Of a DNA stretch of 64,000 nucleotides, positions 1-64,000 are shown piece after piece. Positions within the stretch are counted from its first letter, which is position 1. Every line of letters starts with the position of its first letter. The notes beneath the pieces were generated by a model, which was not told the DNA's origin, ran no database searches, and saw nothing but the letters and a program-made list of their open reading frames with translations. The position numbers and the translations under genes were made by a program. The DNA is from Saccharospirillaceae bacterium (lineage in GTDB: Bacteria > Pseudomonadota > Gammaproteobacteria > Pseudomonadales > Oceanobacteraceae): assembly GCA_021208685.1 (NCBI GenBank), contig JAJOJJ010000002.1, positions 1 to 64,000 of the forward strand, given 5' to 3'.

Positions 1-131
1 TTGCCGTTGGCTGGATGAAGCCGGACGCGCCGAAAAGAGAGGATCGGAAGGAGATACCTCTCCTTGCAGGGGGCCAGGGGCTTGCCCCGGAAAGGCGTTT
101 CAGATTGAAAAACAGTCGTCGATTAATACTG

Positions 132-164
132 CAGTTTGGAGTGACACGATGTCACTCCAAACTG
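132..164. repeat. Perfect 15-bp inverted repeat
   Basis: The arms cagtttggagtgaca (132-146) and its exact reverse complement (150-164) flank a 3-base loop. It lies 38 bases inside the mobile-element end at 203-219, so it may belong to that element. It could equally be a terminator-like hairpin, but no T tract follows on either side. Confidence 0.7.
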
Positions 165-202
165 TGGGACAGCAGTGGGCTCTCAGCAGGATCTATTCAA
201 TG

Positions 203-219
203 AGTGTCGACAGGCCCTA
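203..219. mobile_element. Terminal inverted repeat of a MITE/IS-like element, right end
   Basis: The 17-mer agtgtcgacaggcccta is identical to the right terminus of the complete 268-bp element at 20391-20658. The preceding bases ggctctcagcagg (180-192) also match the inner flank of that copy. The matching left end is not visible here, so this is either a truncated copy or a longer element extending left of the window. The outer TA fits a TA target duplication. Confidence 0.7.
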
Positions 220-418
220 AGACGATGACCACTCTGGCATTCAATGCAGAAACGTTGTGCAGGTCAGGTGAAATAACCACCGCTACTGGCGCGGGTACTG
301 CAGCAGCATATACCCGCCGGTATTCATTTCCGGCGAATCACTGTGCCGTTGCGGCTTGCCCTCTGCAAGAGGGCATGTAACCGGACTGCGCAGCAGCAAT
401 CATAATCTGAACCAATCG

Positions 419-640
419 TTATCTGGACTGCCACTCATTTTTCAGCGTTTGCCAGAAGACTTTCACGCTGCTTACTTTTGTATCAACCGCATTGATATAT
501 TCATCCAGGTGCTCAAGTGATTCATGCTGAACACTCTCCTGATCAGCGATGATATTTCTCAATTGTCGCTCAAGCTCATCAATGGATTCTCTTAATTCCC
601 GGATTCGGTCTTCCGTTTCCTGATGTTTCGTGATGCTCAT
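419..640 (-). CDS. Small coiled-coil protein (73 aa), partner of the phosphate symporter
   Basis: I do not recognise a named family. The 73-residue protein is highly charged. Residues 5-45 read as a heptad-type amphipathic helix rich in Glu, Arg, Leu and Ile, and the tail contains a conserved-looking Trp pair. There is no signal peptide or membrane segment, so it is probably cytosolic. A clear ribosome-binding site (aaagga, 8 bases before ATG) supports the start. It begins 29 bases after the Na+/phosphate symporter gene on the same strand and is almost certainly co-transcribed with it. A PhoU-like accessory role is possible but not shown. Confidence 0.65.
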   Translation of the reverse strand: MSITKHQETEDRIRELRESIDELERQLRNIIADQESVQHESLEHLDEYINAVDTKVSSVKVFWQTLKNEWQSR

Positions 641-669
641 AACGATTCCTTTTTTATTAATGACAGAAT

Positions 670-1830
670 TCAGAGCTGGCTGACACCAATCAGCAACAGC
701 GGGAACACAAAAAAGACTCCGCCAATGTATGCAACAACATACAATTTACTGCGCTGAGCCAGGTTAGCAAGAGTGGTCGCCATCAGCGGAGGGAAATTCC
801 GTAAGAATGGCAGCAGATAAATAATAGCGATGCCATAAATATTGAAAAATAAATGAACAAGCGCAATCTGCATGGCCATAAGCGCAGTAGGTCCGGTAAT
901 GGCGGTTGCCGCAAGCAGAGCTGTCACACAGGTTCCGATATTGGTTCCCAGTGTAAATGGATAAACCTGCCTGAGATTAAACACCCCGGTACCGGCCAAA
1001 GGAACAATCAAAGCCGTCGTGGTTGAGGATGACTGAACAAGTACCGTAATAATAGTACCGGATGCCATTCCGGAAACCGGACCACGACCCACACTGTTAT
1101 GCATAATGGTCTTTGCCCGACCCACCATAACCCTGCGCAGTACCTTCCCGATAGCGGTCACGACAAATAAGATAATGGCCACACCGATGATCACAAGTGC
1201 AGCACCTGACCAGACATTATCGGGAATCCAGCTGACCAGACTCTTTAATACATCCGCAGCCGGGGACAGTATCACCTTCATAAAGTTAAAACTTTTCATA
1301 TCCACACTGGCATCACTTACCAGAAAAGGGGCAAGTGCTTCAGCCGTATGTTTTAAAGGACTGAACAGTAATTCAAGCGGCAGGAGAATAGCCACGGCCA
1401 GAATATTAAAGGAATCATGAACAGTGGCCGCAGAAAATGCCCGGTGAAATTCCTTACCATCACGCACATGACCGAGGCTGACAAGGGTACTGGTAAGAGA
1501 TGTACCAATATTAGCTCCCATAATCATCGGAATGGCGATATCAATTGGTAAACCCCCCGCGACCATCCCCACGATAATGGAGGTAACCGTACTTGAGCTT
1601 TGTATCAGTGCTGTGGCCACAATACCAATCACCAGCGCAATGAACGGATTTGACGCAAACGCAAAAAGTTCTTTGGCATTACTCGCCGTTGCTAATTTAA
1701 AACCATCCCCTATGGCACCAACCGCAGCCAGAAGCAGGTAAATTAAAGCAACAACGATAAGCCATGAAATCCACTGAGCCGGTACCGGACGCTCATCCTG
1801 AGCCGGACCGATATCTGTATTGATACTCAT
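670..1830 (-). CDS. Na+/phosphate cotransporter family protein (NptA/YjbB type)
   Basis: This is a 386-residue inner-membrane protein of the Na/Pi cotransporter family (Na_Pi_cotrans, PF02690). It should import inorganic phosphate, or export it as proposed for some YjbB proteins, with Na+. The family hallmark is an inverted duplication with a QSSS motif in each half, and both are visible: ALIQSSSTVTS near residue 75 and TVLVQSSSTTTA near residue 265. About eight to ten hydrophobic segments are present. The C-terminal PhoU-like domain found in longer homologues is missing, and the small coiled-coil protein downstream may take its place. A weak Shine-Dalgarno (ggga) precedes the ATG. Confidence 0.9.
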   Translation of the reverse strand: MSINTDIGPAQDERPVPAQWISWLIVVALIYLLLAAVGAIGDGFKLATASNAKELFAFASNPFIALVIGIVATALIQSSSTVTSIIVGMVAGGLPIDIAIPMIMGANIGTSLTSTLVSLGHVRDGKEFHRAFSAATVHDSFNILAVAILLPLELLFSPLKHTAEALAPFLVSDASVDMKSFNFMKVILSPAADVLKSLVSWIPDNVWSGAALVIIGVAIILFVVTAIGKVLRRVMVGRAKTIMHNSVGRGPVSGMASGTIITVLVQSSSTTTALIVPLAGTGVFNLRQVYPFTLGTNIGTCVTALLAATAITGPTALMAMQIALVHLFFNIYGIAIIYLLPFLRNFPPLMATTLANLAQRSKLYVVAYIGGVFFVFPLLLIGVSQL

Positions 1831-2100
1831 TGTATATTCCCATGTTTGATGTAGCGTTTAATCTACCGATGGAATATGAACAACAGATGTCAGTCCCAGA
1901 CTGTTTCATAATACAAAAACATTAAATATACTGAATTTTAACAATAACGGTCAAAACCCTGAATTATTCCGGATGATCATTCAGGGCATAAACGGAAAGA
2001 TAATATCCAACAGGCTTTTGATTTTCGTTTTCGAGGCCGTCAATACGATGGCAAAAACCAGGAACAAAAGTACGCATCACCTCATACTGAGCAAGTGGGA

Positions 2101-3012
2101 CTAATGATTCAATGCCAAGACACCAAGGCTGACCGCAGCCGCCGAGGTACGGTTTTCAACGCCCAGCTTACGGAATATCTGCTCCAGATGCTTATTCACT
2201 GTACGCGGGCTCATGGTCAGAATCTGACCGATGTCCTGATTGCTCTTCCCTCTTGCCAGCCACAGAAGAACCTCAGATTCACGTTCGGTAAGAGCAAATT
2301 GCTGGCGTAAATCCTGACAACGCAATGCATCATCTTCATCCATTAAGCGCAGTAAAAACTCACCCGGATAAGGCTGTCCGAGCAAGCGCAGCGTCAGCGT
2401 CTGACCACTGAGAACTAATTTAAACTGACTGTGCTTTTGGGGTGCCCTGCTCAGCCAGGCACCCGCCTGTTGCTGCAGCGCACGGGCTAACAATTCGCTG
2501 TTGCAATTTAACGCAGCCAATACCTCCAGCGCACGCTGGGTACACCAGAGTATTTCTCCATGCAGTGAACAGGAAAACGCTGGCTGCCCCAGTTCATTCA
2601 GCGCACCCCGCGCACTTTGTGTTTTCCGTGCATTATTAATATGAACCTGAGCGCGGGCGAGTAATTCATTCAGTCTGACCGGCTTGGTCAGATAATCCAC
2701 GCCTCCGCATTCCAGCCCCCGGACCACATGTTCGCTGTCACTCAGGCCTGTCATAAAAATAACGGGAATATCCTGAAGTTCGGCATTCTCTTTTAATGCC
2801 CGGCACGCATCAAAGCCGTCCATATTCGGCATAATGGCATCCAAAAGAATCAGATCCGGTACCATACGTTCAGCAATATTTAACGCCTGAATACCATCCA
2901 TGGCCACCAATACGGTATACCCTGCAGAACTGAGAGCCTCATTCAGCATGGTTAATGATTCGGCAGTATCATCGGCGATCAATACCAGCCCTTTGCTTTC
3001 AGACCGGATCAT
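2101..3012 (-). CDS. LuxR-family response regulator (REC + HTH)
   Basis: This is a 303-residue response regulator. An N-terminal receiver domain (residues 8-125) has acidic residues Asp14-Asp15, phosphoacceptor Asp58 in LLDAIMP and the conserved Lys110-Pro. A middle region (135-225) without a clear family follows. A LuxR/NarL-type helix-turn-helix occupies residues 238-300 (LTERESEVLLWLARG, RTVNKHLEQIF). The frame is open further upstream, but ATG at 3012 places the receiver domain correctly and overlaps the end of the kinase gene by 14 bases, indicating translational coupling. It is the obvious partner of the hybrid kinase and the likely activator of the divergent amide operon; that target is inferred. 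Confidence 0.9.
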   Translation of the reverse strand: MIRSESKGLVLIADDTAESLTMLNEALSSAGYTVLVAMDGIQALNIAERMVPDLILLDAIMPNMDGFDACRALKENAELQDIPVIFMTGLSDSEHVVRGLECGGVDYLTKPVRLNELLARAQVHINNARKTQSARGALNELGQPAFSCSLHGEILWCTQRALEVLAALNCNSELLARALQQQAGAWLSRAPQKHSQFKLVLSGQTLTLRLLGQPYPGEFLLRLMDEDDALRCQDLRQQFALTERESEVLLWLARGKSNQDIGQILTMSPRTVNKHLEQIFRKLGVENRTSAAAVSLGVLALNH

Positions 3013-6000
3013 TGGCAAGTACCTTCTGGCTGATGGATATAACAGATGCAAACTGATAATTGCGTACATAGTCGCGCAGCTGATTGATACAGCGCTCATC
3101 GGTTCCGGTATTAGCCATGCGCTGCAATACCAGTTCAATACCTCCGATATAGCCGATTTCAGCCATGGCCTGCAGTTCCCGTGCTTCTGCAACCGGAATA
3201 AGATGCCAGTCGAAACTGTCATTAAAGGCCGATACACAGCGCTCTGAGGTTACCGGCTCGTTGCGGTAATACCATTCTAACTCCAGAATGCCGGCTATTT
3301 TATCCAGCAGGGCCTGATCACGGATGGGCTTAATAAGATAACCATCATTTAATTGTTCCGTGGCAGAGGCAGCTCCCCCCTGATTAGCGGCTGACTGGCG
3401 ATCTTCGGCATCGGCCGATACCATAATAACCGGCGTGCTAATGCCGCGGCTGCGCAACTGCCGTAACAATTCCCAGCCCGTCATCCCCGGCATGGATATA
3501 TCCAGTAAAAAAATATCCACACCGGCACCGTCAAAGGATTCAAGACAGGAAAATCCGTCCGGCGCTTCCAGCACCACAAACCCCAGCGGGGTTAATATTT
3601 CACTGATTAATCCCCGGTGTGAGGCATCGTCATCCACCACCATTACCGTTTTTTGAGCGCCTTTAAGGCCGCTGATCTGTTGCGCCGGCAGTGATCGTTT
3701 AGACGATTTGGCTAGACTGGAAAGCATCATCGACAAGCGGAATACACTGCCCTTGCCCGGTTCGCTGCTGAGGGTAATTTCGCCGCCCATAATATCAGCC
3801 AGCAACTGGCTTATGGTAAGCCCCAGTCCGGTACCCGGCATTTGCGGCAATCCGGGTTTACGGATACGCTCAAATGGCTGAAATATGCGCTGGCATTCAG
3901 CCGCTTCAATCCCGAAACCGGTATCGGTAACCGTAAATTCCGCGACCTGACTGCGATAGCGTACCGCCAATGTCACCGAACCCTGCTGAGTGAATTTAAC
4001 CGCATTGGATAACAGGTTAATCAGAATCTGACGCAGGTGTTTCTCATCGGTTGCGACCATTTCCGGTAAATGAGCACAGGGCTGATAGATAAACTCAACG
4101 CCTTTACTTTCCGCCTGCAAGCGAAACATATCCACCAGTTCCTGCAATAAGTGACCAATAGCAACTTCATCACGGCGGATTTCCAAGCGCCCGGCTTCAA
4201 TCCGGGAAATATCCAGCAAACCTTCAATTAGATCGGCCAGATGATCACCGCTGCGGCGGATAAGACTGATTTTATTGCGCTGCCCCGGCAGTAACTGGTT
4301 GTCTTTTTCCAACAGCTGGGCATAGCCGAGAATAGAATTCAGCGGGCTGCGTAACTCATGGCTGATACCGCCCAGATAACGGCTTTTAGCCTGATTAGCC
4401 GCCTCAGCCAGTTCTTTCGCCTGCTGCAAGGCACGATCAGTTGCTTCGTGAGCCGTAATCTCACGGGTTAACAATTCCGTTTGCCGTACCGATTCATCCA
4501 GAGCAAACTGCCGGCTTTCATTCGCCAGCACAAATAACCATATCAATACACCAACAATAATCAGTAATAACAGATACACCTGGATTAACGTGGTTCCGAC
4601 CAGATGCTGACCAGAATCGGCGACAGGTACCTGAACATAAACCAGCCAGAATAATACCGCGACAATTCCGGCTATTAACAATAATAAACCACTGAACTGC
4701 ATCAGCCGCGGGTTCATTTTTTGTACCAGCCAGAACGGTAACAGCGTTTCCAGCAGCGTTTGCATTTGCTCACTCAAGCGCGCCCTGTCTTTACACTGAT
4801 CGTGGCAACGGGACTCCAGCGTGCAGCACAAAGAGCAGATATGGCCTTTATACGCCGGACACTGCGCAATATCTTCCGCATCAAAGTGGTTATCACACAC
4901 CACGCATCGTACCGGCACTGCGGCGACATCATGAGCGAGGGGAATAATATCGCGCGCCAGATAAAAACGGCCACGGGTCACAATAGCCAGCAGAGGTGCA
5001 GTAAAAAATGCAGTTGCCAATGCCAGATAAGGCGATAATGCCTGCGGTAAAGGACCCAGCACACCGACATAACCGATAATACCAACCAGCGAAGCCAGCA
5101 ACATTGCACCAAAACCAACCGGATTAATATCGTATAAATAGGCGCGTTTGAATTCGATATGCTTAGGACTTAAACCAAGCGGTTTATTAATAATCAGATC
5201 GGCAACCAGTGCACCGACCCAGGCGACCGCTACATTAGAATAAATACCGAGAATATGTTCCAACGACTGATAAACACCCAGAACCATCAGCAGCAAAGCA
5301 ATCATGACATTAAACACCAGCCAGACAACCCGTCCCGGATGACTGTGTGTCAGTCGTGAAAAGAAGTTGGACCAGGCAATAGAACCGGCATAGGCATTGG
5401 TCACGTTGATTTTGATCTGACAGACAATGACAAAAATACCGGTTAATGCCATAACCACCATGGGCGAATCACTGATATAACCGAAAGCTACCCGGTACAT
5501 TTGCGTTGGATCAGCCGCATCCAGCACAGACAAACCATGCTGTAATGCCAGAACAGCCAAAAAGGAGCCCGCCAGAATTTTCAGAGCGCCCACCAGAATC
5601 CAGCCAGGCCCCCCCCCCAACAGAGCCAGCCACCACCGCAGCTTGTGGCGTGGTTCAGGTTCTGGCAGGAAGCGTAAAAAATCCACTTGCTCACCGATTT
5701 GCGCAATCAGCGAAAAAACGACCGCAGAAGCCGCACCAAAGTAGATCAGATTAAATTTTCCGCCATCTTCTGGTGCATCACCGGCATCACCATCCGGAAT
5801 ACCCATGGTGGTACTGACTCCCGGATAATTCATCCACTGTTCGGCCGCTGACCATTCATGCCAGAGGATAAAAATAAAAGGCAGCAGTTGCAGCACCAAC
5901 CACAATGGCTGACTCCATAACTGAAATCGACTGATAAACGTGATGCCATGAGTAACCAGAGGAATAACGATCAGAGCACTGAGCAAATAACCTGCGGCCA

Positions 6001-6442
6001 ATGGCAATCCAAATAAAATCTCCATGGCTGAAGCCATGATGGCTGCTTCAAGGGCAAAAAATATAAAGGTGAACGATGCATAAATCAGCGATGTAATGGT
6101 CGAGCCAATGTAACCAAATCCGGCACCACGGCTGAGCAGATCAATATCAACACCATAACGGGCAGCATAATAGCTGATGGGAATCGCGGTCAGGAATATG
6201 ATGGCAGACACCACCATGATGGCGCTGACGGCGCTGTTAAAGCCATACATCAGCGTAACTGCTGCCCCAATGGCTTCCATGGCTAAAAATGAAATCGCGC
6301 CTAAAGCCGTATTGGATACACGCGCAGCCGACCATCGCCGTGCGCTTTTGGCCGTAAAGCGCAGGGCGAAATCTTCCAGCGTCTGGTTTGCTACCCAGCG
6401 GTTGTAGCTGCGCCGGGTTTTATACACCACTTGCTCAGACAT
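2999..6442 (-). CDS. NCS1 permease-fused hybrid sensor histidine kinase
   Basis: This is a 1147-residue membrane sensor. Residues 1-500 form a nucleobase:cation symporter-1 (purine-cytosine permease) type domain with about 12 hydrophobic segments. Residues 513-550 form a cysteine cluster (C513, C516, C528, C536, C539, C540, C546, C550) that probably binds metal. Two more membrane segments lie near 583-602 and 617-640. HisKA follows with His695 (ISHELRSP), then HATPase_c (N813 region, DTGFGIE, GTGLGL) and a receiver domain with Asp981 and Lys1038. Residues 1060-1147 are an uncharacterised tail. ATG at 6442 is preceded by gagagagg; an in-frame TTG at 6505 would add 21 residues. The signal is probably a nitrogenous compound, given the divergent amide operon (inference). 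Confidence 0.9.
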   Translation of the reverse strand: MSEQVVYKTRRSYNRWVANQTLEDFALRFTAKSARRWSAARVSNTALGAISFLAMEAIGAAVTLMYGFNSAVSAIMVVSAIIFLTAIPISYYAARYGVDIDLLSRGAGFGYIGSTITSLIYASFTFIFFALEAAIMASAMEILFGLPLAAGYLLSALIVIPLVTHGITFISRFQLWSQPLWLVLQLLPFIFILWHEWSAAEQWMNYPGVSTTMGIPDGDAGDAPEDGGKFNLIYFGAASAVVFSLIAQIGEQVDFLRFLPEPEPRHKLRWWLALLGGGPGWILVGALKILAGSFLAVLALQHGLSVLDAADPTQMYRVAFGYISDSPMVVMALTGIFVIVCQIKINVTNAYAGSIAWSNFFSRLTHSHPGRVVWLVFNVMIALLLMVLGVYQSLEHILGIYSNVAVAWVGALVADLIINKPLGLSPKHIEFKRAYLYDINPVGFGAMLLASLVGIIGYVGVLGPLPQALSPYLALATAFFTAPLLAIVTRGRFYLARDIIPLAHDVAAVPVRCVVCDNHFDAEDIAQCPAYKGHICSLCCTLESRCHDQCKDRARLSEQMQTLLETLLPFWLVQKMNPRLMQFSGLLLLIAGIVAVLFWLVYVQVPVADSGQHLVGTTLIQVYLLLLIIVGVLIWLFVLANESRQFALDESVRQTELLTREITAHEATDRALQQAKELAEAANQAKSRYLGGISHELRSPLNSILGYAQLLEKDNQLLPGQRNKISLIRRSGDHLADLIEGLLDISRIEAGRLEIRRDEVAIGHLLQELVDMFRLQAESKGVEFIYQPCAHLPEMVATDEKHLRQILINLLSNAVKFTQQGSVTLAVRYRSQVAEFTVTDTGFGIEAAECQRIFQPFERIRKPGLPQMPGTGLGLTISQLLADIMGGEITLSSEPGKGSVFRLSMMLSSLAKSSKRSLPAQQISGLKGAQKTVMVVDDDASHRGLISEILTPLGFVVLEAPDGFSCLESFDGAGVDIFLLDISMPGMTGWELLRQLRSRGISTPVIMVSADAEDRQSAANQGGAASATEQLNDGYLIKPIRDQALLDKIAGILELEWYYRNEPVTSERCVSAFNDSFDWHLIPVAEARELQAMAEIGYIGGIELVLQRMANTGTDERCINQLRDYVRNYQFASVISISQKVLANDPV

Positions 6443-6748
6443 AGCCTGTTCTGCCTCTCTCAGCCGATCATCAGCTGATCTGCCGATCAAAAGTCCGGCG
6501 TTCAATAGAAAGACATCCCGTCCCTAAAGCACCTGCTTCAATGCAGAAAAGATCCCTCTTTGTGCCAGCCCGAATGCTCTTTCGTTCAGGCATCAGACTC
6601 TAATCACATCCCGTGCCAACTGCTATGCGTTAAATAACGTAGGTGACTGGTGCAATCCGCTGATGTTTATCAAACACCCGCTGCCGCATCCTGAGCAGGC
6701 TTCAGTTCAACTCAAACCGTACTCACTCAGTCACCAAGAGGCCTGACT
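6443..6748. promoter_or_regulatory. Divergent control region between the sensor system and urtA
   Basis: These 306 bases separate the minus-strand kinase/regulator genes from the plus-strand urtABCDE-amidase operon, so both promoters should lie here. I could not assign convincing -35/-10 boxes. No sigma-54 promoter with canonical GG and GC elements at 10-base spacing was found; the closest minus-strand candidate (ttggcacgggatgtga) lacks the TTGC box. The role is inferred from gene layout only. Confidence 0.45.
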
Positions 6749-8002
6749 ATGCATTCAAAATCCAAAACATTCCGCGGCATGCTCCGCCGTCGTTTCCTGC
6801 AAAATCTGCTGGCCGTACCTGCAGCCGTTATGCTCGCTAATGCCAGCCTGACAGCCCATGCCGACAGCGCTAATACCACAGGACTGGCAGTCACCGACAA
6901 AACCGTTACCGTAGGCATTCTGCACTCCGTCACCGGTACGATGGCCATCAGTGAAACCGGTTCCGTTCAGGCTGAAAAACTGGCCATTGAACAGATTAAT
7001 GCCATGGGCGGTGTACTTGGCCGAAAAATTGAATACATTCAGGAAGATGGTGCCAGCGACTGGCCAACCTTTGCTGAAAAATCCAAAAAACTTCTGATCA
7101 AAGATAAAGCCGCTGCCGTATTTGGCTGCTGGACATCAGCCTCGCGCAAAGCCGTTTTACCCATTTTCGAACAATACAACGGCATGCTTTATTATCCGAC
7201 CTTCTATGAAGGTCTTGAGCAGTCGCCGAACGTAATTTATACCGGCCAGGAGGCAACACAGCAGATTCTTGCAGGCATTGACTGGGTCGTAAAAGAAAAG
7301 GGAGCCAAGTCCTTCTTCCTGCTGGGTTCCGATTATATCTGGCCACGCACCTCCAACAAAATTGCACGCAAGCATATTGATAAGCTCGGACTTAAAGTCA
7401 GTGGCGAAGAGTACTACCCTCTGGGACACACTCAGTTCAACTCCGTTATCAACAAAATAAAACTGAAAAAGCCTGATGTCATTTTTGCATCGGTGGTCGG
7501 TGGTTCCAACGTTGCATTTTATAAGCAACTTAAAGCGGCCGGCATTGATATGACAAAAGAAAAACCTCTCGTACTGACCATTTCGGTTACTGAAGATGAG
7601 ATCCTCGGCATTGGTGGCGAAAATATTGAAGGCGCATACGCCTCAATGAAATATTTCCAGAGCCTGACCAACGACAACAACAAAAACTTTGTTAAAGCCT
7701 TTAAAGAACGCTGGGGTGACGACATCGTTATTGGTGATGTGACTCAGGCAGCCTACCTGGGCCCATGGCTGTGGAAAGCCGCTGTTGAAAAAGCCGGTTC
7801 ATTTGACATTGATAAAGTTCGTGCGGCATCGCCGGGCATCGAACTCAAAACCGCTCCGGAAGGCTACGTACGGATTCATGAAAACCACCACTTATGGTCA
7901 AAAACACGCATTGGTAACGCTCAGGCTGATGGCCAGTACAAGATTGTGTACGAAACCAAAGATCTGATCGAACCAAATCCATTCCCTGCCGGTTACCAGT
8001 AA
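6749..8002 (+). CDS. urtA: Urea/short-amide ABC transporter substrate-binding protein
   Basis: This is a 417-residue periplasmic binding protein of the UrtA/FmdD branch of the branched-chain amino-acid binding family. The N-terminus carries a twin-arginine-like signal (LRRRFLQNLL, residues 12-21), a hydrophobic stretch and an AHA cleavage site near residue 38. The mature part starts with the typical VTVGILHSVTGTMAISE segment, followed by YYPTFYEG and FLLGSDYIWPRTSN, which are highly conserved in UrtA. It captures urea in cyanobacteria and amides/urea in Methylophilus (FmdD). The downstream amidase and formamidase genes, and the lack of urease, favour amides here. It is first in a ten-gene operon. 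Confidence 0.92.
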   Translation: MHSKSKTFRGMLRRRFLQNLLAVPAAVMLANASLTAHADSANTTGLAVTDKTVTVGILHSVTGTMAISETGSVQAEKLAIEQINAMGGVLGRKIEYIQEDGASDWPTFAEKSKKLLIKDKAAAVFGCWTSASRKAVLPIFEQYNGMLYYPTFYEGLEQSPNVIYTGQEATQQILAGIDWVVKEKGAKSFFLLGSDYIWPRTSNKIARKHIDKLGLKVSGEEYYPLGHTQFNSVINKIKLKKPDVIFASVVGGSNVAFYKQLKAAGIDMTKEKPLVLTISVTEDEILGIGGENIEGAYASMKYFQSLTNDNNKNFVKAFKERWGDDIVIGDVTQAAYLGPWLWKAAVEKAGSFDIDKVRAASPGIELKTAPEGYVRIHENHHLWSKTRIGNAQADGQYKIVYETKDLIEPNPFPAGYQ

Positions 8003-8009
8003 GACATCA

Positions 8010-8027
8010 AGCGGCCTTCGGGCCGCT
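8010..8027 (+). promoter_or_regulatory. Intercistronic UUCG hairpin between urtA and urtB
   Basis: The sequence agcggcc-ttcg-ggccgct forms a perfect 7-bp stem with an exceptionally stable UUCG tetraloop, 8 bases after the urtA stop. No strong T tract follows. Such hairpins commonly protect the binding-protein transcript from 3' decay or partly attenuate read-through, giving more binding protein than permease. That role is inferred. Confidence 0.7.
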
Positions 8028-8059
8028 GTTTGCCCGCTTTAATTACCGGAGAATTCATT

Positions 8060-8986
8060 ATGTTTGCTGACTATTCCATAACCGAACTGACCTCAATTTT
8101 TGCAATGCAGGGGTTTGCCGGACTGATTTTATTTTCTGTATTTGTACTGATGGCATTGGGCCTGGCCATTATTTTTGGCCAGATGGGCGTTATTAATATG
8201 GCGCACGGCGAATTTATGATTCTTGGTGCCTACGTTACTTATCTGACTTCGAGTCTTTTTGCTGAGTACCTTCCATCGGTCTATGGCAGTTACTTTTTTA
8301 TTGCCATGATATTTGCCTTTATTGTCACCGCCGCACTGGGGGCATTGGTTGAATGGTCTATTATCCGCCATCTTTATAAGCGCCCACTGGACACATTACT
8401 CGCTACCTGGGGCCTTAGCCTGATTTTACAGCAGCTGTATCGCACCGTATTCGGAGCACGCGAGGTCGGCGTAACCCTGCCGGACTGGCTGATGGGTTCA
8501 TATGCACTGAGTGACAGCATCGAAATTCCGATTAACGGCTTATTTGTTATGGGTCTGACCATCTTTATTACCGTTGGCGTTGCATTGATGATGCAGAAAT
8601 CCCGCCTTGGTAAACAAACACGTGCGGTGGTTCAGAACCGTCCCATGGCTGCGGCAGTGGGTATTAATACCGAAAAGGTTGACCGTATGACCTTTGCACT
8701 GGGTTGTGGTATTGCCGGTATTGCAGGTTCCGCTTTTACCATGATTGGTTCAACCGGCCCGACGTCTGGCCAGCTGTATATTGTCGATACTTTCCTGGTG
8801 GTTGTATTTGGTGGCGCATCCAGCCTGATTGGTACGGTTGCTTCCGCATTCACCATTTCTCAGGCGCAGTCGACGATGGAATTTTTCCTCAGCGGATCGA
8901 CCGCCAAAGTTCTTACACTTCTGACCGTGGTAGGCATTCTGATGCTGCGTCCACAGGGTCTTTTCTCACTGAAAATTCGCCGCTAG
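8060..8986 (+). CDS. urtB: Urea/amide ABC transporter permease UrtB
   Basis: This is a 308-residue inner-membrane permease of the LivH/UrtB type, one of two channel subunits of the importer. Seven to eight hydrophobic segments are visible, with family motifs GQMGVINMAHGEFMILGAY near residues 45-62 and TLLATWGLSLILQQ near 112-125. ATG at 8060 is chosen over the longer frame at 8030 because it has a ggag site 8 bases upstream and the longer frame would run into the hairpin spacer. It is co-transcribed with urtC, 9 bases downstream. Confidence 0.92.
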   Translation: MFADYSITELTSIFAMQGFAGLILFSVFVLMALGLAIIFGQMGVINMAHGEFMILGAYVTYLTSSLFAEYLPSVYGSYFFIAMIFAFIVTAALGALVEWSIIRHLYKRPLDTLLATWGLSLILQQLYRTVFGAREVGVTLPDWLMGSYALSDSIEIPINGLFVMGLTIFITVGVALMMQKSRLGKQTRAVVQNRPMAAAVGINTEKVDRMTFALGCGIAGIAGSAFTMIGSTGPTSGQLYIVDTFLVVVFGGASSLIGTVASAFTISQAQSTMEFFLSGSTAKVLTLLTVVGILMLRPQGLFSLKIRR

Positions 8987-8995
8987 GGGTATGTT

Positions 8996-10195
8996 ATGAC
9001 AAAGATCCAGGCATTTATCGGGCGCTATCAGCTCAGTCATTTACTGATTCTCGCCGCTCTATTGTTAGTTGTTATGCCGTTAGCGATGGATATTTTCCGC
9101 CTCAATCTGGTTGGTAAATATCTCACCTATGCTTTCGTCGCAGTCGGTTTGGTTTTGTGTTGGGGTTATGGCGGTATTCTCAGCCTTGGTCAGGGAGTTT
9201 TCTTTGGTCTTGGCGGTTATTGCATGGCAATGTTCCTGAAACTGGAGGCCTCATCCCCGGAGCAGACGGCCATCCAGTCAACACCAGGGATTCCGGATTT
9301 TATGGACTGGAATCAGTTAACAGCACTGCCATGGTTCTGGGAGCCATTCCACAGCTTTGGATTTACCTTACTGGCCGTTATTCTTATTCCTGCACTGTTT
9401 GCTTTTATTATTGCCGTAGCAATGTTCAAGCGTCGGGTTGGTGGTGTTTACTTTGCCATTATTACTCAGGCCATCGCTGCCATTCTGACGATTTTAATCA
9501 TCGGTCAGCAAGGCTATACCGGTGGTGTTAATGGCATTACCGACCTGCGTACCCTGCACGGCTGGGATATCCGCACCGACAGCGCCAAGTACATTCTGTA
9601 CTTTATCAATGCATTCCTGCTGATTGGTTGTCTGTTCGCTGCGCGCTACATTATTAAAAGCAAACTTGGCCGCTTACTCGTTGCCATGCGTGAACGGGAA
9701 GACCGCGTGCGCTTTTCCGGTTACGACGTATCCAGCTTCAAAATCTTTATTTACTGCATTGCTGCCGTGTTCTCTGCGATTGGCGGAGCCATGTTTACCC
9801 TTCAGGTTGGCTTTATGTCGCCATCGTTTGTCGGCATCGTTCCTTCGATTGAAATGGTTATTTTCTGTGCCGTCGGCGGCCGTCTGTCGATTCTCGGAGC
9901 GGTGTATGGAACCCTGCTGGTGAACTGGGCCAAAACCAGTTTCTCGGAATCCTTCCCGGAGCTGTGGCTGTTTGCTATGGGTGCTCTCTTTATTGGTGTG
10001 GTAATGGCATTTCCGAATGGCCTGGCCGGTCTTTATCAGACCTATGTTGAACCACGTCTTCAACGCTTTAAGAAGTCATCAGATCCGGCTCTTGCGTCAG
10101 ACATGGATGCTTTGAAAACGGCTGAAATAAAACCCAATAAGACCAAAGATACTGAATCTGCTGCAGAGGAGTACAGTCATGCTGGAAACCAATAA
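8996..10195 (+). CDS. urtC: Urea/amide ABC transporter permease UrtC
   Basis: This is a 399-residue inner-membrane permease of the LivM/UrtC type. It should pair with UrtB to form the translocation pore. It shows about nine hydrophobic segments and the typical cytoplasmic EAA-like loop (LLVAMREREDRVRFSGYDV, near residues 225-243). UrtC-specific features include the CWGYGGILSLGQG segment. The C-terminal 40 residues are hydrophilic. Its end overlaps urtD by 17 bases, which indicates translational coupling. Confidence 0.92.
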   Translation: MTKIQAFIGRYQLSHLLILAALLLVVMPLAMDIFRLNLVGKYLTYAFVAVGLVLCWGYGGILSLGQGVFFGLGGYCMAMFLKLEASSPEQTAIQSTPGIPDFMDWNQLTALPWFWEPFHSFGFTLLAVILIPALFAFIIAVAMFKRRVGGVYFAIITQAIAAILTILIIGQQGYTGGVNGITDLRTLHGWDIRTDSAKYILYFINAFLLIGCLFAARYIIKSKLGRLLVAMREREDRVRFSGYDVSSFKIFIYCIAAVFSAIGGAMFTLQVGFMSPSFVGIVPSIEMVIFCAVGGRLSILGAVYGTLLVNWAKTSFSESFPELWLFAMGALFIGVVMAFPNGLAGLYQTYVEPRLQRFKKSSDPALASDMDALKTAEIKPNKTKDTESAAEEYSHAGNQ

Positions 10196-10943
10196 ATCCA
10201 TTCCGAAGAAAGATTTTGTTCTGAGCATTGAAGGTCTGACGGTTTCTTTCGACGGATTTAAAGCCGTTAACGACTTGTCACTGTATGTCGAAGAGCAGGA
10301 AATCCGCGTCATCATTGGTCCGAATGGTGCCGGTAAAACCACGGTCCTTGATTTAATCTGTGGCCGGACCAAAGCCACAGAAGGTTCAATAAAATTTAAA
10401 GGAAAGGAACTGACAAAATTAAACGAACACCAGATTGTACACGCCGGTGTTGGTCGAAAATTTCAGAACCCATCCATTTATGAAGACCTTACCGTGTTTG
10501 AAAACCTTGAACTTTCATATCCGCGGGGACGCAATGTCTGGGGAGCGCTGACCTTTCGCCGCGATGCTGAAGTGGTAGCCAAAGTTAAGGAAATTGCCGA
10601 CATGATATTCCTCGGTGACAAGCTCGATATGAACGCCGACCTGCTCAGTCATGGTCAGAAGCAATGGCTGGAAATCGGCATGCTGCTGATTCAGGACCCT
10701 GAGCTTCTGATGCTGGATGAGCCCGTCGCCGGAATGTCGGTATCTGAACGTAAACAAACGGCAGAATTATTACAGCGCATTACCAAAGATCGTTCAGTGC
10801 TGGTTATTGAGCATGACATGCAATTTGTCGCGGATATCGCCGATCGGGTAACGGTTCTGCACCAGGGGCAGGTGTTATCTGAAGGGTCTATGGAGAGGGT
10901 TCAGTCAGACCCTAAAGTCATTGAAGTTTATCTCGGCCACTGA
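10179..10943 (+). CDS. urtD: Urea/amide ABC transporter ATP-binding protein UrtD
   Basis: This is a 254-residue cytoplasmic ATPase of the LivG/UrtD type. The Walker A motif is GPNGAGKTT (near residues 47-55), the signature region is LLSHGQKQWLEIGM and Walker B is LLMLDEP, with the H-loop in VIEHDMQFV. The SHGQKQWLEI signature is the form typical of UrtD, as opposed to LSGGQ in LivG. It powers import together with UrtE. It overlaps urtC and sits 21 bases before urtE. Confidence 0.92.
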   Translation: MLETNKSIPKKDFVLSIEGLTVSFDGFKAVNDLSLYVEEQEIRVIIGPNGAGKTTVLDLICGRTKATEGSIKFKGKELTKLNEHQIVHAGVGRKFQNPSIYEDLTVFENLELSYPRGRNVWGALTFRRDAEVVAKVKEIADMIFLGDKLDMNADLLSHGQKQWLEIGMLLIQDPELLMLDEPVAGMSVSERKQTAELLQRITKDRSVLVIEHDMQFVADIADRVTVLHQGQVLSEGSMERVQSDPKVIEVYLGH

Positions 10944-10964
10944 GCTTAAACACGGAGTTATTGT

Positions 10965-11654
10965 ATGTTTCAAGTATCCGATTACAGCGTTGCTTACGGT
11001 CAGAGTGATGTTATCCGCAATCTGAACCTGAGTATTAAACCGAAAGAAATTGTTGCGATTCTGGGACGAAACGGAATGGGTAAAACCACGCTGATGAAAT
11101 CATTAATCGGCATGATTCCCAGTAAAGAAGGCAGCCTTACTCTGGATGGTAAGGAATTATCCGGTTTAAAAAGCTATGAACGAGTAGGTGCAGGCATTGG
11201 CTTTGTTCCTCAGGGACGGATGATATTTTCTACTATGACCGTCTCGGAAAATATCGAAACCGGATTAACCAGCACAGGTGAACGCAAAATCCCATCAGAC
11301 CTGTACAGTCTATTCCCGGTACTGGATGAAATGAAAAACCGCCGTGGCGGTAATTTATCCGGGGGCCAGCAACAACAGCTGGCCATTGCCCGCGCACTGG
11401 CAAGCAATCCAAGCGTGTTATTACTGGATGAGCCAACAGAGGGTATTCAGCCATCCATTATTAAAGAAATGGCACGCACACTGAAGCAAATCCGCACACA
11501 GCGCAATTTATCCATTCTTGTCTCTGAACAGGTACTGAGTTTTGCGCTGGATATTGCCGATCGCATTCTGGTAATTGAAAAAGGCGCCATTGTTCTGGAT
11601 GTACCGGTTGCTGAAGCCGATCAGGCAACCATTACCCGCTATCTGTCTGTTTAA
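10965..11654 (+). CDS. urtE: Urea/amide ABC transporter ATP-binding protein UrtE
   Basis: This is a 229-residue ATPase of the LivF/UrtE type, the second nucleotide-binding subunit. Walker A is GRNGMGKTT (near residues 34-42), the signature motif is [15 protein letters not shown] and Walker B is [10 protein letters not shown]. The [16 protein letters not shown] form is characteristic of UrtE. It is followed 10 bases later by amiE, which ties the transporter directly to amide hydrolysis. Confidence 0.92.
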
Positions 11655-11664
11655 GGAGCTCATT

Positions 11665-12711
11665 ATGCGACACGGTGATATTTCAAGCAGCAACGATACC
11701 GTCGGTGTGGCTGTGGTGAACTACAAAATGCCACGCCTGCACAGCAAAGAGGATGTTCTGGAAAATGCGAAAAAAATTGCCGACATGATCCTTGGTATTA
11801 AACAGGGATTACCCGGCATGGATCTGATCGTTTTTCCTGAATACAGCACCATGGGAATTATGTATGACCATGATGAAATGATGGCTACCGCCACAACCAT
11901 TCCCGGTGACGAAACCGCTGTTTTTTCTGCGGCCTGTCAGAAATCGAATACCTGGGGAATTTTTTCCCTGACCGGTGAACGGCACGAAGAACATCCACAC
12001 AAAGCACCCTACAACACGCTGGTTCTGATCAATAATCAGGGTGAAATTGTCCAGAAATACCGGAAGTGCCTTCCCTGGTGCCCGATTGAAGGCTGGTATC
12101 CCGGAGACCGAACCTACGTCAGCAATGGTCCTAAGGGGATGAAGATAAGCCTGATTATCTGTGACGACGGCAACTACCCGGAAATATGGCGTGACTGCGC
12201 CATGCGTGGTGCCGAATTAATTGTCCGTTGTCAGGGCTATATGTATCCGGCTAAAGAGCAACAGGTGATGATGGCTAAGTCCATGGCCTGGGCCAATAAC
12301 TGCTACGTAGCCGTGGCCAACGCCAGTGGCTTTGATGGCGTATATTCCTATTTCGGCCACTCCGCCATTATTGGTTTTGACGGACGTACTCTGGGCGAAT
12401 GCGGCGAAGAAGACATGGGCGTGCAATACGCTCAGCTTTCGGTATCGCAAATCCGCGATGCCCGGAAAAACGATCAGTCACAGAATCATTTATTTAAATT
12501 ACTGCACCGCGGCTATACCGGTATGTTCAATTCCGGCGATGGTGAAAAAGGCATAGCAGACTGCCCATTTGAATTTTATCGCAGCTGGGTAATGGATGCA
12601 GAAAAAACCCGTGATCAGGTTGAGGCTTTAACACGCGACACTATTGGTGTGGCCGAGTGTCCGGTGGGTAATTTACCGGGTTCAGAACAATCTCTGGAAG
12701 CCGGGTCCTGA
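11665..12711 (+). CDS. amiE: Aliphatic amidase (EC 3.5.1.4)
   Basis: This is a 348-residue cytoplasmic nitrilase-superfamily amidase that hydrolyses short aliphatic amides such as acetamide and propionamide to the acid and ammonia. It is nearly colinear with Pseudomonas aeruginosa AmiE, starting [19 protein letters not shown]. The catalytic triad falls at the same positions: Glu59 (FPEYS), Lys134 (KYRK) and Cys166 ([11 protein letters not shown]). ATG at 11665 follows aaggag; a longer frame overlapping urtE is rejected. The 20-30 C-terminal residues differ most from known AmiE. Co-expression with the importer suggests that transported amides feed this enzyme. Confidence 0.96.
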
Positions 12712-12718
12712 GGTTCTC

Positions 12719-13786
12719 ATGGTATTCATCAACGACAGACTGGCCAGCAACAGCGCTTCTCCTTCATCAGCGCCGCTGTCTGGTTTCGCTTTTGATCCTG
12801 AACGGGTTGAGCATCAGCTGCGCGAACAGATCATTGGCCAGGACCGGGCTATCAGCAGTATCCGGCGTCAGTTGAATATTATTAAAGCCGGACTGAATGA
12901 CAGCAACCGTCCGCTATTAACGGCTTTATTTGTCGGTGATACAGGCGTTGGCAAAACGGAAATGGTGCGCTGCATTGCCCGGGCAATCCACGGCCGTGAA
13001 GAGGCATTCTGCCGTATCGATATGAATACTCTTTCACAAAGTCATTACAGCGCTGCTATCACCGGTGCACCTCCGGGATATGTTGGCAGTAAAGATAATC
13101 TGACGCTGCTGAACCAGGAGTTAATTGAGGGCAGTCTCACGCGTCCCGGCATTGTACTGTTCGATGAAATTGAAAAAGCCAGTAACGATGTTGTACGCAG
13201 TTTGATGAATATTCTGGATAACGGCACGTTAATGCTCGCCTCCGGGCAAAAATTACTCTCATTCCGCAACACACTGGTGTTCATGACCAGCAACGCCGGT
13301 TCCCGTGAATGGTACAGCCGACGCTGGCATCAATGGCTGCCGCAATCTTTGCAGAACCGGTTACGCAAACGTATCCGCCTTCAGGCATTGCAGCGTCGCT
13401 TTGATCACGAATTTCTTAACCGCATTCACTGTACTGAATTTTTCGCACCACTGAATACTTCTGCGCTGCCCGATATCGTACAGATTCAGATTCAGGCGCT
13501 GAATCAGCGTCTGCGCAAACGCGGCATCCGCATTGAATTCAGCGCCAATGCCATACGCTGGCTGTGTTCAACAGGCTTTGAACAACATTTTGGTGCGCGT
13601 GCCATTCAGCGTTTATTCAACCAACAGATACTGGCACCACTGGCCGTCTGCCTGCTTGACCAGCACAGAGATCAGGAACCACTGACGCTGATTGCCGATG
13701 TACAGCAAGGACAATTGATTTTTACCCAAGGGCAGCAGCCCGACTCTGGCATTTCGCCATACCCAAAGGCCGGACAGGCCATATAA
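12719..13786 (+). CDS. amiB: AmiB-like Clp-family AAA+ ATPase of the amidase operon
   Basis: This is a 355-residue single-ring AAA+ ATPase similar to the second ATPase domain of ClpA/ClpB. Walker A is GDTGVGKT (73-80), a pore loop GYVG lies at 120-123, Walker B is VLFDE (146-150), sensor 1 is TSNAG (190-194) and sensor 2 is GARAIQR (292-298), followed by the small ClpB D2-like domain. It lacks a Clp N-domain and an obvious ClpP-binding loop. Its size and position directly after amiE match AmiB of the Pseudomonas amidase operon, whose role is unresolved. ATG at 12719 uses a gagg site overlapping the amiE stop. It may remodel the amidase or transporter (inference). Confidence 0.8.
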   Translation: MVFINDRLASNSASPSSAPLSGFAFDPERVEHQLREQIIGQDRAISSIRRQLNIIKAGLNDSNRPLLTALFVGDTGVGKTEMVRCIARAIHGREEAFCRIDMNTLSQSHYSAAITGAPPGYVGSKDNLTLLNQELIEGSLTRPGIVLFDEIEKASNDVVRSLMNILDNGTLMLASGQKLLSFRNTLVFMTSNAGSREWYSRRWHQWLPQSLQNRLRKRIRLQALQRRFDHEFLNRIHCTEFFAPLNTSALPDIVQIQIQALNQRLRKRGIRIEFSANAIRWLCSTGFEQHFGARAIQRLFNQQILAPLAVCLLDQHRDQEPLTLIADVQQGQLIFTQGQQPDSGISPYPKAGQAI

Positions 13787-13796
13787 GGAGAAGACC

Positions 13797-15029
13797 ATGA
13801 CTGACACCATCATCAAGATTGATCTGAATAAATCCGCGTATGAGCACGATAATGTGCACAACCGCTGGCATCCGGATATTCCTATGGTTGCCACAGTAAA
13901 GCCCGGCGATGATTTTATTGTTGAGTGCTTTGACTGGACCGGCGGACAGATTGCGAATAACGATGACGCTTCTGATGTGCGCGATGTTGATCTTACCAAG
14001 GTGCACTTTCTCTCCGGCCCGATTTCTGTAGAAGGTGCACAACCCGGTGATCTTCTGGAAGTTGATATTCTGGATATCGGGGCATTTGCTGAACAGCAAT
14101 GGGGTTTTAACGGCTTTTTCTCCAAGCAAAACGGCGGCGGTTTTCTGGATAATCATTTTCCCGAAGCGCAGAAATCCATCTGGGATTTTAACGGTATTTA
14201 TACCAAATCCCGTCATGTTCCCGGCGTCGAGTTTGCCGGTATTCTGCATCCCGGCCTGATTGGTTGCCTGCCATCACGCGAAATGCTGGATATGTGGAAT
14301 AAGCGTGAAAAGGAATTATTTGATACCGACCCTGAACGCACACCACAACTTGCCTGCCTGCCGTATGCAGAAACGGCTCATATGGGCCGTATGAAAGGCG
14401 ATGAACGCAATTCCGCTGCGGCAGAAGGTGCCCGCACCGTACCACCGCGTGAACACGGCGGTAACTGCGATATTAAAGATTTAACCCGTGGAGCAAAAGT
14501 GTACTTCCCGGTGTATGTCGACGGTGCCGGCTTATCCGTTGGCGACCTGCACTTCAGCCAGGGTGATGGTGAAATCACCTTCTGTGGTGCCATCGAAATG
14601 GCCGGCTGGATTCACATGCGGGTTAATCTGATTAAAGATGGCATGGCCAAATATCAGATTAAAAATCCGATTTTCAAACCGAGCCCGATGGTACCGAAAT
14701 ACGATGACTACCTGATCTTTGAAGGTATTTCGGTCGACGAAAACGGCAAACAACATTATCTGGATACCAGTATTGCTTACCGTCAGGCCTGTCTGAATGC
14801 CATTAAATATCTGACCCAGTTTGGCTACAGCGAGGCACAGGGCTACGCGATCATCGGTTGTGCGCCGATTCAGGGTCATATCAGTGGCGTGGTGGATATT
14901 CCGAATTCCTGTGCAACATTATGGCTGCCGACGGATATTTTTGAATTTGATATTCAGCCGAATGCCAACGGGCCGGTTAAACATCTGGATGGGTCGGTTG
15001 ATATTCCGAAAGCTCCGGATCTTAAATAA
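13797..15029 (+). CDS. fmdA: Formamidase FmdA (acetamidase/formamidase family)
   Basis: This is a 410-residue cytoplasmic enzyme of the FmdA_AmdA family (PF03069), which hydrolyses formamide to formate and ammonia. The length matches Methylophilus formamidase. Conserved blocks include FDWTGGQI near residue 42, VHFLSGPISVEGAQPGD near 69-85, the HGGNCDIKDL segment (thought to hold active-site or metal ligands in the family) near 220-229, and HFSQGDGEI near 248-256. It lies 10 bases after the AmiB-like gene with an aaggag site. Having both an AmiE-type amidase and this unrelated formamidase in one operon should broaden the range of amides used. Confidence 0.93.
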   Translation: MTDTIIKIDLNKSAYEHDNVHNRWHPDIPMVATVKPGDDFIVECFDWTGGQIANNDDASDVRDVDLTKVHFLSGPISVEGAQPGDLLEVDILDIGAFAEQQWGFNGFFSKQNGGGFLDNHFPEAQKSIWDFNGIYTKSRHVPGVEFAGILHPGLIGCLPSREMLDMWNKREKELFDTDPERTPQLACLPYAETAHMGRMKGDERNSAAAEGARTVPPREHGGNCDIKDLTRGAKVYFPVYVDGAGLSVGDLHFSQGDGEITFCGAIEMAGWIHMRVNLIKDGMAKYQIKNPIFKPSPMVPKYDDYLIFEGISVDENGKQHYLDTSIAYRQACLNAIKYLTQFGYSEAQGYAIIGCAPIQGHISGVVDIPNSCATLWLPTDIFEFDIQPNANGPVKHLDGSVDIPKAPDLK

Positions 15030-15043
15030 AGAGGAAGCCGCAT

Positions 15044-15418
15044 ATGCCACTGTATGATTACAAATGTCCGCAGCATGGTGTGTTTCAGGAACTGGCGAGC
15101 ATGGAAAAGCACGATCAGCCAGCACATTGCCCGCACTGCCAGACGCTGTCGGCACGCATTGTTATGCTGCCACCGCATCTGGCCAGAATGCTGAAGGAAA
15201 CCAGAGATGCAATGGAGCGGAATGAAAAGGCGCAACATGAACCGGAAGTCATGACCAGCAGCCAGTATCACGAACGTGAGCAGGAAAAGCTGGCGCGCCA
15301 TCAGCATAAACATCGCAATGGTTGCGGCTGTGAAACTAAACGCCGCAGCAATCTGATGTATACCGCTGACGGAAATAAGATGTTCCCCGGCATGCGGCCA
15401 TGGATGATCAGCCACTGA
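15044..15418 (+). CDS. fmdB: FmdB-type zinc ribbon regulatory protein
   Basis: This is a 124-residue protein with an N-terminal FmdB-family zinc ribbon (residues 1-40). In most FmdB proteins the two knuckles are CxxC and CxxC. Here the first is C8-P-Q-H11 and the second C29-P-H-C32, so one ligand may be histidine. Residues 75-110 are charged and His-rich and contain a second Cys pair, CGC. FmdB was proposed to regulate formamidase expression in Methylophilus; its biochemical role is unknown. It is the last gene of the operon, 14 bases after fmdA, and a terminator follows 29 bases later. Confidence 0.85.
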   Translation: MPLYDYKCPQHGVFQELASMEKHDQPAHCPHCQTLSARIVMLPPHLARMLKETRDAMERNEKAQHEPEVMTSSQYHEREQEKLARHQHKHRNGCGCETKRRSNLMYTADGNKMFPGMRPWMISH

Positions 15419-15446
15419 TCATCCGTACATTTTCGTCTGTCCTTTT

Positions 15447-15470
15447 CCCCGGCGTTAGCCGGGGCTTTTT
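15447..15470 (+). terminator. Rho-independent terminator of the urt-amidase operon
   Basis: The stem ccccggc/gccgggg with loop gtta is followed by cttttt. It is placed 29 bases after the fmdB stop. Confidence 0.9.
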
Positions 15471-15550
15471 ACGTCCGGAGGAAAAATATTGGCGAGGAAA
15501 ATAGTGACGCAGCACAGACATTGCCCTGAGGAAAATACGGCAGACATAAA

Positions 15551-15574
15551 AAAACCGGCTTTTAGCCGGTTTTT
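15551..15574 (-). terminator. Terminator of deaD (near-symmetrical)
   Basis: The arms aaaaccggct and agccggtttt flank a 3-base loop, with A/T tracts on both sides, so it could work in both directions. It lies 22 bases past the deaD stop on the minus strand. Confidence 0.88.
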
Positions 15575-15595
15575 ATTAACGTTGCGCCGTCTTGA

Positions 15596-17482
15596 TTAGG
15601 CTTCGCGACGCTTGCGTGGGGCACGGGTACCCGGCGCAGGAGCACCGTTATCCCGTGGTTTGCCACGATGCGGTTTCTTGGCAAAACTGTCTTTCTGTCC
15701 TTCAGGACGACGCGGAGCACGACGCGCAGCACCGGCACCACCCTGGGGTACTTCAGACTCTTTATACACTTTAATTTCCAGCGGGCGACCACAAACGCGT
15801 GCTTTACGCAGTTTGCCCATGATCGGGGCTGGCATACCTTCCGGTAAATCAATCACGGCGAAATTATCAAAAATTTCGATATGACCAATGTAATCACTAT
15901 CAAGGTCTGCTTCGTTAGCTACGGCACCGACCAGGTTGCCGGGCTTCAGACCATCGTCATAACCAATGCCTACCATATAGCGGGTCATTTCCACTTCCGG
16001 ATGACCTTTTAATGGTTTTGGCTGCTCTTCCGGCAACGCTTTGCTGCGCGGACCACGCTCGCGTGAATCTCCGCGTGAATCACGGTCACGGGACGGACGC
16101 TCGCTGCGGCTTTCGTTACGCAGTTCACGCTCACGGGCATCGGCCATACGGGCATCCGTCTGCTCATTAATAAACAGAGATTTTTCACCCTGCAGCAGCG
16201 CAGCCAGAGCGGCAGCAACGTCCAGCGCATCGACCGGGTTCTGACTGAGAATGGTTTCAATCATTTCACGGTACTGGTTATTCCGTTCCGGATGAATCGC
16301 ATCCAGGATTTGCGCCTGGAAACGTTCACGGCGTTTTTCGTTGACCATTTTTGCGGTCGGCAGGGGCATTTCTTCAATGGCCTGACGAGTCGCTTTTTCA
16401 ATGTCACGCAGCATGCGTTTTTCACGGCCACGGACAAACACAATGGCTTCACCATTGCGGCCCGCGCGGCCGGTACGGCCAATACGGTGAACGTAAGACT
16501 CGGTATCCTGCGGAATATCGTAGTTGATGACGTGACTGATACGTTCAACGTCCAGACCACGGGCAGCAACGTCGGTCGCCACAATAATATCAAGCTGACC
16601 GGCTTTCAGTTTTTCTACCGCTTTTTCACGCAGCGCCTGAGGAATATCACCGTTTAATGGTGAACATTTAAAGCCGTTGGCCTGCATAAAATCAGCCACT
16701 TCTTCTGTCGCCTGCTTGGTGCGGACGAACACCATCATGGCGTCGAATTCTTCCGTTTCGGCAATACGCAGCAGGGCATCATTTTTATGAGCACCAGCAA
16801 CAAACCAGTAACGCTGACGGATTTTATCGTTGGTGGTGGTCTTGGTCTGAATTTTTACTTCAACCGGGTCTTTCAGATGCGTTTCAGCAACCCGCTGAAT
16901 TTCCCGTGGCATTGTCGCCGAGAACAGAGCGACCTGACGATTGCGCGGTGTATGTTCCAGAATCCAGTTCACATCGTCGATGAAACCCATGCGCAGCATT
17001 TCATCCGCCTCATCCAGAACCACGGCTTTGATGTCCGCCAGGTTCAGGGTGCCACGACGCAGGTGATCCATCACACGGCCTGGAGTACCCACAACCCACT
17101 GCGGGCCGCGTTTGAGTTCGCGCAACTGACTGCCGTAATCAGAACCACCGTAAATAGCAGTAACACCTATACCCGGAATGTATTTGCTGTACGTTTTGAT
17201 GGCTTCAGCCACCTGTTGCGCCAGTTCACGGGTCGGTGCCAGACACAGCACCTGCGGCGAATTAAAATCCGCCTGAGTGCGGCTCAGCAGCGGCAGTGCG
17301 AAGGCAGCGGTTTTACCGGTACCGGTCTGGGCCATGCCCAGAACGTCTTTGCCTTCCAGCAGCGGAGGAATACTTTCAGCCTGAATCGGAGACGGGGCTT
17401 CATAGCCCAGTTCTTCCAGAGTACGGAGAATAGAAAAAGGTAAACCCAGGCTCGCAAAGCCTGTAGGGATAGTATCGGTCAT
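15596..17482 (-). CDS. deaD: DEAD-box ATP-dependent RNA helicase DeaD/CsdA
   Basis: This is a 628-residue RNA helicase, essentially the length of E. coli DeaD. The Q motif is GYEAPSPIQ (27-34), Walker A is AQTGTGKT (51-58), motif II is DEAD (157-160) and motif III is SAT (188-190). The second RecA domain carries the ARGLD and HRIGRTGRAG motifs, followed by the dimerisation region and an RNA-binding DbpA-like domain near residues 485-560. The tail is basic and Arg/Pro/Gly-rich. It unwinds structured RNA in ribosome assembly and mRNA decay, especially in the cold. A 411-base upstream region suggests a long leader, as in other cold-induced helicase genes (inference). Confidence 0.95.
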   Translation of the reverse strand: MTDTIPTGFASLGLPFSILRTLEELGYEAPSPIQAESIPPLLEGKDVLGMAQTGTGKTAAFALPLLSRTQADFNSPQVLCLAPTRELAQQVAEAIKTYSKYIPGIGVTAIYGGSDYGSQLRELKRGPQWVVGTPGRVMDHLRRGTLNLADIKAVVLDEADEMLRMGFIDDVNWILEHTPRNRQVALFSATMPREIQRVAETHLKDPVEVKIQTKTTTNDKIRQRYWFVAGAHKNDALLRIAETEEFDAMMVFVRTKQATEEVADFMQANGFKCSPLNGDIPQALREKAVEKLKAGQLDIIVATDVAARGLDVERISHVINYDIPQDTESYVHRIGRTGRAGRNGEAIVFVRGREKRMLRDIEKATRQAIEEMPLPTAKMVNEKRRERFQAQILDAIHPERNNQYREMIETILSQNPVDALDVAAALAALLQGEKSLFINEQTDARMADARERELRNESRSERPSRDRDSRGDSRERGPRSKALPEEQPKPLKGHPEVEMTRYMVGIGYDDGLKPGNLVGAVANEADLDSDYIGHIEIFDNFAVIDLPEGMPAPIMGKLRKARVCGRPLEIKVYKESEVPQGGAGAARRAPRRPEGQKDSFAKKPHRGKPRDNGAPAPGTRAPRKRREA

Positions 17483-17893
17483 ATTGTACCTGTGTGTAGT
17501 AGAGGAAGGGCTTGGCCGTTCTGGTTCGCACTCTACTGCTCACACGGCTAGGCCCGACTCGTCGGTTTTCTTAAGGGGGGCGTACTATATAGGAAAGCCC
17601 TGCCGGTTGCTTCTATTATTTTTTTGAGTGTAACAGTTGTCAGGTAGAGTCATTGCCTCTGGCCCACTCGGTTGGCCACACCAATGTGGCTCTCCAAGCC
17701 AGTTTGATGCTGCACGACGGGGATATTTGCTGATTACCGGCGATGCTGCCATCTTATTATGAAGCGTGTCAGAATCTCAGCTACGCAAGCGGTGTGGTTG
17801 CTGCTAGTCTGGTCATGAGTGAACGATAACAGGGGTTGTCAGATTGTATTCACGTGTATCAGCAGCCCTGAGATTGGTATCAAGACGTAACAC
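17483..17893. other. Divergent intergenic region between deaD and a sensor kinase gene
   Basis: This 411-base region has no gene I can support. On the minus strand, tatagt with preceding tata-rich bases around 17580-17595 is a possible -10 for deaD and would give a leader of about 100 bases. It is weak because no good -35 box is present. Several short inverted repeats (for example around gttggccacaccaatgtggc, 17672-17691) could be regulatory. Confidence 0.35.
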
Positions 17894-19975
17894 ATGAATA
17901 TCAAAAGCCGCATTCTGTTGTGTGTCATCATTCTGCAAATCACAGGCTTTACTGCTTTGTTGCTGCACTACAACAGCCGCGCCAGTGATTCGGTGCTGGA
18001 ATTCAACCGCCAGCAAATCATGGCCGCCGTTACCGCCAGTGTGCAGCGTCTGGATGCCACCGCCGCGCAGATGGAGCGAACGGCTCTGGGTCTGGCACGC
18101 AGCGGTGAACATCATGAGCAGCAACATCATCGTCATCAGCCCGGACACATACGCACTGAGCTGTTGAAACTGCTGGTTGATACTTTTCAGTCTTTTGATC
18201 ATGCACTCGGTGGCGGCATCTGGTATGAGCCATACATCATCGACCCCGGTATGCGTTATTTTGGCCCTTACGCGTTTCACAGGGGCACTGATGTTATTCC
18301 GACCTGGGAGCTGAGCAGCGAGAGTTACGATTACCTGAATCAGCCCTGGTACACTCTGGCTATCCCGTCTGACTGGCCACGACAGACACCACGCGCGGAA
18401 AATCTGTACTGGACCCCACCCTATTTTGATAATGCCGGCACCGAGGTGCTGATCATGACCGTCAATGCCCTGATGTACGATACCCGTCAGACGCTGATTG
18501 GTGTTGCCACTGTTGACTGGGAAATGGCGGCATTACGCCAGCAAATCCGGGAACTCAAGATAACACCGGGAACCCGTCCTTTTCTGCTCCACCAGAACAG
18601 TGGCCGCTATCTGGTCGGGCCGGACAACAGCAGCGACATCAATACCATCGTCAGCAACAGCGATCTGCTGACGCTGAACGCCAGTCAGGCGACTGAGCTG
18701 CAGGAACACAGTGGCGAATACCTGTTCGCTGCCCGCAGTCAGACCGGACTGGTTCTGGGCGTACGCATTCCGCACGCTGATCTGGCGCTGGCTGTTCAGC
18801 AGCGTCTGGCGGATGGTATGACCATCAATATCGGCATCGCTGTTCTGTTTGTCTCCATTATGGCGTTGGTGCTGGAATTTTTATTCCGCCCGTTTCAGCA
18901 GATTCTCAGCCGTCTGCAAAGTACGGTTGACTATAACCGCGAAGCCAGCCAGCCCTCTTTCCGCCCGTTGCAGTACGATGCGGAAAACGAATTCACACCC
19001 ATTGTCCGGGTCTTCAATACTCTGGTTACTCAGGTTGATCAGTTTACCCGCCGCCTGTCAGAGACCAACAGCCAGCTGTTGACTGAACAACAGCGGGTGG
19101 AAGAGCTGAACGCCACACTGGAATCCAAAGTGGAAGAGCGCACCCGTGAACTTGAGCACAAGAACGCTGAAGTAAGCGAATCACTGCGTAAGCTGAAGCT
19201 GACCCAGCAGCAGCTGGTCAATCTGGAAAAACACGCAGCGCTGGGCGAAGTGGTGGCCGGTCTGGCGCACGAAATCAATACTCCGCTGGGTATCAGTGTG
19301 ACGGCGGTCAGTGCGCTGGAAGATCAGCTGAAAGACATTGCCCGGCAGTTCCGCGCCGGACAGCTGACCAAAACGTCCTTTGACGATTTTATCCAGTTCT
19401 CTGAAGAGGGGGTGCAAATAACCGCCGACAACCTGCGTCGCGCTGCCGATCTGGTTACGCGTTTCAAGCAGGTGGCGGTGGATCAGTCGAGCGAGCAACG
19501 AAGGGATTTTGAGCTGGGGGATTATCTGCAGAGCATTGTTGTGTCGCTGCGCCCGAACTATAAATACCGCCCGATTGATGTCAGCGTTGAATGCCCGAAA
19601 CGTATCTTCATCAGCAGCTATCCCGGCGCGGTTGCGCAAATATTTACCAACCTGATGATGAATTCCCTGACCCATGCCTTCGATGACAATCCTCCGCAAC
19701 GGGGGCAGATCCGTATTGAAGTACAGCAACAGGATCAGCAGGTGGAGGTCGTATTCAGTGATAATGGCCGCGGGATGGATGAAGACACCCTGAAGCAGCT
19801 GTTCGATCCGTTTTTCACCACCAAGCGCAATCAGGGGGGCAGTGGTATTGGTGCTTACATTATTCAGGATCTGGTCAGCCACCAGCTGCATGGCTCGCTT
19901 CAGGTCAGCAGCACGCCGGGCCAGGGCACCCGCTTTGTTATCCGCTTCCCACTGACCCGTCCGGCCATCGTCTGA
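17894..19975 (+). CDS. Orphan sensor histidine kinase with periplasmic cache-like domain
   Basis: This is a 693-residue membrane sensor. A transmembrane segment (residues 7-24) leads to a periplasmic region (25-305) resembling a double-cache domain (GIWYEPYIIDPG, QPWYTLAI, GVATVDWEM). A second membrane segment lies at 310-330, then a HAMP-like linker, a long coiled coil (385-445), a HisKA-like box with His459 (GLAHEINTPLG) and HATPase_c (DNGRGMDEDT, GGSGIGAY). The HEINTPLG box is typical of the HisKA_7TM/DctB-like group. Residues 71-85 are unusually His-rich and could bind metal. No response regulator gene is adjacent. Confidence 0.88.
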   Translation: MNIKSRILLCVIILQITGFTALLLHYNSRASDSVLEFNRQQIMAAVTASVQRLDATAAQMERTALGLARSGEHHEQQHHRHQPGHIRTELLKLLVDTFQSFDHALGGGIWYEPYIIDPGMRYFGPYAFHRGTDVIPTWELSSESYDYLNQPWYTLAIPSDWPRQTPRAENLYWTPPYFDNAGTEVLIMTVNALMYDTRQTLIGVATVDWEMAALRQQIRELKITPGTRPFLLHQNSGRYLVGPDNSSDINTIVSNSDLLTLNASQATELQEHSGEYLFAARSQTGLVLGVRIPHADLALAVQQRLADGMTINIGIAVLFVSIMALVLEFLFRPFQQILSRLQSTVDYNREASQPSFRPLQYDAENEFTPIVRVFNTLVTQVDQFTRRLSETNSQLLTEQQRVEELNATLESKVEERTRELEHKNAEVSESLRKLKLTQQQLVNLEKHAALGEVVAGLAHEINTPLGISVTAVSALEDQLKDIARQFRAGQLTKTSFDDFIQFSEEGVQITADNLRRAADLVTRFKQVAVDQSSEQRRDFELGDYLQSIVVSLRPNYKYRPIDVSVECPKRIFISSYPGAVAQIFTNLMMNSLTHAFDDNPPQRGQIRIEVQQQDQQVEVVFSDNGRGMDEDTLKQLFDPFFTTKRNQGGSGIGAYIIQDLVSHQLHGSLQVSSTPGQGTRFVIRFPLTRPAIV

Positions 19976-20065
19976 CCGCCCGATTCCTCCGTTGAACACC
20001 CTGCGATTGCCGCCCGGCAGCGGATGCGTATAATCGCCACTCCAATTCACGAGGAGTGCTTAACT

Positions 20066-20347
20066 GTGCTGAAAGTAAACGAATATTTTGATGGCAAAGT
20101 AAAATCCATTGCCCTGCAAACCGCGACTCTGCCAGCAACGGTTGGCGCGATGGAAGCCGGTGAGTACGAATTTGGCACCAGCCAGAAAGAAGTGATGACC
20201 GTGGTTTCCGGCAGCATGGATGTTCTGCTGCCAGGTGCCAGCGAATGGCAGACCGTCGCTCAGGGCGAGTCATTCGAAGTACCGGCCAACGTAAAATTCC
20301 AGGTAAAAATGGCGACTCAGACCGCCTACTTCTGTACCTACGAATAA
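20066..20347 (+). CDS. ppnP: Pyrimidine/purine nucleoside phosphorylase PpnP
   Basis: This is a 93-residue cupin-fold enzyme of the PpnP/YaiE family (formerly DUF1255), which phosphorolyses a broad range of nucleosides. It aligns along its whole length with E. coli Ppn[41 protein letters not shown] and [11 protein letters not shown]. The start is taken as GTG at 20066 because gaggag lies 9 bases upstream and the resulting N-terminus matches the family. An upstream in-frame ATG at 20024 would add 14 unrelated residues. It is monocistronic and ends at a strong hairpin. Confidence 0.93.
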
Positions 20348-20356
20348 GCGTTATGC

Positions 20357-20389
20357 GCTGAAGCATCCAGCAGAGCTGGCTGCTTCAGC
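20357..20389. terminator. Strong hairpin between convergent ppnP and the GGDEF-EAL gene
   Basis: The arms gctgaagca (20357-20365) and tgcttcagc (20381-20389) extend into an inner ccagc/gctgg stem with loop aga. No T tract follows on the plus strand because the mobile element begins at 20391, two bases past the hairpin. Before that insertion it would have lain immediately downstream of both genes, so it was probably their shared terminator. Confidence 0.6.
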
Positions 20390-20390
20390 C

Positions 20391-20658
20391 TAGGGCCTGT
20401 CGACACTCATTAAACAGGCCTGTTATCGGCTAAAAACTCCTCAGACAAGGCGCTGAGAGTGTGGCCTAACGGGTTAAGCAAACGAACAGCAACGCAGGAT
20501 GAGGGATTTTTAGCCATAACCCTTCGGGCTGAGGCCAGTTTTCCCCAATAACATCGTCGCTCGTCATTCATTTAGCCCGCTAATATCACTCCTCTCTCCT
20601 TGTTCTGAGAAAAACTGGCTCTCAGCAGGCCGGATTTACTTAGTGTCGACAGGCCCTA
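20391..20658. mobile_element. 268-bp MITE-like element with 17-bp terminal inverted repeats
   Basis: The left end tagggcctgtcgacact (20391-20407) and right end (20642-20658) are perfect reverse complements. The outer TA on each side fits duplication of a TA target. The interior has no coding frame and contains sequence shared with other spacers in this window (gcaacgcagg). The right end is repeated at 203-219. The transposase that would move it is not in the window; IS5- or IS630-type enzymes are the usual candidates for TA targets. It covers the final eight codons of the minus-strand gene 20636-23311. Confidence 0.85.
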
Positions 20659-23311
20659 ACAGTGCCGTCAGTTCTGCCAGCGGCAATGGTTTGCTGAAAT
20701 AAAATCCCTGATACGTTTCACAGCCATTCGTGCGCAAGAATTCCAGCTGCAGTGCCGTTTCCACCCCTTCTGCCAGAATCTGTAACCCCAGCCCATGCGC
20801 CATATTGATAATGGTACTGGTAATTACCCGCCCTTCTTCTTCACGTTCAACGCTGTTAATAAAGCTGCGGTCAATTTTCAGTTTATCGACCCGGTAACGG
20901 TGCAGATACGCCAGGGATGAATACCCCGTACCAAAATCATCCACCGCCAGCATCACGCCCAGCGCTTTCAGTCCGGCAATGGTTGATAACACCTGCGCCG
21001 TGGGTTCCAGCAGAGCACCCTCCGTAATTTCCAGCTCCAGCCAGCTCGGATCCAGCTGATAACGATCCAGTAAAGCTTTGAGACGCTCCACCAACCCCCC
21101 GGCAACAAAGGTTGGCTGGGTGATATTCACGGCCAGAATCAGTGGTGCGATGCCCTGCTGCTGCCAGAGAGAAAGCTGGCGACAGGCTTTGTTCAGCACC
21201 CAGCTGTCCAGTTCCGGCATCAGACCATTGTCTTCCGCCACCGGCAGAAAACGCCCGGGCTGAATCATCCCTTCCTGCTCATGCTGCCAGCGGATCAGGG
21301 CCTCAACCCCGGTTACCCGACCAGTATGAATACACACCTGAGGCTGATAATGCAGCTGTAACTCGTCATCACGCTGTAATGCATGGCGCAGCTCATTGCC
21401 CAGTTCCAGCCGGTCGGTCGCGGCCTGCGTCAGATCGTTGGTGTAAAACTGATAATGATTGCGGCCTTTTCTCTTGGCCTGATACATCGCCACATCGGCA
21501 TTACTGAGCAGTTGTGTGACATCACAGCCATGATCAGGAAAGAGCGTGATCCCCAGACTGGCACCGATAAATAATTCCCGGCCAATTCCCACATCAAACG
21601 CGCTGCCAAATAATTGCTGAATAATGTCAGCCACGCGCTTCACCTGATCGTCGCTGACGATATTTTCCAGTACCACGACAAATTCATCACCGCCCTGACG
21701 CACCACCGTGTCCGAGTCGCGCAGACGCTCCCGCAGGCGGCGCGCGCATTCCTGCAACAGGCGATCACCGGCTGGATGACCAAGGCTGTCATTGATGTGT
21801 TTGAAATGGTCAAGATCGATGGTAATAACGGCAATTTTTCGTTGCTTCTGCGTCGCCAGATCAATAGCAGCCTGCAGCTTAAGCAACAGGGAACTGCGGT
21901 TCGGCAGACCGGTAAGCGAATCGTAATGAGCCAGATAATCCAACTGTTGTTCTGATTCTTTCTGACGGGAAATATCCGCAAACACCGCCACATAGTGGCT
22001 GATTGCCCGGCGCTCATCGCGCACACTGGTCACGGTTAAAAACTGGGGAAATACCTCACCGTTTTTACGCCGGTTCCATACCTCATCACGCCAGAACCCT
22101 TTTTGCTGCACGTCGTGGCGGATATCCTGCAGCACGTTGCGCTGACGCCGTTCCGGATTAAGCATCTGCACGGAACGGCCACGCACTTCGTCTTCGCTGT
22201 AACCGGTAATCGTACTGAAGGCCGGGTTGACGGCCTCAATCAAACCGTCCGGGTCAGTAATCACCACGCCTTCCATGGTCGATTCAAACACCCTCGACGC
22301 CTGCTGCAAACGCTGTTCTCGTGCATGCGCTTCAGTAATATCCTGCACCGTGCCAACGCGCGCGACGGCAATGCCGTTATCATTCAGCAGGATCTCCCCG
22401 ATACCATGAATCATCTTTATCTGGCCCGACGGAGTGCAGATACGGTAAGTCATATCAGATGGCTGCAAGGTGTGCAGACTGTGCTGCAAGGTGCGGATAA
22501 CCCGCTCTTTGTCTTCCGGATGCAGATAAGCAATGTAGTCTTCCAGACTGACCTGAGTCACTTCCGGGCTGAGTTCAAAAATCTCACCGGCCTGAGGCGT
22601 AAATGTGATGCGATTATGCAGCACATCATCGTGCCAGCTGCCAATTCTGGCCAGCCGCTCCGTCTGCAACAGCGAGCGTTCACGCTGATCAAGATAGGCC
22701 ATTACCGTCAGACGATCCGCCACCAGAAAACACAGCTGAGCAAAGGTAGAAAGCAGCGAGCGCTCATGTTCATCCGGTGTTGGGGCGGCGGCGTGAAAAC
22801 CCAGCAGCATACAGCCCGAGGCCGTCTCACGTCCGGCAACCGGCAGCAGCAACACCTGCTCACAAGCCATCGCCTGCAACACCAGATGCTCTGCCGCTCC
22901 TTGCTCCAGCGCCGATGACAGCAGCCTTGGCTGCTGGCCATTGACCAGTTCACACCACTTCTGCTGCTGTTCAGCCAGTGCATGCAATGCTTCGCTGCGG
23001 GTTTCATCCTGACCGGTGAGGATACACACAGGCTGGGTGTGAATCCCTTGCGGGCATAAAAAGAGAGCAATCTGAACAGCCTGCAAACGGGTCGCAATCA
23101 AACGCAGAGAGGCCTGTAAATCCGCATGTAACGTACCGGGGCGACTGTTTAAAAAGCGCTTCACGCTGCTGTCCAGCAACGACTCCAACCGGGCACTGAC
23201 AACCAGCGGCGGAACCTGCGAACGGTGTCCAGACGCCTCACCACTGACCAGGTCTTTCCAGACCTGACTCCAGTGGTTCTGCCGGTCGGCAGAAAATGAC
23301 ATACCAGTCAT
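20636..23311 (-). CDS. GAF-PAS-PAS-GGDEF-EAL c-di-GMP signalling protein
   Basis: This is an 891-residue soluble protein. A GAF-like region spans about residues 50-200, a first PAS 215-330, a second PAS 337-450, GGDEF 455-625 and EAL 635-885. The GGDEF motif is intact (540-544), with an inhibitory-site RDSD at 531-534. EAL is canonical (EALIRW from 670) and DDFGTGYSS is present. Both diguanylate cyclase and phosphodiesterase activities are therefore possible; the net output cannot be told from sequence. The last residues (PVDTK and the stop) are encoded by the terminal repeat of an inserted mobile element. A PilZ gene lies 26 bases upstream on the same strand. Confidence 0.93.
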   Translation of the reverse strand: MTGMSFSADRQNHWSQVWKDLVSGEASGHRSQVPPLVVSARLESLLDSSVKRFLNSRPGTLHADLQASLRLIATRLQAVQIALFLCPQGIHTQPVCILTGQDETRSEALHALAEQQQKWCELVNGQQPRLLSSALEQGAAEHLVLQAMACEQVLLLPVAGRETASGCMLLGFHAAAPTPDEHERSLLSTFAQLCFLVADRLTVMAYLDQRERSLLQTERLARIGSWHDDVLHNRITFTPQAGEIFELSPEVTQVSLEDYIAYLHPEDKERVIRTLQHSLHTLQPSDMTYRICTPSGQIKMIHGIGEILLNDNGIAVARVGTVQDITEAHAREQRLQQASRVFESTMEGVVITDPDGLIEAVNPAFSTITGYSEDEVRGRSVQMLNPERRQRNVLQDIRHDVQQKGFWRDEVWNRRKNGEVFPQFLTVTSVRDERRAISHYVAVFADISRQKESEQQLDYLAHYDSLTGLPNRSSLLLKLQAAIDLATQKQRKIAVITIDLDHFKHINDSLGHPAGDRLLQECARRLRERLRDSDTVVRQGGDEFVVVLENIVSDDQVKRVADIIQQLFGSAFDVGIGRELFIGASLGITLFPDHGCDVTQLLSNADVAMYQAKRKGRNHYQFYTNDLTQAATDRLELGNELRHALQRDDELQLHYQPQVCIHTGRVTGVEALIRWQHEQEGMIQPGRFLPVAEDNGLMPELDSWVLNKACRQLSLWQQQGIAPLILAVNITQPTFVAGGLVERLKALLDRYQLDPSWLELEITEGALLEPTAQVLSTIAGLKALGVMLAVDDFGTGYSSLAYLHRYRVDKLKIDRSFINSVEREEEGRVITSTIINMAHGLGLQILAEGVETALQLEFLRTNGCETYQGFYFSKPLPLAELTALLGPVDTK

Positions 23312-23337
23312 GCAACTACTCCAGAACTGGAAAACGG

Positions 23338-23991
23338 CTATTGCCGGTGAATATTGGAAAGTACGTAAGCGTGTAATGTGATGCGGTCAGAATCGCTCAT
23401 GGCCAGAAATTGCAGCCCGACGCCGACACCTCCGGCCTCCTTGCTGAATGCACGCACCACTGCATCCAGTTTGATAATACGTTCAATACCACTGACTGAC
23501 ACTTGTGCAGTCAGCTGAATATTGTCGCCGATATCCACCGGCAGCATTCTGGCTTCCAGACGCGCACCGCCCAGACTCAGGTCTTTAATCATGGCAGAGC
23601 ATTTCTGCGCGAAGTTCTCGCCGTAATGCACCGAGGTAATCAGCGCAACTTTAGCGCGTACGGAACTGCGTACTTCCCCCAGTACCAGAGCCGCTGGCAT
23701 CGCCAGATGCAAATGCGGATAAGGTGCGCGGGAAATATGGGTAATTTCGGTACGGAAGGCGCAGGCGCAATTCATTTGTGTGGCAAATAACCGTACCGCC
23801 AGCGAAGCGCCAAGCTTCAGCACCATAGGAGAGCCATTCACGAGTGGCGTGGTAACAATGATGCCCTGCCCGGCACGGTAACCCAGCAGAACCGATTTAT
23901 CACGCTCACTGGTATAGCCTTCAAAATCCAGCTGTAATGGCTGACCCGGCATCAGCCGAAGATCCTCAAATCGTGTGTTTTTTTCTTCCAT
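23338..23991 (-). CDS. YcgR-like PilZ domain c-di-GMP receptor
   Basis: This is a 217-residue protein with an N-terminal YcgR-type domain (about 8-100) and a C-terminal PilZ domain (105-215). Both c-di-GMP binding motifs are intact: RxxxR at Arg108-Arg112 and DxSxxG at Asp137-Ser139-Gly142. Proteins of this layout act as flagellar brakes or other c-di-GMP effectors in the cytoplasm. It is 26 bases upstream of the GGDEF-EAL gene in the same direction, so enzyme and receptor are probably produced together. No flagellar or cellulose genes are nearby, so the target is unknown. Confidence 0.88.
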   Translation of the reverse strand: MEEKNTRFEDLRLMPGQPLQLDFEGYTSERDKSVLLGYRAGQGIIVTTPLVNGSPMVLKLGASLAVRLFATQMNCACAFRTEITHISRAPYPHLHLAMPAALVLGEVRSSVRAKVALITSVHYGENFAQKCSAMIKDLSLGGARLEARMLPVDIGDNIQLTAQVSVSGIERIIKLDAVVRAFSKEAGGVGVGLQFLAMSDSDRITLHAYVLSNIHRQ

Positions 23992-24168
23992 GCCCGCAGC
24001 ATATGGCCAAAATAGTTATTGATACTTTAGTGTAGACCAGAAAACGCCTGACAAAGTGTCCAAGCGCTTTACGATACTTGCAGGCATCGCGACCACCGCT
24101 CATCATGTTGCCGGTCATGCCATCAGACGATGATAATGATCTTTTTTAAGACTATTCTGAGGTAGCCT

Positions 24169-24426
24169 GTGTTTGATAAATCCGATCTGGTGCGCCTGGT
24201 CACCATGACCATGCCCTTTGGCAAATATCAGGGACGGGTGCTGATCGACATTCCCGAAGAATACCTGCTATGGCTGAACAATAAGGGTATGCCGGCCGGA
24301 CAACTGGGCATGCTGCTGTCGCTGGCACTGGAAATTAAAATCAACGGCCTGGAAGATATTCTCAAGCCGTTACGTGGCCGGTCAGCAACCGTTCTGGTCA
24401 ACTCAACCTCTGAAACACTGCACTGA
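24169..24426 (+). CDS. DUF3820 family protein (85 aa)
   Basis: This small protein matches the DUF3820 family (also known as QSregVF): MPFGKYQGRVLIDIPEEYL followed by WLNNKGMPAGQLGMLL and LALEIKINGLE. The function of the family is not established. The GTG start at 24169 is supported by a gagg site 6 bases upstream. The last 18 residues are variable. Its stop lies 11 bases before the next gene, so the two probably form an operon. Confidence 0.85.
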   Translation: MFDKSDLVRLVTMTMPFGKYQGRVLIDIPEEYLLWLNNKGMPAGQLGMLLSLALEIKINGLEDILKPLRGRSATVLVNSTSETLH

Positions 24427-24436
24427 CGATACCGCT

Positions 24437-25141
24437 ATGAAGACGCTGGGCCTGCTCGAAACCGATACCCTCTACCCCGATCTGCTGGATGAATACCGCT
24501 CGTACGGCAATATGTTCACGCAATTTTTTGCGCGTCTGGGCATTCCCCTCAGCTATCGCTTTTATCAGGTGCAACAGGGTGAGTTGCCACAGGATATTAA
24601 AGAATGTGATGCCTACCTGATTACCGGCTCAAAGGCCGGTGTCTATGACGATCTGCCGTGGATTAAACCGCTGCAGGACTGGATCAGACTGGCCTACAGT
24701 CAGCACGGTAAGATGATCGGTATCTGTTTTGGTCATCAGCTGCTGGCTCATACTCTGGGCGGTTATGCCATGCGCAGCGATAAAGGCTGGGGCATCGGCG
24801 TACACACCACCCGCATTGAACACCGTCCGAGCTGGCTCAACGACGACCTGTCACATCTGCGCCTGATATACAGCCACCGCGATCAGGTACTGACCCTGCC
24901 CCCTGAAGCACGGCGTCTGGCCAGCAGTGAATTCTGTGAAAATGCCGCCTTTTATATCGACCAGCGCGTGCTGGCCTTTCAGGGACATCCGGAATTTACC
25001 GTTGAATACACCAAAAAATTATTGCCACGCCGGGAAAACTGCATCGGACCGGATTTGTTCCGTGAAGGGATGAATACCCTGACGCAGCCCACCGATGCCG
25101 ACAGGGTGGGACACTGGCTGGCAGAATTTATCCGGCTTTAA
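24437..25141 (+). CDS. Class I glutamine amidotransferase (GMP synthase-like, stand-alone)
   Basis: This is a 234-residue protein made only of a class I glutamine amidotransferase domain. The triad is complete: nucleophile Cys97 in GICFGHQ, His184 and Glu186 in QGHPEF. Members of this group are annotated as GMP-synthase-like amidotransferases, and some hydrolyse gamma-glutamyl compounds instead (PuuD-type roles). No synthetase partner is adjacent. ATG at 24437 is chosen because the longer frame overlaps the DUF3820 gene and the domain begins at MKTLGLLETD. Confidence 0.88.
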   Translation: MKTLGLLETDTLYPDLLDEYRSYGNMFTQFFARLGIPLSYRFYQVQQGELPQDIKECDAYLITGSKAGVYDDLPWIKPLQDWIRLAYSQHGKMIGICFGHQLLAHTLGGYAMRSDKGWGIGVHTTRIEHRPSWLNDDLSHLRLIYSHRDQVLTLPPEARRLASSEFCENAAFYIDQRVLAFQGHPEFTVEYTKKLLPRRENCIGPDLFREGMNTLTQPTDADRVGHWLAEFIRL

Positions 25142-25165
25142 CAGCAGCCATTTCAAAGACAACGC

Positions 25166-25399
25166 TCAGAGAAACTTACGCACATACCAGCAACTGGCCT
25201 GAATGTCATACCCCTGACCCTTTGCCCAGGCCAGTCCTTCCTTTACCAGCTCTTCGGCCAGACCTTTACCGCGCAGGCGGAAAGGTACATAGGTATGGGT
25301 AAAATCAATCCGCTGACCGTCAATCACATAATCCAGCACACATTCGTGGCCGTCCTGCTCAATAATAAAACGCTGCTGTTCTGCCTGATGAATCACCAT
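25166..25399 (-). CDS. YjdJ-type GNAT N-acetyltransferase (77 aa)
   Basis: This is a minimal acetyltransferase of the Acetyltransf_CG (GCN5-related, YjdJ) family. Visible elements are DGHECVLDYVIDGQRIDFTHTYVP and the acetyl-CoA loop FRLRGKGLAEELV (Q/RxxGxG/A). The 77-residue length is normal for the family. ATG at 25399 has gggag upstream; the frame is open for 32 more codons but that extension has no homology. The substrate is unknown. It lies 46 bases downstream of the DUF3301-like gene on the same strand. Confidence 0.82.
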   Translation of the reverse strand: MVIHQAEQQRFIIEQDGHECVLDYVIDGQRIDFTHTYVPFRLRGKGLAEELVKEGLAWAKGQGYDIQASCWYVRKFL

Positions 25400-25445
25400 G
25401 ATCACTCTCCCGATCTCAAACATTTCGCGCAGCGGTAACAGCCGC

Positions 25446-25793
25446 TCAGTGAATACGGTGCGCCTGTAATTCCAGTTTCGCCACCCGTCGTCCAATCAGC
25501 GTCAGCATACCCTGATAACGCTCGTCACCGGTGGACGAAAATTCAAACCGATAAGTCCGTACCAGCCGCCAGCCGCCGTTCTGACTGCGGCCCTCCCCTT
25601 TGACCAGCTGCAGCGAAGGAATACGACGCATACGCAGCGTCTCCAGCATCAGGGTATCGTCCAGTAATTGCACATCTTCCTGCTGACAATGACGACGCAC
25701 CGCATGCAGCGCCAATAACCGCGCCTGCTGCTGGCGATTCCAGAAAACATACACCAGCGCCACACAGGCAAAAAAGAAAATCCAGCCGAGCAT
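25446..25793 (-). CDS. DUF3301-like membrane-anchored protein
   Basis: This is a 115-residue protein with one N-terminal membrane anchor (LGWIFFFACVALVYVFW, residues 2-18) and a cytoplasmic basic domain containing the DUF3301 pattern: RHCQQEDVQLLDDTL, SLQLVKGEGR, RTYRFEFSSTGDERYQG. The function is unknown. ATG at 25793 is chosen over a longer frame reaching 26021, because that extension overlaps the RND gene and has no family resemblance. It is on the same strand as the RND pump and follows it by 169 bases. Confidence 0.8.
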   Translation of the reverse strand: MLGWIFFFACVALVYVFWNRQQQARLLALHAVRRHCQQEDVQLLDDTLMLETLRMRRIPSLQLVKGEGRSQNGGWRLVRTYRFEFSSTGDERYQGMLTLIGRRVAKLELQAHRIH

Positions 25794-25962
25794 TGTAACG
25801 TCCGCCTTAAAAATACGCCCTTGCGGACATGGTGAGTAACAGATGACAGGCTGAATATGGAGGCAAATGGCGAAAATTAAAAGGCCGGAATAACCGCGTA
25901 GAAAGGCGGAAACCATGACAAAAGGTTTCCGCCTTACTGGCCGCACGCAGCAGCGCGGCGGC

Positions 25963-28900
25963 TTAAGCCTCAGACTCCTCCGGCATTTTCCCCAAAAAGC
26001 GGTACAGCACCGGCACGACAATCAGGGTTAATAACGTCGAAACCAGCAGACCGCCAATAATCGCCCAGCCCATCGGCGACCACATGCTGGAGCCGGATAA
26101 GGTCAGCGGCAATAACCCCCCGATAGTGGTCAGCGTGGTTAACACAATAGGGACAAAACGGGTTTGCGCGGCAGCGGCAATGGCCGCCAGCTGTTCTATG
26201 CCTTCACGGCGCATCTGATTGGCGTAATCCACCAGAATAATGGAGTTATTCACCACAATCCCTACCAGCGACGTCAGGCCAATAAAGGCGGTAAAACTGA
26301 AGGTATATCCGGTCATAAATAACGCCAGCAATGCACCGATCAAGGCGAACGGAATAGCGGCAAAAACAATTAACGGCTGCACAAAAGAACGGAACTGCAG
26401 CACCAGCACAGCAAAAATTCCGAACACGGCCAGAATCAGCGCTTTGGCCATACCGCCAAAGGCTTCTTTCCGGTTGGCCTGCTCGCCCCCGATGGTAAAG
26501 TGCACACCTTCCGGCCATTCATAGTGCTGCAATTGTTCAGCCACGGCATTCGTAACGGCTTCGGTGGTATAACCCGGTAAAACATCCGAAGTTACCCGCG
26601 CCATACGCTCGGTATCAAAATGCTGGAAGCGGGCAATGCTGGTTTCCAGTTCAAGACTGGCAACCTGTAACAGCGGCACCAGCTTGCCCTGATCAGTCGC
26701 AATCTGAATATCATCAAAGGTTGCCAGTTCCGGGCGTGGATATTCCGACAACCGCAGCACTAAATTATATTCTTCGCCATCATCATCACGGTAAACACCC
26801 ATGGGTAAACCCACCAGCGCGGTACGGATGGTACGGTCGATGGTGCTGAGCGGAATACCCAGCATGGCGGCTTTATCACGGTTAATCTGCACATGCAGAT
26901 CCACCTTGTATTTGCCGACCGGATTATCCACACCCACCACACCCGGTGTTTGCTCCATCATACTGGCGACATCCAGCGATACCCGCTGAATCTGTTTCAG
27001 CTCTTCGCCCATAATGCGGATTTCAACCGGTGCCTCGACCGGTGGCCCCTGCATAAATTCCTTAACCGTAATCTGCGCTCCGGCAATCCGGCTCAGCTCA
27101 TCACGCAAGGATGAAACCAGAGGTTCAACCTGCGCCAGTTCATGCGCACTTAAGGTGACAAATAATTGCGCAAAATTCACCGTCTGCCGTGATGGCATAA
27201 TGTTGTAATAAATCCGCGGATTTCCCCGGCCAACGTTCTGCGCAATATCCACGACCAGAGGCTGTTTGCGTACCAGCGCTTCAACCCGCTGCGCCATGGC
27301 TTCGGTCTGTTCAAAGCCACTGCCTTCCGGCATATCAATATTCACCAGAATCATCGGTTTTTCGGCTTTCGGAAACAGACTGACACCAATAAACGGAAAC
27401 AGCGATAACGAACCTATTAACAACGCCAGTGAGATGCACAGTACGCGCTTAGGTTTAGCCAGCGCCCGGTTCAGCCAGCGCAGATAAAAACCGTCAGCAA
27501 TGGCTTCCAGTTTTCTCTGACTGCGGGTGGTGGTTTTTGCGGCTTTGCCTAATCTACTGGCCAATAACGGCGTTAAAGTCAGGGCAATTAATAATGATGC
27601 AAACAGTGTTAACACCACCGTCACCGGCATGGCGCGCATAAAGGTACCAGAGCCGTTCTGCATGAGCAGCATGGGCAAAAAAGACAGGACTGTGGTGAGT
27701 GTTCCGGAAGTAACCGCCCAGGCCACCTGCGAGCTGCCTTTAATGGCAGCATCGGCAGGGCTGTCGCCATCACGTAAATGACGGGCAACGTTTTCCACCA
27801 CCACAATGGCGTTATCCACCAATAAACCCAGCGCAATCACCAGACCAACAATCGACATCTGCTGCAAGCCGAAACCGGCCAGATCCACCCAGCCAATGGC
27901 AATAAAAATCGACAGCGGAATCGCGGCCACCACCACCAGCGCCGGACGCAACCCCAGCACAATCAGCGACAATACAGCAACCAGTATCAGACCCTGATTT
28001 AAATTATCGAAAAATCCATCGATCTGACGCTCGACACTGACCGACTGATCCATCACGGTTTTTAATGCAATATGCTGCGGCAGGCGTTTTTCATGGTAAA
28101 TATCCAGTACCTGCTGAATCCCCTCACGTACCTGAAATATCTGGCTGCCTTTACGCTGAACGACGGATAAAAAAACAGCTTTTTCACCATTTAACCGGGC
28201 GCGGTATGTGGGCAGACTTTCGGTTAATGAAATCCGGGCAATGTCGCGTAAATAAATCAACCGCTGCCCCTGACCACGCACCGCTGTATCGCCAATAGCA
28301 TCCAGCGATTCGTAGTCACCACTGGTCCGCACCGTAAACCGGCGCTCACCGGCATTGGCATGACCGCCGGGTAAATTCTGTGCCGCCGTGGCGACCGCCG
28401 CCTGAATTTCATCCAGACTGATGCCCAGACCATTCACTTTGCGCTGGTCTACCTGAATCTGAACTTCCAGCGTTGGCAATGCGGCAATATCCACACGTTT
28501 GACGCCACTGACACGCTCCAGTTTTTGTTCCAGTGTTTCGGCGTGCTTTTTTAATTCCGGATAATCGGCCTGCTCTGATACCAGTGCCAATTGCAGAATG
28601 CTGACATCCGCCGGGGATATTTTATCAATATCCAGATCGACAATACTGGCGGGTAACTGATCACGCACCTGAGATACGGCACTGACGACATCGTCGTATT
28701 TATCTTCCGGATCGGTACCGTATAAAAATTCCACACGGATAACGGCCAGACCATCTTCGACGCTGGTTTTAATTTCGCGTAAATCATCCAGTTCGTTTAA
28801 CGCGGCCTCCAGCGGATCAACCACCAGCTTTTCCATATCCAGCGGCGTTGTACCGGGATTAACCACTTTGATCACGGCGGCGGAGAAATCGAACTGCGGA

Positions 28901-29010
28901 TCTTCTGAACGCGGCATGGTAAAAAATGACACCACGCCGAGCAGCACCAGCAGTAAAAACATCACCCACGTAAACTGGTGATTGCGGATGGCGAGTTGAG
29001 GTAATTGCAT
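25963..29010 (-). CDS. RND efflux transporter, inner-membrane subunit
   Basis: This is a 1015-residue AcrB/MexB-superfamily transporter with 12 membrane segments and two large periplasmic loops. Typical segments include the N-terminal helix after residue 10 (FTWVMFLLLVLLGVVSFF), GLLVDNAIVVVENV in TM4 with the proton-relay Asp, and GIVVNNSIILVDYANQMRREG in the second half. It is shorter than multidrug AcrB (about 1045) and resembles the VexF/acriflavin-resistance branch with single-helix sequence starts. It works with the adaptor encoded 11 bases upstream. No outer-membrane factor gene is in the cluster, so a TolC elsewhere is needed. Confidence 0.93.
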   Translation of the reverse strand: MQLPQLAIRNHQFTWVMFLLLVLLGVVSFFTMPRSEDPQFDFSAAVIKVVNPGTTPLDMEKLVVDPLEAALNELDDLREIKTSVEDGLAVIRVEFLYGTDPEDKYDDVVSAVSQVRDQLPASIVDLDIDKISPADVSILQLALVSEQADYPELKKHAETLEQKLERVSGVKRVDIAALPTLEVQIQVDQRKVNGLGISLDEIQAAVATAAQNLPGGHANAGERRFTVRTSGDYESLDAIGDTAVRGQGQRLIYLRDIARISLTESLPTYRARLNGEKAVFLSVVQRKGSQIFQVREGIQQVLDIYHEKRLPQHIALKTVMDQSVSVERQIDGFFDNLNQGLILVAVLSLIVLGLRPALVVVAAIPLSIFIAIGWVDLAGFGLQQMSIVGLVIALGLLVDNAIVVVENVARHLRDGDSPADAAIKGSSQVAWAVTSGTLTTVLSFLPMLLMQNGSGTFMRAMPVTVVLTLFASLLIALTLTPLLASRLGKAAKTTTRSQRKLEAIADGFYLRWLNRALAKPKRVLCISLALLIGSLSLFPFIGVSLFPKAEKPMILVNIDMPEGSGFEQTEAMAQRVEALVRKQPLVVDIAQNVGRGNPRIYYNIMPSRQTVNFAQLFVTLSAHELAQVEPLVSSLRDELSRIAGAQITVKEFMQGPPVEAPVEIRIMGEELKQIQRVSLDVASMMEQTPGVVGVDNPVGKYKVDLHVQINRDKAAMLGIPLSTIDRTIRTALVGLPMGVYRDDDGEEYNLVLRLSEYPRPELATFDDIQIATDQGKLVPLLQVASLELETSIARFQHFDTERMARVTSDVLPGYTTEAVTNAVAEQLQHYEWPEGVHFTIGGEQANRKEAFGGMAKALILAVFGIFAVLVLQFRSFVQPLIVFAAIPFALIGALLALFMTGYTFSFTAFIGLTSLVGIVVNNSIILVDYANQMRREGIEQLAAIAAAAQTRFVPIVLTTLTTIGGLLPLTLSGSSMWSPMGWAIIGGLLVSTLLTLIVVPVLYRFLGKMPEESEA

Positions 29011-29021
29011 AACCCGCTCCT

Positions 29022-30176
29022 TTATTCAGCCGCAGCCGGTGCAGACGCCGATAGTGCCGGTTCGGCCAGCGCGTTATCCATCACCGTGACGGCCCGGCCA
29101 TGGCTCAGGTAAGGCGCACCGGCCACCACCACCCGTTCACCCTCCTGAAGACCTCCGGCAATCACCAGCTGATTATGATCCAGTGCCAGTAAAGGCAACC
29201 GGCGCAGCTCTGCCTGCGCACCCGTGGCGGTGTTTTGCACCACAAACACCTCAACTTCGCCACGCACACCCTGCTCAGGGATGCTGCGATCAGAGGTGCT
29301 GTGGTCAGGGTTACGCTGGTTATAGGTTCTGACCATGGCCCCCACCGGCAGCAGCACCGCTGGCCGCGTCCGGGCAGGCGTGATCACCGCGTGGCCAACA
29401 AATCCCGCCAGCAACGGCTGCTCACGTTTACCCGTTACCCAGAGTTCAATTTCAAAGGTCTGACTGGCGTCGGCGCGTCCTGCCAACTGGCTCAGCTCCG
29501 CCTGAAACACCTCGCCGGGATAGGCATCAAACCTGACGTCGGCGCGATCCTGCAAACGCAGACGCACAATGTCTTTGTCCGTCACGCCGGCGCGCAGCAC
29601 CCAGCCACTGGTACGGGCTGCAAACAAAAATACCGGCTTACCGTTGCTGACCATTTCGTTGGCTTCTACCGAACGCTTCAGTACACGGCCATCCGCCGGT
29701 GCACGGATCACCGCATGGCGCTGATTAAACCGCGCAACGGTCAGATCCGAGCGGGCAACATCCACCTGGGTTTCTGCGCTCTGTAACTGTTCAACCGACA
29801 ATGCATCCAGCCCCTGCAACGACTGAAAACGCGCCAGATTACGCTCGGCATTCGCCAAAACGGATTCAGCCTTGGCGACCTGGGCATCAATTTCTTCCAG
29901 ATTCAGTGCCGCCAGTACCTGCCCGGCTTTCACCCACTGGCCTTCATCCGCCGCCACCTGGCCGACCAGACCATTAATTTTGAAGGCCAGATTCTGTTCT
30001 GACTTATTTTCCAGCACGCCACTGATGCGCAGCGGGCGGGCGTAGTCCTGCCATTGCGCAGCGACGGTTTCAACCGGCACAGCCGGTTGCGATAACACTG
30101 GCAGCGCCAGGAAAACACTGAGAACAGACAGCAGAAAGAGGCCTGACGGCCGACCTTGCAGGCAAATAGAAAACAT
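29022..30176 (-). CDS. RND periplasmic adaptor (membrane fusion protein)
   Basis: This is a 384-residue adaptor of the HlyD/AcrA family. An N-terminal signal (LFLLSVLSVFLALPVLS, about residues 13-29) lacks a lipobox, so it is probably exported but not lipidated. It is followed by the split lipoyl domain (NLAFKINGLVGQVAADEGQWVKAGQVLAALN), an alpha hairpin (residues 95-140), the second lipoyl half (VIRAPADGRVLKRSVEANEMV), a beta-barrel and a membrane-proximal domain. It bridges the RND pump and an outer-membrane channel. It is first in the two-gene operon and divergent from the AraC-type regulator. Confidence 0.92.
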   Translation of the reverse strand: MFSICLQGRPSGLFLLSVLSVFLALPVLSQPAVPVETVAAQWQDYARPLRISGVLENKSEQNLAFKINGLVGQVAADEGQWVKAGQVLAALNLEEIDAQVAKAESVLANAERNLARFQSLQGLDALSVEQLQSAETQVDVARSDLTVARFNQRHAVIRAPADGRVLKRSVEANEMVSNGKPVFLFAARTSGWVLRAGVTDKDIVRLRLQDRADVRFDAYPGEVFQAELSQLAGRADASQTFEIELWVTGKREQPLLAGFVGHAVITPARTRPAVLLPVGAMVRTYNQRNPDHSTSDRSIPEQGVRGEVEVFVVQNTATGAQAELRRLPLLALDHNQLVIAGGLQEGERVVVAGAPYLSHGRAVTVMDNALAEPALSASAPAAAE

Positions 30177-30435
30177 AGGGCGCTCCTGTTTGTAATTATG
30201 CGGACCCGTTGATCATGGCTGAGAAGCCGGGGCTGACATCGCTTGCCCAGCGGCATGTTTACACCGAAAACATACTATGACGACAATGTGATCAGCGTCA
30301 ACACGACAGGTGTCCGGCTGAGGCTGGGTTGTTACAGGCCATTTCTGGGTGAATGTCTGCCAGATACCACATTGTTAAACGCTTGTTTTGCCGTACAGTT
30401 CTCCATTCTCACCACCTACAAAAAAAAGACACACC

Positions 30436-31452
30436 ATGGGCCCTTTAAACTGTAACGCTGACTCACTGCATATTTTGCTGCGCCTGCTGGCCAGCAATGG
30501 CATCAAAACCAAGCAACTGCCGCCAATGGATCTGCCGGCCGATGCACTGTTCAACAGCCGCAGCCGTATTGCGGTCAGCCAGATCCTGAACCTGCTCGAC
30601 TGGGCACAGGAACAGCTGCCGCAACAGAATCTGGCGCTTGATTACGGTCTGGCGCTGGCGCTGCATCAACCGCCGCTGTTCAGCACTCTGGCAGAGGGGT
30701 GCGTCCTGCTGCAGGAAGATAATCTGCTGTCACAGCTGTTCAGCCTGCACCCGGAAAATGACGGCGAAACCTGTCATATTGAGCTGCGCTGGCGTGCACA
30801 CCCGGCGCTGCCCCAGCGGCTGCCCGACACCATTCTGGACGTTATGCTGGCCTGGCTGCATGCCCGCTGCCTGCCGTTTATTGCCACCAGCCACCGTGAA
30901 ATTCAGCTCTTTCTGCCACAGACCTGCGAGCAGCCGCAGCGCTACGCCGCGTATGTACCACTGGCCATCCGCAGCAATGCGCCTTTTCTGGCGATCCGTT
31001 TGCCGCAACGATTGCTGCATGTGCCAGCCGATCCGCACAATCTGCCCTCGCTGCAAACCGGCCTATCAACCCGCGTCAGCCTGCTGATCAGCTGCAAAGC
31101 GGCCAATCTGCTGCGCGCTGAACTGCCCGCTCCGCCTTCTCTGGAGCAACTGTCACAAGCGCTGGAACTGAGTGAACGCACCTGCAAACGACGCCTGCAG
31201 GACAGCGGTACGCATTACCAGAAACTGCTGTCTGAACTGCGCCTGATTCAGGCCCGCGACTGGCTGCAACGGCGGATTTTTAACGTTACCCAACTGTCAG
31301 CGGAACTGGGGTATTCCAGCGTTGCTAACTTTTCCAAAGCGTTTAAAAAATGGTGCGGATATTCGCCCAGCCAATTGCACCTTATCCCTCCTGATAACAC
31401 GCACATCAAAGCGGCCGCAGCGGATCAGCAACTCTGCGAAGTTGACGCTTAG
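30436..31452 (+). CDS. AraC-family transcriptional regulator (Arabinose_bd type)
   Basis: This is a 338-residue regulator with an N-terminal ligand-sensing domain of the OruR/Arabinose_bd type (about 20-200) and a C-terminal AraC helix-turn-helix pair (about 240-325) ending in the typical YSSVANFSKAFKKWCGYSPSQ segment. Its start is not sharply defined. ATG at 30436 lies after an A-rich leader with no clear Shine-Dalgarno, and an in-frame ATG at 30388 would add 16 residues. It diverges from the RND operon with a 259-base gap and is its likely regulator (inference). Confidence 0.87.
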   Translation: MGPLNCNADSLHILLRLLASNGIKTKQLPPMDLPADALFNSRSRIAVSQILNLLDWAQEQLPQQNLALDYGLALALHQPPLFSTLAEGCVLLQEDNLLSQLFSLHPENDGETCHIELRWRAHPALPQRLPDTILDVMLAWLHARCLPFIATSHREIQLFLPQTCEQPQRYAAYVPLAIRSNAPFLAIRLPQRLLHVPADPHNLPSLQTGLSTRVSLLISCKAANLLRAELPAPPSLEQLSQALELSERTCKRRLQDSGTHYQKLLSELRLIQARDWLQRRIFNVTQLSAELGYSSVANFSKAFKKWCGYSPSQLHLIPPDNTHIKAAAADQQLCEVDA

Positions 31453-31497
31453 CACGTAACTGGGTTGAATAGCGCCACATTCCGCAGGATATTCAGA

Positions 31498-32163
31498 ATG
31501 AGCCGCGCCGTTTCAGACCCGAACAACGCCACCAGCTACCACCACGGTAATCTGCGTGAGGCCTTACTGAGTGCCGCCGTTGACAGCATCCGTGAACAGG
31601 GCGCCGAGAACCTCAGCCTGCGCGCCCTGGCAAGGGTGGTAGGGGTATCCCAAACCGCCCCCTACCGCCATTTTGCCGATAAAAACGGCCTGCTGGTTGA
31701 GCTCGCACGCCAGACCTTCGATGAACTCAGCGGCATCACCAGTGGCCGTATCGACGCCAGCCTGAGCTGCGCCGATAACCTGCTGCGCGCCGGTGAAGCC
31801 TATCTGCGTTATGCCATCGCCAATCCGGAAAAATACCGCCTGATCTTCGGCAGCAGCATTGTCCACCGCGAGCAATATCCGCCACTGCAGACAGCGGCCC
31901 GCAGCGCGTTCAATGTGTTGCTGCAACTGATGGCCGACGGCACCCGACGGGGCGAATTCCTGCACACAGACCCCATGATTCTGGCCAATAACTGCTGGTC
32001 GTCGATCCACGGTTTTGCCCTGCTCACCATCGATGGTGTCTTCGCCCGGAAAGAACAGCCACTGGGCTTTGACGACATGCTGACGACTCATTTACAGCTG
32101 ACCCTGCGGGCCATCAGCCGGGAGCCTCAGGAACGGCCCGATTTCGCCCCATTTTCTGACTGA
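31498..32163 (+). CDS. TetR-family transcriptional regulator
   Basis: This is a 221-residue regulator. The N-terminal TetR helix-turn-helix (SYHHGNLREALLSAAVDSIREQG, LSLRALARVVGVSQTAPYRHFADKNGLL) is followed by a TetR_C_33/WHG-type ligand domain. ATG at 31498 follows an aggat-like site; a TTG at 31465 is in frame. It follows the AraC-type gene by 45 bases in the same direction, so the two may be co-transcribed. It may regulate the RND pump or itself; nothing in the sequence settles this. Confidence 0.87.
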   Translation: MSRAVSDPNNATSYHHGNLREALLSAAVDSIREQGAENLSLRALARVVGVSQTAPYRHFADKNGLLVELARQTFDELSGITSGRIDASLSCADNLLRAGEAYLRYAIANPEKYRLIFGSSIVHREQYPPLQTAARSAFNVLLQLMADGTRRGEFLHTDPMILANNCWSSIHGFALLTIDGVFARKEQPLGFDDMLTTHLQLTLRAISREPQERPDFAPFSD

Positions 32164-32284
32164 ACAGTCAGTTTCCGGACATCACCACCCCCTCACCAGC
32201 CCAGTCGCAGTGCGGCCCGCAGGCGAACATCAGGCAATAACAATAAATTGGAACCATAGTCCTGTTTTTTACAGATTGGAGGAT

Positions 32285-32311
32285 GCCTAAGTCCGTTTTA
32301 GGCGCTATACT
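32285..32311 (+). promoter_or_regulatory. Candidate gcvT operator and -10 box
   Basis: An inverted repeat gcctaa-gtccgtt-ttaggc (32285-32303) lies just before tatact (32306-32311), a good -10 hexamer, about 135 bases before the gcvT start. No convincing -35 box is found at the correct spacing, so the promoter may need an activator or may be mis-assigned. Confidence 0.35.
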
Positions 32312-32445
32312 GCCGCCCTTTTTTACGATCCGAAACAAAGCATGCGCCTGCGTTTATGGCAGACAAAGCACCCCCGCCAGCGCACTGACGGGACAAAATA
32401 AAGACGCAAACGATCACATCACGACTGACTACAGCAGGACATAAC

Positions 32446-33540
32446 ATGGCCAAGCAAACCGCTCTGTACGCCAAGCACCTCGAAGCCAATGGCAAAATCG
32501 TCGACTTTGGTGGCTGGGATATGCCCATCCATTACGGTTCACAGATTCAGGAACACAACGCTGTGCGCGAGCAGGCCGGTATGTTCGATGTATCGCATAT
32601 GACCATCGTCGATGTGCGCGGCCCGGATGCCACCGCCTACCTGCAGAAGCTGCTGGCCAACGATGTCGCCAAGCTGAAAGAAACCGGCAAAGCCCTGTAC
32701 TCCGGCATGCTGAATCATGAAGGCGGTGTGATTGACGATTTAATCGTCTACAAAATGGATGGCTGGTACCGCACCGTGGTGAACTGCTCCACCCGCGAGA
32801 AAGATCTGGAGTGGATGGCACGCCTGAGCAAAGGCTTTGAAATCAGCCTCACCGAGCGCCCGGAACTGGCCATGGTGGCCGTACAGGGCCCGCAAGCCAT
32901 TGAGCGGGTAAAACAGGTTAAACCGGAAGCCGCCGGGCTGATCGACAGCCTGATTGTTTTTCAGGGTAAAGGCAAAGGTGAATGGTTCTACGCCCGTACC
33001 GGTTATACCGGTGAAGACGGTCTGGAAATTATGGTACCGGAAGCCGATGTGGCTGAATTCTGGCAGCAGCTGCTGGATGCCGGTGTGGCTCCGGCGGGTC
33101 TGGGCGCACGCGATACCCTGCGTCTGGAAGCCGGTATGAACCTGTACGGCAACGATATGGACGAAACCATTTCCCCACTGCAGGCCGGCATGGGCTGGAC
33201 CATTGCCTGGGAACCGGCGGAGCGTGACTTTATTGGCCGCGCCGCACTGGAAGCCGAAAAAGCCGAACGCGCCGCCAATCCGCAACAGGCCATGAAACAG
33301 GTTGGTCTGGTGCTGGAAGAGCGCGGCGTGATGCGCTCACACCAGAAGGTTGTGGTTGAAGGCATCGGCGAGGGTGAAATCACCTCCGGCACCTTTTCCC
33401 CCAGTCTGGAGTACTCCATTGCCATGGCGCGCGTACCGGTCGGCACCGCAGACAAGTGTCTGGTGGAAATGCGTGGTAAATTAGTGCCCGCACGCGTGGT
33501 CAAGCTGCCATTCGTCCGCAATGGTAAGCAGCAGTTCTGA
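32446..33540 (+). CDS. gcvT: Glycine cleavage system T protein, aminomethyltransferase
   Basis: This is a 364-residue cytoplasmic enzyme that transfers the one-carbon unit from the aminomethyl-lipoyl H protein to tetrahydrofolate, releasing ammonia. Family blocks are clear: [16 protein letters not shown] (37-52), [19 protein letters not shown] (84-102), [14 protein letters not shown] (184-197) and [22 protein letters not shown] (215-236). It is the first gene of gcvT-gcvH-gcvP. An agga-type site precedes ATG. No glycine riboswitch was recognised in the 282-base upstream region. Confidence 0.96.
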
Positions 33541-33589
33541 TACCTTAACGAATTCGTTTTACGCTTTTTATTTTTGAGTGGAGATCAAC

Positions 33590-33973
33590 ATGAGCAATAT
33601 CCCAGCCGAACTGAAATACGTCACCTCCCATGAGTGGATCCGCCTCGAAGCCGACGGCACCGTAACCATCGGCATTACCGATTTTGCCCAGGCTCAGCTG
33701 GGTGATGTGGTATTCGTTGAGCTGCCGGAAGTCGGTGCCGAAGTCGAAGCCGAACAAGACATCGCCGTGGTGGAATCGGTCAAAGCCGCATCCGACATCT
33801 ACGCCCCGCTGGCCGGTAAAATCATCGCCGTTAACGACGCGCTGGTTGATGCCCCGGAAATGGCCAACGAAGATCCGTACGGCAAGGCCTGGTTCTTCAA
33901 AATGGAAGTTGCCAACGCTGACGACCTGAACAACCTGCTCGACGCCGAAGCCTACGCAGCCGCCTGCGAATAA
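33590..33973 (+). CDS. gcvH: Glycine cleavage system H protein
   Basis: This is a 127-residue lipoyl carrier protein that shuttles the aminomethyl group between P, T and L proteins. The lipoylated residue is Lys65 in [14 protein letters not shown]. The start at 33590 follows gtggag with 6-base spacing; an in-frame ATG at 33578 would place the Shine-Dalgarno inside the coding sequence and is rejected. It lies between gcvT and gcvP with gaps of 49 and 105 bases. Confidence 0.96.
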
Positions 33974-34078
33974 GACGCTTCTGCCCGTCTGCGGCACAGC
34001 CGCAGGCGGAATGTCGTTAATACTGTTAATGGCACATTCTCACCAAGCGCATCCGTTTTAACTTTTTTGAGTTCTCCC

Positions 34079-37009
34079 ATGACCACACTGTCTCTTAAAG
34101 ATCTGGAACAACGCGATAATTTTATCGGCCGTCATATTGCCTCCAATGGCGCAGGCCCGGACAACAACGAAGAAGCCGCCCTGCTGGCAGCCGTGGGGGC
34201 CGACTCACTGGAAGCCCTGACCGCTGAAATCGTCCCGGCCGATATTCTGCGTGCGCCCTTCCTTGATATTGCCGACGGTAAAACGGAATACGACGCGCTG
34301 AATTATTTAAAAGCGCTGGCCGCCAAAAATAAGATCTTTAAGAGCTACATTGGCCTGGGTTATCACGACACCATCATTCCGCCGGTGATTCTGCGCAATG
34401 TGCTGGAAAATCCGGGCTGGTACACCGCCTACACGCCTTATCAGCCGGAAATTGCCCAGGGCCGTCTGGAAGCCCTGCTCAACTACCAGCAAATGGTGAT
34501 CGACTTTACCGGCATGGAACTGGCTAACGCCTCCCTGCTGGACGAAGGCACCGCCGCTGCCGAAGCCATGGCCATGGCCAAGCGCTCGGTAAAGAAAAAC
34601 AAATCCAACACCTTCTACATTGATGAAAACTGCTTGCCGCAGACCATCGATGTGGTCAAAACCCGTGCCGAAGCCTTTGGCTGGGACGTACTGGTTGGCC
34701 CGGCGGATGCCGCCGCCGACGCCGATGTATTCGGTGCCTTATTCCAGTATCCGGGTAAAAACGGTGACGTGCGTGACTTCACCGAGGTGATTACCGCCCT
34801 GCACGCCAAAGACGCACTGGCTGCGGTGGCCACCGACCTGATGGCGCTGGTGATGCTGAAAGCACCGGGCGAAATGGGTGCCGACATTGTTCTGGGTAAC
34901 GCCCAGCACTTCGGTGTGCCGATGGGCTTTGGTGGCCCGCATGCGGCATTCTTCGCCACCCGCGATGCCTACAAGCGCAATATTCCGGGCCGTATTATCG
35001 GTGTTTCTATCGACGCTCAGGGCAAACCTGCGCTGCGTATGGCACTGCAGACCCGTGAACAGCATATCCGCCGCGAGAAGGCCAACTCCAACATCTGTAC
35101 TGCACAGGTGCTGCTGGCCAACCTGAGTTCCTTCTACGCCGTCTACCACGGCCCACAGGGTCTGAAGACCATCGCTGGCCGCATTCATCGCTTAACCGAT
35201 ATTCTGGCAGCTGGCCTCTCTTCTTCTCAAGGACAGGCTCAAGGCATTGAACTGGTCAACAACCACTGGTTCGACACCCTGACCTTTAACGCCAGCGACA
35301 AAGCCGCGGTACTGGCCCGTGCCGAAGCGCGTGAAGTGAACCTGCGCGACGACGCCGCTCTGGGTATGGCCGCGAACACTCTGGGGGTCAGCCTGCACGA
35401 GAAAACCTCTGCCGCCGACGTACAGGAACTGTTCGATATTATTCTCGGCGAAGGTCACGGTCTGGATGTCTACGCACTGGATGCGCAGATTGTTGCCAGC
35501 GGCTCCAACAGCATCGACGCCGGTCAGGCGCGCAACACCGCCTTCCTGACCCACCCGACTTTCAACCGCTACCATACCGAGCATGAAATGCTGCGTTATA
35601 TGAAGCGTCTGGAGTCGAAAGACCTGGCTATGAACCACAGCATGATCACGCTGGGTTCCTGCACCATGAAACTGAACGCCACCACCGAGATGATCCCGGT
35701 CACCTGGCCTGAGTTCTCCAACATTCACCCGTTCGCGCCTAAATCACAGACCATTGGCTACGAACAGATGATTGCCGAGCTGGACGACTACCTCAAAGCC
35801 GTTACCGGTTTTGACGCCATCTGTATGCAACCGAACTCCGGTGCTCAGGGCGAATACGCCGGTTTGCTGGCGATCAAGAAATACCACGAGAGCCGTGGCG
35901 AAGGTCACCGTAACGTCTGTCTGATTCCGCGCTCGGCCCACGGGACTAACCCGGCGTCGGCGCAAATGGCCTCGATGCGCGTTGTAGTCACCAACTGCGA
36001 TGACGAAGGTAACGTCGACTTTGACGACCTGAAGAAAAAAGCCGAAGAAGTGGGCGACCAGCTGTCATGCCTGATGCTGACCTACCCGTCGACCCACGGC
36101 ATTTACGAACAGGGCGTGCGCGAAATCTGCGATCTGGTACACAGCCTCGGCGGTCAGGTGTATATGGACGGTGCCAACCTCAACGCACAGGTAGGTATTA
36201 CCCAGCCGGCCTTTATCGGTGCCGACGTATCGCACATGAACCTGCACAAAACCTTTGCTATTCCACACGGCGGCGGCGGCCCGGGCATGGGCCCGATCGG
36301 TGTGGCCAAACACCTCGCGCCATTCGTGGCCAACCACGCGGTACGCCCGCTGGACAACGAAGCCAAAGGCAATGGTGCGGTATCGGCTGCGCCTTACGGT
36401 TCCGCCAGCATTCTCACCATCAGCTGGATGTACATCACCCTGATGGGCGGCAAAGGCCTGCGCCGTGCGACCCAGAACGCACTGCTGAAAGCCAACTACC
36501 TGGCCAAGCGTCTGTCGGCTCATTACCCGATACTGTACTCCGGCCAGAACGGCCGCGTGGCGCACGAATGCATCGTGGACCTGCGCCCGCTGAAAGCCGA
36601 AAGCGGCATTACCGAAGTGGATATCGCCAAACGCTTAATGGACTACGGTTTCCACGCTCCGACCATGTCGTTCCCGGTAGCGGGCACCTTTATGATCGAG
36701 CCGACCGAATCGGAATCCAAAGCCGAAATCGACCGCTTTGCCGATGCCATGATCAGCATTAAAGGCGAAATCGACGCGGTACTGCGCGGCGAACTGGATG
36801 CGGAAAACAACCCGCTGAAAAACGCCCCGCACACCGCCCCGGTCATTGCCGGAGAATGGGACCGCCCGTACAGCCGCGAACTGGCCGCTTACCCGGTTAA
36901 AGAACTCGGTGCCCATAAATTCTGGCCAACCGTTGGCCGTATTGATGATGTGTACGGCGACCGTAACCTGATTTGTTCGTGTCCGGCGATTGAGAATTAC
37001 GAAGAGTAA
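34079..37009 (+). CDS. gcvP: Glycine dehydrogenase (decarboxylating), P protein
   Basis: This is a 976-residue PLP-dependent P protein that decarboxylates glycine and loads the remaining aminomethyl group onto GcvH. Both halves of the fused alpha-beta form are present. N-terminal blocks include [27 protein letters not shown] and [20 protein letters not shown]. The PLP lysine is in the C-terminal half in [21 protein letters not shown] at 34079 is preferred over TTG at 34067. It ends the operon; REP palindromes and a terminator follow. The L protein (lpd) is not in this window. Confidence 0.96.
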
Positions 37010-37016
37010 TTCGTAG

Positions 37017-37033
37017 GGTGCGCACTGCGCACC
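37017..37033. repeat. REP-like palindrome, class GTAGGGTG
   Basis: The arms ggtgcgca/tgcgcacc surround one base, preceded by gta. The same arrangement, gtagggtg-gcac-tgc-cacc, recurs at 53442-53462 with compensating changes in both arms, which shows that the pairing is conserved. Confidence 0.7.
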
Positions 37034-37062
37034 ATCTCCTCATTCCCACGCTCTGTTTCTCG

Positions 37063-37083
37063 TTCCCACGCTCCGCGTGGGAA
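37063..37083. repeat. REP-like palindrome (ttcccacgc type)
   Basis: A 9-bp stem ttcccacgc/gcgtgggaa with loop tcc. The same unit occurs at about 37887, 38046 and 40515. It is part of the BIME family described for the clusters near 38 kb. Confidence 0.8.
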
Positions 37084-37106
37084 TGCAGTGGACGATATAA
37101 AATACC

Positions 37107-37133
37107 AAAGCCCGCGAAAGCGGGCTTTTTATT
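37107..37133. terminator. Bidirectional terminator between gcvP and an orphan gene
   Basis: The stem aaagcccgc/gcgggcttt with a gaaa tetraloop has T tracts in both orientations. It serves gcvP on the plus strand and directly abuts the stop codon (37129-37131) of the minus-strand gene. Confidence 0.88.
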
Positions 37134-37734
37134 GTGTTTCCTTATCGGCTGACTTATACAGCCAAATTTTCAAGGCTTTATTAGAACCAAAATTTGACTG
37201 TACATGAATCACACCAAGATTATCAGGCAAAATCACTCGATGCTGCTCTAAAAGCTTTTCAATCCTCTCAATATAATCAGGCACTCTTTTATCAAAAGCC
37301 ATTGCACTTCTATTCAATTTAGCAAATGGATTTCTAGCATGTAGCATATCACCGCATAAATCATAAGCCGCCTCAAATTGCTTTTTTGTAAGATATCCAC
37401 CTCTGACATCAACCCATTTATCTTTAACATACCCCTTGGTTGGTATCGGGTAAAAATCAGGATTTATTAATTTTATCTTTTTTATAATTCGTTTTGCATG
37501 CCAATCCTTATCCATGTCAGAACGAACTTCTTTATACTTCTCTTTATGAGCAACCAACGATGAAAATGCTATCAGCTCTAGTATTTTTCTTAACTGCAAT
37601 GCTTCGGATTCTACTTTGGCTTTCAGATATACGACATCAGCATTACCATTTACTAACGCTTTCAATACCTCTAGTCTTTTATCAATCTCCCACATCATCC
37701 AAAGATATTTCTTTCTAATACGCGAATTATCCAT
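37129..37734 (-). CDS. AT-rich orphan gene, all-alpha protein of unknown function
   Basis: I do not recognise this 201-residue protein. It is Lys/Leu-rich, predicted mostly helical, without signal peptide or membrane segments. Possible landmarks are a helix RKILELIAFSSLVAHK (near 48-63) and a motif CGDMLHARNPF (near 126-136). Both recall HEPN-like helices, but a clean RxxxxH motif at the expected position is not obvious. Base composition is much more AT-rich than gcvP or the gene at 38492, and it is bracketed by REP clusters. These features suggest horizontal acquisition. Nothing adjacent suggests a partner. Confidence 0.7.
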   Translation of the reverse strand: MDNSRIRKKYLWMMWEIDKRLEVLKALVNGNADVVYLKAKVESEALQLRKILELIAFSSLVAHKEKYKEVRSDMDKDWHAKRIIKKIKLINPDFYPIPTKGYVKDKWVDVRGGYLTKKQFEAAYDLCGDMLHARNPFAKLNRSAMAFDKRVPDYIERIEKLLEQHRVILPDNLGVIHVQSNFGSNKALKIWLYKSADKETQ

Positions 37735-37886
37735 CGATCACCTGTGCACCTAAATCTATGAATACCCATCATTGTACAAACCAAAATTTGTTCTTGGTGT
37801 AGTGCAGTCGTCTCTTCAGCCCCTATCTGGCATTATGACCACATCCCTGAAGAACTTCACTAATTCGGTTTTTATCGGCTTACTGC

Positions 37887-38004
37887 TCCCGCGCTCCGCG
37901 TGAGAATGCAACTGTACCAGCAAGGACTACCACGCAGAGCGTGGGAGCCAGATACCACGCAGAGCGTGGGAGCCAGATACCACGCAGAGCGTGGGAGCCA
38001 GATA
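37887..38004. repeat. BIME cluster with three tandem 25-bp REP units
   Basis: An outward REP (tcccgcgctccgcgtgagaa) is followed by a spacer containing ccagcaaggacta and three exact head-to-tail copies of a 25-bp unit starting at 37930, 37955 and 37980. Each copy contains the stem ccacgc/gcgtgg with loop aga. The layout of opposite palindromes joined by a conserved spacer is that of bacterial interspersed mosaic elements. Confidence 0.85.
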
Positions 38005-38043
38005 ACGCGAGTGTTCGGCGTAATCAACGTAACCCCGCTTCCT

Positions 38044-38108
38044 CGTTCCCACGCTCCGCGTGGGAATGCAACGGTGCCAGCAAGGGCTACCACGCAGAGC
38101 GTGGGAAC
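38044..38108. repeat. BIME, paired REP palindromes
   Basis: gttcccacgctccgcgtggg (from 38045) and accacgcagagcgtgggaac (38089-38108) face each other across a spacer with ccagcaagggct, the same arrangement as at 37887 and 40520. Confidence 0.85.
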
Positions 38109-38491
38109 AGAACATTGCTGAATTCATATACAGCTATATTGCAGCAATACGCGAACACGCTGTTTTTTTAAATAATAACCGAAAACACTGTTCCGGATTT
38201 TCGCTTGCGGTTTCATCATTCCGTCATCACAGATTCACAGCATCCTGATTTTGCCCGCCATTCCGGCTGCTAAAGACTGATTTTAATATTAGCGGACGTT
38301 AATGCCTGAAAAATTTCCGCTTTAATTCTGAAATCAAGTGGCAAAATACGTCAGTTTGAAACGAGTTGAAACTCATTTTAATACGGATACCGGGCGCGGA
38401 ATTCGCCCTCTGATCTGCCTTAAAAATGTCACACAAAGGAAACAAATAATCTTCTCAATAGCGCCTTCCATCAAGAAGGAGCCCCCTCAAA

Positions 38492-40447
38492 ATGAAATAC
38501 CCAAAATTATTAATACCTCTGGTGTTTATCAGCGGTTTACTGACAGGCTGTAATGATGAGCCGGAAAATAAATCGGATACGCCTGACGTTGTCGTTGATA
38601 AAAAAACCTACAAGCCATTTACCATTGGCCTGCTGCCTGATACTCAGGGCGGAAGCGATGCTACTGGTCAGGCACATGTGGCACTGCATCCGCTGCGCGA
38701 AGTATTAAAGCATCAGTCGGCAGCAGGTACCGATATGGTTATCGCCTTAGGCGATCTGACTGATGAAGGATCAGCCGTTGAATGGCAGGAGTGGACGTCT
38801 GTTGCCAAAACTTACCGTGATCAGGGTATGGAGTTTTTACCGGTCATGGGCAATCACGAAATGAACTACAGTTATACCCATGCCTGGGTAAAAACAATGC
38901 GCGATTATATTCCTGAAGATGCCGTGCATATGCCGGGTTATGAATGGATCAACTATTATGTCATTCGTGAAAATATTCTGATTATCGGCCTTGCCTATTA
39001 CAACCTGCCGATTGCCATTGACTGGATTGAAGAGACTCTGGAAAAAACAACCGGCAAAGTTGATCACGTGGTGGTTGCCAGCCACGACGGTCTGATTGGT
39101 GCAAAATACGGCCTCACCCGTGAGCAGATTGTTGAAGGTACTAAAGATGATGACTGGGTATACAGTGTTGCCGATAAAATCCGCGCGTTATTCTCACAAC
39201 ACGATGTTATTTATGTTCAGGGGCATGAGCATCAATATCAGCGTTCATTAATTACCAAAGATACAGCACAAACGACCCTTCCTTCCGGCTCAACGCCCTC
39301 TGGCGGTAATTACCGCATGAATGCTTATACACAAATCATGGCAGGTAACGCTTCTTATAAAGGCTATGAATTCCGCTACGGCGAGCGCGAACTGGTGCAG
39401 ATGATTATTGCGCAGAAAAATGCGACCAAAAGCGGTGGCTCAACGCACTTTGATGTGAATTCCGGGCTGCTGAGTTTTAACAACGACCGGGTTAGTTATC
39501 AGGGCTATTTTGCCGAACATACCGCCACCAGCAACGACAGCGATCAGGCTTTTACTGCCAGCTGGCAATTGCATGATCAGTTCACCCGTACCGGCAATCG
39601 CTGCGAAACCGTGGTGTATCCAAACAGCATCCCTGAGGGTACCCGTTCAGTCATGGTTTTCCAGCCGGACTATATTACCGATATATGCCTGGCAGAAGAT
39701 GGCTCTGTCGCGCGTCTTGCCGGTGGTGTGAATAACACCTTTAACCGCACCGACAGCCGTGGCCGCGATATGGAATATATCCCGGGGTTTTCACGCGCAG
39801 AAACACTGACCGATCTTACCCGCCTGGCGTACCAGTGGATGTATCAGTATCACGAAAGCTGGACACCTAACCTGAATGGTGAGCACCGGGTTATTCCCAA
39901 TACCGTTGATAATGTACTGGATATACCGGAAACCACCATTGATCTGAAAGAGCACATCACCCTGAGCTGGACACCGGCAACCGCGAAAACTCTGTCGGAT
40001 ATTCTGATTATCAGCGGTACGCAAAACCAGACCGGTGTTTATCAGGGCGATTACGGTGAAGCTAAAGATATCCGTACTGACAGTGGCCTGCCTGGTTCAA
40101 CCACCGATGCATCCTTGGCTAAAGCACCGGTTGTTCTGCCCGCTACAGCAACCCGCAGCTGGAATATCAGCGATGCGGTTGCCGACGCTTATGCGGTTGA
40201 ATTTAAAGGATCAGAAAAGCTCAGCGCTGAAAGTGCTCAGCTTGCCAGCCTGAACGGCGATCAGTGGCAGGCACTGACCAGTACCAATTGTATTGCCACC
40301 GGACGCTGGCTGGAAAGCTATCTGCAAACACCCCCCGTCCGCGCGGCGGAGTGTGCTAACCAACCACTGGTGGGTTACGATGCCGCTGAAAACACCTGGT
40401 GGACGGTTCTGAACCGGGATGCTGAGCTGGCATTAATCACTCGCTGA
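38492..40447 (+). CDS. Lipoprotein metallophosphoesterase
   Basis: This is a 651-residue secreted lipoprotein (signal peptide with LLTGC lipobox, Cys20) carrying a calcineurin-like metallophosphoesterase domain. Metal-binding motifs are Asp50-x-Gln52 (in place of the usual DxH), GDLTDEG (87-93), GNHE (120-123), SHDG with His198 and GHEH (244-247). The C-terminal 300 residues have no family I can name; short Cys-containing segments suggest disulfides. The substrate is unknown. An aaggag site precedes the ATG, and a terminator follows. It is monocistronic between REP clusters. Confidence 0.85.
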   Translation: MKYPKLLIPLVFISGLLTGCNDEPENKSDTPDVVVDKKTYKPFTIGLLPDTQGGSDATGQAHVALHPLREVLKHQSAAGTDMVIALGDLTDEGSAVEWQEWTSVAKTYRDQGMEFLPVMGNHEMNYSYTHAWVKTMRDYIPEDAVHMPGYEWINYYVIRENILIIGLAYYNLPIAIDWIEETLEKTTGKVDHVVVASHDGLIGAKYGLTREQIVEGTKDDDWVYSVADKIRALFSQHDVIYVQGHEHQYQRSLITKDTAQTTLPSGSTPSGGNYRMNAYTQIMAGNASYKGYEFRYGERELVQMIIAQKNATKSGGSTHFDVNSGLLSFNNDRVSYQGYFAEHTATSNDSDQAFTASWQLHDQFTRTGNRCETVVYPNSIPEGTRSVMVFQPDYITDICLAEDGSVARLAGGVNNTFNRTDSRGRDMEYIPGFSRAETLTDLTRLAYQWMYQYHESWTPNLNGEHRVIPNTVDNVLDIPETTIDLKEHITLSWTPATAKTLSDILIISGTQNQTGVYQGDYGEAKDIRTDSGLPGSTTDASLAKAPVVLPATATRSWNISDAVADAYAVEFKGSEKLSAESAQLASLNGDQWQALTSTNCIATGRWLESYLQTPPVRAAECANQPLVGYDAAENTWWTVLNRDAELALITR

Positions 40448-40468
40448 TACCTGCCTCTGGCAAAAAAG

Positions 40469-40504
40469 AAAAGACCTCAGCGGCCTGCCGTTGAGGTCTT
40501 TTTT
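40469..40504 (+). terminator. Rho-independent terminator after the metallophosphoesterase gene
   Basis: The arms aaaagacctca and tgaggtctttt enclose an inner cggc/gccg stem and are followed by further T residues. Confidence 0.9.
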
Positions 40505-40514
40505 ATCACTCGCT

Positions 40515-40570
40515 TCTATGCTCCGCGTGGGAACTGTGCCAGCAAGGGCTACCACGCAGAGCGTGGGAGC
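40515..40570. repeat. BIME, paired REP palindromes (left arm degenerate)
   Basis: This is the same mosaic as at 38044: ctatgctccgcgtgggaa, spacer with ccagcaagggct, then accacgcagagcgtgggagc. The left stem has lost the outer ttccc of the usual palindrome. Confidence 0.8.
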
Positions 40571-40656
40571 CAGGTGATGTATTTTTCGTTGTATTATCTG
40601 ACGCCTGATTTATCCGCTGGCAAAAAATACCGTATCCTTTAACATGGCCGTATTGT

Positions 40657-40670
40657 TAACAGTACTGTTA
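40657..40670. promoter_or_regulatory. 14-bp perfect palindrome before the GNAT gene
   Basis: taacagtactgtta lies 4 bases before ATG 40675, where a ribosome-binding site would be expected, and none is visible. It may be an operator overlapping the promoter of a leaderless transcript (inference). Confidence 0.4.
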
Positions 40671-40674
40671 TTTT

Positions 40675-41184
40675 ATGCCTTCATTACGCCAAGCTGTTAT
40701 TACCGATATTGCGGAAATTCTGCGTATTCAGGCGCTGTGCTACACCAGCATTGAGCCTGAGAGAGCCGACGCTTTTATTAATAAATTACAGCAGGCTCCC
40801 GACTGTGCTTTTGTAACAGAAACGGAAAGCGGAAAATTACTGGCCTATTTATTCGCCCTGCCCATCCGCACAGAACAGCCACCGGCGCTGGATGCCGATG
40901 ATTTTATCGTGCCGCAGCAAGCCGATTGCTTGTATCTGCATGATTTGGCCATTGATCCCTCGGCACGCGGACTGGGTTTAAGCGCACCGCTGCTGGAGGC
41001 ATTTTTTAATACTGCCAAAGCGCGGCGCTTTACTCAGGCCAGTCTGATTGCCGTTCAGAATTCGGTACCGTTCTGGCAGCGTTATGGTTTTCATAACCGC
41101 CATCCGCTGTCACAGGACGCTGAGTTACAGGCCAGAATCAGCGTTTATGGGGAAGCTGCTTATCTGACCTGCCATCTCGCATAA
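40675..41184 (+). CDS. GNAT family N-acetyltransferase
   Basis: This is a 169-residue acetyltransferase. The fold pattern is clear: RQAVITDIAEILRIQALCY at the N-terminus, LYLHDLAIDPSARGLGLSAPLLEAFF as strand 4 plus acetyl-CoA binding loop (RGLGLS, near residues 98-103), and VQNSVPFWQRYGF near the end. It uses acetyl-CoA; the acceptor is unknown. No ribosome-binding site precedes the ATG, and the 14-bp palindrome ends 4 bases upstream. It converges on the beta-barrel gene with only 5 bases between stops. Confidence 0.85.
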   Translation: MPSLRQAVITDIAEILRIQALCYTSIEPERADAFINKLQQAPDCAFVTETESGKLLAYLFALPIRTEQPPALDADDFIVPQQADCLYLHDLAIDPSARGLGLSAPLLEAFFNTAKARRFTQASLIAVQNSVPFWQRYGFHNRHPLSQDAELQARISVYGEAAYLTCHLA

Positions 41185-41189
41185 TTCCC

Positions 41190-41792
41190 TCAGAAGCGGT
41201 AACTGAGGCCGGCAGAAAAACCACTGATTTTTACATCAAATGCATGGGAAGAACCGTTAAAAACATCTGGCAGGTATTGCTCATCCCAGTGCAGACTGAA
41301 GCCTAACGAACCTGAGCCGTGATAATCTGCCGCCAGTCCGTAATAATATCCCTGTCCCTGATCATTAGTCTGAGCTTCTCCTGAGGGTTTAAGACCGTAA
41401 AAGCTTTCGTAAACGGTCATTCTGGTTTGATGAATCAAACCTCCGGCACGCAATGCGATACGCCAGTGACCACTCAGAGGAAGCTGCAACCGGACGCCAC
41501 CACCCAGACTTTTAATATCCAGATTCAATTCATACAGACCGACAACATCAGCACTTTCTTTGGTGCGGCTATTCATATTGCTGATTGCCAGAAATTCAAA
41601 TCCCAAAAAAGAATCGCCGCGCCAGATAACGCCGCCCTGAAGTTGACGGTTCTTATGGAATTGCTCATCCGTCACTTGCGAATTATTCGCTGTAATCTTG
41701 GGTGCTCCTGCCAAAAGAATAAGTTCAGCAGCCTGACTATTAAGAGCAATAATGAAGAAAAAAATAAGTACCAAACCGTTAGCAATATTCAT
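41190..41792 (-). CDS. Putative small outer-membrane beta-barrel protein
   Basis: This is a 200-residue protein with an N-terminal signal peptide (LVLIFFFIIALNSQA, cleavage near residue 22). Alternating hydrophobic strands end in a C-terminal aromatic, SYRF, as expected for an outer-membrane beta-barrel of about eight strands (OmpA/OmpW-like size). No specific family is recognised. Its start codon overlaps the stop of the upstream lipoprotein gene by 4 bases (ATGA), so the two products are translationally coupled and probably act together at the outer membrane. Confidence 0.75.
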   Translation of the reverse strand: MNIANGLVLIFFFIIALNSQAAELILLAGAPKITANNSQVTDEQFHKNRQLQGGVIWRGDSFLGFEFLAISNMNSRTKESADVVGLYELNLDIKSLGGGVRLQLPLSGHWRIALRAGGLIHQTRMTVYESFYGLKPSGEAQTNDQGQGYYYGLAADYHGSGSLGFSLHWDEQYLPDVFNGSSHAFDVKISGFSAGLSYRF

Positions 41793-42682
41793 GGCCGGTA
41801 CTCCAGACGAATACGGTCACTGCGACTGGCAGACACCTTGCCACCACTGACACCAGCTCCAAGAGTGCCTTCTGCCATACGGTACAAAGCAAGATCCAGC
41901 GTGCAGTATTGCAGATTAAAATCGCGAATATTTACGGACCTGGGTTCGCCAAAACCAAGGCCGCTAACAAAAATATTTATCATCAGATCAAGAAATGAAA
42001 TCACCACATTATTCACCACACCAGCGGCTTCCAGTGCACCTTCAGACGGAATGATATCGCCAACGGTTAAAGTATAGGTACCGCTATCGGCCATCGTGTG
42101 TACATAACGTCCGTAAATTACGTCGCGGCCTGAGTAACAACTCTGTGTACTGACCAGCTTTACTTCATCGCCACCACTGCCACTCCAGCTTAAGGCAATA
42201 TCGTTATTTCGGCTGGCAAATACAGTACCTGTCTGCGGTGAAGTAATAATCAGTTCCTGCGGTATAACAGCGACAGCGCTGAAGCCAACCAGACTCCCGG
42301 CGCCAGCATCAACCCAGGCTTTTTCCGCCGGATACCAGCGTTCTGAGCGGGCATTAAGAGGATCGTGAGCAACCACCAGCTGCAAACTCTGCCCACTGCT
42401 GCCCGGCATATTTCCACGTAAAAAAGTATCTTCTGACGAGTTTTCTCTCAGCAAAGAAGTAACGCTGTCTGCAGTTACCTTCAGCACATCACCCCCCACC
42501 AAAAGTTCAGGCCGACCGTCGACATAAGCCGCAGCAGCCATCACCATCTGCTGCTCGCCATACGGCAGGTCAGCCTGAAAAACCAGAGACACTCCGATAG
42601 GAGAAATATTGGTATCTTCATCGGGGTCTGACAAACAGCCGGAGAGAAAACAAACCGGGATCAACAACGGAAAGAGGCGCAC
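41789..42682 (-). CDS. Hypothetical lipoprotein coupled to a beta-barrel protein
   Basis: This is a 297-residue lipoprotein with a lipobox FLSGC (Cys16) and acidic residues right after the Cys (LSDPDED), favouring outer-membrane sorting. The rest is rich in beta-strand-forming and Gly/Ser sequence, with a Ca-repeat-like or Ig-like character around residues 150-215 (DIALSWSGSGGDEVKLVS, SGTYTLTVGD). I do not recognise a family. The 4-base overlap with the beta-barrel gene supports a joint function. Confidence 0.7.
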   Translation of the reverse strand: MRLFPLLIPVCFLSGCLSDPDEDTNISPIGVSLVFQADLPYGEQQMVMAAAAYVDGRPELLVGGDVLKVTADSVTSLLRENSSEDTFLRGNMPGSSGQSLQLVVAHDPLNARSERWYPAEKAWVDAGAGSLVGFSAVAVIPQELIITSPQTGTVFASRNNDIALSWSGSGGDEVKLVSTQSCYSGRDVIYGRYVHTMADSGTYTLTVGDIIPSEGALEAAGVVNNVVISFLDLMINIFVSGLGFGEPRSVNIRDFNLQYCTLDLALYRMAEGTLGAGVSGGKVSASRSDRIRLEYRP

Positions 42683-42777
42683 AATCGTTAGTCCTTTAAT
42701 GATTAAGGACGCAAGTATAACCTCTACATAGGGTAATTAAACCTGCCGTTTTAATCCGCAGATACAGACAGAAGGAC

Positions 42778-44097
42778 TCACAGCTCTTGATGGCACTGAA
42801 GGCATGTCATACCACCCTCAGCAGAGCGGATGCTTATCTGCGAATATACGTATTGCAGTACTGGTAATTCCAGCCAGCCTGGGGCTGGAATCAGCTCACT
42901 GCTCTTAACCGATTTCTGGAAAATATTCTGGCGACTCAGAGTGTCACTCCGCACCACCAGCGGCAACCAGTGCGCCTGCGTACCATCAGAAATAATCCTG
43001 TTGCGCTGCAGATCAAAAATCTGTGGCTGCCCCTGCTGATCCTGAACCCAGTAAATGCTGCTGCCGGTAAATGGCAGGCTGAGCGGAAATGCCCAGTCGC
43101 CATTGTCGCCATCCAGCAGGCTGTGCAGTTCACTCACCGTCGGTAAACGCCACTGATTCTGGCCGCAATAATGCTGCTGCGATAATTCACCCAGGCGCTG
43201 CTGCAGCGTATTCAGTGTCAGTTTACTGGCCGATTCTTCACTGACCAGCCAGCGCTGCCCCTGTTGCAGATAGTCCACACAACCCCAGGCCTGCTCCTGA
43301 TACGGGCGATGCTGCCAGCGCAGCGGGGTGCCCCAGCGATCAAGGCGCACCATGCGTTGCTGCTCCGATAAATCACCATGGCTGAAATCCGGCAACTGAT
43401 GCAGCAGGGCAAAGCTGTGCGCCAGCGCCTGCTGATGACGCAGCTGAAAAGCAATGCGGTGTACCGGGCTGCGCGCCAGCACCTGTGCCAGTTGCCAGCT
43501 GTCCTGAAAATGCATCAACAGTGGCGCTGCGCTGTTACCGGTGGCTGTTTTGACGCGTTCACCCAATCCCTCATGCAAGACGGCATGCAGAATATTGTGC
43601 AGCGGTTCCAGCTGAGGACTGGCCGGTTCAGCGCGGCTGCCATTACTGATGGCCGCACGGGCAGTGCTTAACGCATCAAGTTGCAGGCGACCCAGTTCAT
43701 CCGGCTGTCCACGCAACCGATACGCTCCGGCCCGGGCCTCGGCCCATAAGCCGGAGGGAGCATCCTGCAGTGGCCGTGGCAGACGGAAGTGACCATTGGC
43801 CGCCACCGCAACATCCTCGCCCAATGGCTGCTCATCAAACACCCAGTGCACACGGAACGCAGACCAATCCGGCGTGTTGCCTGTCAGGGCTAATTGCCCC
43901 TCAACCCTGGCACGTTCATGCAGACGCGGAATGGGTGGCAGTGCAGAAAACCCCAGCTTTGGCTCAGCGGCGGTAACGACCGGTGGAAGCTGCGGGGTGT
44001 CACGGTCGCAACCGGTCAGTCCCATCAGAAGACAGGAACATAAACACACAAGAACCGGTAACCGAACAAAACAGGCGGAGAAATGACGTTTAAGCAT
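42778..44097 (-). CDS. Lipoprotein with Lcl/DUF1566-like region and C-terminal CxxCH
   Basis: This is a 439-residue lipoprotein (LTGC lipobox, Cys30). Residues 265-390 include the pattern of Lcl C-terminal (DUF1566) domains: YCGQNQWRLPTVSELHSLLD, then IYWVQDQQGQPQIFDLQ and WLPLVVR. The final eight residues contain CLQCH (Cys432, Cys435, His436), a c-type haem attachment motif, eight residues from the C-terminus. Whether a single distal CxxCH binds haem is uncertain; a metal site is an alternative. It is 95 bases upstream of the lipoprotein/beta-barrel pair on the same strand, so the three may be one envelope operon. Confidence 0.75.
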   Translation of the reverse strand: MLKRHFSACFVRLPVLVCLCSCLLMGLTGCDRDTPQLPPVVTAAEPKLGFSALPPIPRLHERARVEGQLALTGNTPDWSAFRVHWVFDEQPLGEDVAVAANGHFRLPRPLQDAPSGLWAEARAGAYRLRGQPDELGRLQLDALSTARAAISNGSRAEPASPQLEPLHNILHAVLHEGLGERVKTATGNSAAPLLMHFQDSWQLAQVLARSPVHRIAFQLRHQQALAHSFALLHQLPDFSHGDLSEQQRMVRLDRWGTPLRWQHRPYQEQAWGCVDYLQQGQRWLVSEESASKLTLNTLQQRLGELSQQHYCGQNQWRLPTVSELHSLLDGDNGDWAFPLSLPFTGSSIYWVQDQQGQPQIFDLQRNRIISDGTQAHWLPLVVRSDTLSRQNIFQKSVKSSELIPAPGWLELPVLQYVYSQISIRSAEGGMTCLQCHQEL

Positions 44098-44224
44098 ATG
44101 AAAACAACGACTTACAGAAAGCGTGCATTATGCATGAATAAAAACCCGGGTTGCAGAACTGACAGGGGCTTGCGGGCAGATAAAGCCGATCTATCGTTAT
44201 CAGATCAACGGAAGGAGCAGCGCC

Positions 44225-44650
44225 ATGAATCTAGTCCGCCTGATTTATGCCAGCCACAAAACAGAATTCTGGAACGACCTCGAACTGGGCAAGCTGCTGG
44301 AAAACGCTCAGCGCTTTAATAAAGCCAAGAATATTACCGGCATACTCTACTTTAACCGTAAGTATTTCCTGCAGTGCCTTGAAGGCCAGAGAGACGATGT
44401 ATCCGCCCTGTACAGTGAAATAGTTCAGGACCGACGCCACCGAGATGTGCAGATTCTGGCCTTCGAAGAAATTAACGAACGTGAAATGGAGCAGTGGCAC
44501 ATGAGCTATCTGCCCGACAGTAAAATTACCCAGAGCATGATTCTTAAATACACCAACGGTACCGACTTTGACCCTTTCAGTATGACCGGCCGCGGCGCTC
44601 TCGCCTTTATGCTGCATGCTGCCCGCCTGCTGAAGGCAGAGCAGCCATAA
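44225..44650 (+). CDS. Short BLUF-domain blue-light photoreceptor
   Basis: This is a 141-residue single-domain BLUF protein that binds FAD and senses blue light. Key residues line up with AppA: Tyr8 (AppA Y21), Asn32 (N45), Gln50 (Q63) and Trp91 (W104). Flanking motifs NITGIL and QCLEG are typical. There is no attached output domain, so it must signal through a protein partner. ATG at 44225 follows ggaaggag. Neighbours (an envelope lipoprotein divergently, GAPDH convergently) do not suggest the partner. Confidence 0.93.
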   Translation: MNLVRLIYASHKTEFWNDLELGKLLENAQRFNKAKNITGILYFNRKYFLQCLEGQRDDVSALYSEIVQDRRHRDVQILAFEEINEREMEQWHMSYLPDSKITQSMILKYTNGTDFDPFSMTGRGALAFMLHAARLLKAEQP

Positions 44651-44772
44651 ACCAGCGCCGGAACCGATAACGCTAGTCTGCGCCGCAGCGCGCTTTGCAG
44701 AGACAAAGCCTGAAAACCCTGCGGGACATCAGGGTTGTTACCGGCAGAACACCGGTAACAGGTAAGGAAGTG

Positions 44773-45768
44773 TCAGGCGCGGCTCATCGCCAGCGCAGTA
44801 TCCAGCATGCGGTGGGCAAAGCCCCACTCGTTGTCATACCAGGCCATCACATGCAACAGGTGTCCCTGCGCATGGGTGTGGTTGGCATCAAAGATGGAGG
44901 ACGCCGGATTGCCGTTAAAATCCACCGACACCAGCGCCCGTTCGTTGTAATCCAGCACCGGGCTGAGCGCAGCAGCCGTGCGCATAACGGCGTTAACGTC
45001 ATCGCGTGACGGCGTATCGTGCACCCGCAACACCAGATCCACCAGCGAGACATTGGCCGTCGGTACCCGCACTGCCATACCGGCGATTTTGCCCTCCAGC
45101 CCCGGCAGCACCAGACCAATGGCTTTGGCCGCACCGGTCCGGGTCGGAATCATCGATAACGCCGCCGCCCGCGCGCGATACAGATCATCATGGCCCAGAT
45201 CGAGCAGGTGCTGATCATTGGTGTACGCATGAATGGTGGTCATGCTGCCTTCTTCAATCCCGAACTGCTCATGCAGCACCCGCGCTACCGGTGCCAGACA
45301 ATTGGTGGTGCAGGAAGCATTGGAGACGATGCGGTCAGTGGCCTGCAGTACATTTTCGTTAACGCCGAACACCACCGTCGCATCGGCATCTTCGGCGGGG
45401 GCCGAAATCAGCACCTTACCGGCACCGGCATCCAGGTGCGCCATGGCTTTCGCAGAACTGGTCATGCGCCCGGAGCATTCCAGTACGATGTCGATATCCA
45501 GCCCGGCCCAGGGCAGCTTCAGCGGCTCGGCTTCACGCAGCAGGATGATGGCATCATCACCCAATGCCAGCAGGCCGTCTTCAAGCCGGATATCCGCAGC
45601 GAAATGACCGTGCACCGAATCAAACTCCAGCAGGTGGGCACAGGTTTCGGCATCCCCCAGATCATTAATCGCCACGACCTGTATCTGCTCGCGGTAACCC
45701 GACTGATAAAGCGCTCTTAACACGTTGCGGCCAATACGGCCAAACCCGTTTATGGCTATCCGCAGCAT
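44773..45768 (-). CDS. gap: Glyceraldehyde-3-phosphate dehydrogenase, type I
   Basis: This is a 331-residue NAD-type dehydrogenase that oxidises glyceraldehyde-3-phosphate to 1,3-bisphosphoglycerate. The N-terminal Rossmann motif is INGFGRIGRNVLRAL. The catalytic Cys153 sits in SNASCTTNCLAP and the base His180 in TTIHAYTNDQ. MIPTRTGAAKAIGLVLP favours GAPDH over erythrose-4-phosphate dehydrogenase (Epd), which has different sequence there. ATG at 45768 is chosen because the family begins at this point; the frame is open 74 codons further upstream without homology. It is monocistronic and converges with the BLUF gene. Confidence 0.92.
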   Translation of the reverse strand: MLRIAINGFGRIGRNVLRALYQSGYREQIQVVAINDLGDAETCAHLLEFDSVHGHFAADIRLEDGLLALGDDAIILLREAEPLKLPWAGLDIDIVLECSGRMTSSAKAMAHLDAGAGKVLISAPAEDADATVVFGVNENVLQATDRIVSNASCTTNCLAPVARVLHEQFGIEEGSMTTIHAYTNDQHLLDLGHDDLYRARAAALSMIPTRTGAAKAIGLVLPGLEGKIAGMAVRVPTANVSLVDLVLRVHDTPSRDDVNAVMRTAAALSPVLDYNERALVSVDFNGNPASSIFDANHTHAQGHLLHVMAWYDNEWGFAHRMLDTALAMSRA

Positions 45769-46410
45769 AGTGAACTCCGCTCTGATGAATGTTCTTTCAG
45801 TGTAGTTGCCGCAGGCACAAATACCGTATTGATCTGGCACAAGAGAACCACCGGTCACCGGGGCAATGGTTTGACCATACAGGCCTTTTCCGGTATTTTC
45901 CGCCGCCTTAACGTCGCTGTGTTTGTGGTAAGACCAAGGTCTTCCGGAAACTGACCCTCCCCTGAAACGTCTTGTCTGCCGCCCGGCCACAACACCGTTT
46001 CAGCCCGTCAGCAGAAGCAGGCTCCGGCACAGCCAATCCCGAACTCACCATCCGTTGTGTTACCGCCTCAATTGTTCCGGTGGCAACCACCCTGCCAACT
46101 ATGGCCGGATTGGTAACTGATTTTGTGCATGATAACGCCCGACAGCAACGATCTGACACGGCTGAAGGTCAGGGTAAAGAAGGGTAAGCGGCTTGAAATT
46201 CCGCTTCACGAGCGCTGCAATATACATTAGTAGTAGCTGTCTCATTAGCGGTTGTAAGCCGTAAGGGCGCTGTGTATAAAGCGTCGAATTATCACCACCC
46301 CGCTGTCCAGGCCAAAAGCCCCGGCAGAGCTTCGGGCCAAAAGCCCCCGGGGGACGCCAGTAACCTGGCATGCACGCAGATTTTGATTTTCTGATTTAAA
46401 GGCGAAATCC
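45769..46410. other. Large divergent intergenic region between gap and mqo
   Basis: This 642-base region has no gene I can support, although short frames exist on both strands. Both promoters must lie here. Notable sequence is an approximate direct repeat around 46310-46345 (gccaaaagcccc, gccaaaagccccc). The length is unusual for this compact window and could hold an uncalled small RNA or a decayed gene. Confidence 0.4.
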
Positions 46411-47889
46411 ATGACTATACAAAAAGTCGATGTGCTCCTCGTCGGGGGCGGGGTCATGAGTGCGACCCTGGGAACCCTGCTTACCAAGCTGGACCCGACA
46501 CTCAAAATTACGATGGTTGAACGTCTGGACCATGTGGCCCATGAAAGTACCGACGGCTGGAACAACGCCGGTACCGGTCACGCAGGCTACTGCGAACTCA
46601 ACTACACCCCCGAAGATCAACAGGGCAATGTCTCTATTGACCGTGCTCTGGTCATTAACGCCAATTTCGAGGTATCGCTGCAACTGTGGGCGCATATGGT
46701 CGAAAACGGTGTACTGCCGGAACCCAGCCAGTTTATCAACACAACGCCGCACATGAGCTTTGTCTGGGGCGAATCCAACGTCGCCTTCCTGCGCCAGCGC
46801 CATGCAAAGCTCAGCGCCCATCATCTGTTCAAAGAGATGGAATACAGCGAAGACCCGGCGGTGCTGCGCGAGTGGATGCCACTGGTGATGGAAGGGCGTG
46901 ATCCTGCCGAACAAGTCGCGGCCACCCGTGTGAAACACGGAGCCGATGTGGATTTCGGCTCGCTGACCCGCCATCTGGTAAAACGCCTGCTGGAAAAAGA
47001 AAGCTTCACCCTGCTGCTGAATCATGAAGTGGATGATTTTGACCACGCCCATGACGGCAGCTGGTTCGTGCGTGTCGACGACCGCAAGACCGGCAAATCC
47101 TCCACCATCAATGCCAAATTTGTATTCCTGGGTGCTGGCGGCGGGGCATTACCGCTGCTGCAGGCTTCCGGTATCGACGAGGCGGATGGTTACGGCGGCT
47201 TCCCCGTCTCCGGCCAGTGGCTGGTGTGTAAAGACCCGGCGATTGTCAGCCAGCATCACGCCAAGGTGTATGGAAAAGCGGCCCTTGGTGCGCCTCCGAT
47301 GTCAGTACCGCATCTGGATACCCGAATCATTAATGGCCAGCCCGCCCTGCTGTTCGGACCCTATGCCGGATTTACCACCAAGTTTCTGAAAGCGGGCTCC
47401 AAGCTTGACCTGCTGAAATCCGTCAGCATCAGCAACCTGTTGCCGATGATGTCGGTTGGCATCAACAACATGGACCTGACCAAGTACCTGATCAGCGAAG
47501 TCATGCAGTCACACGAAGACCGCGTAGCCACCCTGCGTGGCTACTTCCCGAACTGCAAAGAGGATGACTGGACACTGGCCGAGGCCGGTCAGCGGGTACA
47601 GGTCATCAAGAAGGATGCCGAAGGCCGTGGCAAACTGGAATTCGGCACCGAACTGGTGGCCGCCAAAGACGGCAGCTTAGCCGCTCTGCTGGGCGCTTCT
47701 CCGGGTGCCTCTGTATCGGTACAGGCGATGATCGAAGTTCTGGAACGCTGCTTCAAAGACAAAATGCAGAGTGAATGGAAAGCGCGTCTGAAAGAGATTA
47801 TTCCATCCTACGGCGAAGATCTGAAAACCAACGAAGCCCTGCTGAACAGCATCCGCGAACATACGCTGAGCACGCTGAAGCTGAAGTAA
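46411..47889 (+). CDS. mqo: Malate:quinone oxidoreductase
   Basis: This is a 492-residue FAD-dependent, membrane-associated enzyme that oxidises malate to oxaloacetate and passes electrons to quinone. N-terminal FAD motif VDVLLVGGGVMSATLGTLL, followed by MVERLDHVAHESTDGWNNAGTGHAGYCELNYTP, is the family signature. GGFPVSGQWLVC and LLFGPYAGFTTKFLK are also characteristic. An aaagg site precedes the ATG. It converges with the oxaloacetate decarboxylase operon, ending at a terminator, so the product of one enzyme is the substrate of the next locus. Confidence 0.96.
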   Translation: MTIQKVDVLLVGGGVMSATLGTLLTKLDPTLKITMVERLDHVAHESTDGWNNAGTGHAGYCELNYTPEDQQGNVSIDRALVINANFEVSLQLWAHMVENGVLPEPSQFINTTPHMSFVWGESNVAFLRQRHAKLSAHHLFKEMEYSEDPAVLREWMPLVMEGRDPAEQVAATRVKHGADVDFGSLTRHLVKRLLEKESFTLLLNHEVDDFDHAHDGSWFVRVDDRKTGKSSTINAKFVFLGAGGGALPLLQASGIDEADGYGGFPVSGQWLVCKDPAIVSQHHAKVYGKAALGAPPMSVPHLDTRIINGQPALLFGPYAGFTTKFLKAGSKLDLLKSVSISNLLPMMSVGINNMDLTKYLISEVMQSHEDRVATLRGYFPNCKEDDWTLAEAGQRVQVIKKDAEGRGKLEFGTELVAAKDGSLAALLGASPGASVSVQAMIEVLERCFKDKMQSEWKARLKEIIPSYGEDLKTNEALLNSIREHTLSTLKLK

Positions 47890-47913
47890 TTTCAGCTTCT
47901 GTCAGCAGCCCAT

Positions 47914-47953
47914 AAAAAACGGCGTCTGTATTGCTACAGACGCCGTTTTTTTT
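47914..47953. terminator. Bidirectional terminator between mqo and oadB
   Basis: The arms aaaaaacggcgtctgta and tacagacgccgttttttt with loop ttgc form a very strong, symmetrical hairpin usable by both convergent transcripts. Confidence 0.92.
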
Positions 47954-47989
47954 ATGGGCTGCGATGTGCGGGCATAGCCCGCAATATCA

Positions 47990-49291
47990 TCAGCCGAAGT
48001 AGGAGATCATCACCCCGGCAGCCACCGCCGAACCGATAACACCGGCCACGTTCGGGCCCATCGCGTGCATCAGCAGGAAGTTCTGCGGGTTGGATTCCAG
48101 ACCCACTTTGTTGGATACCCGTGCTGCCATCGGCACTGCCGATACACCGGCGGAACCAATCAATGGGTTGATCGGCTCTTTGCTCAGCTTGTTCATCAGT
48201 TTGGCCATCAGAACACCCGCCGCAGTACCCACACAGAAAGCCACCAGACCCAGCGCGATAATGGCCAGCGTGCTGCCATTCAGGAAGGCGTCCGCGCTCA
48301 TTTTGTAACCCACCGACAGACCCAGGAAGATGGTCACGATGTTGATCAGGGCGTTCTGGGCAGTATCGCTCAGACGCTCAACCACACCGGATTCCTTCAT
48401 CAGGTTACCAAAGCAGAACATCCCCAGCAGTGGTGCAGCGGAAGGCAGCAACAGAGCCACCAGAACCAGAACCGCAATCGGGAAAACGATCTTCTCGGCT
48501 TTGGTTACGGTGCGCAGCTGGCTCATGGCAATCTTACGCTCGCTTTCGGTGGTCAGCGCACGCATGATCGGTGGCTGAATCAGCGGCACCAGAGCCATGT
48601 AAGAGTACGCCGCTACCGCAATCGCACCCAGCAGTTCAGGCGCCAGCTTGGAAGCAATAAAGATGGACGTCGGACCGTCCGCACCACCGATGATGCCAAT
48701 GGCGGCAGCCTGCTGAATGGTAAAGTCCATCAGGCCCATATCCGTCATCAACACCGCACCAAACAGCGTACCGAAAATACCGAACTGCGCGGCAGCGCCG
48801 AGCAGCAGGGTTTTCGGGTTCGCCAGCAAAGGGCCGAAATCGGTCATTGCGCCCACACCCATAAAGATCAGCAGCGGAGCAATACCGCTGGCAATGGTGA
48901 CCTTGTAAAAGGTGTACAGCATACCGTGTTCATAACCGGCCGCTGCGCCAATGCTCAGTGCTTTGTTGTACTCAACCACACCCGCGTGGTGGTAGGCCTC
49001 CAGCATTGCACCAACATCGGCGTTCGCGGCCAGACCAAACAGTTCACGGAATTGCGCCAGCAGTGCCGCATCACCACCGCGGATAGCGGCTTCAGCAGCA
49101 GACCAGCCCATACCGGCACCGGGAATGTTTACCATCAGCGTACCAACGGCAATCGGCAGCAGCAGCAAAGGCTCAAAGCCTTTCTTAATGGCCAGGAATA
49201 ACATAGCGAAACCGACCAGCATCATAATGATCTGGCCAGGTTCGATATGGTAAAGCCCGGTATCGTGCCACAGGTTAATCAGACTATGCAT
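47990..49291 (-). CDS. oadB: Oxaloacetate decarboxylase beta subunit, Na+ pump
   Basis: This is a 433-residue inner-membrane subunit that decarboxylates carboxybiotin and couples the reaction to Na+ export. About nine hydrophobic segments and the signatures of the family are visible: [54 protein letters not shown] with the Asp of the sodium site (GGADGPT), and [18 protein letters not shown]. It is last in the oadG-oadA-oadB operon, 9 bases after oadA. Confidence 0.95.
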
Positions 49292-49300
49292 GACAGCTCC

Positions 49301-51070
49301 TTACCCGATTGTGTACAGAGTGTCGCCCACTTTGACAGCGTTGCCTTCTTTAGCGCTTACGCTGCCAATGGTGCCTGCCTTCGGTGCACGGATTTCAGTT
49401 TCCATTTTCATCGCTTCAAGGATGATCACCAGATCCCCTTCCGCAACCTGATCACCAGGCTGAATCATCACTTTGAAAATGTTGCCGGCCAGTGGGGAAG
49501 CCACCGGATCACCGCCACCGGCAGCCACCGGAGCAGCACCAGCGGCTGCAGAACCACCCAGAGAAGTTGGCGCACCGTTAATGGCGGCCAGTTGTGTGAC
49601 ATCGCCGCCCTCATCGACTTTAACCACGTATTCGTTGCCATCGACGGTGATGGTGAAGGTGTCTTCAGCATCGCCTTTCGGAGCCGGTTCAAAGGCATCC
49701 GGGTTGCCACGGTTAGCCAGGAACTTAGGCGCAACCTGCGGGAACATAGCAAACGTCAGTGCATCGTCGATCACGTTTTCAGCCAGCTTAAAGCCTTTTT
49801 CGGCCGCCAGCTTTTCAACATCAGCAATCACGGTATCCATCTCGTTGTCGAGCAGATCGGCCGGACGGCAGGTGATCACTTCAGCACCATTCAGAACACG
49901 GGCCTGCAGTTCAGCGTTCATTGGCGCAGGGGCTGCACCGTATTCGCCTTTCAGGATACCCTGGGTTTCTTTCGAGATTGACTTATAACGCTCGCCGCTC
50001 AGGACGTTCAGTACCGCCTGGGTACCCACGATCTGAGAGGTAGGAGTCACCAGCGGGATAAAGCCCAGATCTTCACGCACGCGCGGAATCTCTTTCAGAA
50101 CTTCATCAAACTTGTCAGAAGCACCCTGCTCGCGCAGCTGGTTTTCCATGTTGGTCAGCATGCCGCCAGGAACCTGAGCCACCAGAATGCGGCTGTCGGT
50201 GCCTTTCAGGGCGCCTTCAAACTTGGCGTACTTCTTACGCACGTTACGGAAGTAAGCCGCAATTTCTTCCAGCAGCAGCAGATCCAGACCGGTATCGCGC
50301 TCGGTACCTGCCAGTGCAGCCACCACAGACTCAGTAGCGGTGTGGCCGTAGGTCATGGACATCGAAGAAATAGCGGTATCCACACGGTCAATACCGGCTT
50401 CAACGGCTTTCAGAATGGTCATATCCGACAGACCAGCGGTCGCGTGAGCGTGCAGCTGAACTTCAAGATCGGTTTGCGCTTTTAAGCGGGAAACCAGTTC
50501 AAAAGCCGCATAAGGCGTCAGCACACCGGCCATATCTTTAATGGCGATAGAGTCTGCACCCATGTCTTCGATCTGCTTGGCCAGGCTTACCCAGGCTTCC
50601 AGTGTGTGTACCGGACTGGTGGTGTAAGACAGAGTGGCCTGCGCGTGTTTACCCTGTTTTTTAACCGCTTTTAAGGCGGTTTCCAGGTTGCGCGGATCGT
50701 TCATCGCGTCGAACACACGGAATACATCAACACCGTTGGTGGCAGCGCGTTCAACAAATTTCTCGACCACGTCATCAGCGTAATGACGGTAGCCCAGCAG
50801 GTTCTGACCACGCAGCAACATCTGGTGTTTGGTGTTGGGCATGGCTTTTTTGAATTCGCGGATACGATCCCACGGATCTTCACCGAGGAAACGAATGCAG
50901 GAGTCGAACGTAGCGCCGCCCCAGGATTCGAGAGACCAGTAACCAACCTGATCGAGTTTTGCAGCGATGGGCAGCATGTCATCAATGCGCATGCGGGTCG
51001 CCAGAATGGACTGATGGGCGTCGCGCAGAACGACGTCGGTAATTCCTAAAGCTTTCTTAGAATCGGACAT
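49301..51070 (-). CDS. oadA: Oxaloacetate decarboxylase alpha subunit
   Basis: This is a 589-residue cytoplasmic, biotin-dependent carboxyltransferase. The N-terminal TIM-barrel domain has [10 protein letters not shown] and the metal-binding region [12 protein letters not shown] conserved middle domain is followed by a Pro/Ala-rich linker (about 495-520) and a biotinyl domain with Lys555 in [12 protein letters not shown]. It transfers CO2 from oxaloacetate to biotin, making pyruvate. oadG lies 60 bases upstream and oadB 9 bases downstream. The pyruvate carboxylase subunit B group is close, but oadB and oadG neighbours settle the assignment. Confidence 0.95.
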
Positions 51071-51130
51071 GGGTGATGGCCTTTTCTTCCATTAACGTTG
51101 TAAACGTTTGGGTTGTTATTATACCGCTCG

Positions 51131-51376
51131 CTACTTTTGGCGCGCGCGATGCTCTTTTACCGCTGCTGACAGTACTTTCAGCAATTGCGGGTCCACACCC
51201 TGAGGCTTGGCAGCACGCACGGGGGCGGCGACAACTTCCTGTTCAGGTGCGAGTTTATTTACCAGCTTGGACATGAATCCGGTTACAAACACCAGCATCG
51301 TCAGAAAGACGAATACCACGGCCATACCGAAAATCATCAGCTCCAAACCCTGTGATACGAGACCAGGCTCTGACAT
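51131..51376 (-). CDS. oadG: Oxaloacetate decarboxylase gamma subunit
   Basis: This is an 81-residue protein with one N-terminal membrane helix (LELMIFGMAVVFVFLTMLVFVTGFM, residues 11-35) and a short cytoplasmic tail ending in VLSAAVKEHRARQK. This is the OadG layout: it anchors the alpha subunit to the beta subunit and assists Zn2+ binding. The typical His-rich C-terminus is short here, with one His. It is first in the operon; a ggag-like site precedes ATG. Confidence 0.9.
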   Translation of the reverse strand: MSEPGLVSQGLELMIFGMAVVFVFLTMLVFVTGFMSKLVNKLAPEQEVVAAPVRAAKPQGVDPQLLKVLSAAVKEHRARQK

Positions 51377-51686
51377 CAGGGGCTCCTTTTAATAATTGGT
51401 TCTGTGCTCCCCCACCCACCAGACGGCTGAAAAATAACCTGACTGGCCGGGCGGCAAAACCGACGTAGATTACTGAAAAGGCCATAGCAGCGCAACCGCA
51501 TCACCGACAACCCTGACCCGCGTCATGGCCGGGTATCACGGGCGCCCTCAGGTTAGTTGACGCCAGAAACCATGCGGCCTGAGCTGACCATCCAGTCAGG
51601 AAAATCACCCCCACGCCGCCGCTGTCTGCTGGAGCTGACACAGCACCATCGTTATACTGCCCGCCCGATCATCAAGACCCCTTGCC
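51377..51686. other. Divergent spacer between oadG and dusC
   Basis: This 310-base region holds the promoters for the oad operon and dusC. I see no gene, repeat or convincing promoter boxes in it. Confidence 0.4.
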
Positions 51687-52736
51687 ATGTTCACAGGCCA
51701 GCTGCCCTTCAGCACCCATTCAGACCGTCCTTATATTGCCCTCGCCCCCATGGAAGGCCTGATGGATCACCACCTGCGTGACCTGTTAACCCGCGTCGGC
51801 GGCATCGACCACTGCGTGACCGAATTTATCCGCGTCACCCAACAGGTGTACCCGGCCAAAGTGTTCCGCCGCTATTGCCCCGAATTACTCAATGGCGGCA
51901 AAACCCCCGCCGGAACACCGGTGCATGTGCAGTTATTGGGCTCCGACTCCGGGTTAATGGCCGCCAATGCACGCAAGGCTGCCATGCTCGGCGCACCCGC
52001 CATCGACCTGAATTTTGGCTGCCCGGCCAAAACCGTAAATAAAAGCCAGGGCGGTGCCGTACTGCTGCAATACCCCGATTTACTCGCCCGCATTACCAGC
52101 GCCGTGCGCGCAGCCGTGCCCGCGCATATTCCGGTCAGCGCCAAAATGCGCCTCGGTTTTGCCGATAAAGAACTGGCGCTGGACAACGCCCGCGCACTGG
52201 CCTCCGGCGGCATCCAGTGGCTGACCGTTCACGCCCGCACCAAAACCGAAGGCTACAAACCACCGGCCTACTGGGACTGGATTGCCCGGATAAAAGAAAC
52301 AACCGACATCCCGGTGATTGCCAACGGCGAAATCTGGACACCGCAACAGGCGCGTCAGTGCATCGCTGAAAGCCATTCCGACCTCATTATGATTGGCCGT
52401 GGTCTGGTCGCCGTACCCGATTTAGCGCTGCAGATTAAAGCCGACCACGGCCTGCTCACGCACAGCGCCCGCCACTGGCAGCAGCATCTGGAGATGATGC
52501 AGGCCTTAATGCCCGGCCTCGCACACCTGCCGGAAAAAGCCCAGACCGACCGCTTAAAACAATGGCTGCATTATTTTTCGCTGCAATCGCTGGAAATCCG
52601 CGCCGTGTTTGAACAGGTAAAACGCCAGCGCAACCTGCAGGATTTTTTTAACAGCCTGACCGAAACCAGCGCCCATGTTGCCGCCAACCCACCGGACGCC
52701 TCCGACTACAAAGCCTACCAGCATCAGGGATTCTGA
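51687..52736 (+). CDS. dusC: tRNA-dihydrouridine(16) synthase DusC
   Basis: This is a 349-residue FMN-dependent enzyme that reduces uridine 16 in the tRNA D-loop. Signatures are IALAPMEGLMDHHLRDLL (18-35), the active-site Cys in DLNFGCPAKTVNKS (near 111), VHARTKTEGYKPP and IANGEIW...MIGRGL. The RVTQQVYPAKVF and NGEIW forms match DusC rather than DusA/DusB. It is some 30 residues longer than E. coli DusC, mostly at both ends. It ends 33 bases before the GFA gene. Confidence 0.92.
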   Translation: MFTGQLPFSTHSDRPYIALAPMEGLMDHHLRDLLTRVGGIDHCVTEFIRVTQQVYPAKVFRRYCPELLNGGKTPAGTPVHVQLLGSDSGLMAANARKAAMLGAPAIDLNFGCPAKTVNKSQGGAVLLQYPDLLARITSAVRAAVPAHIPVSAKMRLGFADKELALDNARALASGGIQWLTVHARTKTEGYKPPAYWDWIARIKETTDIPVIANGEIWTPQQARQCIAESHSDLIMIGRGLVAVPDLALQIKADHGLLTHSARHWQQHLEMMQALMPGLAHLPEKAQTDRLKQWLHYFSLQSLEIRAVFEQVKRQRNLQDFFNSLTETSAHVAANPPDASDYKAYQHQGF

Positions 52737-52769
52737 TAGTCTGGTCAGCAGCTATTAAGGAGGATAACC

Positions 52770-53177
52770 ATGACCACATCGTATAAAGGCTCCTGCCTGT
52801 GTGGCGCCGTGCGATTTACCGTAACCGGCGATTTTCAGAGCTTTTTCCTGTGCCACTGCCAGCGCTGCCAGAAAGACACCGGCTCGGCCCATGCCGCCAA
52901 CCTGTTCTCCACCAGTGCCACCCTGAACTGGGATCGCGGCGCAGAACAGGTAAAAGTCTTTAACCTGCCCAACAGCCGCCACTGCAAAAGCTTTTGCCGC
53001 GAATGTGGCTCCGCCCTGCCCACCCGGCCGATGGACGGCCAGTTACTGGTGGTGCCCGCCGGCAGTCTGGATAACCGCCTGAGCATGCGCCCCAATGCGC
53101 ATTTATTTATGGCCAGTAAGGCCGACTGGGATCACGATTTAGAGAGTGTAACCAAACTGGAGGGGTTGCCGGGGTGA
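52770..53177 (+). CDS. GFA/CENP-V family zinc protein
   Basis: This is a 135-residue protein of the GFA (glutathione-dependent formaldehyde-activating, PF04828) family. Zinc ligands are visible as CLCGAV (Cys10, Cys12), CHCQRCQ (Cys31, Cys33, Cys36) and CRECGS near residues 75-80. Most members have no proven enzyme activity, so a glutathione or formaldehyde role should not be assumed. An aaggagg site precedes the ATG. It may be co-transcribed with dusC. Confidence 0.88.
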   Translation: MTTSYKGSCLCGAVRFTVTGDFQSFFLCHCQRCQKDTGSAHAANLFSTSATLNWDRGAEQVKVFNLPNSRHCKSFCRECGSALPTRPMDGQLLVVPAGSLDNRLSMRPNAHLFMASKADWDHDLESVTKLEGLPG

Positions 53178-53267
53178 TGGGCAGCCTTACCGATACGGCC
53201 TGGCAGGCGCGAACGGCTGACGCAAGTATTCAAACGCAACGCAGGATTTAAAAACAAACGCCGAACG

Positions 53268-53290
53268 GTAGGAGCGGGCCATGCCCGCGA
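53268..53290. repeat. Pseudomonas-type REP palindrome
   Basis: gta-ggagcgggc-cat-gcccgcga: a gcgggc/gcccgc stem with the GTAGGAGCGGGC head that is well known from Pseudomonas REPs. Confidence 0.8.
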
Positions 53291-53310
53291 GACTGCAAAA
53301 ACAGCTTTTT

Positions 53311-53407
53311 ATTGTCGGAGCGGCTTCCATTGTCGGAGCGGCTTCCATTGTCGGAGCGGCTTCCATTGTCGGAGCGGTTCCATTGTCGGAGCGGCTTTCA
53401 GCCGCGA
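53311..53407 (+). repeat. Tandem 18-bp array built from a REP head
   Basis: attgtcggagcggcttcc repeats exactly at 53311, 53329 and 53347, then as a 17-bp variant at 53365, then leads into a complete palindrome gcggct-ttc-agccgc (53391-53405). Each unit equals the 5' half of that REP, so the array looks like slippage amplification of a half-REP. Confidence 0.85.
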
Positions 53408-53441
53408 TTACCGTTCGCCTCGTCGATCCTGAGCCAGAAAG

Positions 53442-53462
53442 GTAGGGTGGGCACTGCCCACC
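53442..53462. repeat. REP-like palindrome, class GTAGGGTG
   Basis: gta-gggtgggcactgcccacc: arms ggtgggca/tgcccacc. Paralogous to 37017-37033 with compensatory G/C exchanges. Confidence 0.75.
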
Positions 53463-53934
53463 AGACCACCGTTTTTAGTATCAGGAAGAGCCAAAGCCAT
53501 ACCTGTCGCCCGTTGCCACTTGTAACCAGTTTTATCAACTAATTGAACCCACCCCCAAAATTCAGTACTCTCGAACCAAAGCAGGGATGCCGCCATATCG
53601 TACGAACACCCCGTCCGGACACACGCCCTCCCCGCTTACAATCCTGAATGATAAAACCACGCGATTCCTGCCCGGCGTTTATAAGGACGGGCGGTAGCGT
53701 GTCTGGACTACAAGAACCACCTGAACGATTTTTACTACCGGAAAAGCACTGAAAATGACCAGAGAAAAATAATGTACAAACAACCCGTATATTTTACTGT
53801 TTGCGGAAACTGATGCGCGTTTATATCCTGACAAGAAAGAAAATAACGATGATTTTTACAGCCTGGACAATAGGTTAGGCTGGAAATCTGAATAAGGGCT
53901 TAGGTGTGTTAATGAGCATGCCTACTAAGAAACT

Positions 53935-53941
53935 GTTAGGC
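53935..53941 (+). other. Candidate left recombination core of the cassette array (GTTAGGC)
   Basis: GTTAGGC fits the GTTRRRY consensus of integron core sites and lies 10 bases before the first cassette gene. No matching RYYYAAC inverted partner is found within 130 bases upstream, so this is not a complete attC. A decayed attC, an attI-like site or a secondary insertion site are all possible. Confidence 0.45.
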
Positions 53942-53951
53942 AGGGAGGGAT

Positions 53952-54899
53952 ATGAGTTACTTATACGTTACCGCAGTCCTTGGGATGACGATTACAGAAA
54001 AAATAAAAACTCCTATCAAGATTGGGAATGATCTTTACTTAACAAATGACTCCTCACATTTTGCTAAACATATTAGACCTGAGCAATATCTATCCATAGG
54101 AACTTTGGAGGGTGGATACTTGTTTAAGGGTAAGCCCGTTATTTACTCCCAAATGCCGACCAAAAATATTGATGAGTCACATGTGCATATAGTTAACTTT
54201 ATGCGAGATTGCTTAGCCTTTCTACATTCACTTTGGATTTCTGGAGATAATAGTGTGAATGTTGAGTTAGGGTTTGCGGTTTCAGGTAAGACTGGCCATG
54301 TGCATAGCAACTCATTGGCATATCATTACTGGACCTGCGAAGGTAAAAAGAAAGAGTTTTCCATATCACCAAGTCATTTGATGCAACTCTACGATGAATT
54401 TGGTTCAAAATTCGGCGGAATGGCAGTTAGTTCTGAACCAAACTACACAATGCAAAGCAGAGAGATTGACAGAATAAATATTGGTGTGAATTTTCTTCAA
54501 CAAGCTAGATCAACACCGGATTTAGGATTCAAAATAGCTAGCTATTGTTCGTTTTTTGAATCTGTATTGAGTACTACAAATGTTGAACTCTCTCATCAAA
54601 TGGCTGAAAGGGCAGCATTTTATTTGCGTGTTAAACCAGCAGAAAGGCTAGAGCTTTATAAAGATCTTAAGCAGGCCTATAGTGTGCGCTCCAAGGTTGT
54701 TCATGGTGACTTCATATCAAAAAAAGACATGTCTAAACTTGGCGAAATAGCCAAAAAATGTGATTCTACAGCCAGAGAACTTCTAGTTGCCTATCTTCAA
54801 GATGAAGAATTTAGTAGTGCTATTAACGAGTCATCAAACGAGCCGTTAGATAAGTTTTTTCTATATAAAATATTTGGGCTAAATACTGTTGATGCCTAA
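53952..54899 (+). CDS. Cassette-borne Apea-like HEPN protein
   Basis: This is a 315-residue soluble protein. Residues 1-170 have no family I can name. Residues 175-295 resemble the Apea-like HEPN domain: FFESVLSTTNVELSHQMAERAAFYL, then LYKDLKQAYSVRSKVVHG. The HEPN nuclease signature RxxxxH is intact (Arg246-His251). HEPN proteins of this kind are often RNases in abortive-infection or toxin roles; this is inference here. A gggagg site precedes ATG 53952. The stop codon lies inside the attC R'' box, as in typical integron cassettes. The gene is AT-rich relative to the chromosome around it. Confidence 0.8.
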   Translation: MSYLYVTAVLGMTITEKIKTPIKIGNDLYLTNDSSHFAKHIRPEQYLSIGTLEGGYLFKGKPVIYSQMPTKNIDESHVHIVNFMRDCLAFLHSLWISGDNSVNVELGFAVSGKTGHVHSNSLAYHYWTCEGKKKEFSISPSHLMQLYDEFGSKFGGMAVSSEPNYTMQSREIDRINIGVNFLQQARSTPDLGFKIASYCSFFESVLSTTNVELSHQMAERAAFYLRVKPAERLELYKDLKQAYSVRSKVVHGDFISKKDMSKLGEIAKKCDSTARELLVAYLQDEEFSSAINESSNEPLDKFFLYKIFGLNTVDA

Positions 54900-54968
54900 C
54901 AAATTGCAGCAGTTCGCGCCTGTGGCGCCGGACGCTCGTACCTCGCGCCGCTGTGCAAAGCGTTAAGC
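54894..54968 (+). mobile_element. Integron attC recombination site 1
   Basis: The 75-bp site has R'' gcctaac (54894-54900, RYYYAAC) and R' gttaagc (54962-54968, GTTRRRY). Between them L'' ttgcagcag (54904-54912) pairs with L' ctgtgcaa (54951-54958) except for one unpaired G at 54909. That extrahelical base is the hallmark that sets strand choice in attC recombination. The expected cut is between G54962 and TT. Confidence 0.92.
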
Positions 54969-54992
54969 AGTCACCAAAGTAAAGGAGTCAAA

Positions 54993-55856
54993 GTGTCAGA
55001 AGGTAACTCATTAATTAATCTTGGTGATCTCTCGAAACCAGCTACTGTACTTATAGAAAAAGTATCTAATGCTGTTGGCGTCCTGTATGAACCAAGGAGA
55101 ATAAAGAAAAAAGCTGAAGCAGAGGTTGAAGCTGAGAAAATAAAGGCGTTGGCGTCAATTGAGCTTAGTGAAATACAGCAAAGAGCAATTGACCGACTTG
55201 TTCAACAGGAAGGTCGGAAGCAGGAGAACATTGAGTCTATTACCGCACAGGCGGCAGCTTCACTAGATGAAACGGCAGATGTCCAGAATTTAGAAGAAGA
55301 CTGGGTAGCGCATTTCTTTAAAAATTGTGAAACCGTTTCAGATGCTGAGATGCAATCTTTATGGTCAAGGCTTCTATCTGGTGAAGCTACGCGCCCGGGG
55401 ACATTCTCAAAAAGAACTGTGGACTTTGTTGCTTCAATGGACAAAAAAGATGCTGAGATCTTCACAAAATTTTGTCAGTTTTCTTGGTTTCTAGGCGATA
55501 TAATGCCAATTATCATGGAGCCAGAAGATGAAATTTATAAAAGTGAGGGCATAAATTTCAGCGTACTAAAGCACTTGGATGCCATAGGCTTAATATCCTT
55601 TGAGTCAACATCGGGATATCGTCGTATGGGCTTTGGAAAGCTGGCTAAAATTTATTACTTTGGGCGCCCGACGATAATCGAGTTTCCCAAAGACAAGGAT
55701 AATGAGCTAAATATTGGCAAAGTGTTGCTAACTCGCGCAGGTCAAGAGTTGGCTCCAATTTGTGGGGCGAAAATGAATCAGAACTTCTATGAGTATGTTA
55801 TTGAAAAGTGGTTCAAATCGGGTCTTATCGTTCAAAGCCCACTACTTAACAAATAG
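54993..55856 (+). CDS. Cassette-borne DUF2806-like protein
   Basis: This is a 287-residue protein that resembles the DUF2806 family. A short N-terminal amphipathic stretch (LIEKVSNAVGVLYEPRRIKK) precedes a long charged coiled coil (residues 36-90, KAEAEVEAEKIKALA). A domain with EEDWVAHFFKNCETVSDAEMQSLWSRLLSGE and PGTFSKRTVDFV follows (102-150), then a helix/strand C-terminal region. The function of the family is unknown; it occurs in accessory regions. The GTG start follows aaaggag. The stop lies inside attC 2. Confidence 0.78.
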   Translation: MSEGNSLINLGDLSKPATVLIEKVSNAVGVLYEPRRIKKKAEAEVEAEKIKALASIELSEIQQRAIDRLVQQEGRKQENIESITAQAAASLDETADVQNLEEDWVAHFFKNCETVSDAEMQSLWSRLLSGEATRPGTFSKRTVDFVASMDKKDAEIFTKFCQFSWFLGDIMPIIMEPEDEIYKSEGINFSVLKHLDAIGLISFESTSGYRRMGFGKLAKIYYFGRPTIIEFPKDKDNELNIGKVLLTRAGQELAPICGAKMNQNFYEYVIEKWFKSGLIVQSPLLNK

Positions 55857-55897
55857 CTGCAAGCGACGCATAAATGCGCTTGAGCTAAGCGTTACCC
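55844..55897 (+). mobile_element. Integron attC recombination site 2
   Basis: This 54-bp site has R'' acttaac (55844-55850). L'' tagctgcaagcg (55854-55865) pairs with L' cgcttgagcta (55877-55887) except for the unpaired G55859, and a short cgcat/atgcg stem-loop lies between. R' is gttaccc (55891-55897). Only GTT matches the consensus, which fits the last site of an array, where the remaining bases belong to the flank. Confidence 0.88.
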
Positions 55898-55903
55898 AAA
55901 ACC

Positions 55904-55935
55904 AAAAAGCCTGCCGGTCTCCCGGCAGGCTTTTT
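55904..55935. terminator. Bidirectional terminator between the cassettes and the fad cluster
   Basis: aaaaagcctgccgg and ccggcaggcttttt with a 4-base loop. It ends the fad-type transcript on the minus strand and any cassette read-through. Confidence 0.92.
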
Positions 55936-55960
55936 GTTTTCACGCTTCCTTCAAACCACC

Positions 55961-58117
55961 TCAAGCGTAGAAGGATTTTCCTTCAGCCGCCATTTCCCGC
56001 AGCATTCCCGGAATTTTGTAGCGGTCGCCCACGTTGGTGGCCAGCTGGTCGGCATTGGCGATAAAGGTATCGATGCCTTCTATGGTTTCTACAAAGGAGA
56101 TGACGCCGCCAGTCTGTGGCGCAAAGCCCCAGCCGAAAATGGAGCCGATATCGACTTCATGGGCGCGGGTAATTACGCCTTCGGCCACACAGTGCAGGGT
56201 TTCTACCGCTTGTGCGTACAGCAGACGTTGTTTTACGGTTTCCACCGATGGCTGTTCTGCCGCCTGCGGGAAGCGTTCGGCCAGTCCGCTCCACAGGGAT
56301 TTTTGGCCCTGCCCATTAGAAGAATCAGTATCGGCAGGGTAATCGTAGAAACCGACACCGGCTTTTTTACCAATGCGCTTGGCTTCGTGCACCATGTACT
56401 GCACCACTTCGTCAGCCGGGTGCGATACATAGGCGTCGCCCAGGTCTTTCTGGGTCTGGCGGCCAATGCGGTCCATCAGTTCCAGCGTCACTTCGTCGCT
56501 CAGCGCCAGCGGGCCAACCGGCATACCGGCCAGTTTGCCTACGTTTTCGATCAGCGCCGGTGATACACCTTCTTTCAGCAGTGCCATACCTTCGAGCACG
56601 TAGGTTTTAAATACACGCGAGGTGTAGAAGCCACGGCTGTCGTTAACGGTAATCGGGGTTTTCTTCAGTTGCTGCACATAATCCAGCGCCCAGGCCAGGG
56701 TATGCTGCGAGGTTTTTTCGCCCATAATAATTTCCACCAGCGGCATTTTGTCGACCGGTGAGAAAAAGTGCAGACCAATAAACTGCTCAGGGCGTTTACT
56801 GGCTTCGGCCAGGCCGGTAATCGGCAGGGTCGAGGTGTTGGAAGCAAAAATAGCATCATCACCCAGCACGGCTTCGGCTTTGGCAGTAACGTCGGCTTTA
56901 ATCGCGCGATCTTCGAATACCGCTTCGATCACCAGATCACAACCTTTAAGGTCGTTATAATCCGTGGTGGCGAGAATGCGTGCTAGTGTGGCATCGGCTT
57001 TTTCCTGTGCCATTTTGCCGCGTGATACGCGTTTTTTCAGCAGGCCTTCAGAATAGCTTTTGCCTTTATCGGCGGATTCCTGCGCGGTATCCAGCAGCAC
57101 CACGTCCATACCGCTCATGGCGGATGAATAGGCAATACCGGCACCCATCATACCGGCACCTAAAATACCGATTTTTTTAAACTGCTTTTTCTCCACTCCT
57201 TTGGGGCGGTTTTTCAGCTTGTTGGCATCCTGCAGCGCGACAAAGAAGGTGCGGATCATGGCTTTTGCCTGATCAGACAGCAGCAGCTCGGTGAAGTAAC
57301 GCGCTTCAACATCCAGTGCCTGATCAATCGGCAGCTGACAGCCTTCAAACAAGGTCTGCAGAATCCGCTGTGGTGCGAGGTAATTACCCATGGTTTTCTT
57401 GCGCAGCATGGCTTCTGCGCCCATAAATACCTGCGCGACTTTGGCTGACTGTACTTCGCCGCCCGGTAATTTAAATTTCTTCTCATCCCACGGCTGTACG
57501 CAGGCTTTCGGATTATCCAGCAGCCATTGTTTGGCGGCGGCAATCAGTTCTTCTGCGGCAACGACTTCGTTAATCAGACCGGCGGCTTTGGCTTCTTTGG
57601 CTTTCGCCTGAGTCGCCTGCAGTAACCATGGCATCGCGGCCTGAATACCCAGCATACGCGCCAGACGCTGAGTACCACCACCACCCGGCAGCAGACCCAG
57701 ATTGACTTCCGGAAAACCGAACACGGCTTTCGGATTATCGGCGGCAATACGGTGATGACAGGCCAGCGCGATTTCCATACCGCCACCCAGTGCGGTGCCG
57801 TTTAATGCAGCAACAATCGGCTTACCGCCCTGCTCCATACGGCGCATAATCTGATGCAGGCTGCGCACAAAACCGATAATGGTTTCGGCATTTTGTGGCA
57901 TGGTCTGAATTTCTTTTAAATTCGCGCCGACCACAAAATCGGATTTACCTGAAGTTAATACAATGCCTTTTACCGCATCGTTGGCCAGCAAGGCTTCAAG
58001 CGCTTCGTTCAGTGCAATTACTGCACTTTGTGCCAGTGAGTTTACCGGCCCGTTCTGATCGTCCCAGGTTAAAACCGCAATACCCTGAGCGTCGATTTCA
58101 TGCGTAAATGTAGTCAT
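55961..58117 (-). CDS. Multifunctional enoyl-CoA hydratase/3-hydroxyacyl-CoA dehydrogenase (FadJ-like)
   Basis: This is a 718-residue fusion that carries out the second and third steps of beta-oxidation. The enoyl-CoA hydratase/isomerase domain (1-190) has oxyanion motif ALNGTALGGGMEIALACHHR and the acidic EVNLGLLPGGGGTQRL block. The NAD-binding dehydrogenase domain begins with IGILGAGMMGAGIAYSSAMSG (near 310) and HFFSPVDKMPLVEII, followed by two C-terminal dehydrogenase halves. It is closer to FadJ-type (anaerobic/alternative) enzymes than FadB. An aaagga site precedes ATG. The thiolase gene upstream on the same strand completes the cycle. Confidence 0.92.
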   Translation of the reverse strand: MTTFTHEIDAQGIAVLTWDDQNGPVNSLAQSAVIALNEALEALLANDAVKGIVLTSGKSDFVVGANLKEIQTMPQNAETIIGFVRSLHQIMRRMEQGGKPIVAALNGTALGGGMEIALACHHRIAADNPKAVFGFPEVNLGLLPGGGGTQRLARMLGIQAAMPWLLQATQAKAKEAKAAGLINEVVAAEELIAAAKQWLLDNPKACVQPWDEKKFKLPGGEVQSAKVAQVFMGAEAMLRKKTMGNYLAPQRILQTLFEGCQLPIDQALDVEARYFTELLLSDQAKAMIRTFFVALQDANKLKNRPKGVEKKQFKKIGILGAGMMGAGIAYSSAMSGMDVVLLDTAQESADKGKSYSEGLLKKRVSRGKMAQEKADATLARILATTDYNDLKGCDLVIEAVFEDRAIKADVTAKAEAVLGDDAIFASNTSTLPITGLAEASKRPEQFIGLHFFSPVDKMPLVEIIMGEKTSQHTLAWALDYVQQLKKTPITVNDSRGFYTSRVFKTYVLEGMALLKEGVSPALIENVGKLAGMPVGPLALSDEVTLELMDRIGRQTQKDLGDAYVSHPADEVVQYMVHEAKRIGKKAGVGFYDYPADTDSSNGQGQKSLWSGLAERFPQAAEQPSVETVKQRLLYAQAVETLHCVAEGVITRAHEVDIGSIFGWGFAPQTGGVISFVETIEGIDTFIANADQLATNVGDRYKIPGMLREMAAEGKSFYA

Positions 58118-58193
58118 AACATATCCTTTAATCTGTCAAAGCCTGCGCTGCTGAAAACCGCTAAAAGCGTTACCGAGGCAGCCTATGCAAGGC

Positions 58194-58254
58194 AAAACGT
58201 GTTTGAGGAAGCGGAGTTTACTGACGGCTAAATGAGCATTCCGAAACACGTTTT
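58194..58254. repeat. Inverted repeat in the fadJ-thiolase spacer
   Basis: The arms aaaacgtgttt (58194-58204) and aaacacgtttt (58244-58254) are exact reverse complements 39 bases apart. A gcaacgcagg motif follows near 58268, also present in the MITE and before the cassettes. It looks like a copy of an interspersed repeat family. Confidence 0.65.
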
Positions 58255-58283
58255 AACGCCGCAGATGCAACGCAGGTAGCTTT

Positions 58284-59489
58284 TTAAACCCGTTCGATGA
58301 TGGTGGCTGTCCCCATTCCACCGCCCACGCACAGGTTGATCAATGCGGTGTTCAGGTCGCGACGCTCCAGTTCATCCAGCACCGTGCCAAGAATCATGGC
58401 TCCGGTTGCCCCCAGCGGATGGCCCATGGCAATGGCACCGCCGTTGACGTTGATTTTGCTGTGGTCAATATTCATCTCTTTCATAAACAGCAGAACCACG
58501 GAGGCAAAGGCTTCGTTCAGTTCCCACAGGTCAATATCGCTGGCCTGCATCATGCCGTTTTTCAGCGCTTTACGCGCAGACGGCGCCGGGCCGGTAAGCA
58601 TGATGGTTGGTTCGGAACCAATGGACGCGGCCGAGCGGATTCGTGCACGGGGTTTTAATCCCAGCGCCTGACCCATTTCTGTGGTGCCGATTAATACCGC
58701 TGAGGCACCGTCCACAATACCGGAGGAGTTACCGGCGTGGTGCACGTGGTTAATACGCTCAACCTGCGGATACACCTGCTGGGCAATGGCGTTAAAACCC
58801 AGACCGCCGTGCATTTCGAACGATGGCTTCAGACCCGCCAGCGATTCAACGGTCGCTTCCGGGCGCATATGTTCGTCGCGGTCGAGCAGGGTTAAACCGA
58901 GCTGATCTTTCACCGGAATAATGGAATGTTTAAAGTAGCCATTATCCCAGGCGTGTTTGGCGCGGCGCTGGGATTCCACCGCGTAGGCGTCCACATCGGC
59001 ACGGGTAAAACCATTCAGGGTGGCAATTAAATCGGCGGAAATACCCTGAGGTACGAACGACAATTTATTGGTGACGGCAGGGTCGGTGTAATAAGCGCCA
59101 CCACCGGCCCCCATCGGAATACGCGACATGCATTCCACACCACCGCCGATGGTCATCTGCGCTTCACCGGCTTTGACTTTGGCGGCAGCCATATTCACCG
59201 CTTCGAGGCCTGAAGCACAGAAACGGCTGACCACCGTACCGGCACAGGTTTGTGCATAGTCGGCCATTAATACTGCGGTGCGGGCGATATCGGCCCCCTG
59301 CTCCATGACCGGTTCCACACAACCCAGCACCACGTCGTCGATCTGCGAGGTATCCAGATCATGGCGTTCCTGCAGGCCACGTAATAAACCGGACATTAAA
59401 TGCACCGGAGTTACCGTGTGCAGGCTGCCCTCTGTTTTGCCGCGACCACGCGGCGTGCGTACCGCGTCGAAAATATATGCATCAGTCAT
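58284..59489 (-). CDS. Acetyl-CoA C-acyltransferase (thiolase)
   Basis: This is a 401-residue thiolase that cleaves 3-ketoacyl-CoA. The nucleophile is Cys91 in [26 protein letters not shown] (catalytic His) and CVGGGMG with the second Cys are near the C-terminus. ATG at 59489 has aagga upstream; an in-frame ATG at 59534 would add 15 residues lacking homology. It stands 166 bases upstream of the FadJ-like gene, and the acyl-CoA dehydrogenase lies 80 bases further upstream, all on the same strand. Confidence 0.93.
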
Positions 59490-59569
59490 TTTAAATTCCT
59501 TAATTTCTACGCCGGGGACCGGCCTGCGTGACATTACTCTGCAGCAGGCGAGCCCTTACGTTTTTATAG

Positions 59570-60706
59570 TCAGATGGTACGCGAAATAATTTCTTTCATA
59601 ATTTCCGACGTACCGGCGTAAATACGCTGTACACGCGAGTCGGCATACGCGCGGGCAACCGGGTATTCCCACATGTAGCCGTAACCGCCGTGCAGCTGCA
59701 CGCATTCGTCGATGATGCGGCACTGTGCTTCGGTGGCCCAGAGTTTGACCGAGGCCGCGGCGTCGATGCTCAGTTTGCCTTCGCAATGCAGTTCCAGACA
59801 GCGGTCAACGTAGCACTGGGTTACTTCCAGTTCGGTGCGGATTTCGGCCAGTTTAAAGCGGGTATTCTGGAACGAAGCCACCGGCTTACCGAAGGCTTTG
59901 CGCTCTTTCACGTAGGTAACAGTAGCGTCGTAGCAGGCACGTGCTGCCGCAGCACCAATAATGGCCACGCTCAGACGTTCCTGAGCCAGTTCCTGCATCA
60001 GATAAATAAATCCGGCGTTACGCTGGCCGAGCAGGTTTTCTTTCGGAATGCGTACGTTGTCGAAAAACAGCTCAGAGGTATCCTGCGCTTTCATACCGAC
60101 TTTTTTCAGGTTCTGACCACGGCTGAAACCGGCACGGTCGGCTTCGACCAGAAACAGGCTCACGCCTTTGGCACCGGCGGTGGTATCGGTTTTGGCGACC
60201 ACAATATAAAGGTCGGCCATCTGGCCGTTGGTGATAAAGGTTTTGGAACCATTAATGACATAATGGTCGCCGTCTTCGGTGGCGGTGGTACGCACACCGG
60301 CCAGGTCGGAACCGGTGCCCGGCTCGGTCATGGCGATGGCGGTAATGACTTCACCGGTACACATTTTCGGCAGCCATTTCTGCTTTTGCTCTTCCGTGCC
60401 GTAATGCAGGATATACGGGGCAACAATATCGGAGTGCAGCGAGAAACCCGGGCCTGAAGCAAACACATAGCCCTGCTCTTCAATGGCGATGGCCGAGTAA
60501 CGGAAATCCACACCGGCACCGCCGTATTCTTCCGGAATATGGGTGCACAAAATGCCGGCTTCACCGGCTTTCAGCCAGGCTTCACGGGAAATATGCCCCT
60601 GTGCTTCCCACTCTTCCCAGTGTGGCTGAATTTCGCGCTGCATAAATTTGCGCACGCTGTCGCGGAACATGTTGTGCTCTTCGGTAAATACACTGCGTGG
60701 GATCAT
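59570..60706 (-). CDS. Acyl-CoA dehydrogenase
   Basis: This is a 378-residue FAD enzyme catalysing the first step of beta-oxidation. Characteristic segments are AIAMTEPGTGSDLAGVRTTA (FAD and substrate loop), YVINGSKTFITNG, and the C-terminal QLHGGYGYMWEYPVARAYADSRVQRIYAGTSEIMKEII containing the catalytic region of short/medium-chain members. It overlaps the CoA-transferase gene by 4 bases (ATGA), so the two are translationally coupled. Chain-length preference cannot be read from sequence. Confidence 0.93.
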   Translation of the reverse strand: MIPRSVFTEEHNMFRDSVRKFMQREIQPHWEEWEAQGHISREAWLKAGEAGILCTHIPEEYGGAGVDFRYSAIAIEEQGYVFASGPGFSLHSDIVAPYILHYGTEEQKQKWLPKMCTGEVITAIAMTEPGTGSDLAGVRTTATEDGDHYVINGSKTFITNGQMADLYIVVAKTDTTAGAKGVSLFLVEADRAGFSRGQNLKKVGMKAQDTSELFFDNVRIPKENLLGQRNAGFIYLMQELAQERLSVAIIGAAAARACYDATVTYVKERKAFGKPVASFQNTRFKLAEIRTELEVTQCYVDRCLELHCEGKLSIDAAASVKLWATEAQCRIIDECVQLHGGYGYMWEYPVARAYADSRVQRIYAGTSEIMKEIISRTI

Positions 60707-61983
60707 ACCGTGGTCTCCTTGGTGCTGGGTGTCGATGAATTTTTATGACGGTTATCGGTGGATGTGGCCATTTCATGTCCGGCCTGACGGATCACTCCGC
60801 GGCTCAGCAGTTGCTGAATATCGGCCTCGGCCAATGCCAGTTCCTGCAGAACGCTGAGTGTGTGTTCGCCCTGCTCCGGGCCGGGTTGATCGGTGATGTG
60901 TTTTTGTTCGCCAAACTGAATGGCCGGGGCCGGGCAACGGATTTTCTGCCCCTGGGCGGTGGTTAATACCTGCACCATTTCCCGCGCCAGTAATTGCGGA
61001 TGTTCGAACGCCTGCTGCGGGCTTAAAATCGGCGTGACGCAGCAATCGGTATCGGCAAAGACTTCGCGCCAGTGGCTTTGTGGCTGAGAGGCAAAAACCT
61101 CTGCCACTTCAGTGCGCAACTGCTCGGCTTTGGCGCCCATATCCCAGTAACGGTTTTGCCATTGCGGATGACCCAGAACGTCACAGACCTGATTCCAGAA
61201 TTTCTGCTCCAGCGAGCCCACCGCCATATACAGATCGTCGGCGGTTTTATAAATGCCATAACAGGGGCGCGCACCGGTCAGCATGTCTTGCCCGCGTGGC
61301 AGTGATTTGCCCATTACATTCATGGTCGCCAGCGGAATCACATTGTGCGCGAAGGTGCAGTCGGTCATGGAGATATCGAGATAACATCCTTCACCGGCAC
61401 CGCCATGTAATTGCGAATTAAGACGGCCAACCACGCCGCCTAAAATAGCCATGGCGGCGCTGAGTGAGCCACCGGCCAGATCGGCAATCTGGAAATTACT
61501 TAAGGTCGGCGCGCCACCGGCTTCACCGATCTGATCGAGCACACCGGCGGTGGCGCAGTAATTCATATCGTGACCGGCTTTTTCGGCCCAGGGGCCGGTC
61601 TGGCCAAAACCGGAAATGGAACACACCACCAAGCGCGGGTTGACCGCTTTCAGTTGTTCGTAGCCCAGACCGAGTTTTTGCATCACGCCGGGGCGGAAAC
61701 TTTCCAGCAGAATGTCGGCCCTGACCACCAGCTTCATCAGCAACTCATGGCCTTCGGCTGTGGTGAGATCAAGACTGATGGATTCTTTGCCACGGTTAAG
61801 AATATGAAACGCCGGGCTGACAAAGCCTTTTGGCATGCCCAGTGAGCGGGTGTAGTCGCCGGCGCCGGTGTCTTCCACTTTGATAACGCGCGCGCCCATA
61901 TCGTGCAGGTGCATCGAGCACATGGGCCCTGGCAATAAACGCGACAGATCCAGCACCAGCATGCCGGACAGGGGTAGAGTCAT
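60703..61983 (-). CDS. Family III CoA-transferase / alpha-methylacyl-CoA racemase (CaiB/BaiF)
   Basis: This is a 426-residue CaiB/BaiF enzyme. The N-terminus GMLVLDLSRLLPGPMCSMHLHDMGARVIKVE is the family start. AGHDMNYCATAGVL and NFQIADLAGGSLSAAM match the His and Asp of alpha-methylacyl-CoA racemase (AMACR/MCR), which epimerises 2-methyl-branched acyl-CoA so that it can enter beta-oxidation. Family III CoA transferase is the alternative. The C-terminal 60 residues are longer than in AMACR and polar. gaggg precedes the ATG. It begins the operon with the coupled acyl-CoA dehydrogenase. Confidence 0.85.
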   Translation of the reverse strand: MTLPLSGMLVLDLSRLLPGPMCSMHLHDMGARVIKVEDTGAGDYTRSLGMPKGFVSPAFHILNRGKESISLDLTTAEGHELLMKLVVRADILLESFRPGVMQKLGLGYEQLKAVNPRLVVCSISGFGQTGPWAEKAGHDMNYCATAGVLDQIGEAGGAPTLSNFQIADLAGGSLSAAMAILGGVVGRLNSQLHGGAGEGCYLDISMTDCTFAHNVIPLATMNVMGKSLPRGQDMLTGARPCYGIYKTADDLYMAVGSLEQKFWNQVCDVLGHPQWQNRYWDMGAKAEQLRTEVAEVFASQPQSHWREVFADTDCCVTPILSPQQAFEHPQLLAREMVQVLTTAQGQKIRCPAPAIQFGEQKHITDQPGPEQGEHTLSVLQELALAEADIQQLLSRGVIRQAGHEMATSTDNRHKNSSTPSTKETTV

Positions 61984-62229
61984 GTTGCGCCCTCATTATT
62001 GTTATATACAGGCTGCTTTGTCCGCGAGATGCGCGGAGATGAGCGTTATTAACCGCCTGCCATGGTGACTTTGCAAGGTATTCCGGCCGGGCCGGAAAGG
62101 GGCAAAAGCCGCTGAGTTACCTTAACGTAACTCAGACTACCGGGGGGACGCAGGAGGGGTCAATGTGCAAATCGCTCAAACGGATTGACAGATTTGCACT
62201 TATGGGAGGAAAAATCGTGACGAAAAAGA

Positions 62230-62676
62230 TCAGCCTGGCTGGTCGTCTGACACTGGCAGGCGCTGCAGAAACTGCTGATACGCCTCGTCCGGCGCAATAT
62301 CGAGCTGGCTGAGATCGGCACCGGCGGCCTGCTCGACCTTCTGCAGCTCGGCGATGGTGGCGTCCAGATCGCGGCGCTGGGCTTCCAGCTCCTGCAGCCG
62401 GGTACGGCACTGATGCATCAGGCCCAGCAGACGTTCCGGGTTGGAGCGGTCGGTGTCATACAGGTCAAGGTAGGATTTGGTGTCTTCCAGCGAGAAGCCC
62501 ACGCGCTTGGAGCGCAGTACAATCTTCAGCCGCGCGCGCTGGCGGTGATCGTAAATCATGGTGCGCCCGATGCGGCGCGAGGTAATCAGCCCTTTGCTCT
62601 CGTATAAGCGGATAGCACGGGGAGTAATGCCGAACTCAGCGGCCAGATCGGCAACGGTGTAGTAATTTTCGGTCAT
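62230..62676 (-). CDS. MerR-family regulator, LiuR-like
   Basis: This is a 148-residue regulator with an N-terminal MerR helix-turn-helix ([26 protein letters not shown], residues 5-30) and a dimerisation coiled coil (about 80-118). It has no Cys ligands typical of metal sensors. The sequence resembles the LiuR group, which controls branched-chain or fatty acid degradation genes. ATG at 62676 is preferred; a TTG at 62688 is in frame. It lies 246 bases upstream of the CoA-transferase operon on the same strand and is its probable regulator (inference). Confidence 0.83.
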
Positions 62677-62946
62677 GCGCATCAGCAATCAGGGAAAACG
62701 CGCAGTCTACCACCACGAGGCCGGATTCCCAGCATCCCTCCCCTGATCGTGGCAGCCTCATGCCGCTTCATGCTATCGGCGTATAATCCACCACTTTATG
62801 CTGTTCCAGCGGGGCCAACAGGTCAATACGGGACAAAAACTGACTATAATCTGGCCGTCTGTTTACCTATGTCCCGGCTGTCGTTCTGGTTTTCAGCAAT
62901 GCCGCGGCGAACAAACAACCCCTTTTCAACATTTCAGGAGTTCTGT

Positions 62947-63705
62947 ATGGATCTGCAAAACAAAGTGATCGCCATTACCGGCGCGGGCCAGGGTCTGGGT
63001 CGTGCGATGGCGGTGTATCTGGCAGCAAAAGGGGCACGGATTGCCATTATCGACCTCGATCAGGGTCACATGGATGAAACCAAACGCCAGGTCGAAGCGG
63101 CGGGCAGCAACGGCAATACTTACCTGTGTAACGTTGCCAATGAAGAACAGGTAGAAACCACCTTTGCCGCCATTGCCGCGGATATGGGTGGTCTGCACGG
63201 TCTGGTGAATAACGCCGGTATTCTGCGCGACGGCCTGATGGTAAAAGTGAAAGACGGTGACGTCAGCAAGATGAGTCTGGCGCAGTGGCAGAGCGTGATC
63301 GACGTGAACCTGACCGGCGTGTTCCTGTGCGGACGCGAAGCGGCAGTACAGATGATTAACGGCGGCGAAGGCGGCTGCATCATCAACATTTCCAGCATTT
63401 CCCGCGCCGGTAACATGGGTCAGAGTAACTACTCTGCTGCCAAGGCCGGTGTTGCCAGTCTGGCCGTTGTCTGGGCGAAAGAACTGGCCCGTTACGGTAT
63501 CCGCGCCAACGCCATTGCACCGGGCTTTATCGCCACCGAAATGACCGCTGGCATGAAACCGGAAGCACTGGAAAAAATGACCGCCGGTATTCCGGCCAAA
63601 CGTATGGGCCAGCCGGAAGAAATTGCCTCGGCCGTCGCCTTCCTGCTGGAAAACGATTATATGTCGGGCCGCGTTGTTGAAGTGGACGGTGGTCTGCGTC
63701 TGTAA
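62947..63705 (+). CDS. Short-chain dehydrogenase/reductase (SDR)
   Basis: This is a 252-residue NAD(P)-dependent reductase of the FabG-like SDR group. TGAGQGLG (11-18) is the cofactor motif, NNAG (88-91) follows, and the catalytic residues are Ser149/Ser150, Tyr162 and Lys166 (YSAAK). PGFIATEM and the C-terminal [12 protein letters not shown] are standard. Asp36 after beta-2 favours NAD. ATG 62947 follows caggag; an upstream in-frame ATG (62749) is rejected. It diverges from the MerR gene. A 3-hydroxyacyl-CoA or acetoacetyl-CoA substrate is plausible but unproven. Confidence 0.9.
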
Positions 63706-63745
63706 TCCGCCGACTTGGGATACTCCGGGGATATTTCCGGAAAAT

Positions 63746-63777
63746 AAAAAACGGCAGCGTTGGCTGCCGTTTTTTTT
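63746..63777 (+). terminator. Rho-independent terminator after the SDR gene
   Basis: aaaaaacggcagc and gctgccgtttttt with a 4-base loop, followed by a T tract. Confidence 0.9.
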
Positions 63778-63938
63778 GTTCATGATTTTCAGTCCGCAAC
63801 AGACTGGCCGTAGTCTGTACTGGCCAGCATCAATGAACGCCACCTGATACACTTCCATGCCGTTAATCGATGCATCATTCCACCGGCCCGACGGCGCTCC
63901 GGCCTTTGGATGAGTGAATTCATTCTGCAGATAAGCCG

Positions 63939-64000
63939 ATGACAGAACCCAATACCAACGCGTTACAACAGCTCTACACCGCACTGGCAGGCATTCCTGC
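63939..64000 (+). CDS. Start of a truncated gene at the window edge
   Basis: ATG at 63939 opens a frame that continues to the end of the window, 20 complete codons (MTEPNTNALQQLYTALAGIP). No Shine-Dalgarno is strong and nothing can be said about function. Confidence 0.45.
   Translation, partial: MTEPNTNALQQLYTALAGIP

Follow-up and report, generated by a model that had tools for sequence, protein, structure and literature searches.

A histidine kinase whose sensor input is a permease-like domain, and that is encoded divergently from genes for amide and urea uptake, raises the question of what such a protein senses and which genes it controls. In the window, the 64,000-nucleotide stretch of Saccharospirillaceae bacterium contig JAJOJJ010000002.1 analyzed here, the hybrid sensor kinase (1147 aa) is encoded on the minus strand at 2999..6442, with its ATG at 6442 and its stop at 2999; an alternative TTG start at 6505 is possible. 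All of its features are likewise on the minus strand. The permease-like input (residues 1-500; 4943..6442) is followed by a module of eight cysteines within residues 513-550 (4793..4906), two extra membrane helices termed TM13-14 at about residues 578-604 and 611-640 (4523..4711), HisKA (685-751) and HATPase_c (798-905) domains (3728..4390), and a receiver domain (933-1049; 3296..3646) whose phospho-acceptor Asp lies in the motif LLDISMP, starting at 979. The kinase part was recognized by family search and residue inspection, and its catalytic residues are all present (H695, N box, G box, and the receiver Asp). Residues 501-684 gave no match in the family search; in the model this segment holds the Cys module, some short helices, and a pair of long ones at 578-604 and 611-698, the second running beyond the segment to residue 698; hydropathy maxima C-terminal to the Cys module fall at 585-602 and 619-638. 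The architecture first read from the DNA, a permease-sensor fusion with a cluster of eight cysteines, two additional membrane helices, and a complete kinase-receiver, is therefore correct. A literature search found no account of this permease-fused sensor.

The original prediction assigned the input domain to the NCS1 transporters, a label that needed separate proof because a Pfam search at E ≤ 10 returned no match for residues 1-684. The NCS1 profile PF02133 had no match in the window's own genome, the window kinase included, and a PDB search with the bare sequence profile recovered kinases only. Profile-profile comparison (hhalign) against an alignment of 12 NCS1 proteins gave 99.4% and an E value of 1e-21 over 391 columns. 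An AlphaFold model of residues 1-700 (pLDDT 88.1, pTM 0.87) was compared with the PDB by Foldseek, and the top folds were CodB (7.6e-10) and Mhp1 (2.5e-9). No SSS (SLC5) family match was found in the window kinase, and NCS1 folds ranked above SLC5 folds. Together, the profile alignment and the modeled fold show that residues 1-500 are a divergent domain sharing ancestry and the LeuT fold with NCS1 members, in agreement with the prediction of a full-length NCS1-like permease domain. The protein differs from NCS1 transporters such as Mhp1 and CodB in its kinase fusion, its Cys-rich C terminus, and its failure to match PF02133; one standalone relative, L042, passes that profile (31.8 bits against a cut-off of 23.5). 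DUR3, an SLC5 family of LeuT-fold urea carriers, is also among the Foldseek matches of the modeled domain, but it is a weaker match (6.7e-06 versus 7.6e-10 for CodB), belongs to a different family, and has no kinase.

The gene for the cognate response regulator (303 aa, REC and LuxR/GerE domains; 2101..3012, minus strand) shares 14 nt with the end of the kinase gene, and homologs of it are found at 53 of 56 loci of the phylum sample and at 76 of 80 named loci, the best 80 of 578 confirmed; both the catalytic residues and the paired gene of a hybrid kinase with a LuxR-type regulator are thus present. Divergent from this pair on the plus strand lies the predicted amide/urea operon, recovered as expected: a urtA/FmdD-type substrate-binding protein (6749..8002; above the TIGR03407 cut-off at 557 bits); the permease and ATPase subunits encoded by urtBCDE (8060..11654), named by order and tblastn conservation of the ORFs rather than by family search; aliphatic amidase AmiE (11665..12711; NF009802, 712 bits, over cut-off); an AAA ATPase that resembles ClpB-D2 by family search and that we take to be AmiB-like (12719..13786); and FmdA formamidase with an FmdB-type zinc ribbon protein (13797..15418; NF045496, 770 bits; NF053663 and TIGR02605 over cut-off). 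FmdDEF is the name for the short-chain amide importer of this kind of operon, and importers of the FmdDEF/UrtABCDE kind are reportedly treated in work by Mills et al. from 1998. The operon is of the same kind as the FmdDEF/UrtABCDE amide/urea importers with formamidase in Methylophilus methylotrophus and in the Bradyrhizobium blr0968 cluster. Short-chain amide/urea importer operons with formamidase are described in the available portions of PMC3098086 and PMC13209695, and in those portions and that of PMC10781810 we found no two-component system for such an operon, unlike the locus in the window.

Two samplings of genomes address whether this arrangement is general. In a single draw of 398 genomes of the phylum, from which both counts come, the permease-kinase module was present in 52 and FmdA over cut-off in 40 (75 with any match). 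The module was found in 39 of the 40 FmdA genomes versus 13 of the 358 others (Fisher p=1.4e-41, a value that shared ancestry makes too small, the lineages not being independent). Genes for urt, fmdA, or ureC lie within about 10 kb at 53 of the 56 loci of this sample. The smaller class sample is weaker, with such genes nearby at 11 of 19 loci and none nearby at eight (L026, L029, L030, L031, L032, L037, L039, and L040). Some of these eight stop at contig ends, and L029 is a continuation of the L028 urt locus. A draw of 369 genomes, which like the 398-genome draw is less biased than the named loci, matched in 20 genomes, of which G122 and G166 are weak fragments, leaving 18. The 80 named loci, chosen as the best out of 578 confirmed, overrepresent close relatives; UrtA is found at 74 of them and FmdA at 61. 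The closest relative of the window that has a name is Thalassolituus, which represents the fmd type. The predicted link to the amide/urea operon is supported by the neighborhood survey, the FmdA statistics, and the shared operator described below; in the phylum sample the co-occurrence set as its test came out in its favor.

Kinase-less permeases of a sister family indicate what the input domain may recognize. Ten of them form one side of a single branch in the phylogenetic tree (support 100/99). Three are found beside urease (L042, L129, and L239) and four beside fmdA (L033, L047, L241, and L242), L244 adjoins amiE-AAA-acs, and L240 and L243 have no annotated amide/urea neighbor. Since these sister permeases mostly adjoin urease, formamidase, or amidase genes, gene context points to urea and short-chain amides as the ligand class. 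Solute- and sodium-site residues were compared with those of Mhp1 through alignments, on which the mapping rests. Mhp1 A309, S312, and T313, which we take to be the Na2-site ligands in TM8, align to C341, K344, and I345 of the window kinase, and K344 and I345 are kept in 64 of 64 aligned rows. Because the Na+ site of Mhp1 is not conserved, with K344 and I345 at S312 and T313, Na+ coupling by the permease domain is unlikely. The Asn at Mhp1 N318 is retained as N349, Q121 aligns with E132, and the W117 position is F128 (F in 60 of 64 rows, L in 4). E132, K344, N346, and N349 are invariant (64/64), and the motifs around them were found again in all eight further standalone permeases.

We consider that the locus probably encodes an NCS1-type transceptor two-component system for urea and short-chain amides, a reading that the fold, the co-occurrence, and the operator support, with solute binding, transport, and phosphotransfer as its predicted activities. 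Weighing against it, sensing may actually be done by the substrate-binding protein of the importer. One alternative makes the permease-like domain a scaffold that binds no solute and senses indirectly through the state of UrtABCDE or liganded UrtA. The pairing of kinase genes with urt genes at many loci and the nonconserved Na+ site would suit such a scaffold. Nevertheless, we judge it unlikely, since kinase-less permeases share the polar residues noted above, as one would expect if the solute site is functional, and loci L033 and L047 have a kinase and a standalone permease beside fmdA/amiE, with no complete urt operon found nearby.

A predicted operator of the response regulator (6622..6645, unstranded; core 6626-6641; PWM 22.2) is centered ~115 bp before the urtA ATG. 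Neither this site nor the response regulator gene figured in the original prediction. Of 147 loci tried, 11 of them chosen because urt was known there, 126 have a kinase gene divergent from urtA and no more than 2.5 kb away; 10 regions over 560 nt were dropped, and the remaining 116 gave 93 nonredundant kinase-urtA regions. The motif ATACGTCA-nn-TGACGTAT was present in 93/93, where the PWM null relied on simple shuffles and on the same sequences used for training. Two tests were stricter, one with five dinucleotide shuffles and one on held-out halves; in the latter, 91/93 scored above the 99th percentile of dinucleotide shuffles. It was found in 0/60 urtA upstreams of module-less genomes. A strict 16-mer, written so as to include the window's own site, occurs once in the 4,005,911 bases of the window's genome, 108 bp before urtA. 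Where the kinase is away from urtA, the operator still precedes urtA, ureD, or amiE or lies in the gap that separates the kinase gene from a standalone permease gene. In three genomes it stands ahead of a urtA gene remote from any kinase gene (about 40, 58, and 243 kb to the closest). In Sinorhizobium meliloti 1021 the copy on pSymB diverges from a urtABCDE operon about 1.7 kb away, and an operator-like site (score 24.9) immediately precedes urtA. At the atypical loci examined, some operator-like sites were not clearly ahead of a target gene, and no site with a score of at least 11 was found beside the permease in six loci having only a kinase-less permease. No sigma-70 promoter match was found at 6440-6760.

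These patterns make it likely that the motif is the operator of the LuxR-type response regulator. The palindrome might instead be the site of a different regulator, such as one with a general role in nitrogen control, with the two-component system controlling something else: its pairing with the response regulator is a prediction from sequence, and 17 of the 36 loci examined that carry a kinase or fusion, mostly picked as atypical, lacked any site scoring at least 11. That explanation is very unlikely given its absence from all 60 module-less upstreams, the single strict occurrence in the genome, and the inverted repeat expected of LuxR-type regulators, as for CrbR in the portion of PMC5715377 available. 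Control of all canonical urt operons by the system was also considered and rejected: UrtA is present in 172 of 398 genomes and the module in at most 52, and where a genome with an fmd-type module has a second urtA, that copy has no operator (0/20 at a score of at least 9; maximum 8.6).

The cysteine cluster had been proposed as a metal or redox gate special to the junction of permease and kinase. Every one of the cysteines, at 513, 516, 528, 536, 539, 540, 546, and 550, is retained in 63 of the 64 aligned rows. All eight are also present in kinase-less permeases L033 and L047 and four of them in L042, L129, L239, and L241, and most are gone from four actinobacterial kinase-less permeases; the cluster is accordingly not peculiar to the junction, and a kinase-specific redox role is rejected. 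No observation favors a redox gate. A metal site is likely, the pattern fitting best two four-Cys zinc-finger-like sites (513/516/536/539 and 528/540/546/550). A Cys-only model (pLDDT 78.7) found nothing significant in a fold search of the PDB (best E 0.33), the best nonsignificant matches including PHD/RING/FYVE/LIM fingers. It is very unlikely indeed that the cluster is the primary metal or redox input and the permease domain merely an anchor, as the near-complete conservation might suggest, for kinase-less permeases bear the cluster whole or in part, the pattern suits structural zinc fingers even with no significant fold match, and the recurrent neighbors, in a survey that covered amide/urea rather than metal/redox genes, are amide/urea genes.

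A working nucleobase or hydantoin transporter with a kinase attached, as anticipated from NCS1 kinship and in line with the allantoin or cytosine permease labels that RefSeq gives several standalone relatives, is scarcely credible. The survey, which looked for amide/urea genes, finds urt, fmd, ami, and ure genes recurring beside it, a context that suits urea and short-chain amides better; no nucleobase gene is named beside family members in the annotated records inspected; and Mhp1 W117 and Q121 are replaced.

In the transceptor system, the NCS1-like domain would bind urea or a short-chain amide in its LeuT-fold site, and the resulting conformational change would pass to the cytoplasmic zinc-finger-like Cys module and through TM13-14 into a coiled coil that sets the state of the kinase. 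Phosphate would then pass to the LuxR-type regulator, which would bind the motif before urtA and turn on uptake and hydrolysis through urtABCDE, amiE, and fmdAB, or urease in other species. On this reading the system very probably switches on the adjoining urea/amide genes, a direction of signaling that we infer.

The SLC5/STAC sensor kinases (CbrA, CrbS/MxtR, and RpuS, the last listed among them in the available part of PMC9100948) likewise join a LeuT-fold transporter domain and a (hybrid) histidine kinase in one chain, and CrbS is partnered by a LuxR-family regulator whose operator is an inverted repeat, according to the part of PMC5715377 available. The nearest kin of the window kinase is NCS1 rather than SLC5, and its family differs in the Cys-rich module and two TM helices between permease and kinase, the predicted urea/amide ligand class, and the kinase-less sister permeases. 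For STAC, the four-helix domain that joins transporter and kinase in the SLC5/STAC proteins, the family search of this segment gave no match. The fusion appears to have arisen independently, from a different family of transporters. In 5TMR/S-component-fold histidine kinases the membrane part also shares its fold with transport proteins, in this case the ECF S-component fold versus the LeuT fold here (PMC11109136, available portion). We give an even chance to an entirely new class of nutrient receptor in bacteria, descended from NCS1-derived urea/amide permeases that have a zinc-finger-like tail of their own and a lysine at the sodium-site position. These permeases would have diverged a single time, into carriers lacking a kinase and into receptors, and the receptor part would later have been joined to several outputs: a hybrid kinase, a plain kinase, a PAS-kinase-receiver, and a GGDEF-EAL cyclic-di-GMP enzyme. 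The system also suggests a testable function for permeases labeled allantoin, cytosine, or hypothetical that adjoin urease and amidase genes. Among kinases fused to transporters, SLC5 proteins have been studied best, and the available parts of PMC7918813 and PMC13022988 leave open how transporter motion drives the kinase. The present system offers a clear test case for how pumps become sensors: a ligand class and a sharply defined operator are predicted for it, and its kinase-less sisters make receptor and transporter states directly comparable. CbrA, in the available part of PMC13022988, has lysine K196 in its Na2 site, and in the window kinase K344 falls on an Mhp1 Na+ ligand.

The sensor kinase gene (6442 to 2999, minus strand) is an ORF encoding a 1147-residue hybrid histidine kinase in which Pfam recognizes HisKA (residues 685-751), HATPase_c (residues 798-905), and a receiver (residues 933-1049). 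Sequence inspection found the catalytic residues in place (H695, the N and G boxes, and the receiver aspartate), and the kinase-receiver is complete, as first proposed. The start of a 303-aa response regulator (2101-3012, minus strand), with REC and a LuxR-type HTH identified by domain search, falls within the kinase gene with an overlap of 14 nt. The claim that the kinase gene is divergent to an amide/urea operon was also borne out: urtA begins at 6749 on the plus strand, followed by urtBCDE (named by position), an aliphatic amidase, a ClpB-D2-like AAA ATPase, the FmdA formamidase, and an FmdB-type zinc ribbon protein. Downstream of the regulator (670-1830, minus strand) is a membrane protein that, judged from its translation only, resembles a Na+/phosphate-type cotransporter.

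Pfam gave no match to kinase residues 1-684 even at E ≤ 10, and a profile search with PF02133 found none in this protein or its own genome. An AlphaFold model of residues 1-700, built on the 64-row alignment, was confident (pLDDT 88.1, pTM 0.87) with CodB and Mhp1 as its best solved-structure matches, and profile-profile comparison against 12 NCS1 proteins gave a probability of 99.4% (E 1e-21). The PF02133 cut-off was passed by a kinase-less relative, L042; that scan gave no match for three further standalone relatives, and actinobacterial L130 likewise had none. By methods more sensitive than plain profile search, the permease domain is a divergent cousin of NCS1, in agreement with the original prediction of an NCS1 permease-like domain in about the first 500 residues and with the Mhp1 comparison it had proposed.

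Mhp1 positions were mapped through the alignment via L219, and conservation was counted over its 64 rows. N349 stands at Mhp1 N318 (64/64 rows), E132 at Q121 (64/64), and F128 at W117 (60/64), and K344 and I345, both in 64/64 rows, stand at the Na+ ligands S312 and T313. CbrA is reported to have a lysine at the Na2 site as well (PMC13022988). From K344/I345 and the CbrA analogy, a sodium-independent or proton-linked site is what one would naturally infer. In TM1 (residues 55-56; window 6275-6280, minus strand), E56 occurs in 62/64 rows, that is, in fused forms; the two rows without it are kinase-less, and D55 was present in 11/11 kinase-less forms seen. E56 versus D55 is a possible receptor/transporter marker.

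The permease-Cys module was detected in 18/369 genomes of the class sample (20 matches less two weak fragments) and in 52/398 genomes and 37/213 genera of the phylum sample. The neighborhood survey proposed for co-occurrence with urt and amide genes covered 56/58 phylum genes, up to ~10 kb on each side, leaving out the window itself and locus L041. UrtA was nearby at 46/56 loci, FmdA at 37, and UreC at 9, and at least one of urt, fmdA, or ureC was found at 53/56. Scored negative here was L218, one of the 46 UrtA loci, where a 28%-identical binding protein lies near a distant kinase-less homolog; the remaining two negatives (L181 and L216) are contig ends. In the class sample, such genes were present in 11/19 regions and absent from 8. 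FmdA exceeded the cut-off in 40/398 phylum genomes (75 with any match), and the module was present in 39/40 of these versus 13/358 others (Fisher p = 1.4e-41, the lineages not being independent). Since UrtA occurs in 172/398 phylum genomes and the module in 52/398, urt operons are common without it. A plasmid search returned 528 records with the module, 342 of them Klebsiella; the two plasmid records examined (L128 and L132) carry the kinase, regulator, urtABCDE, a gene annotated as formamidase, and the operator.

Standalone permeases adjoin urease genes in L042, Acinetobacter L129, and Klebsiella L239, formamidase in L033, Methylovirgula L047, Moraxella L241, and Tsukamurella L242, and aliphatic amidase-AAA-acetate-CoA ligase in Arthrobacter L244; the annotation of Streptomyces L240 and Arthrobacter L243 holds no amide/urea-type neighbor. 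Because one subset keeps company with urease genes and the other with formamidase/amidase genes, and fused and kinase-less forms have both companies in common, we infer urea/short-chain amides as the ligand class, within which urea, formamide, and acetamide are indistinguishable here. In a 75-row tree, a single branch (100/99) separates the ten kinase-less permeases placed there from the other rows, a split that fits one fusion or one loss. In the Klebsiella pneumoniae record (L239:6956-8563), the kinase-less relative bears a cytosine permease annotation, comes after ureG in a urease cluster, and may be a urea carrier. On the Methylovirgula plasmid (L047:16679-18900), the permease adjoins a fragment whose match to UrtA covers residues 16-138 only, as though the permease had taken the place of the ABC importer.

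The eight cysteines between permease and kinase were kept in 63/64 aligned rows, but the cluster is not peculiar to the sensor, as kinase-less L033 and L047 retain all eight; its presence in kinase-less relatives therefore marks it as a feature of the permease family, most simply read as a zinc-finger-like cytoplasmic tail. In the exceptional row, L042, only 513, 516, 536, and 539 remain of the eight, a four-Cys pattern repeated in L129, L239, and L241; five cysteines remain in Streptomyces L240, and most are gone from actinobacterial L130, L242, L243, and L244. That four cysteines are lost together points to two sites, one formed by 513/516/536/539 and one by 528/540/546/550. The isolated module was modeled with pLDDT 78.7 and pTM 0.56; the best matches in a fold search with this model include PHD, RING, FYVE, and LIM fingers, none significant (best E 0.33).

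Regions between kinase and urtA, divergent within 2.5 kb, were cut from 126/147 loci tried, including 73/80 named loci (the best 80 of 578) and 41/55 phylum loci; 116 were ≤560 nt, and removal of near-copies left 93. The dyad TACG-N8-CGTA occurred in 64/93 regions, while in five sets of dinucleotide shuffles no dyad reached more than 16, and the refined matrix ATACGTCA-nn-TGACGTAT found a site in 93/93; with training and test halves kept apart, 91/93 regions lay above the 99th percentile of dinucleotide shuffles. With starts extrapolated from matches, the median distance of the predicted operator's center is 114 bp to the start of urtA (IQR 103-124) and, with a wider spread, 163 bp to the kinase (IQR 119-232); because the spacing to urtA is tighter, it seems to be part of the urtA promoter. 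A strict 16-mer, written to include the window site, occurs once in the 4,005,911 bases of the own genome, at 6626-6641; allowing ≤2 mismatches gave 36 matches, no more than the reversed-pattern control (43).

No site scoring ≥9 was found in 60 urtA upstreams from module-less genomes (maximum 1.7), nor at 20 second urtA copies in module genomes (0/20, maximum 8.6). Ten further urtA places in module genomes divided into five scoring ≥10.5 and five scoring ≤2.4; at three of the high-scoring five (G738, G575, and G728) the nearest kinase gene is about 40, 58, and 243 kb away. Where the kinase is not directly beside urtA, a site precedes urtA in L124, L208, L209, L210, L214, and L246; sites also precede ureD in L246 and amiE in L047, and lie between kinase and standalone permease in L033 and, singly, between fmdA and kinase in L047. 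Among 42 loci scanned, mostly picked as atypical, 36 have a kinase or fused enzyme, and at 17 of these no site scoring ≥11 was found (L041, L168, L175, L206, L213, L212, L215, L032, L039, L040, L120, L030, L031, L037, L123, L127, and L043); the other six, which have a kinase-less permease and neither a kinase nor a fused enzyme, showed no site near that permease. A weak operator-like site in the own genome (L330, G000:C26:93451-93474; score 5.8, below threshold) lies ~400 bp before the match of a second, canonical UrtA.

In the proposed mechanism, urea or a short-chain amide would enter the LeuT-fold site, bundle movement would pass through the Cys module to TM13-14, and the kinase would act on the LuxR-type regulator, which would bind before urtA. 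In the model, TM14 runs on as a helix to residue 698, leading into HisKA. This way of working may be likened to that of CbrA/CrbS; however, the transporter domain here is NCS1-like, a family search of the kinase showed no STAC match, and the kinase is best placed outside the SLC5/STAC family. Our searches of titles and abstracts in open-access PubMed Central turned up no account of an NCS1-type sensor kinase or of two-component control over urt-fmd operons. The urt-fmd operon itself is already known, and amide uptake is suggested for such clusters by two reports (PMC3098086, PMC13209695).

The module is also joined to other outputs. Receiver-less kinases occur in L032, cyanobacterial L120, and L215. 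In genome G137, it is fused to PAS-GGDEF-EAL, as identified by domain search (L039:7849-11520), so urea/amides may control a cyclic-di-GMP enzyme; the same genome carries a second version, L040, with a PAS-PAS-kinase-receiver output.
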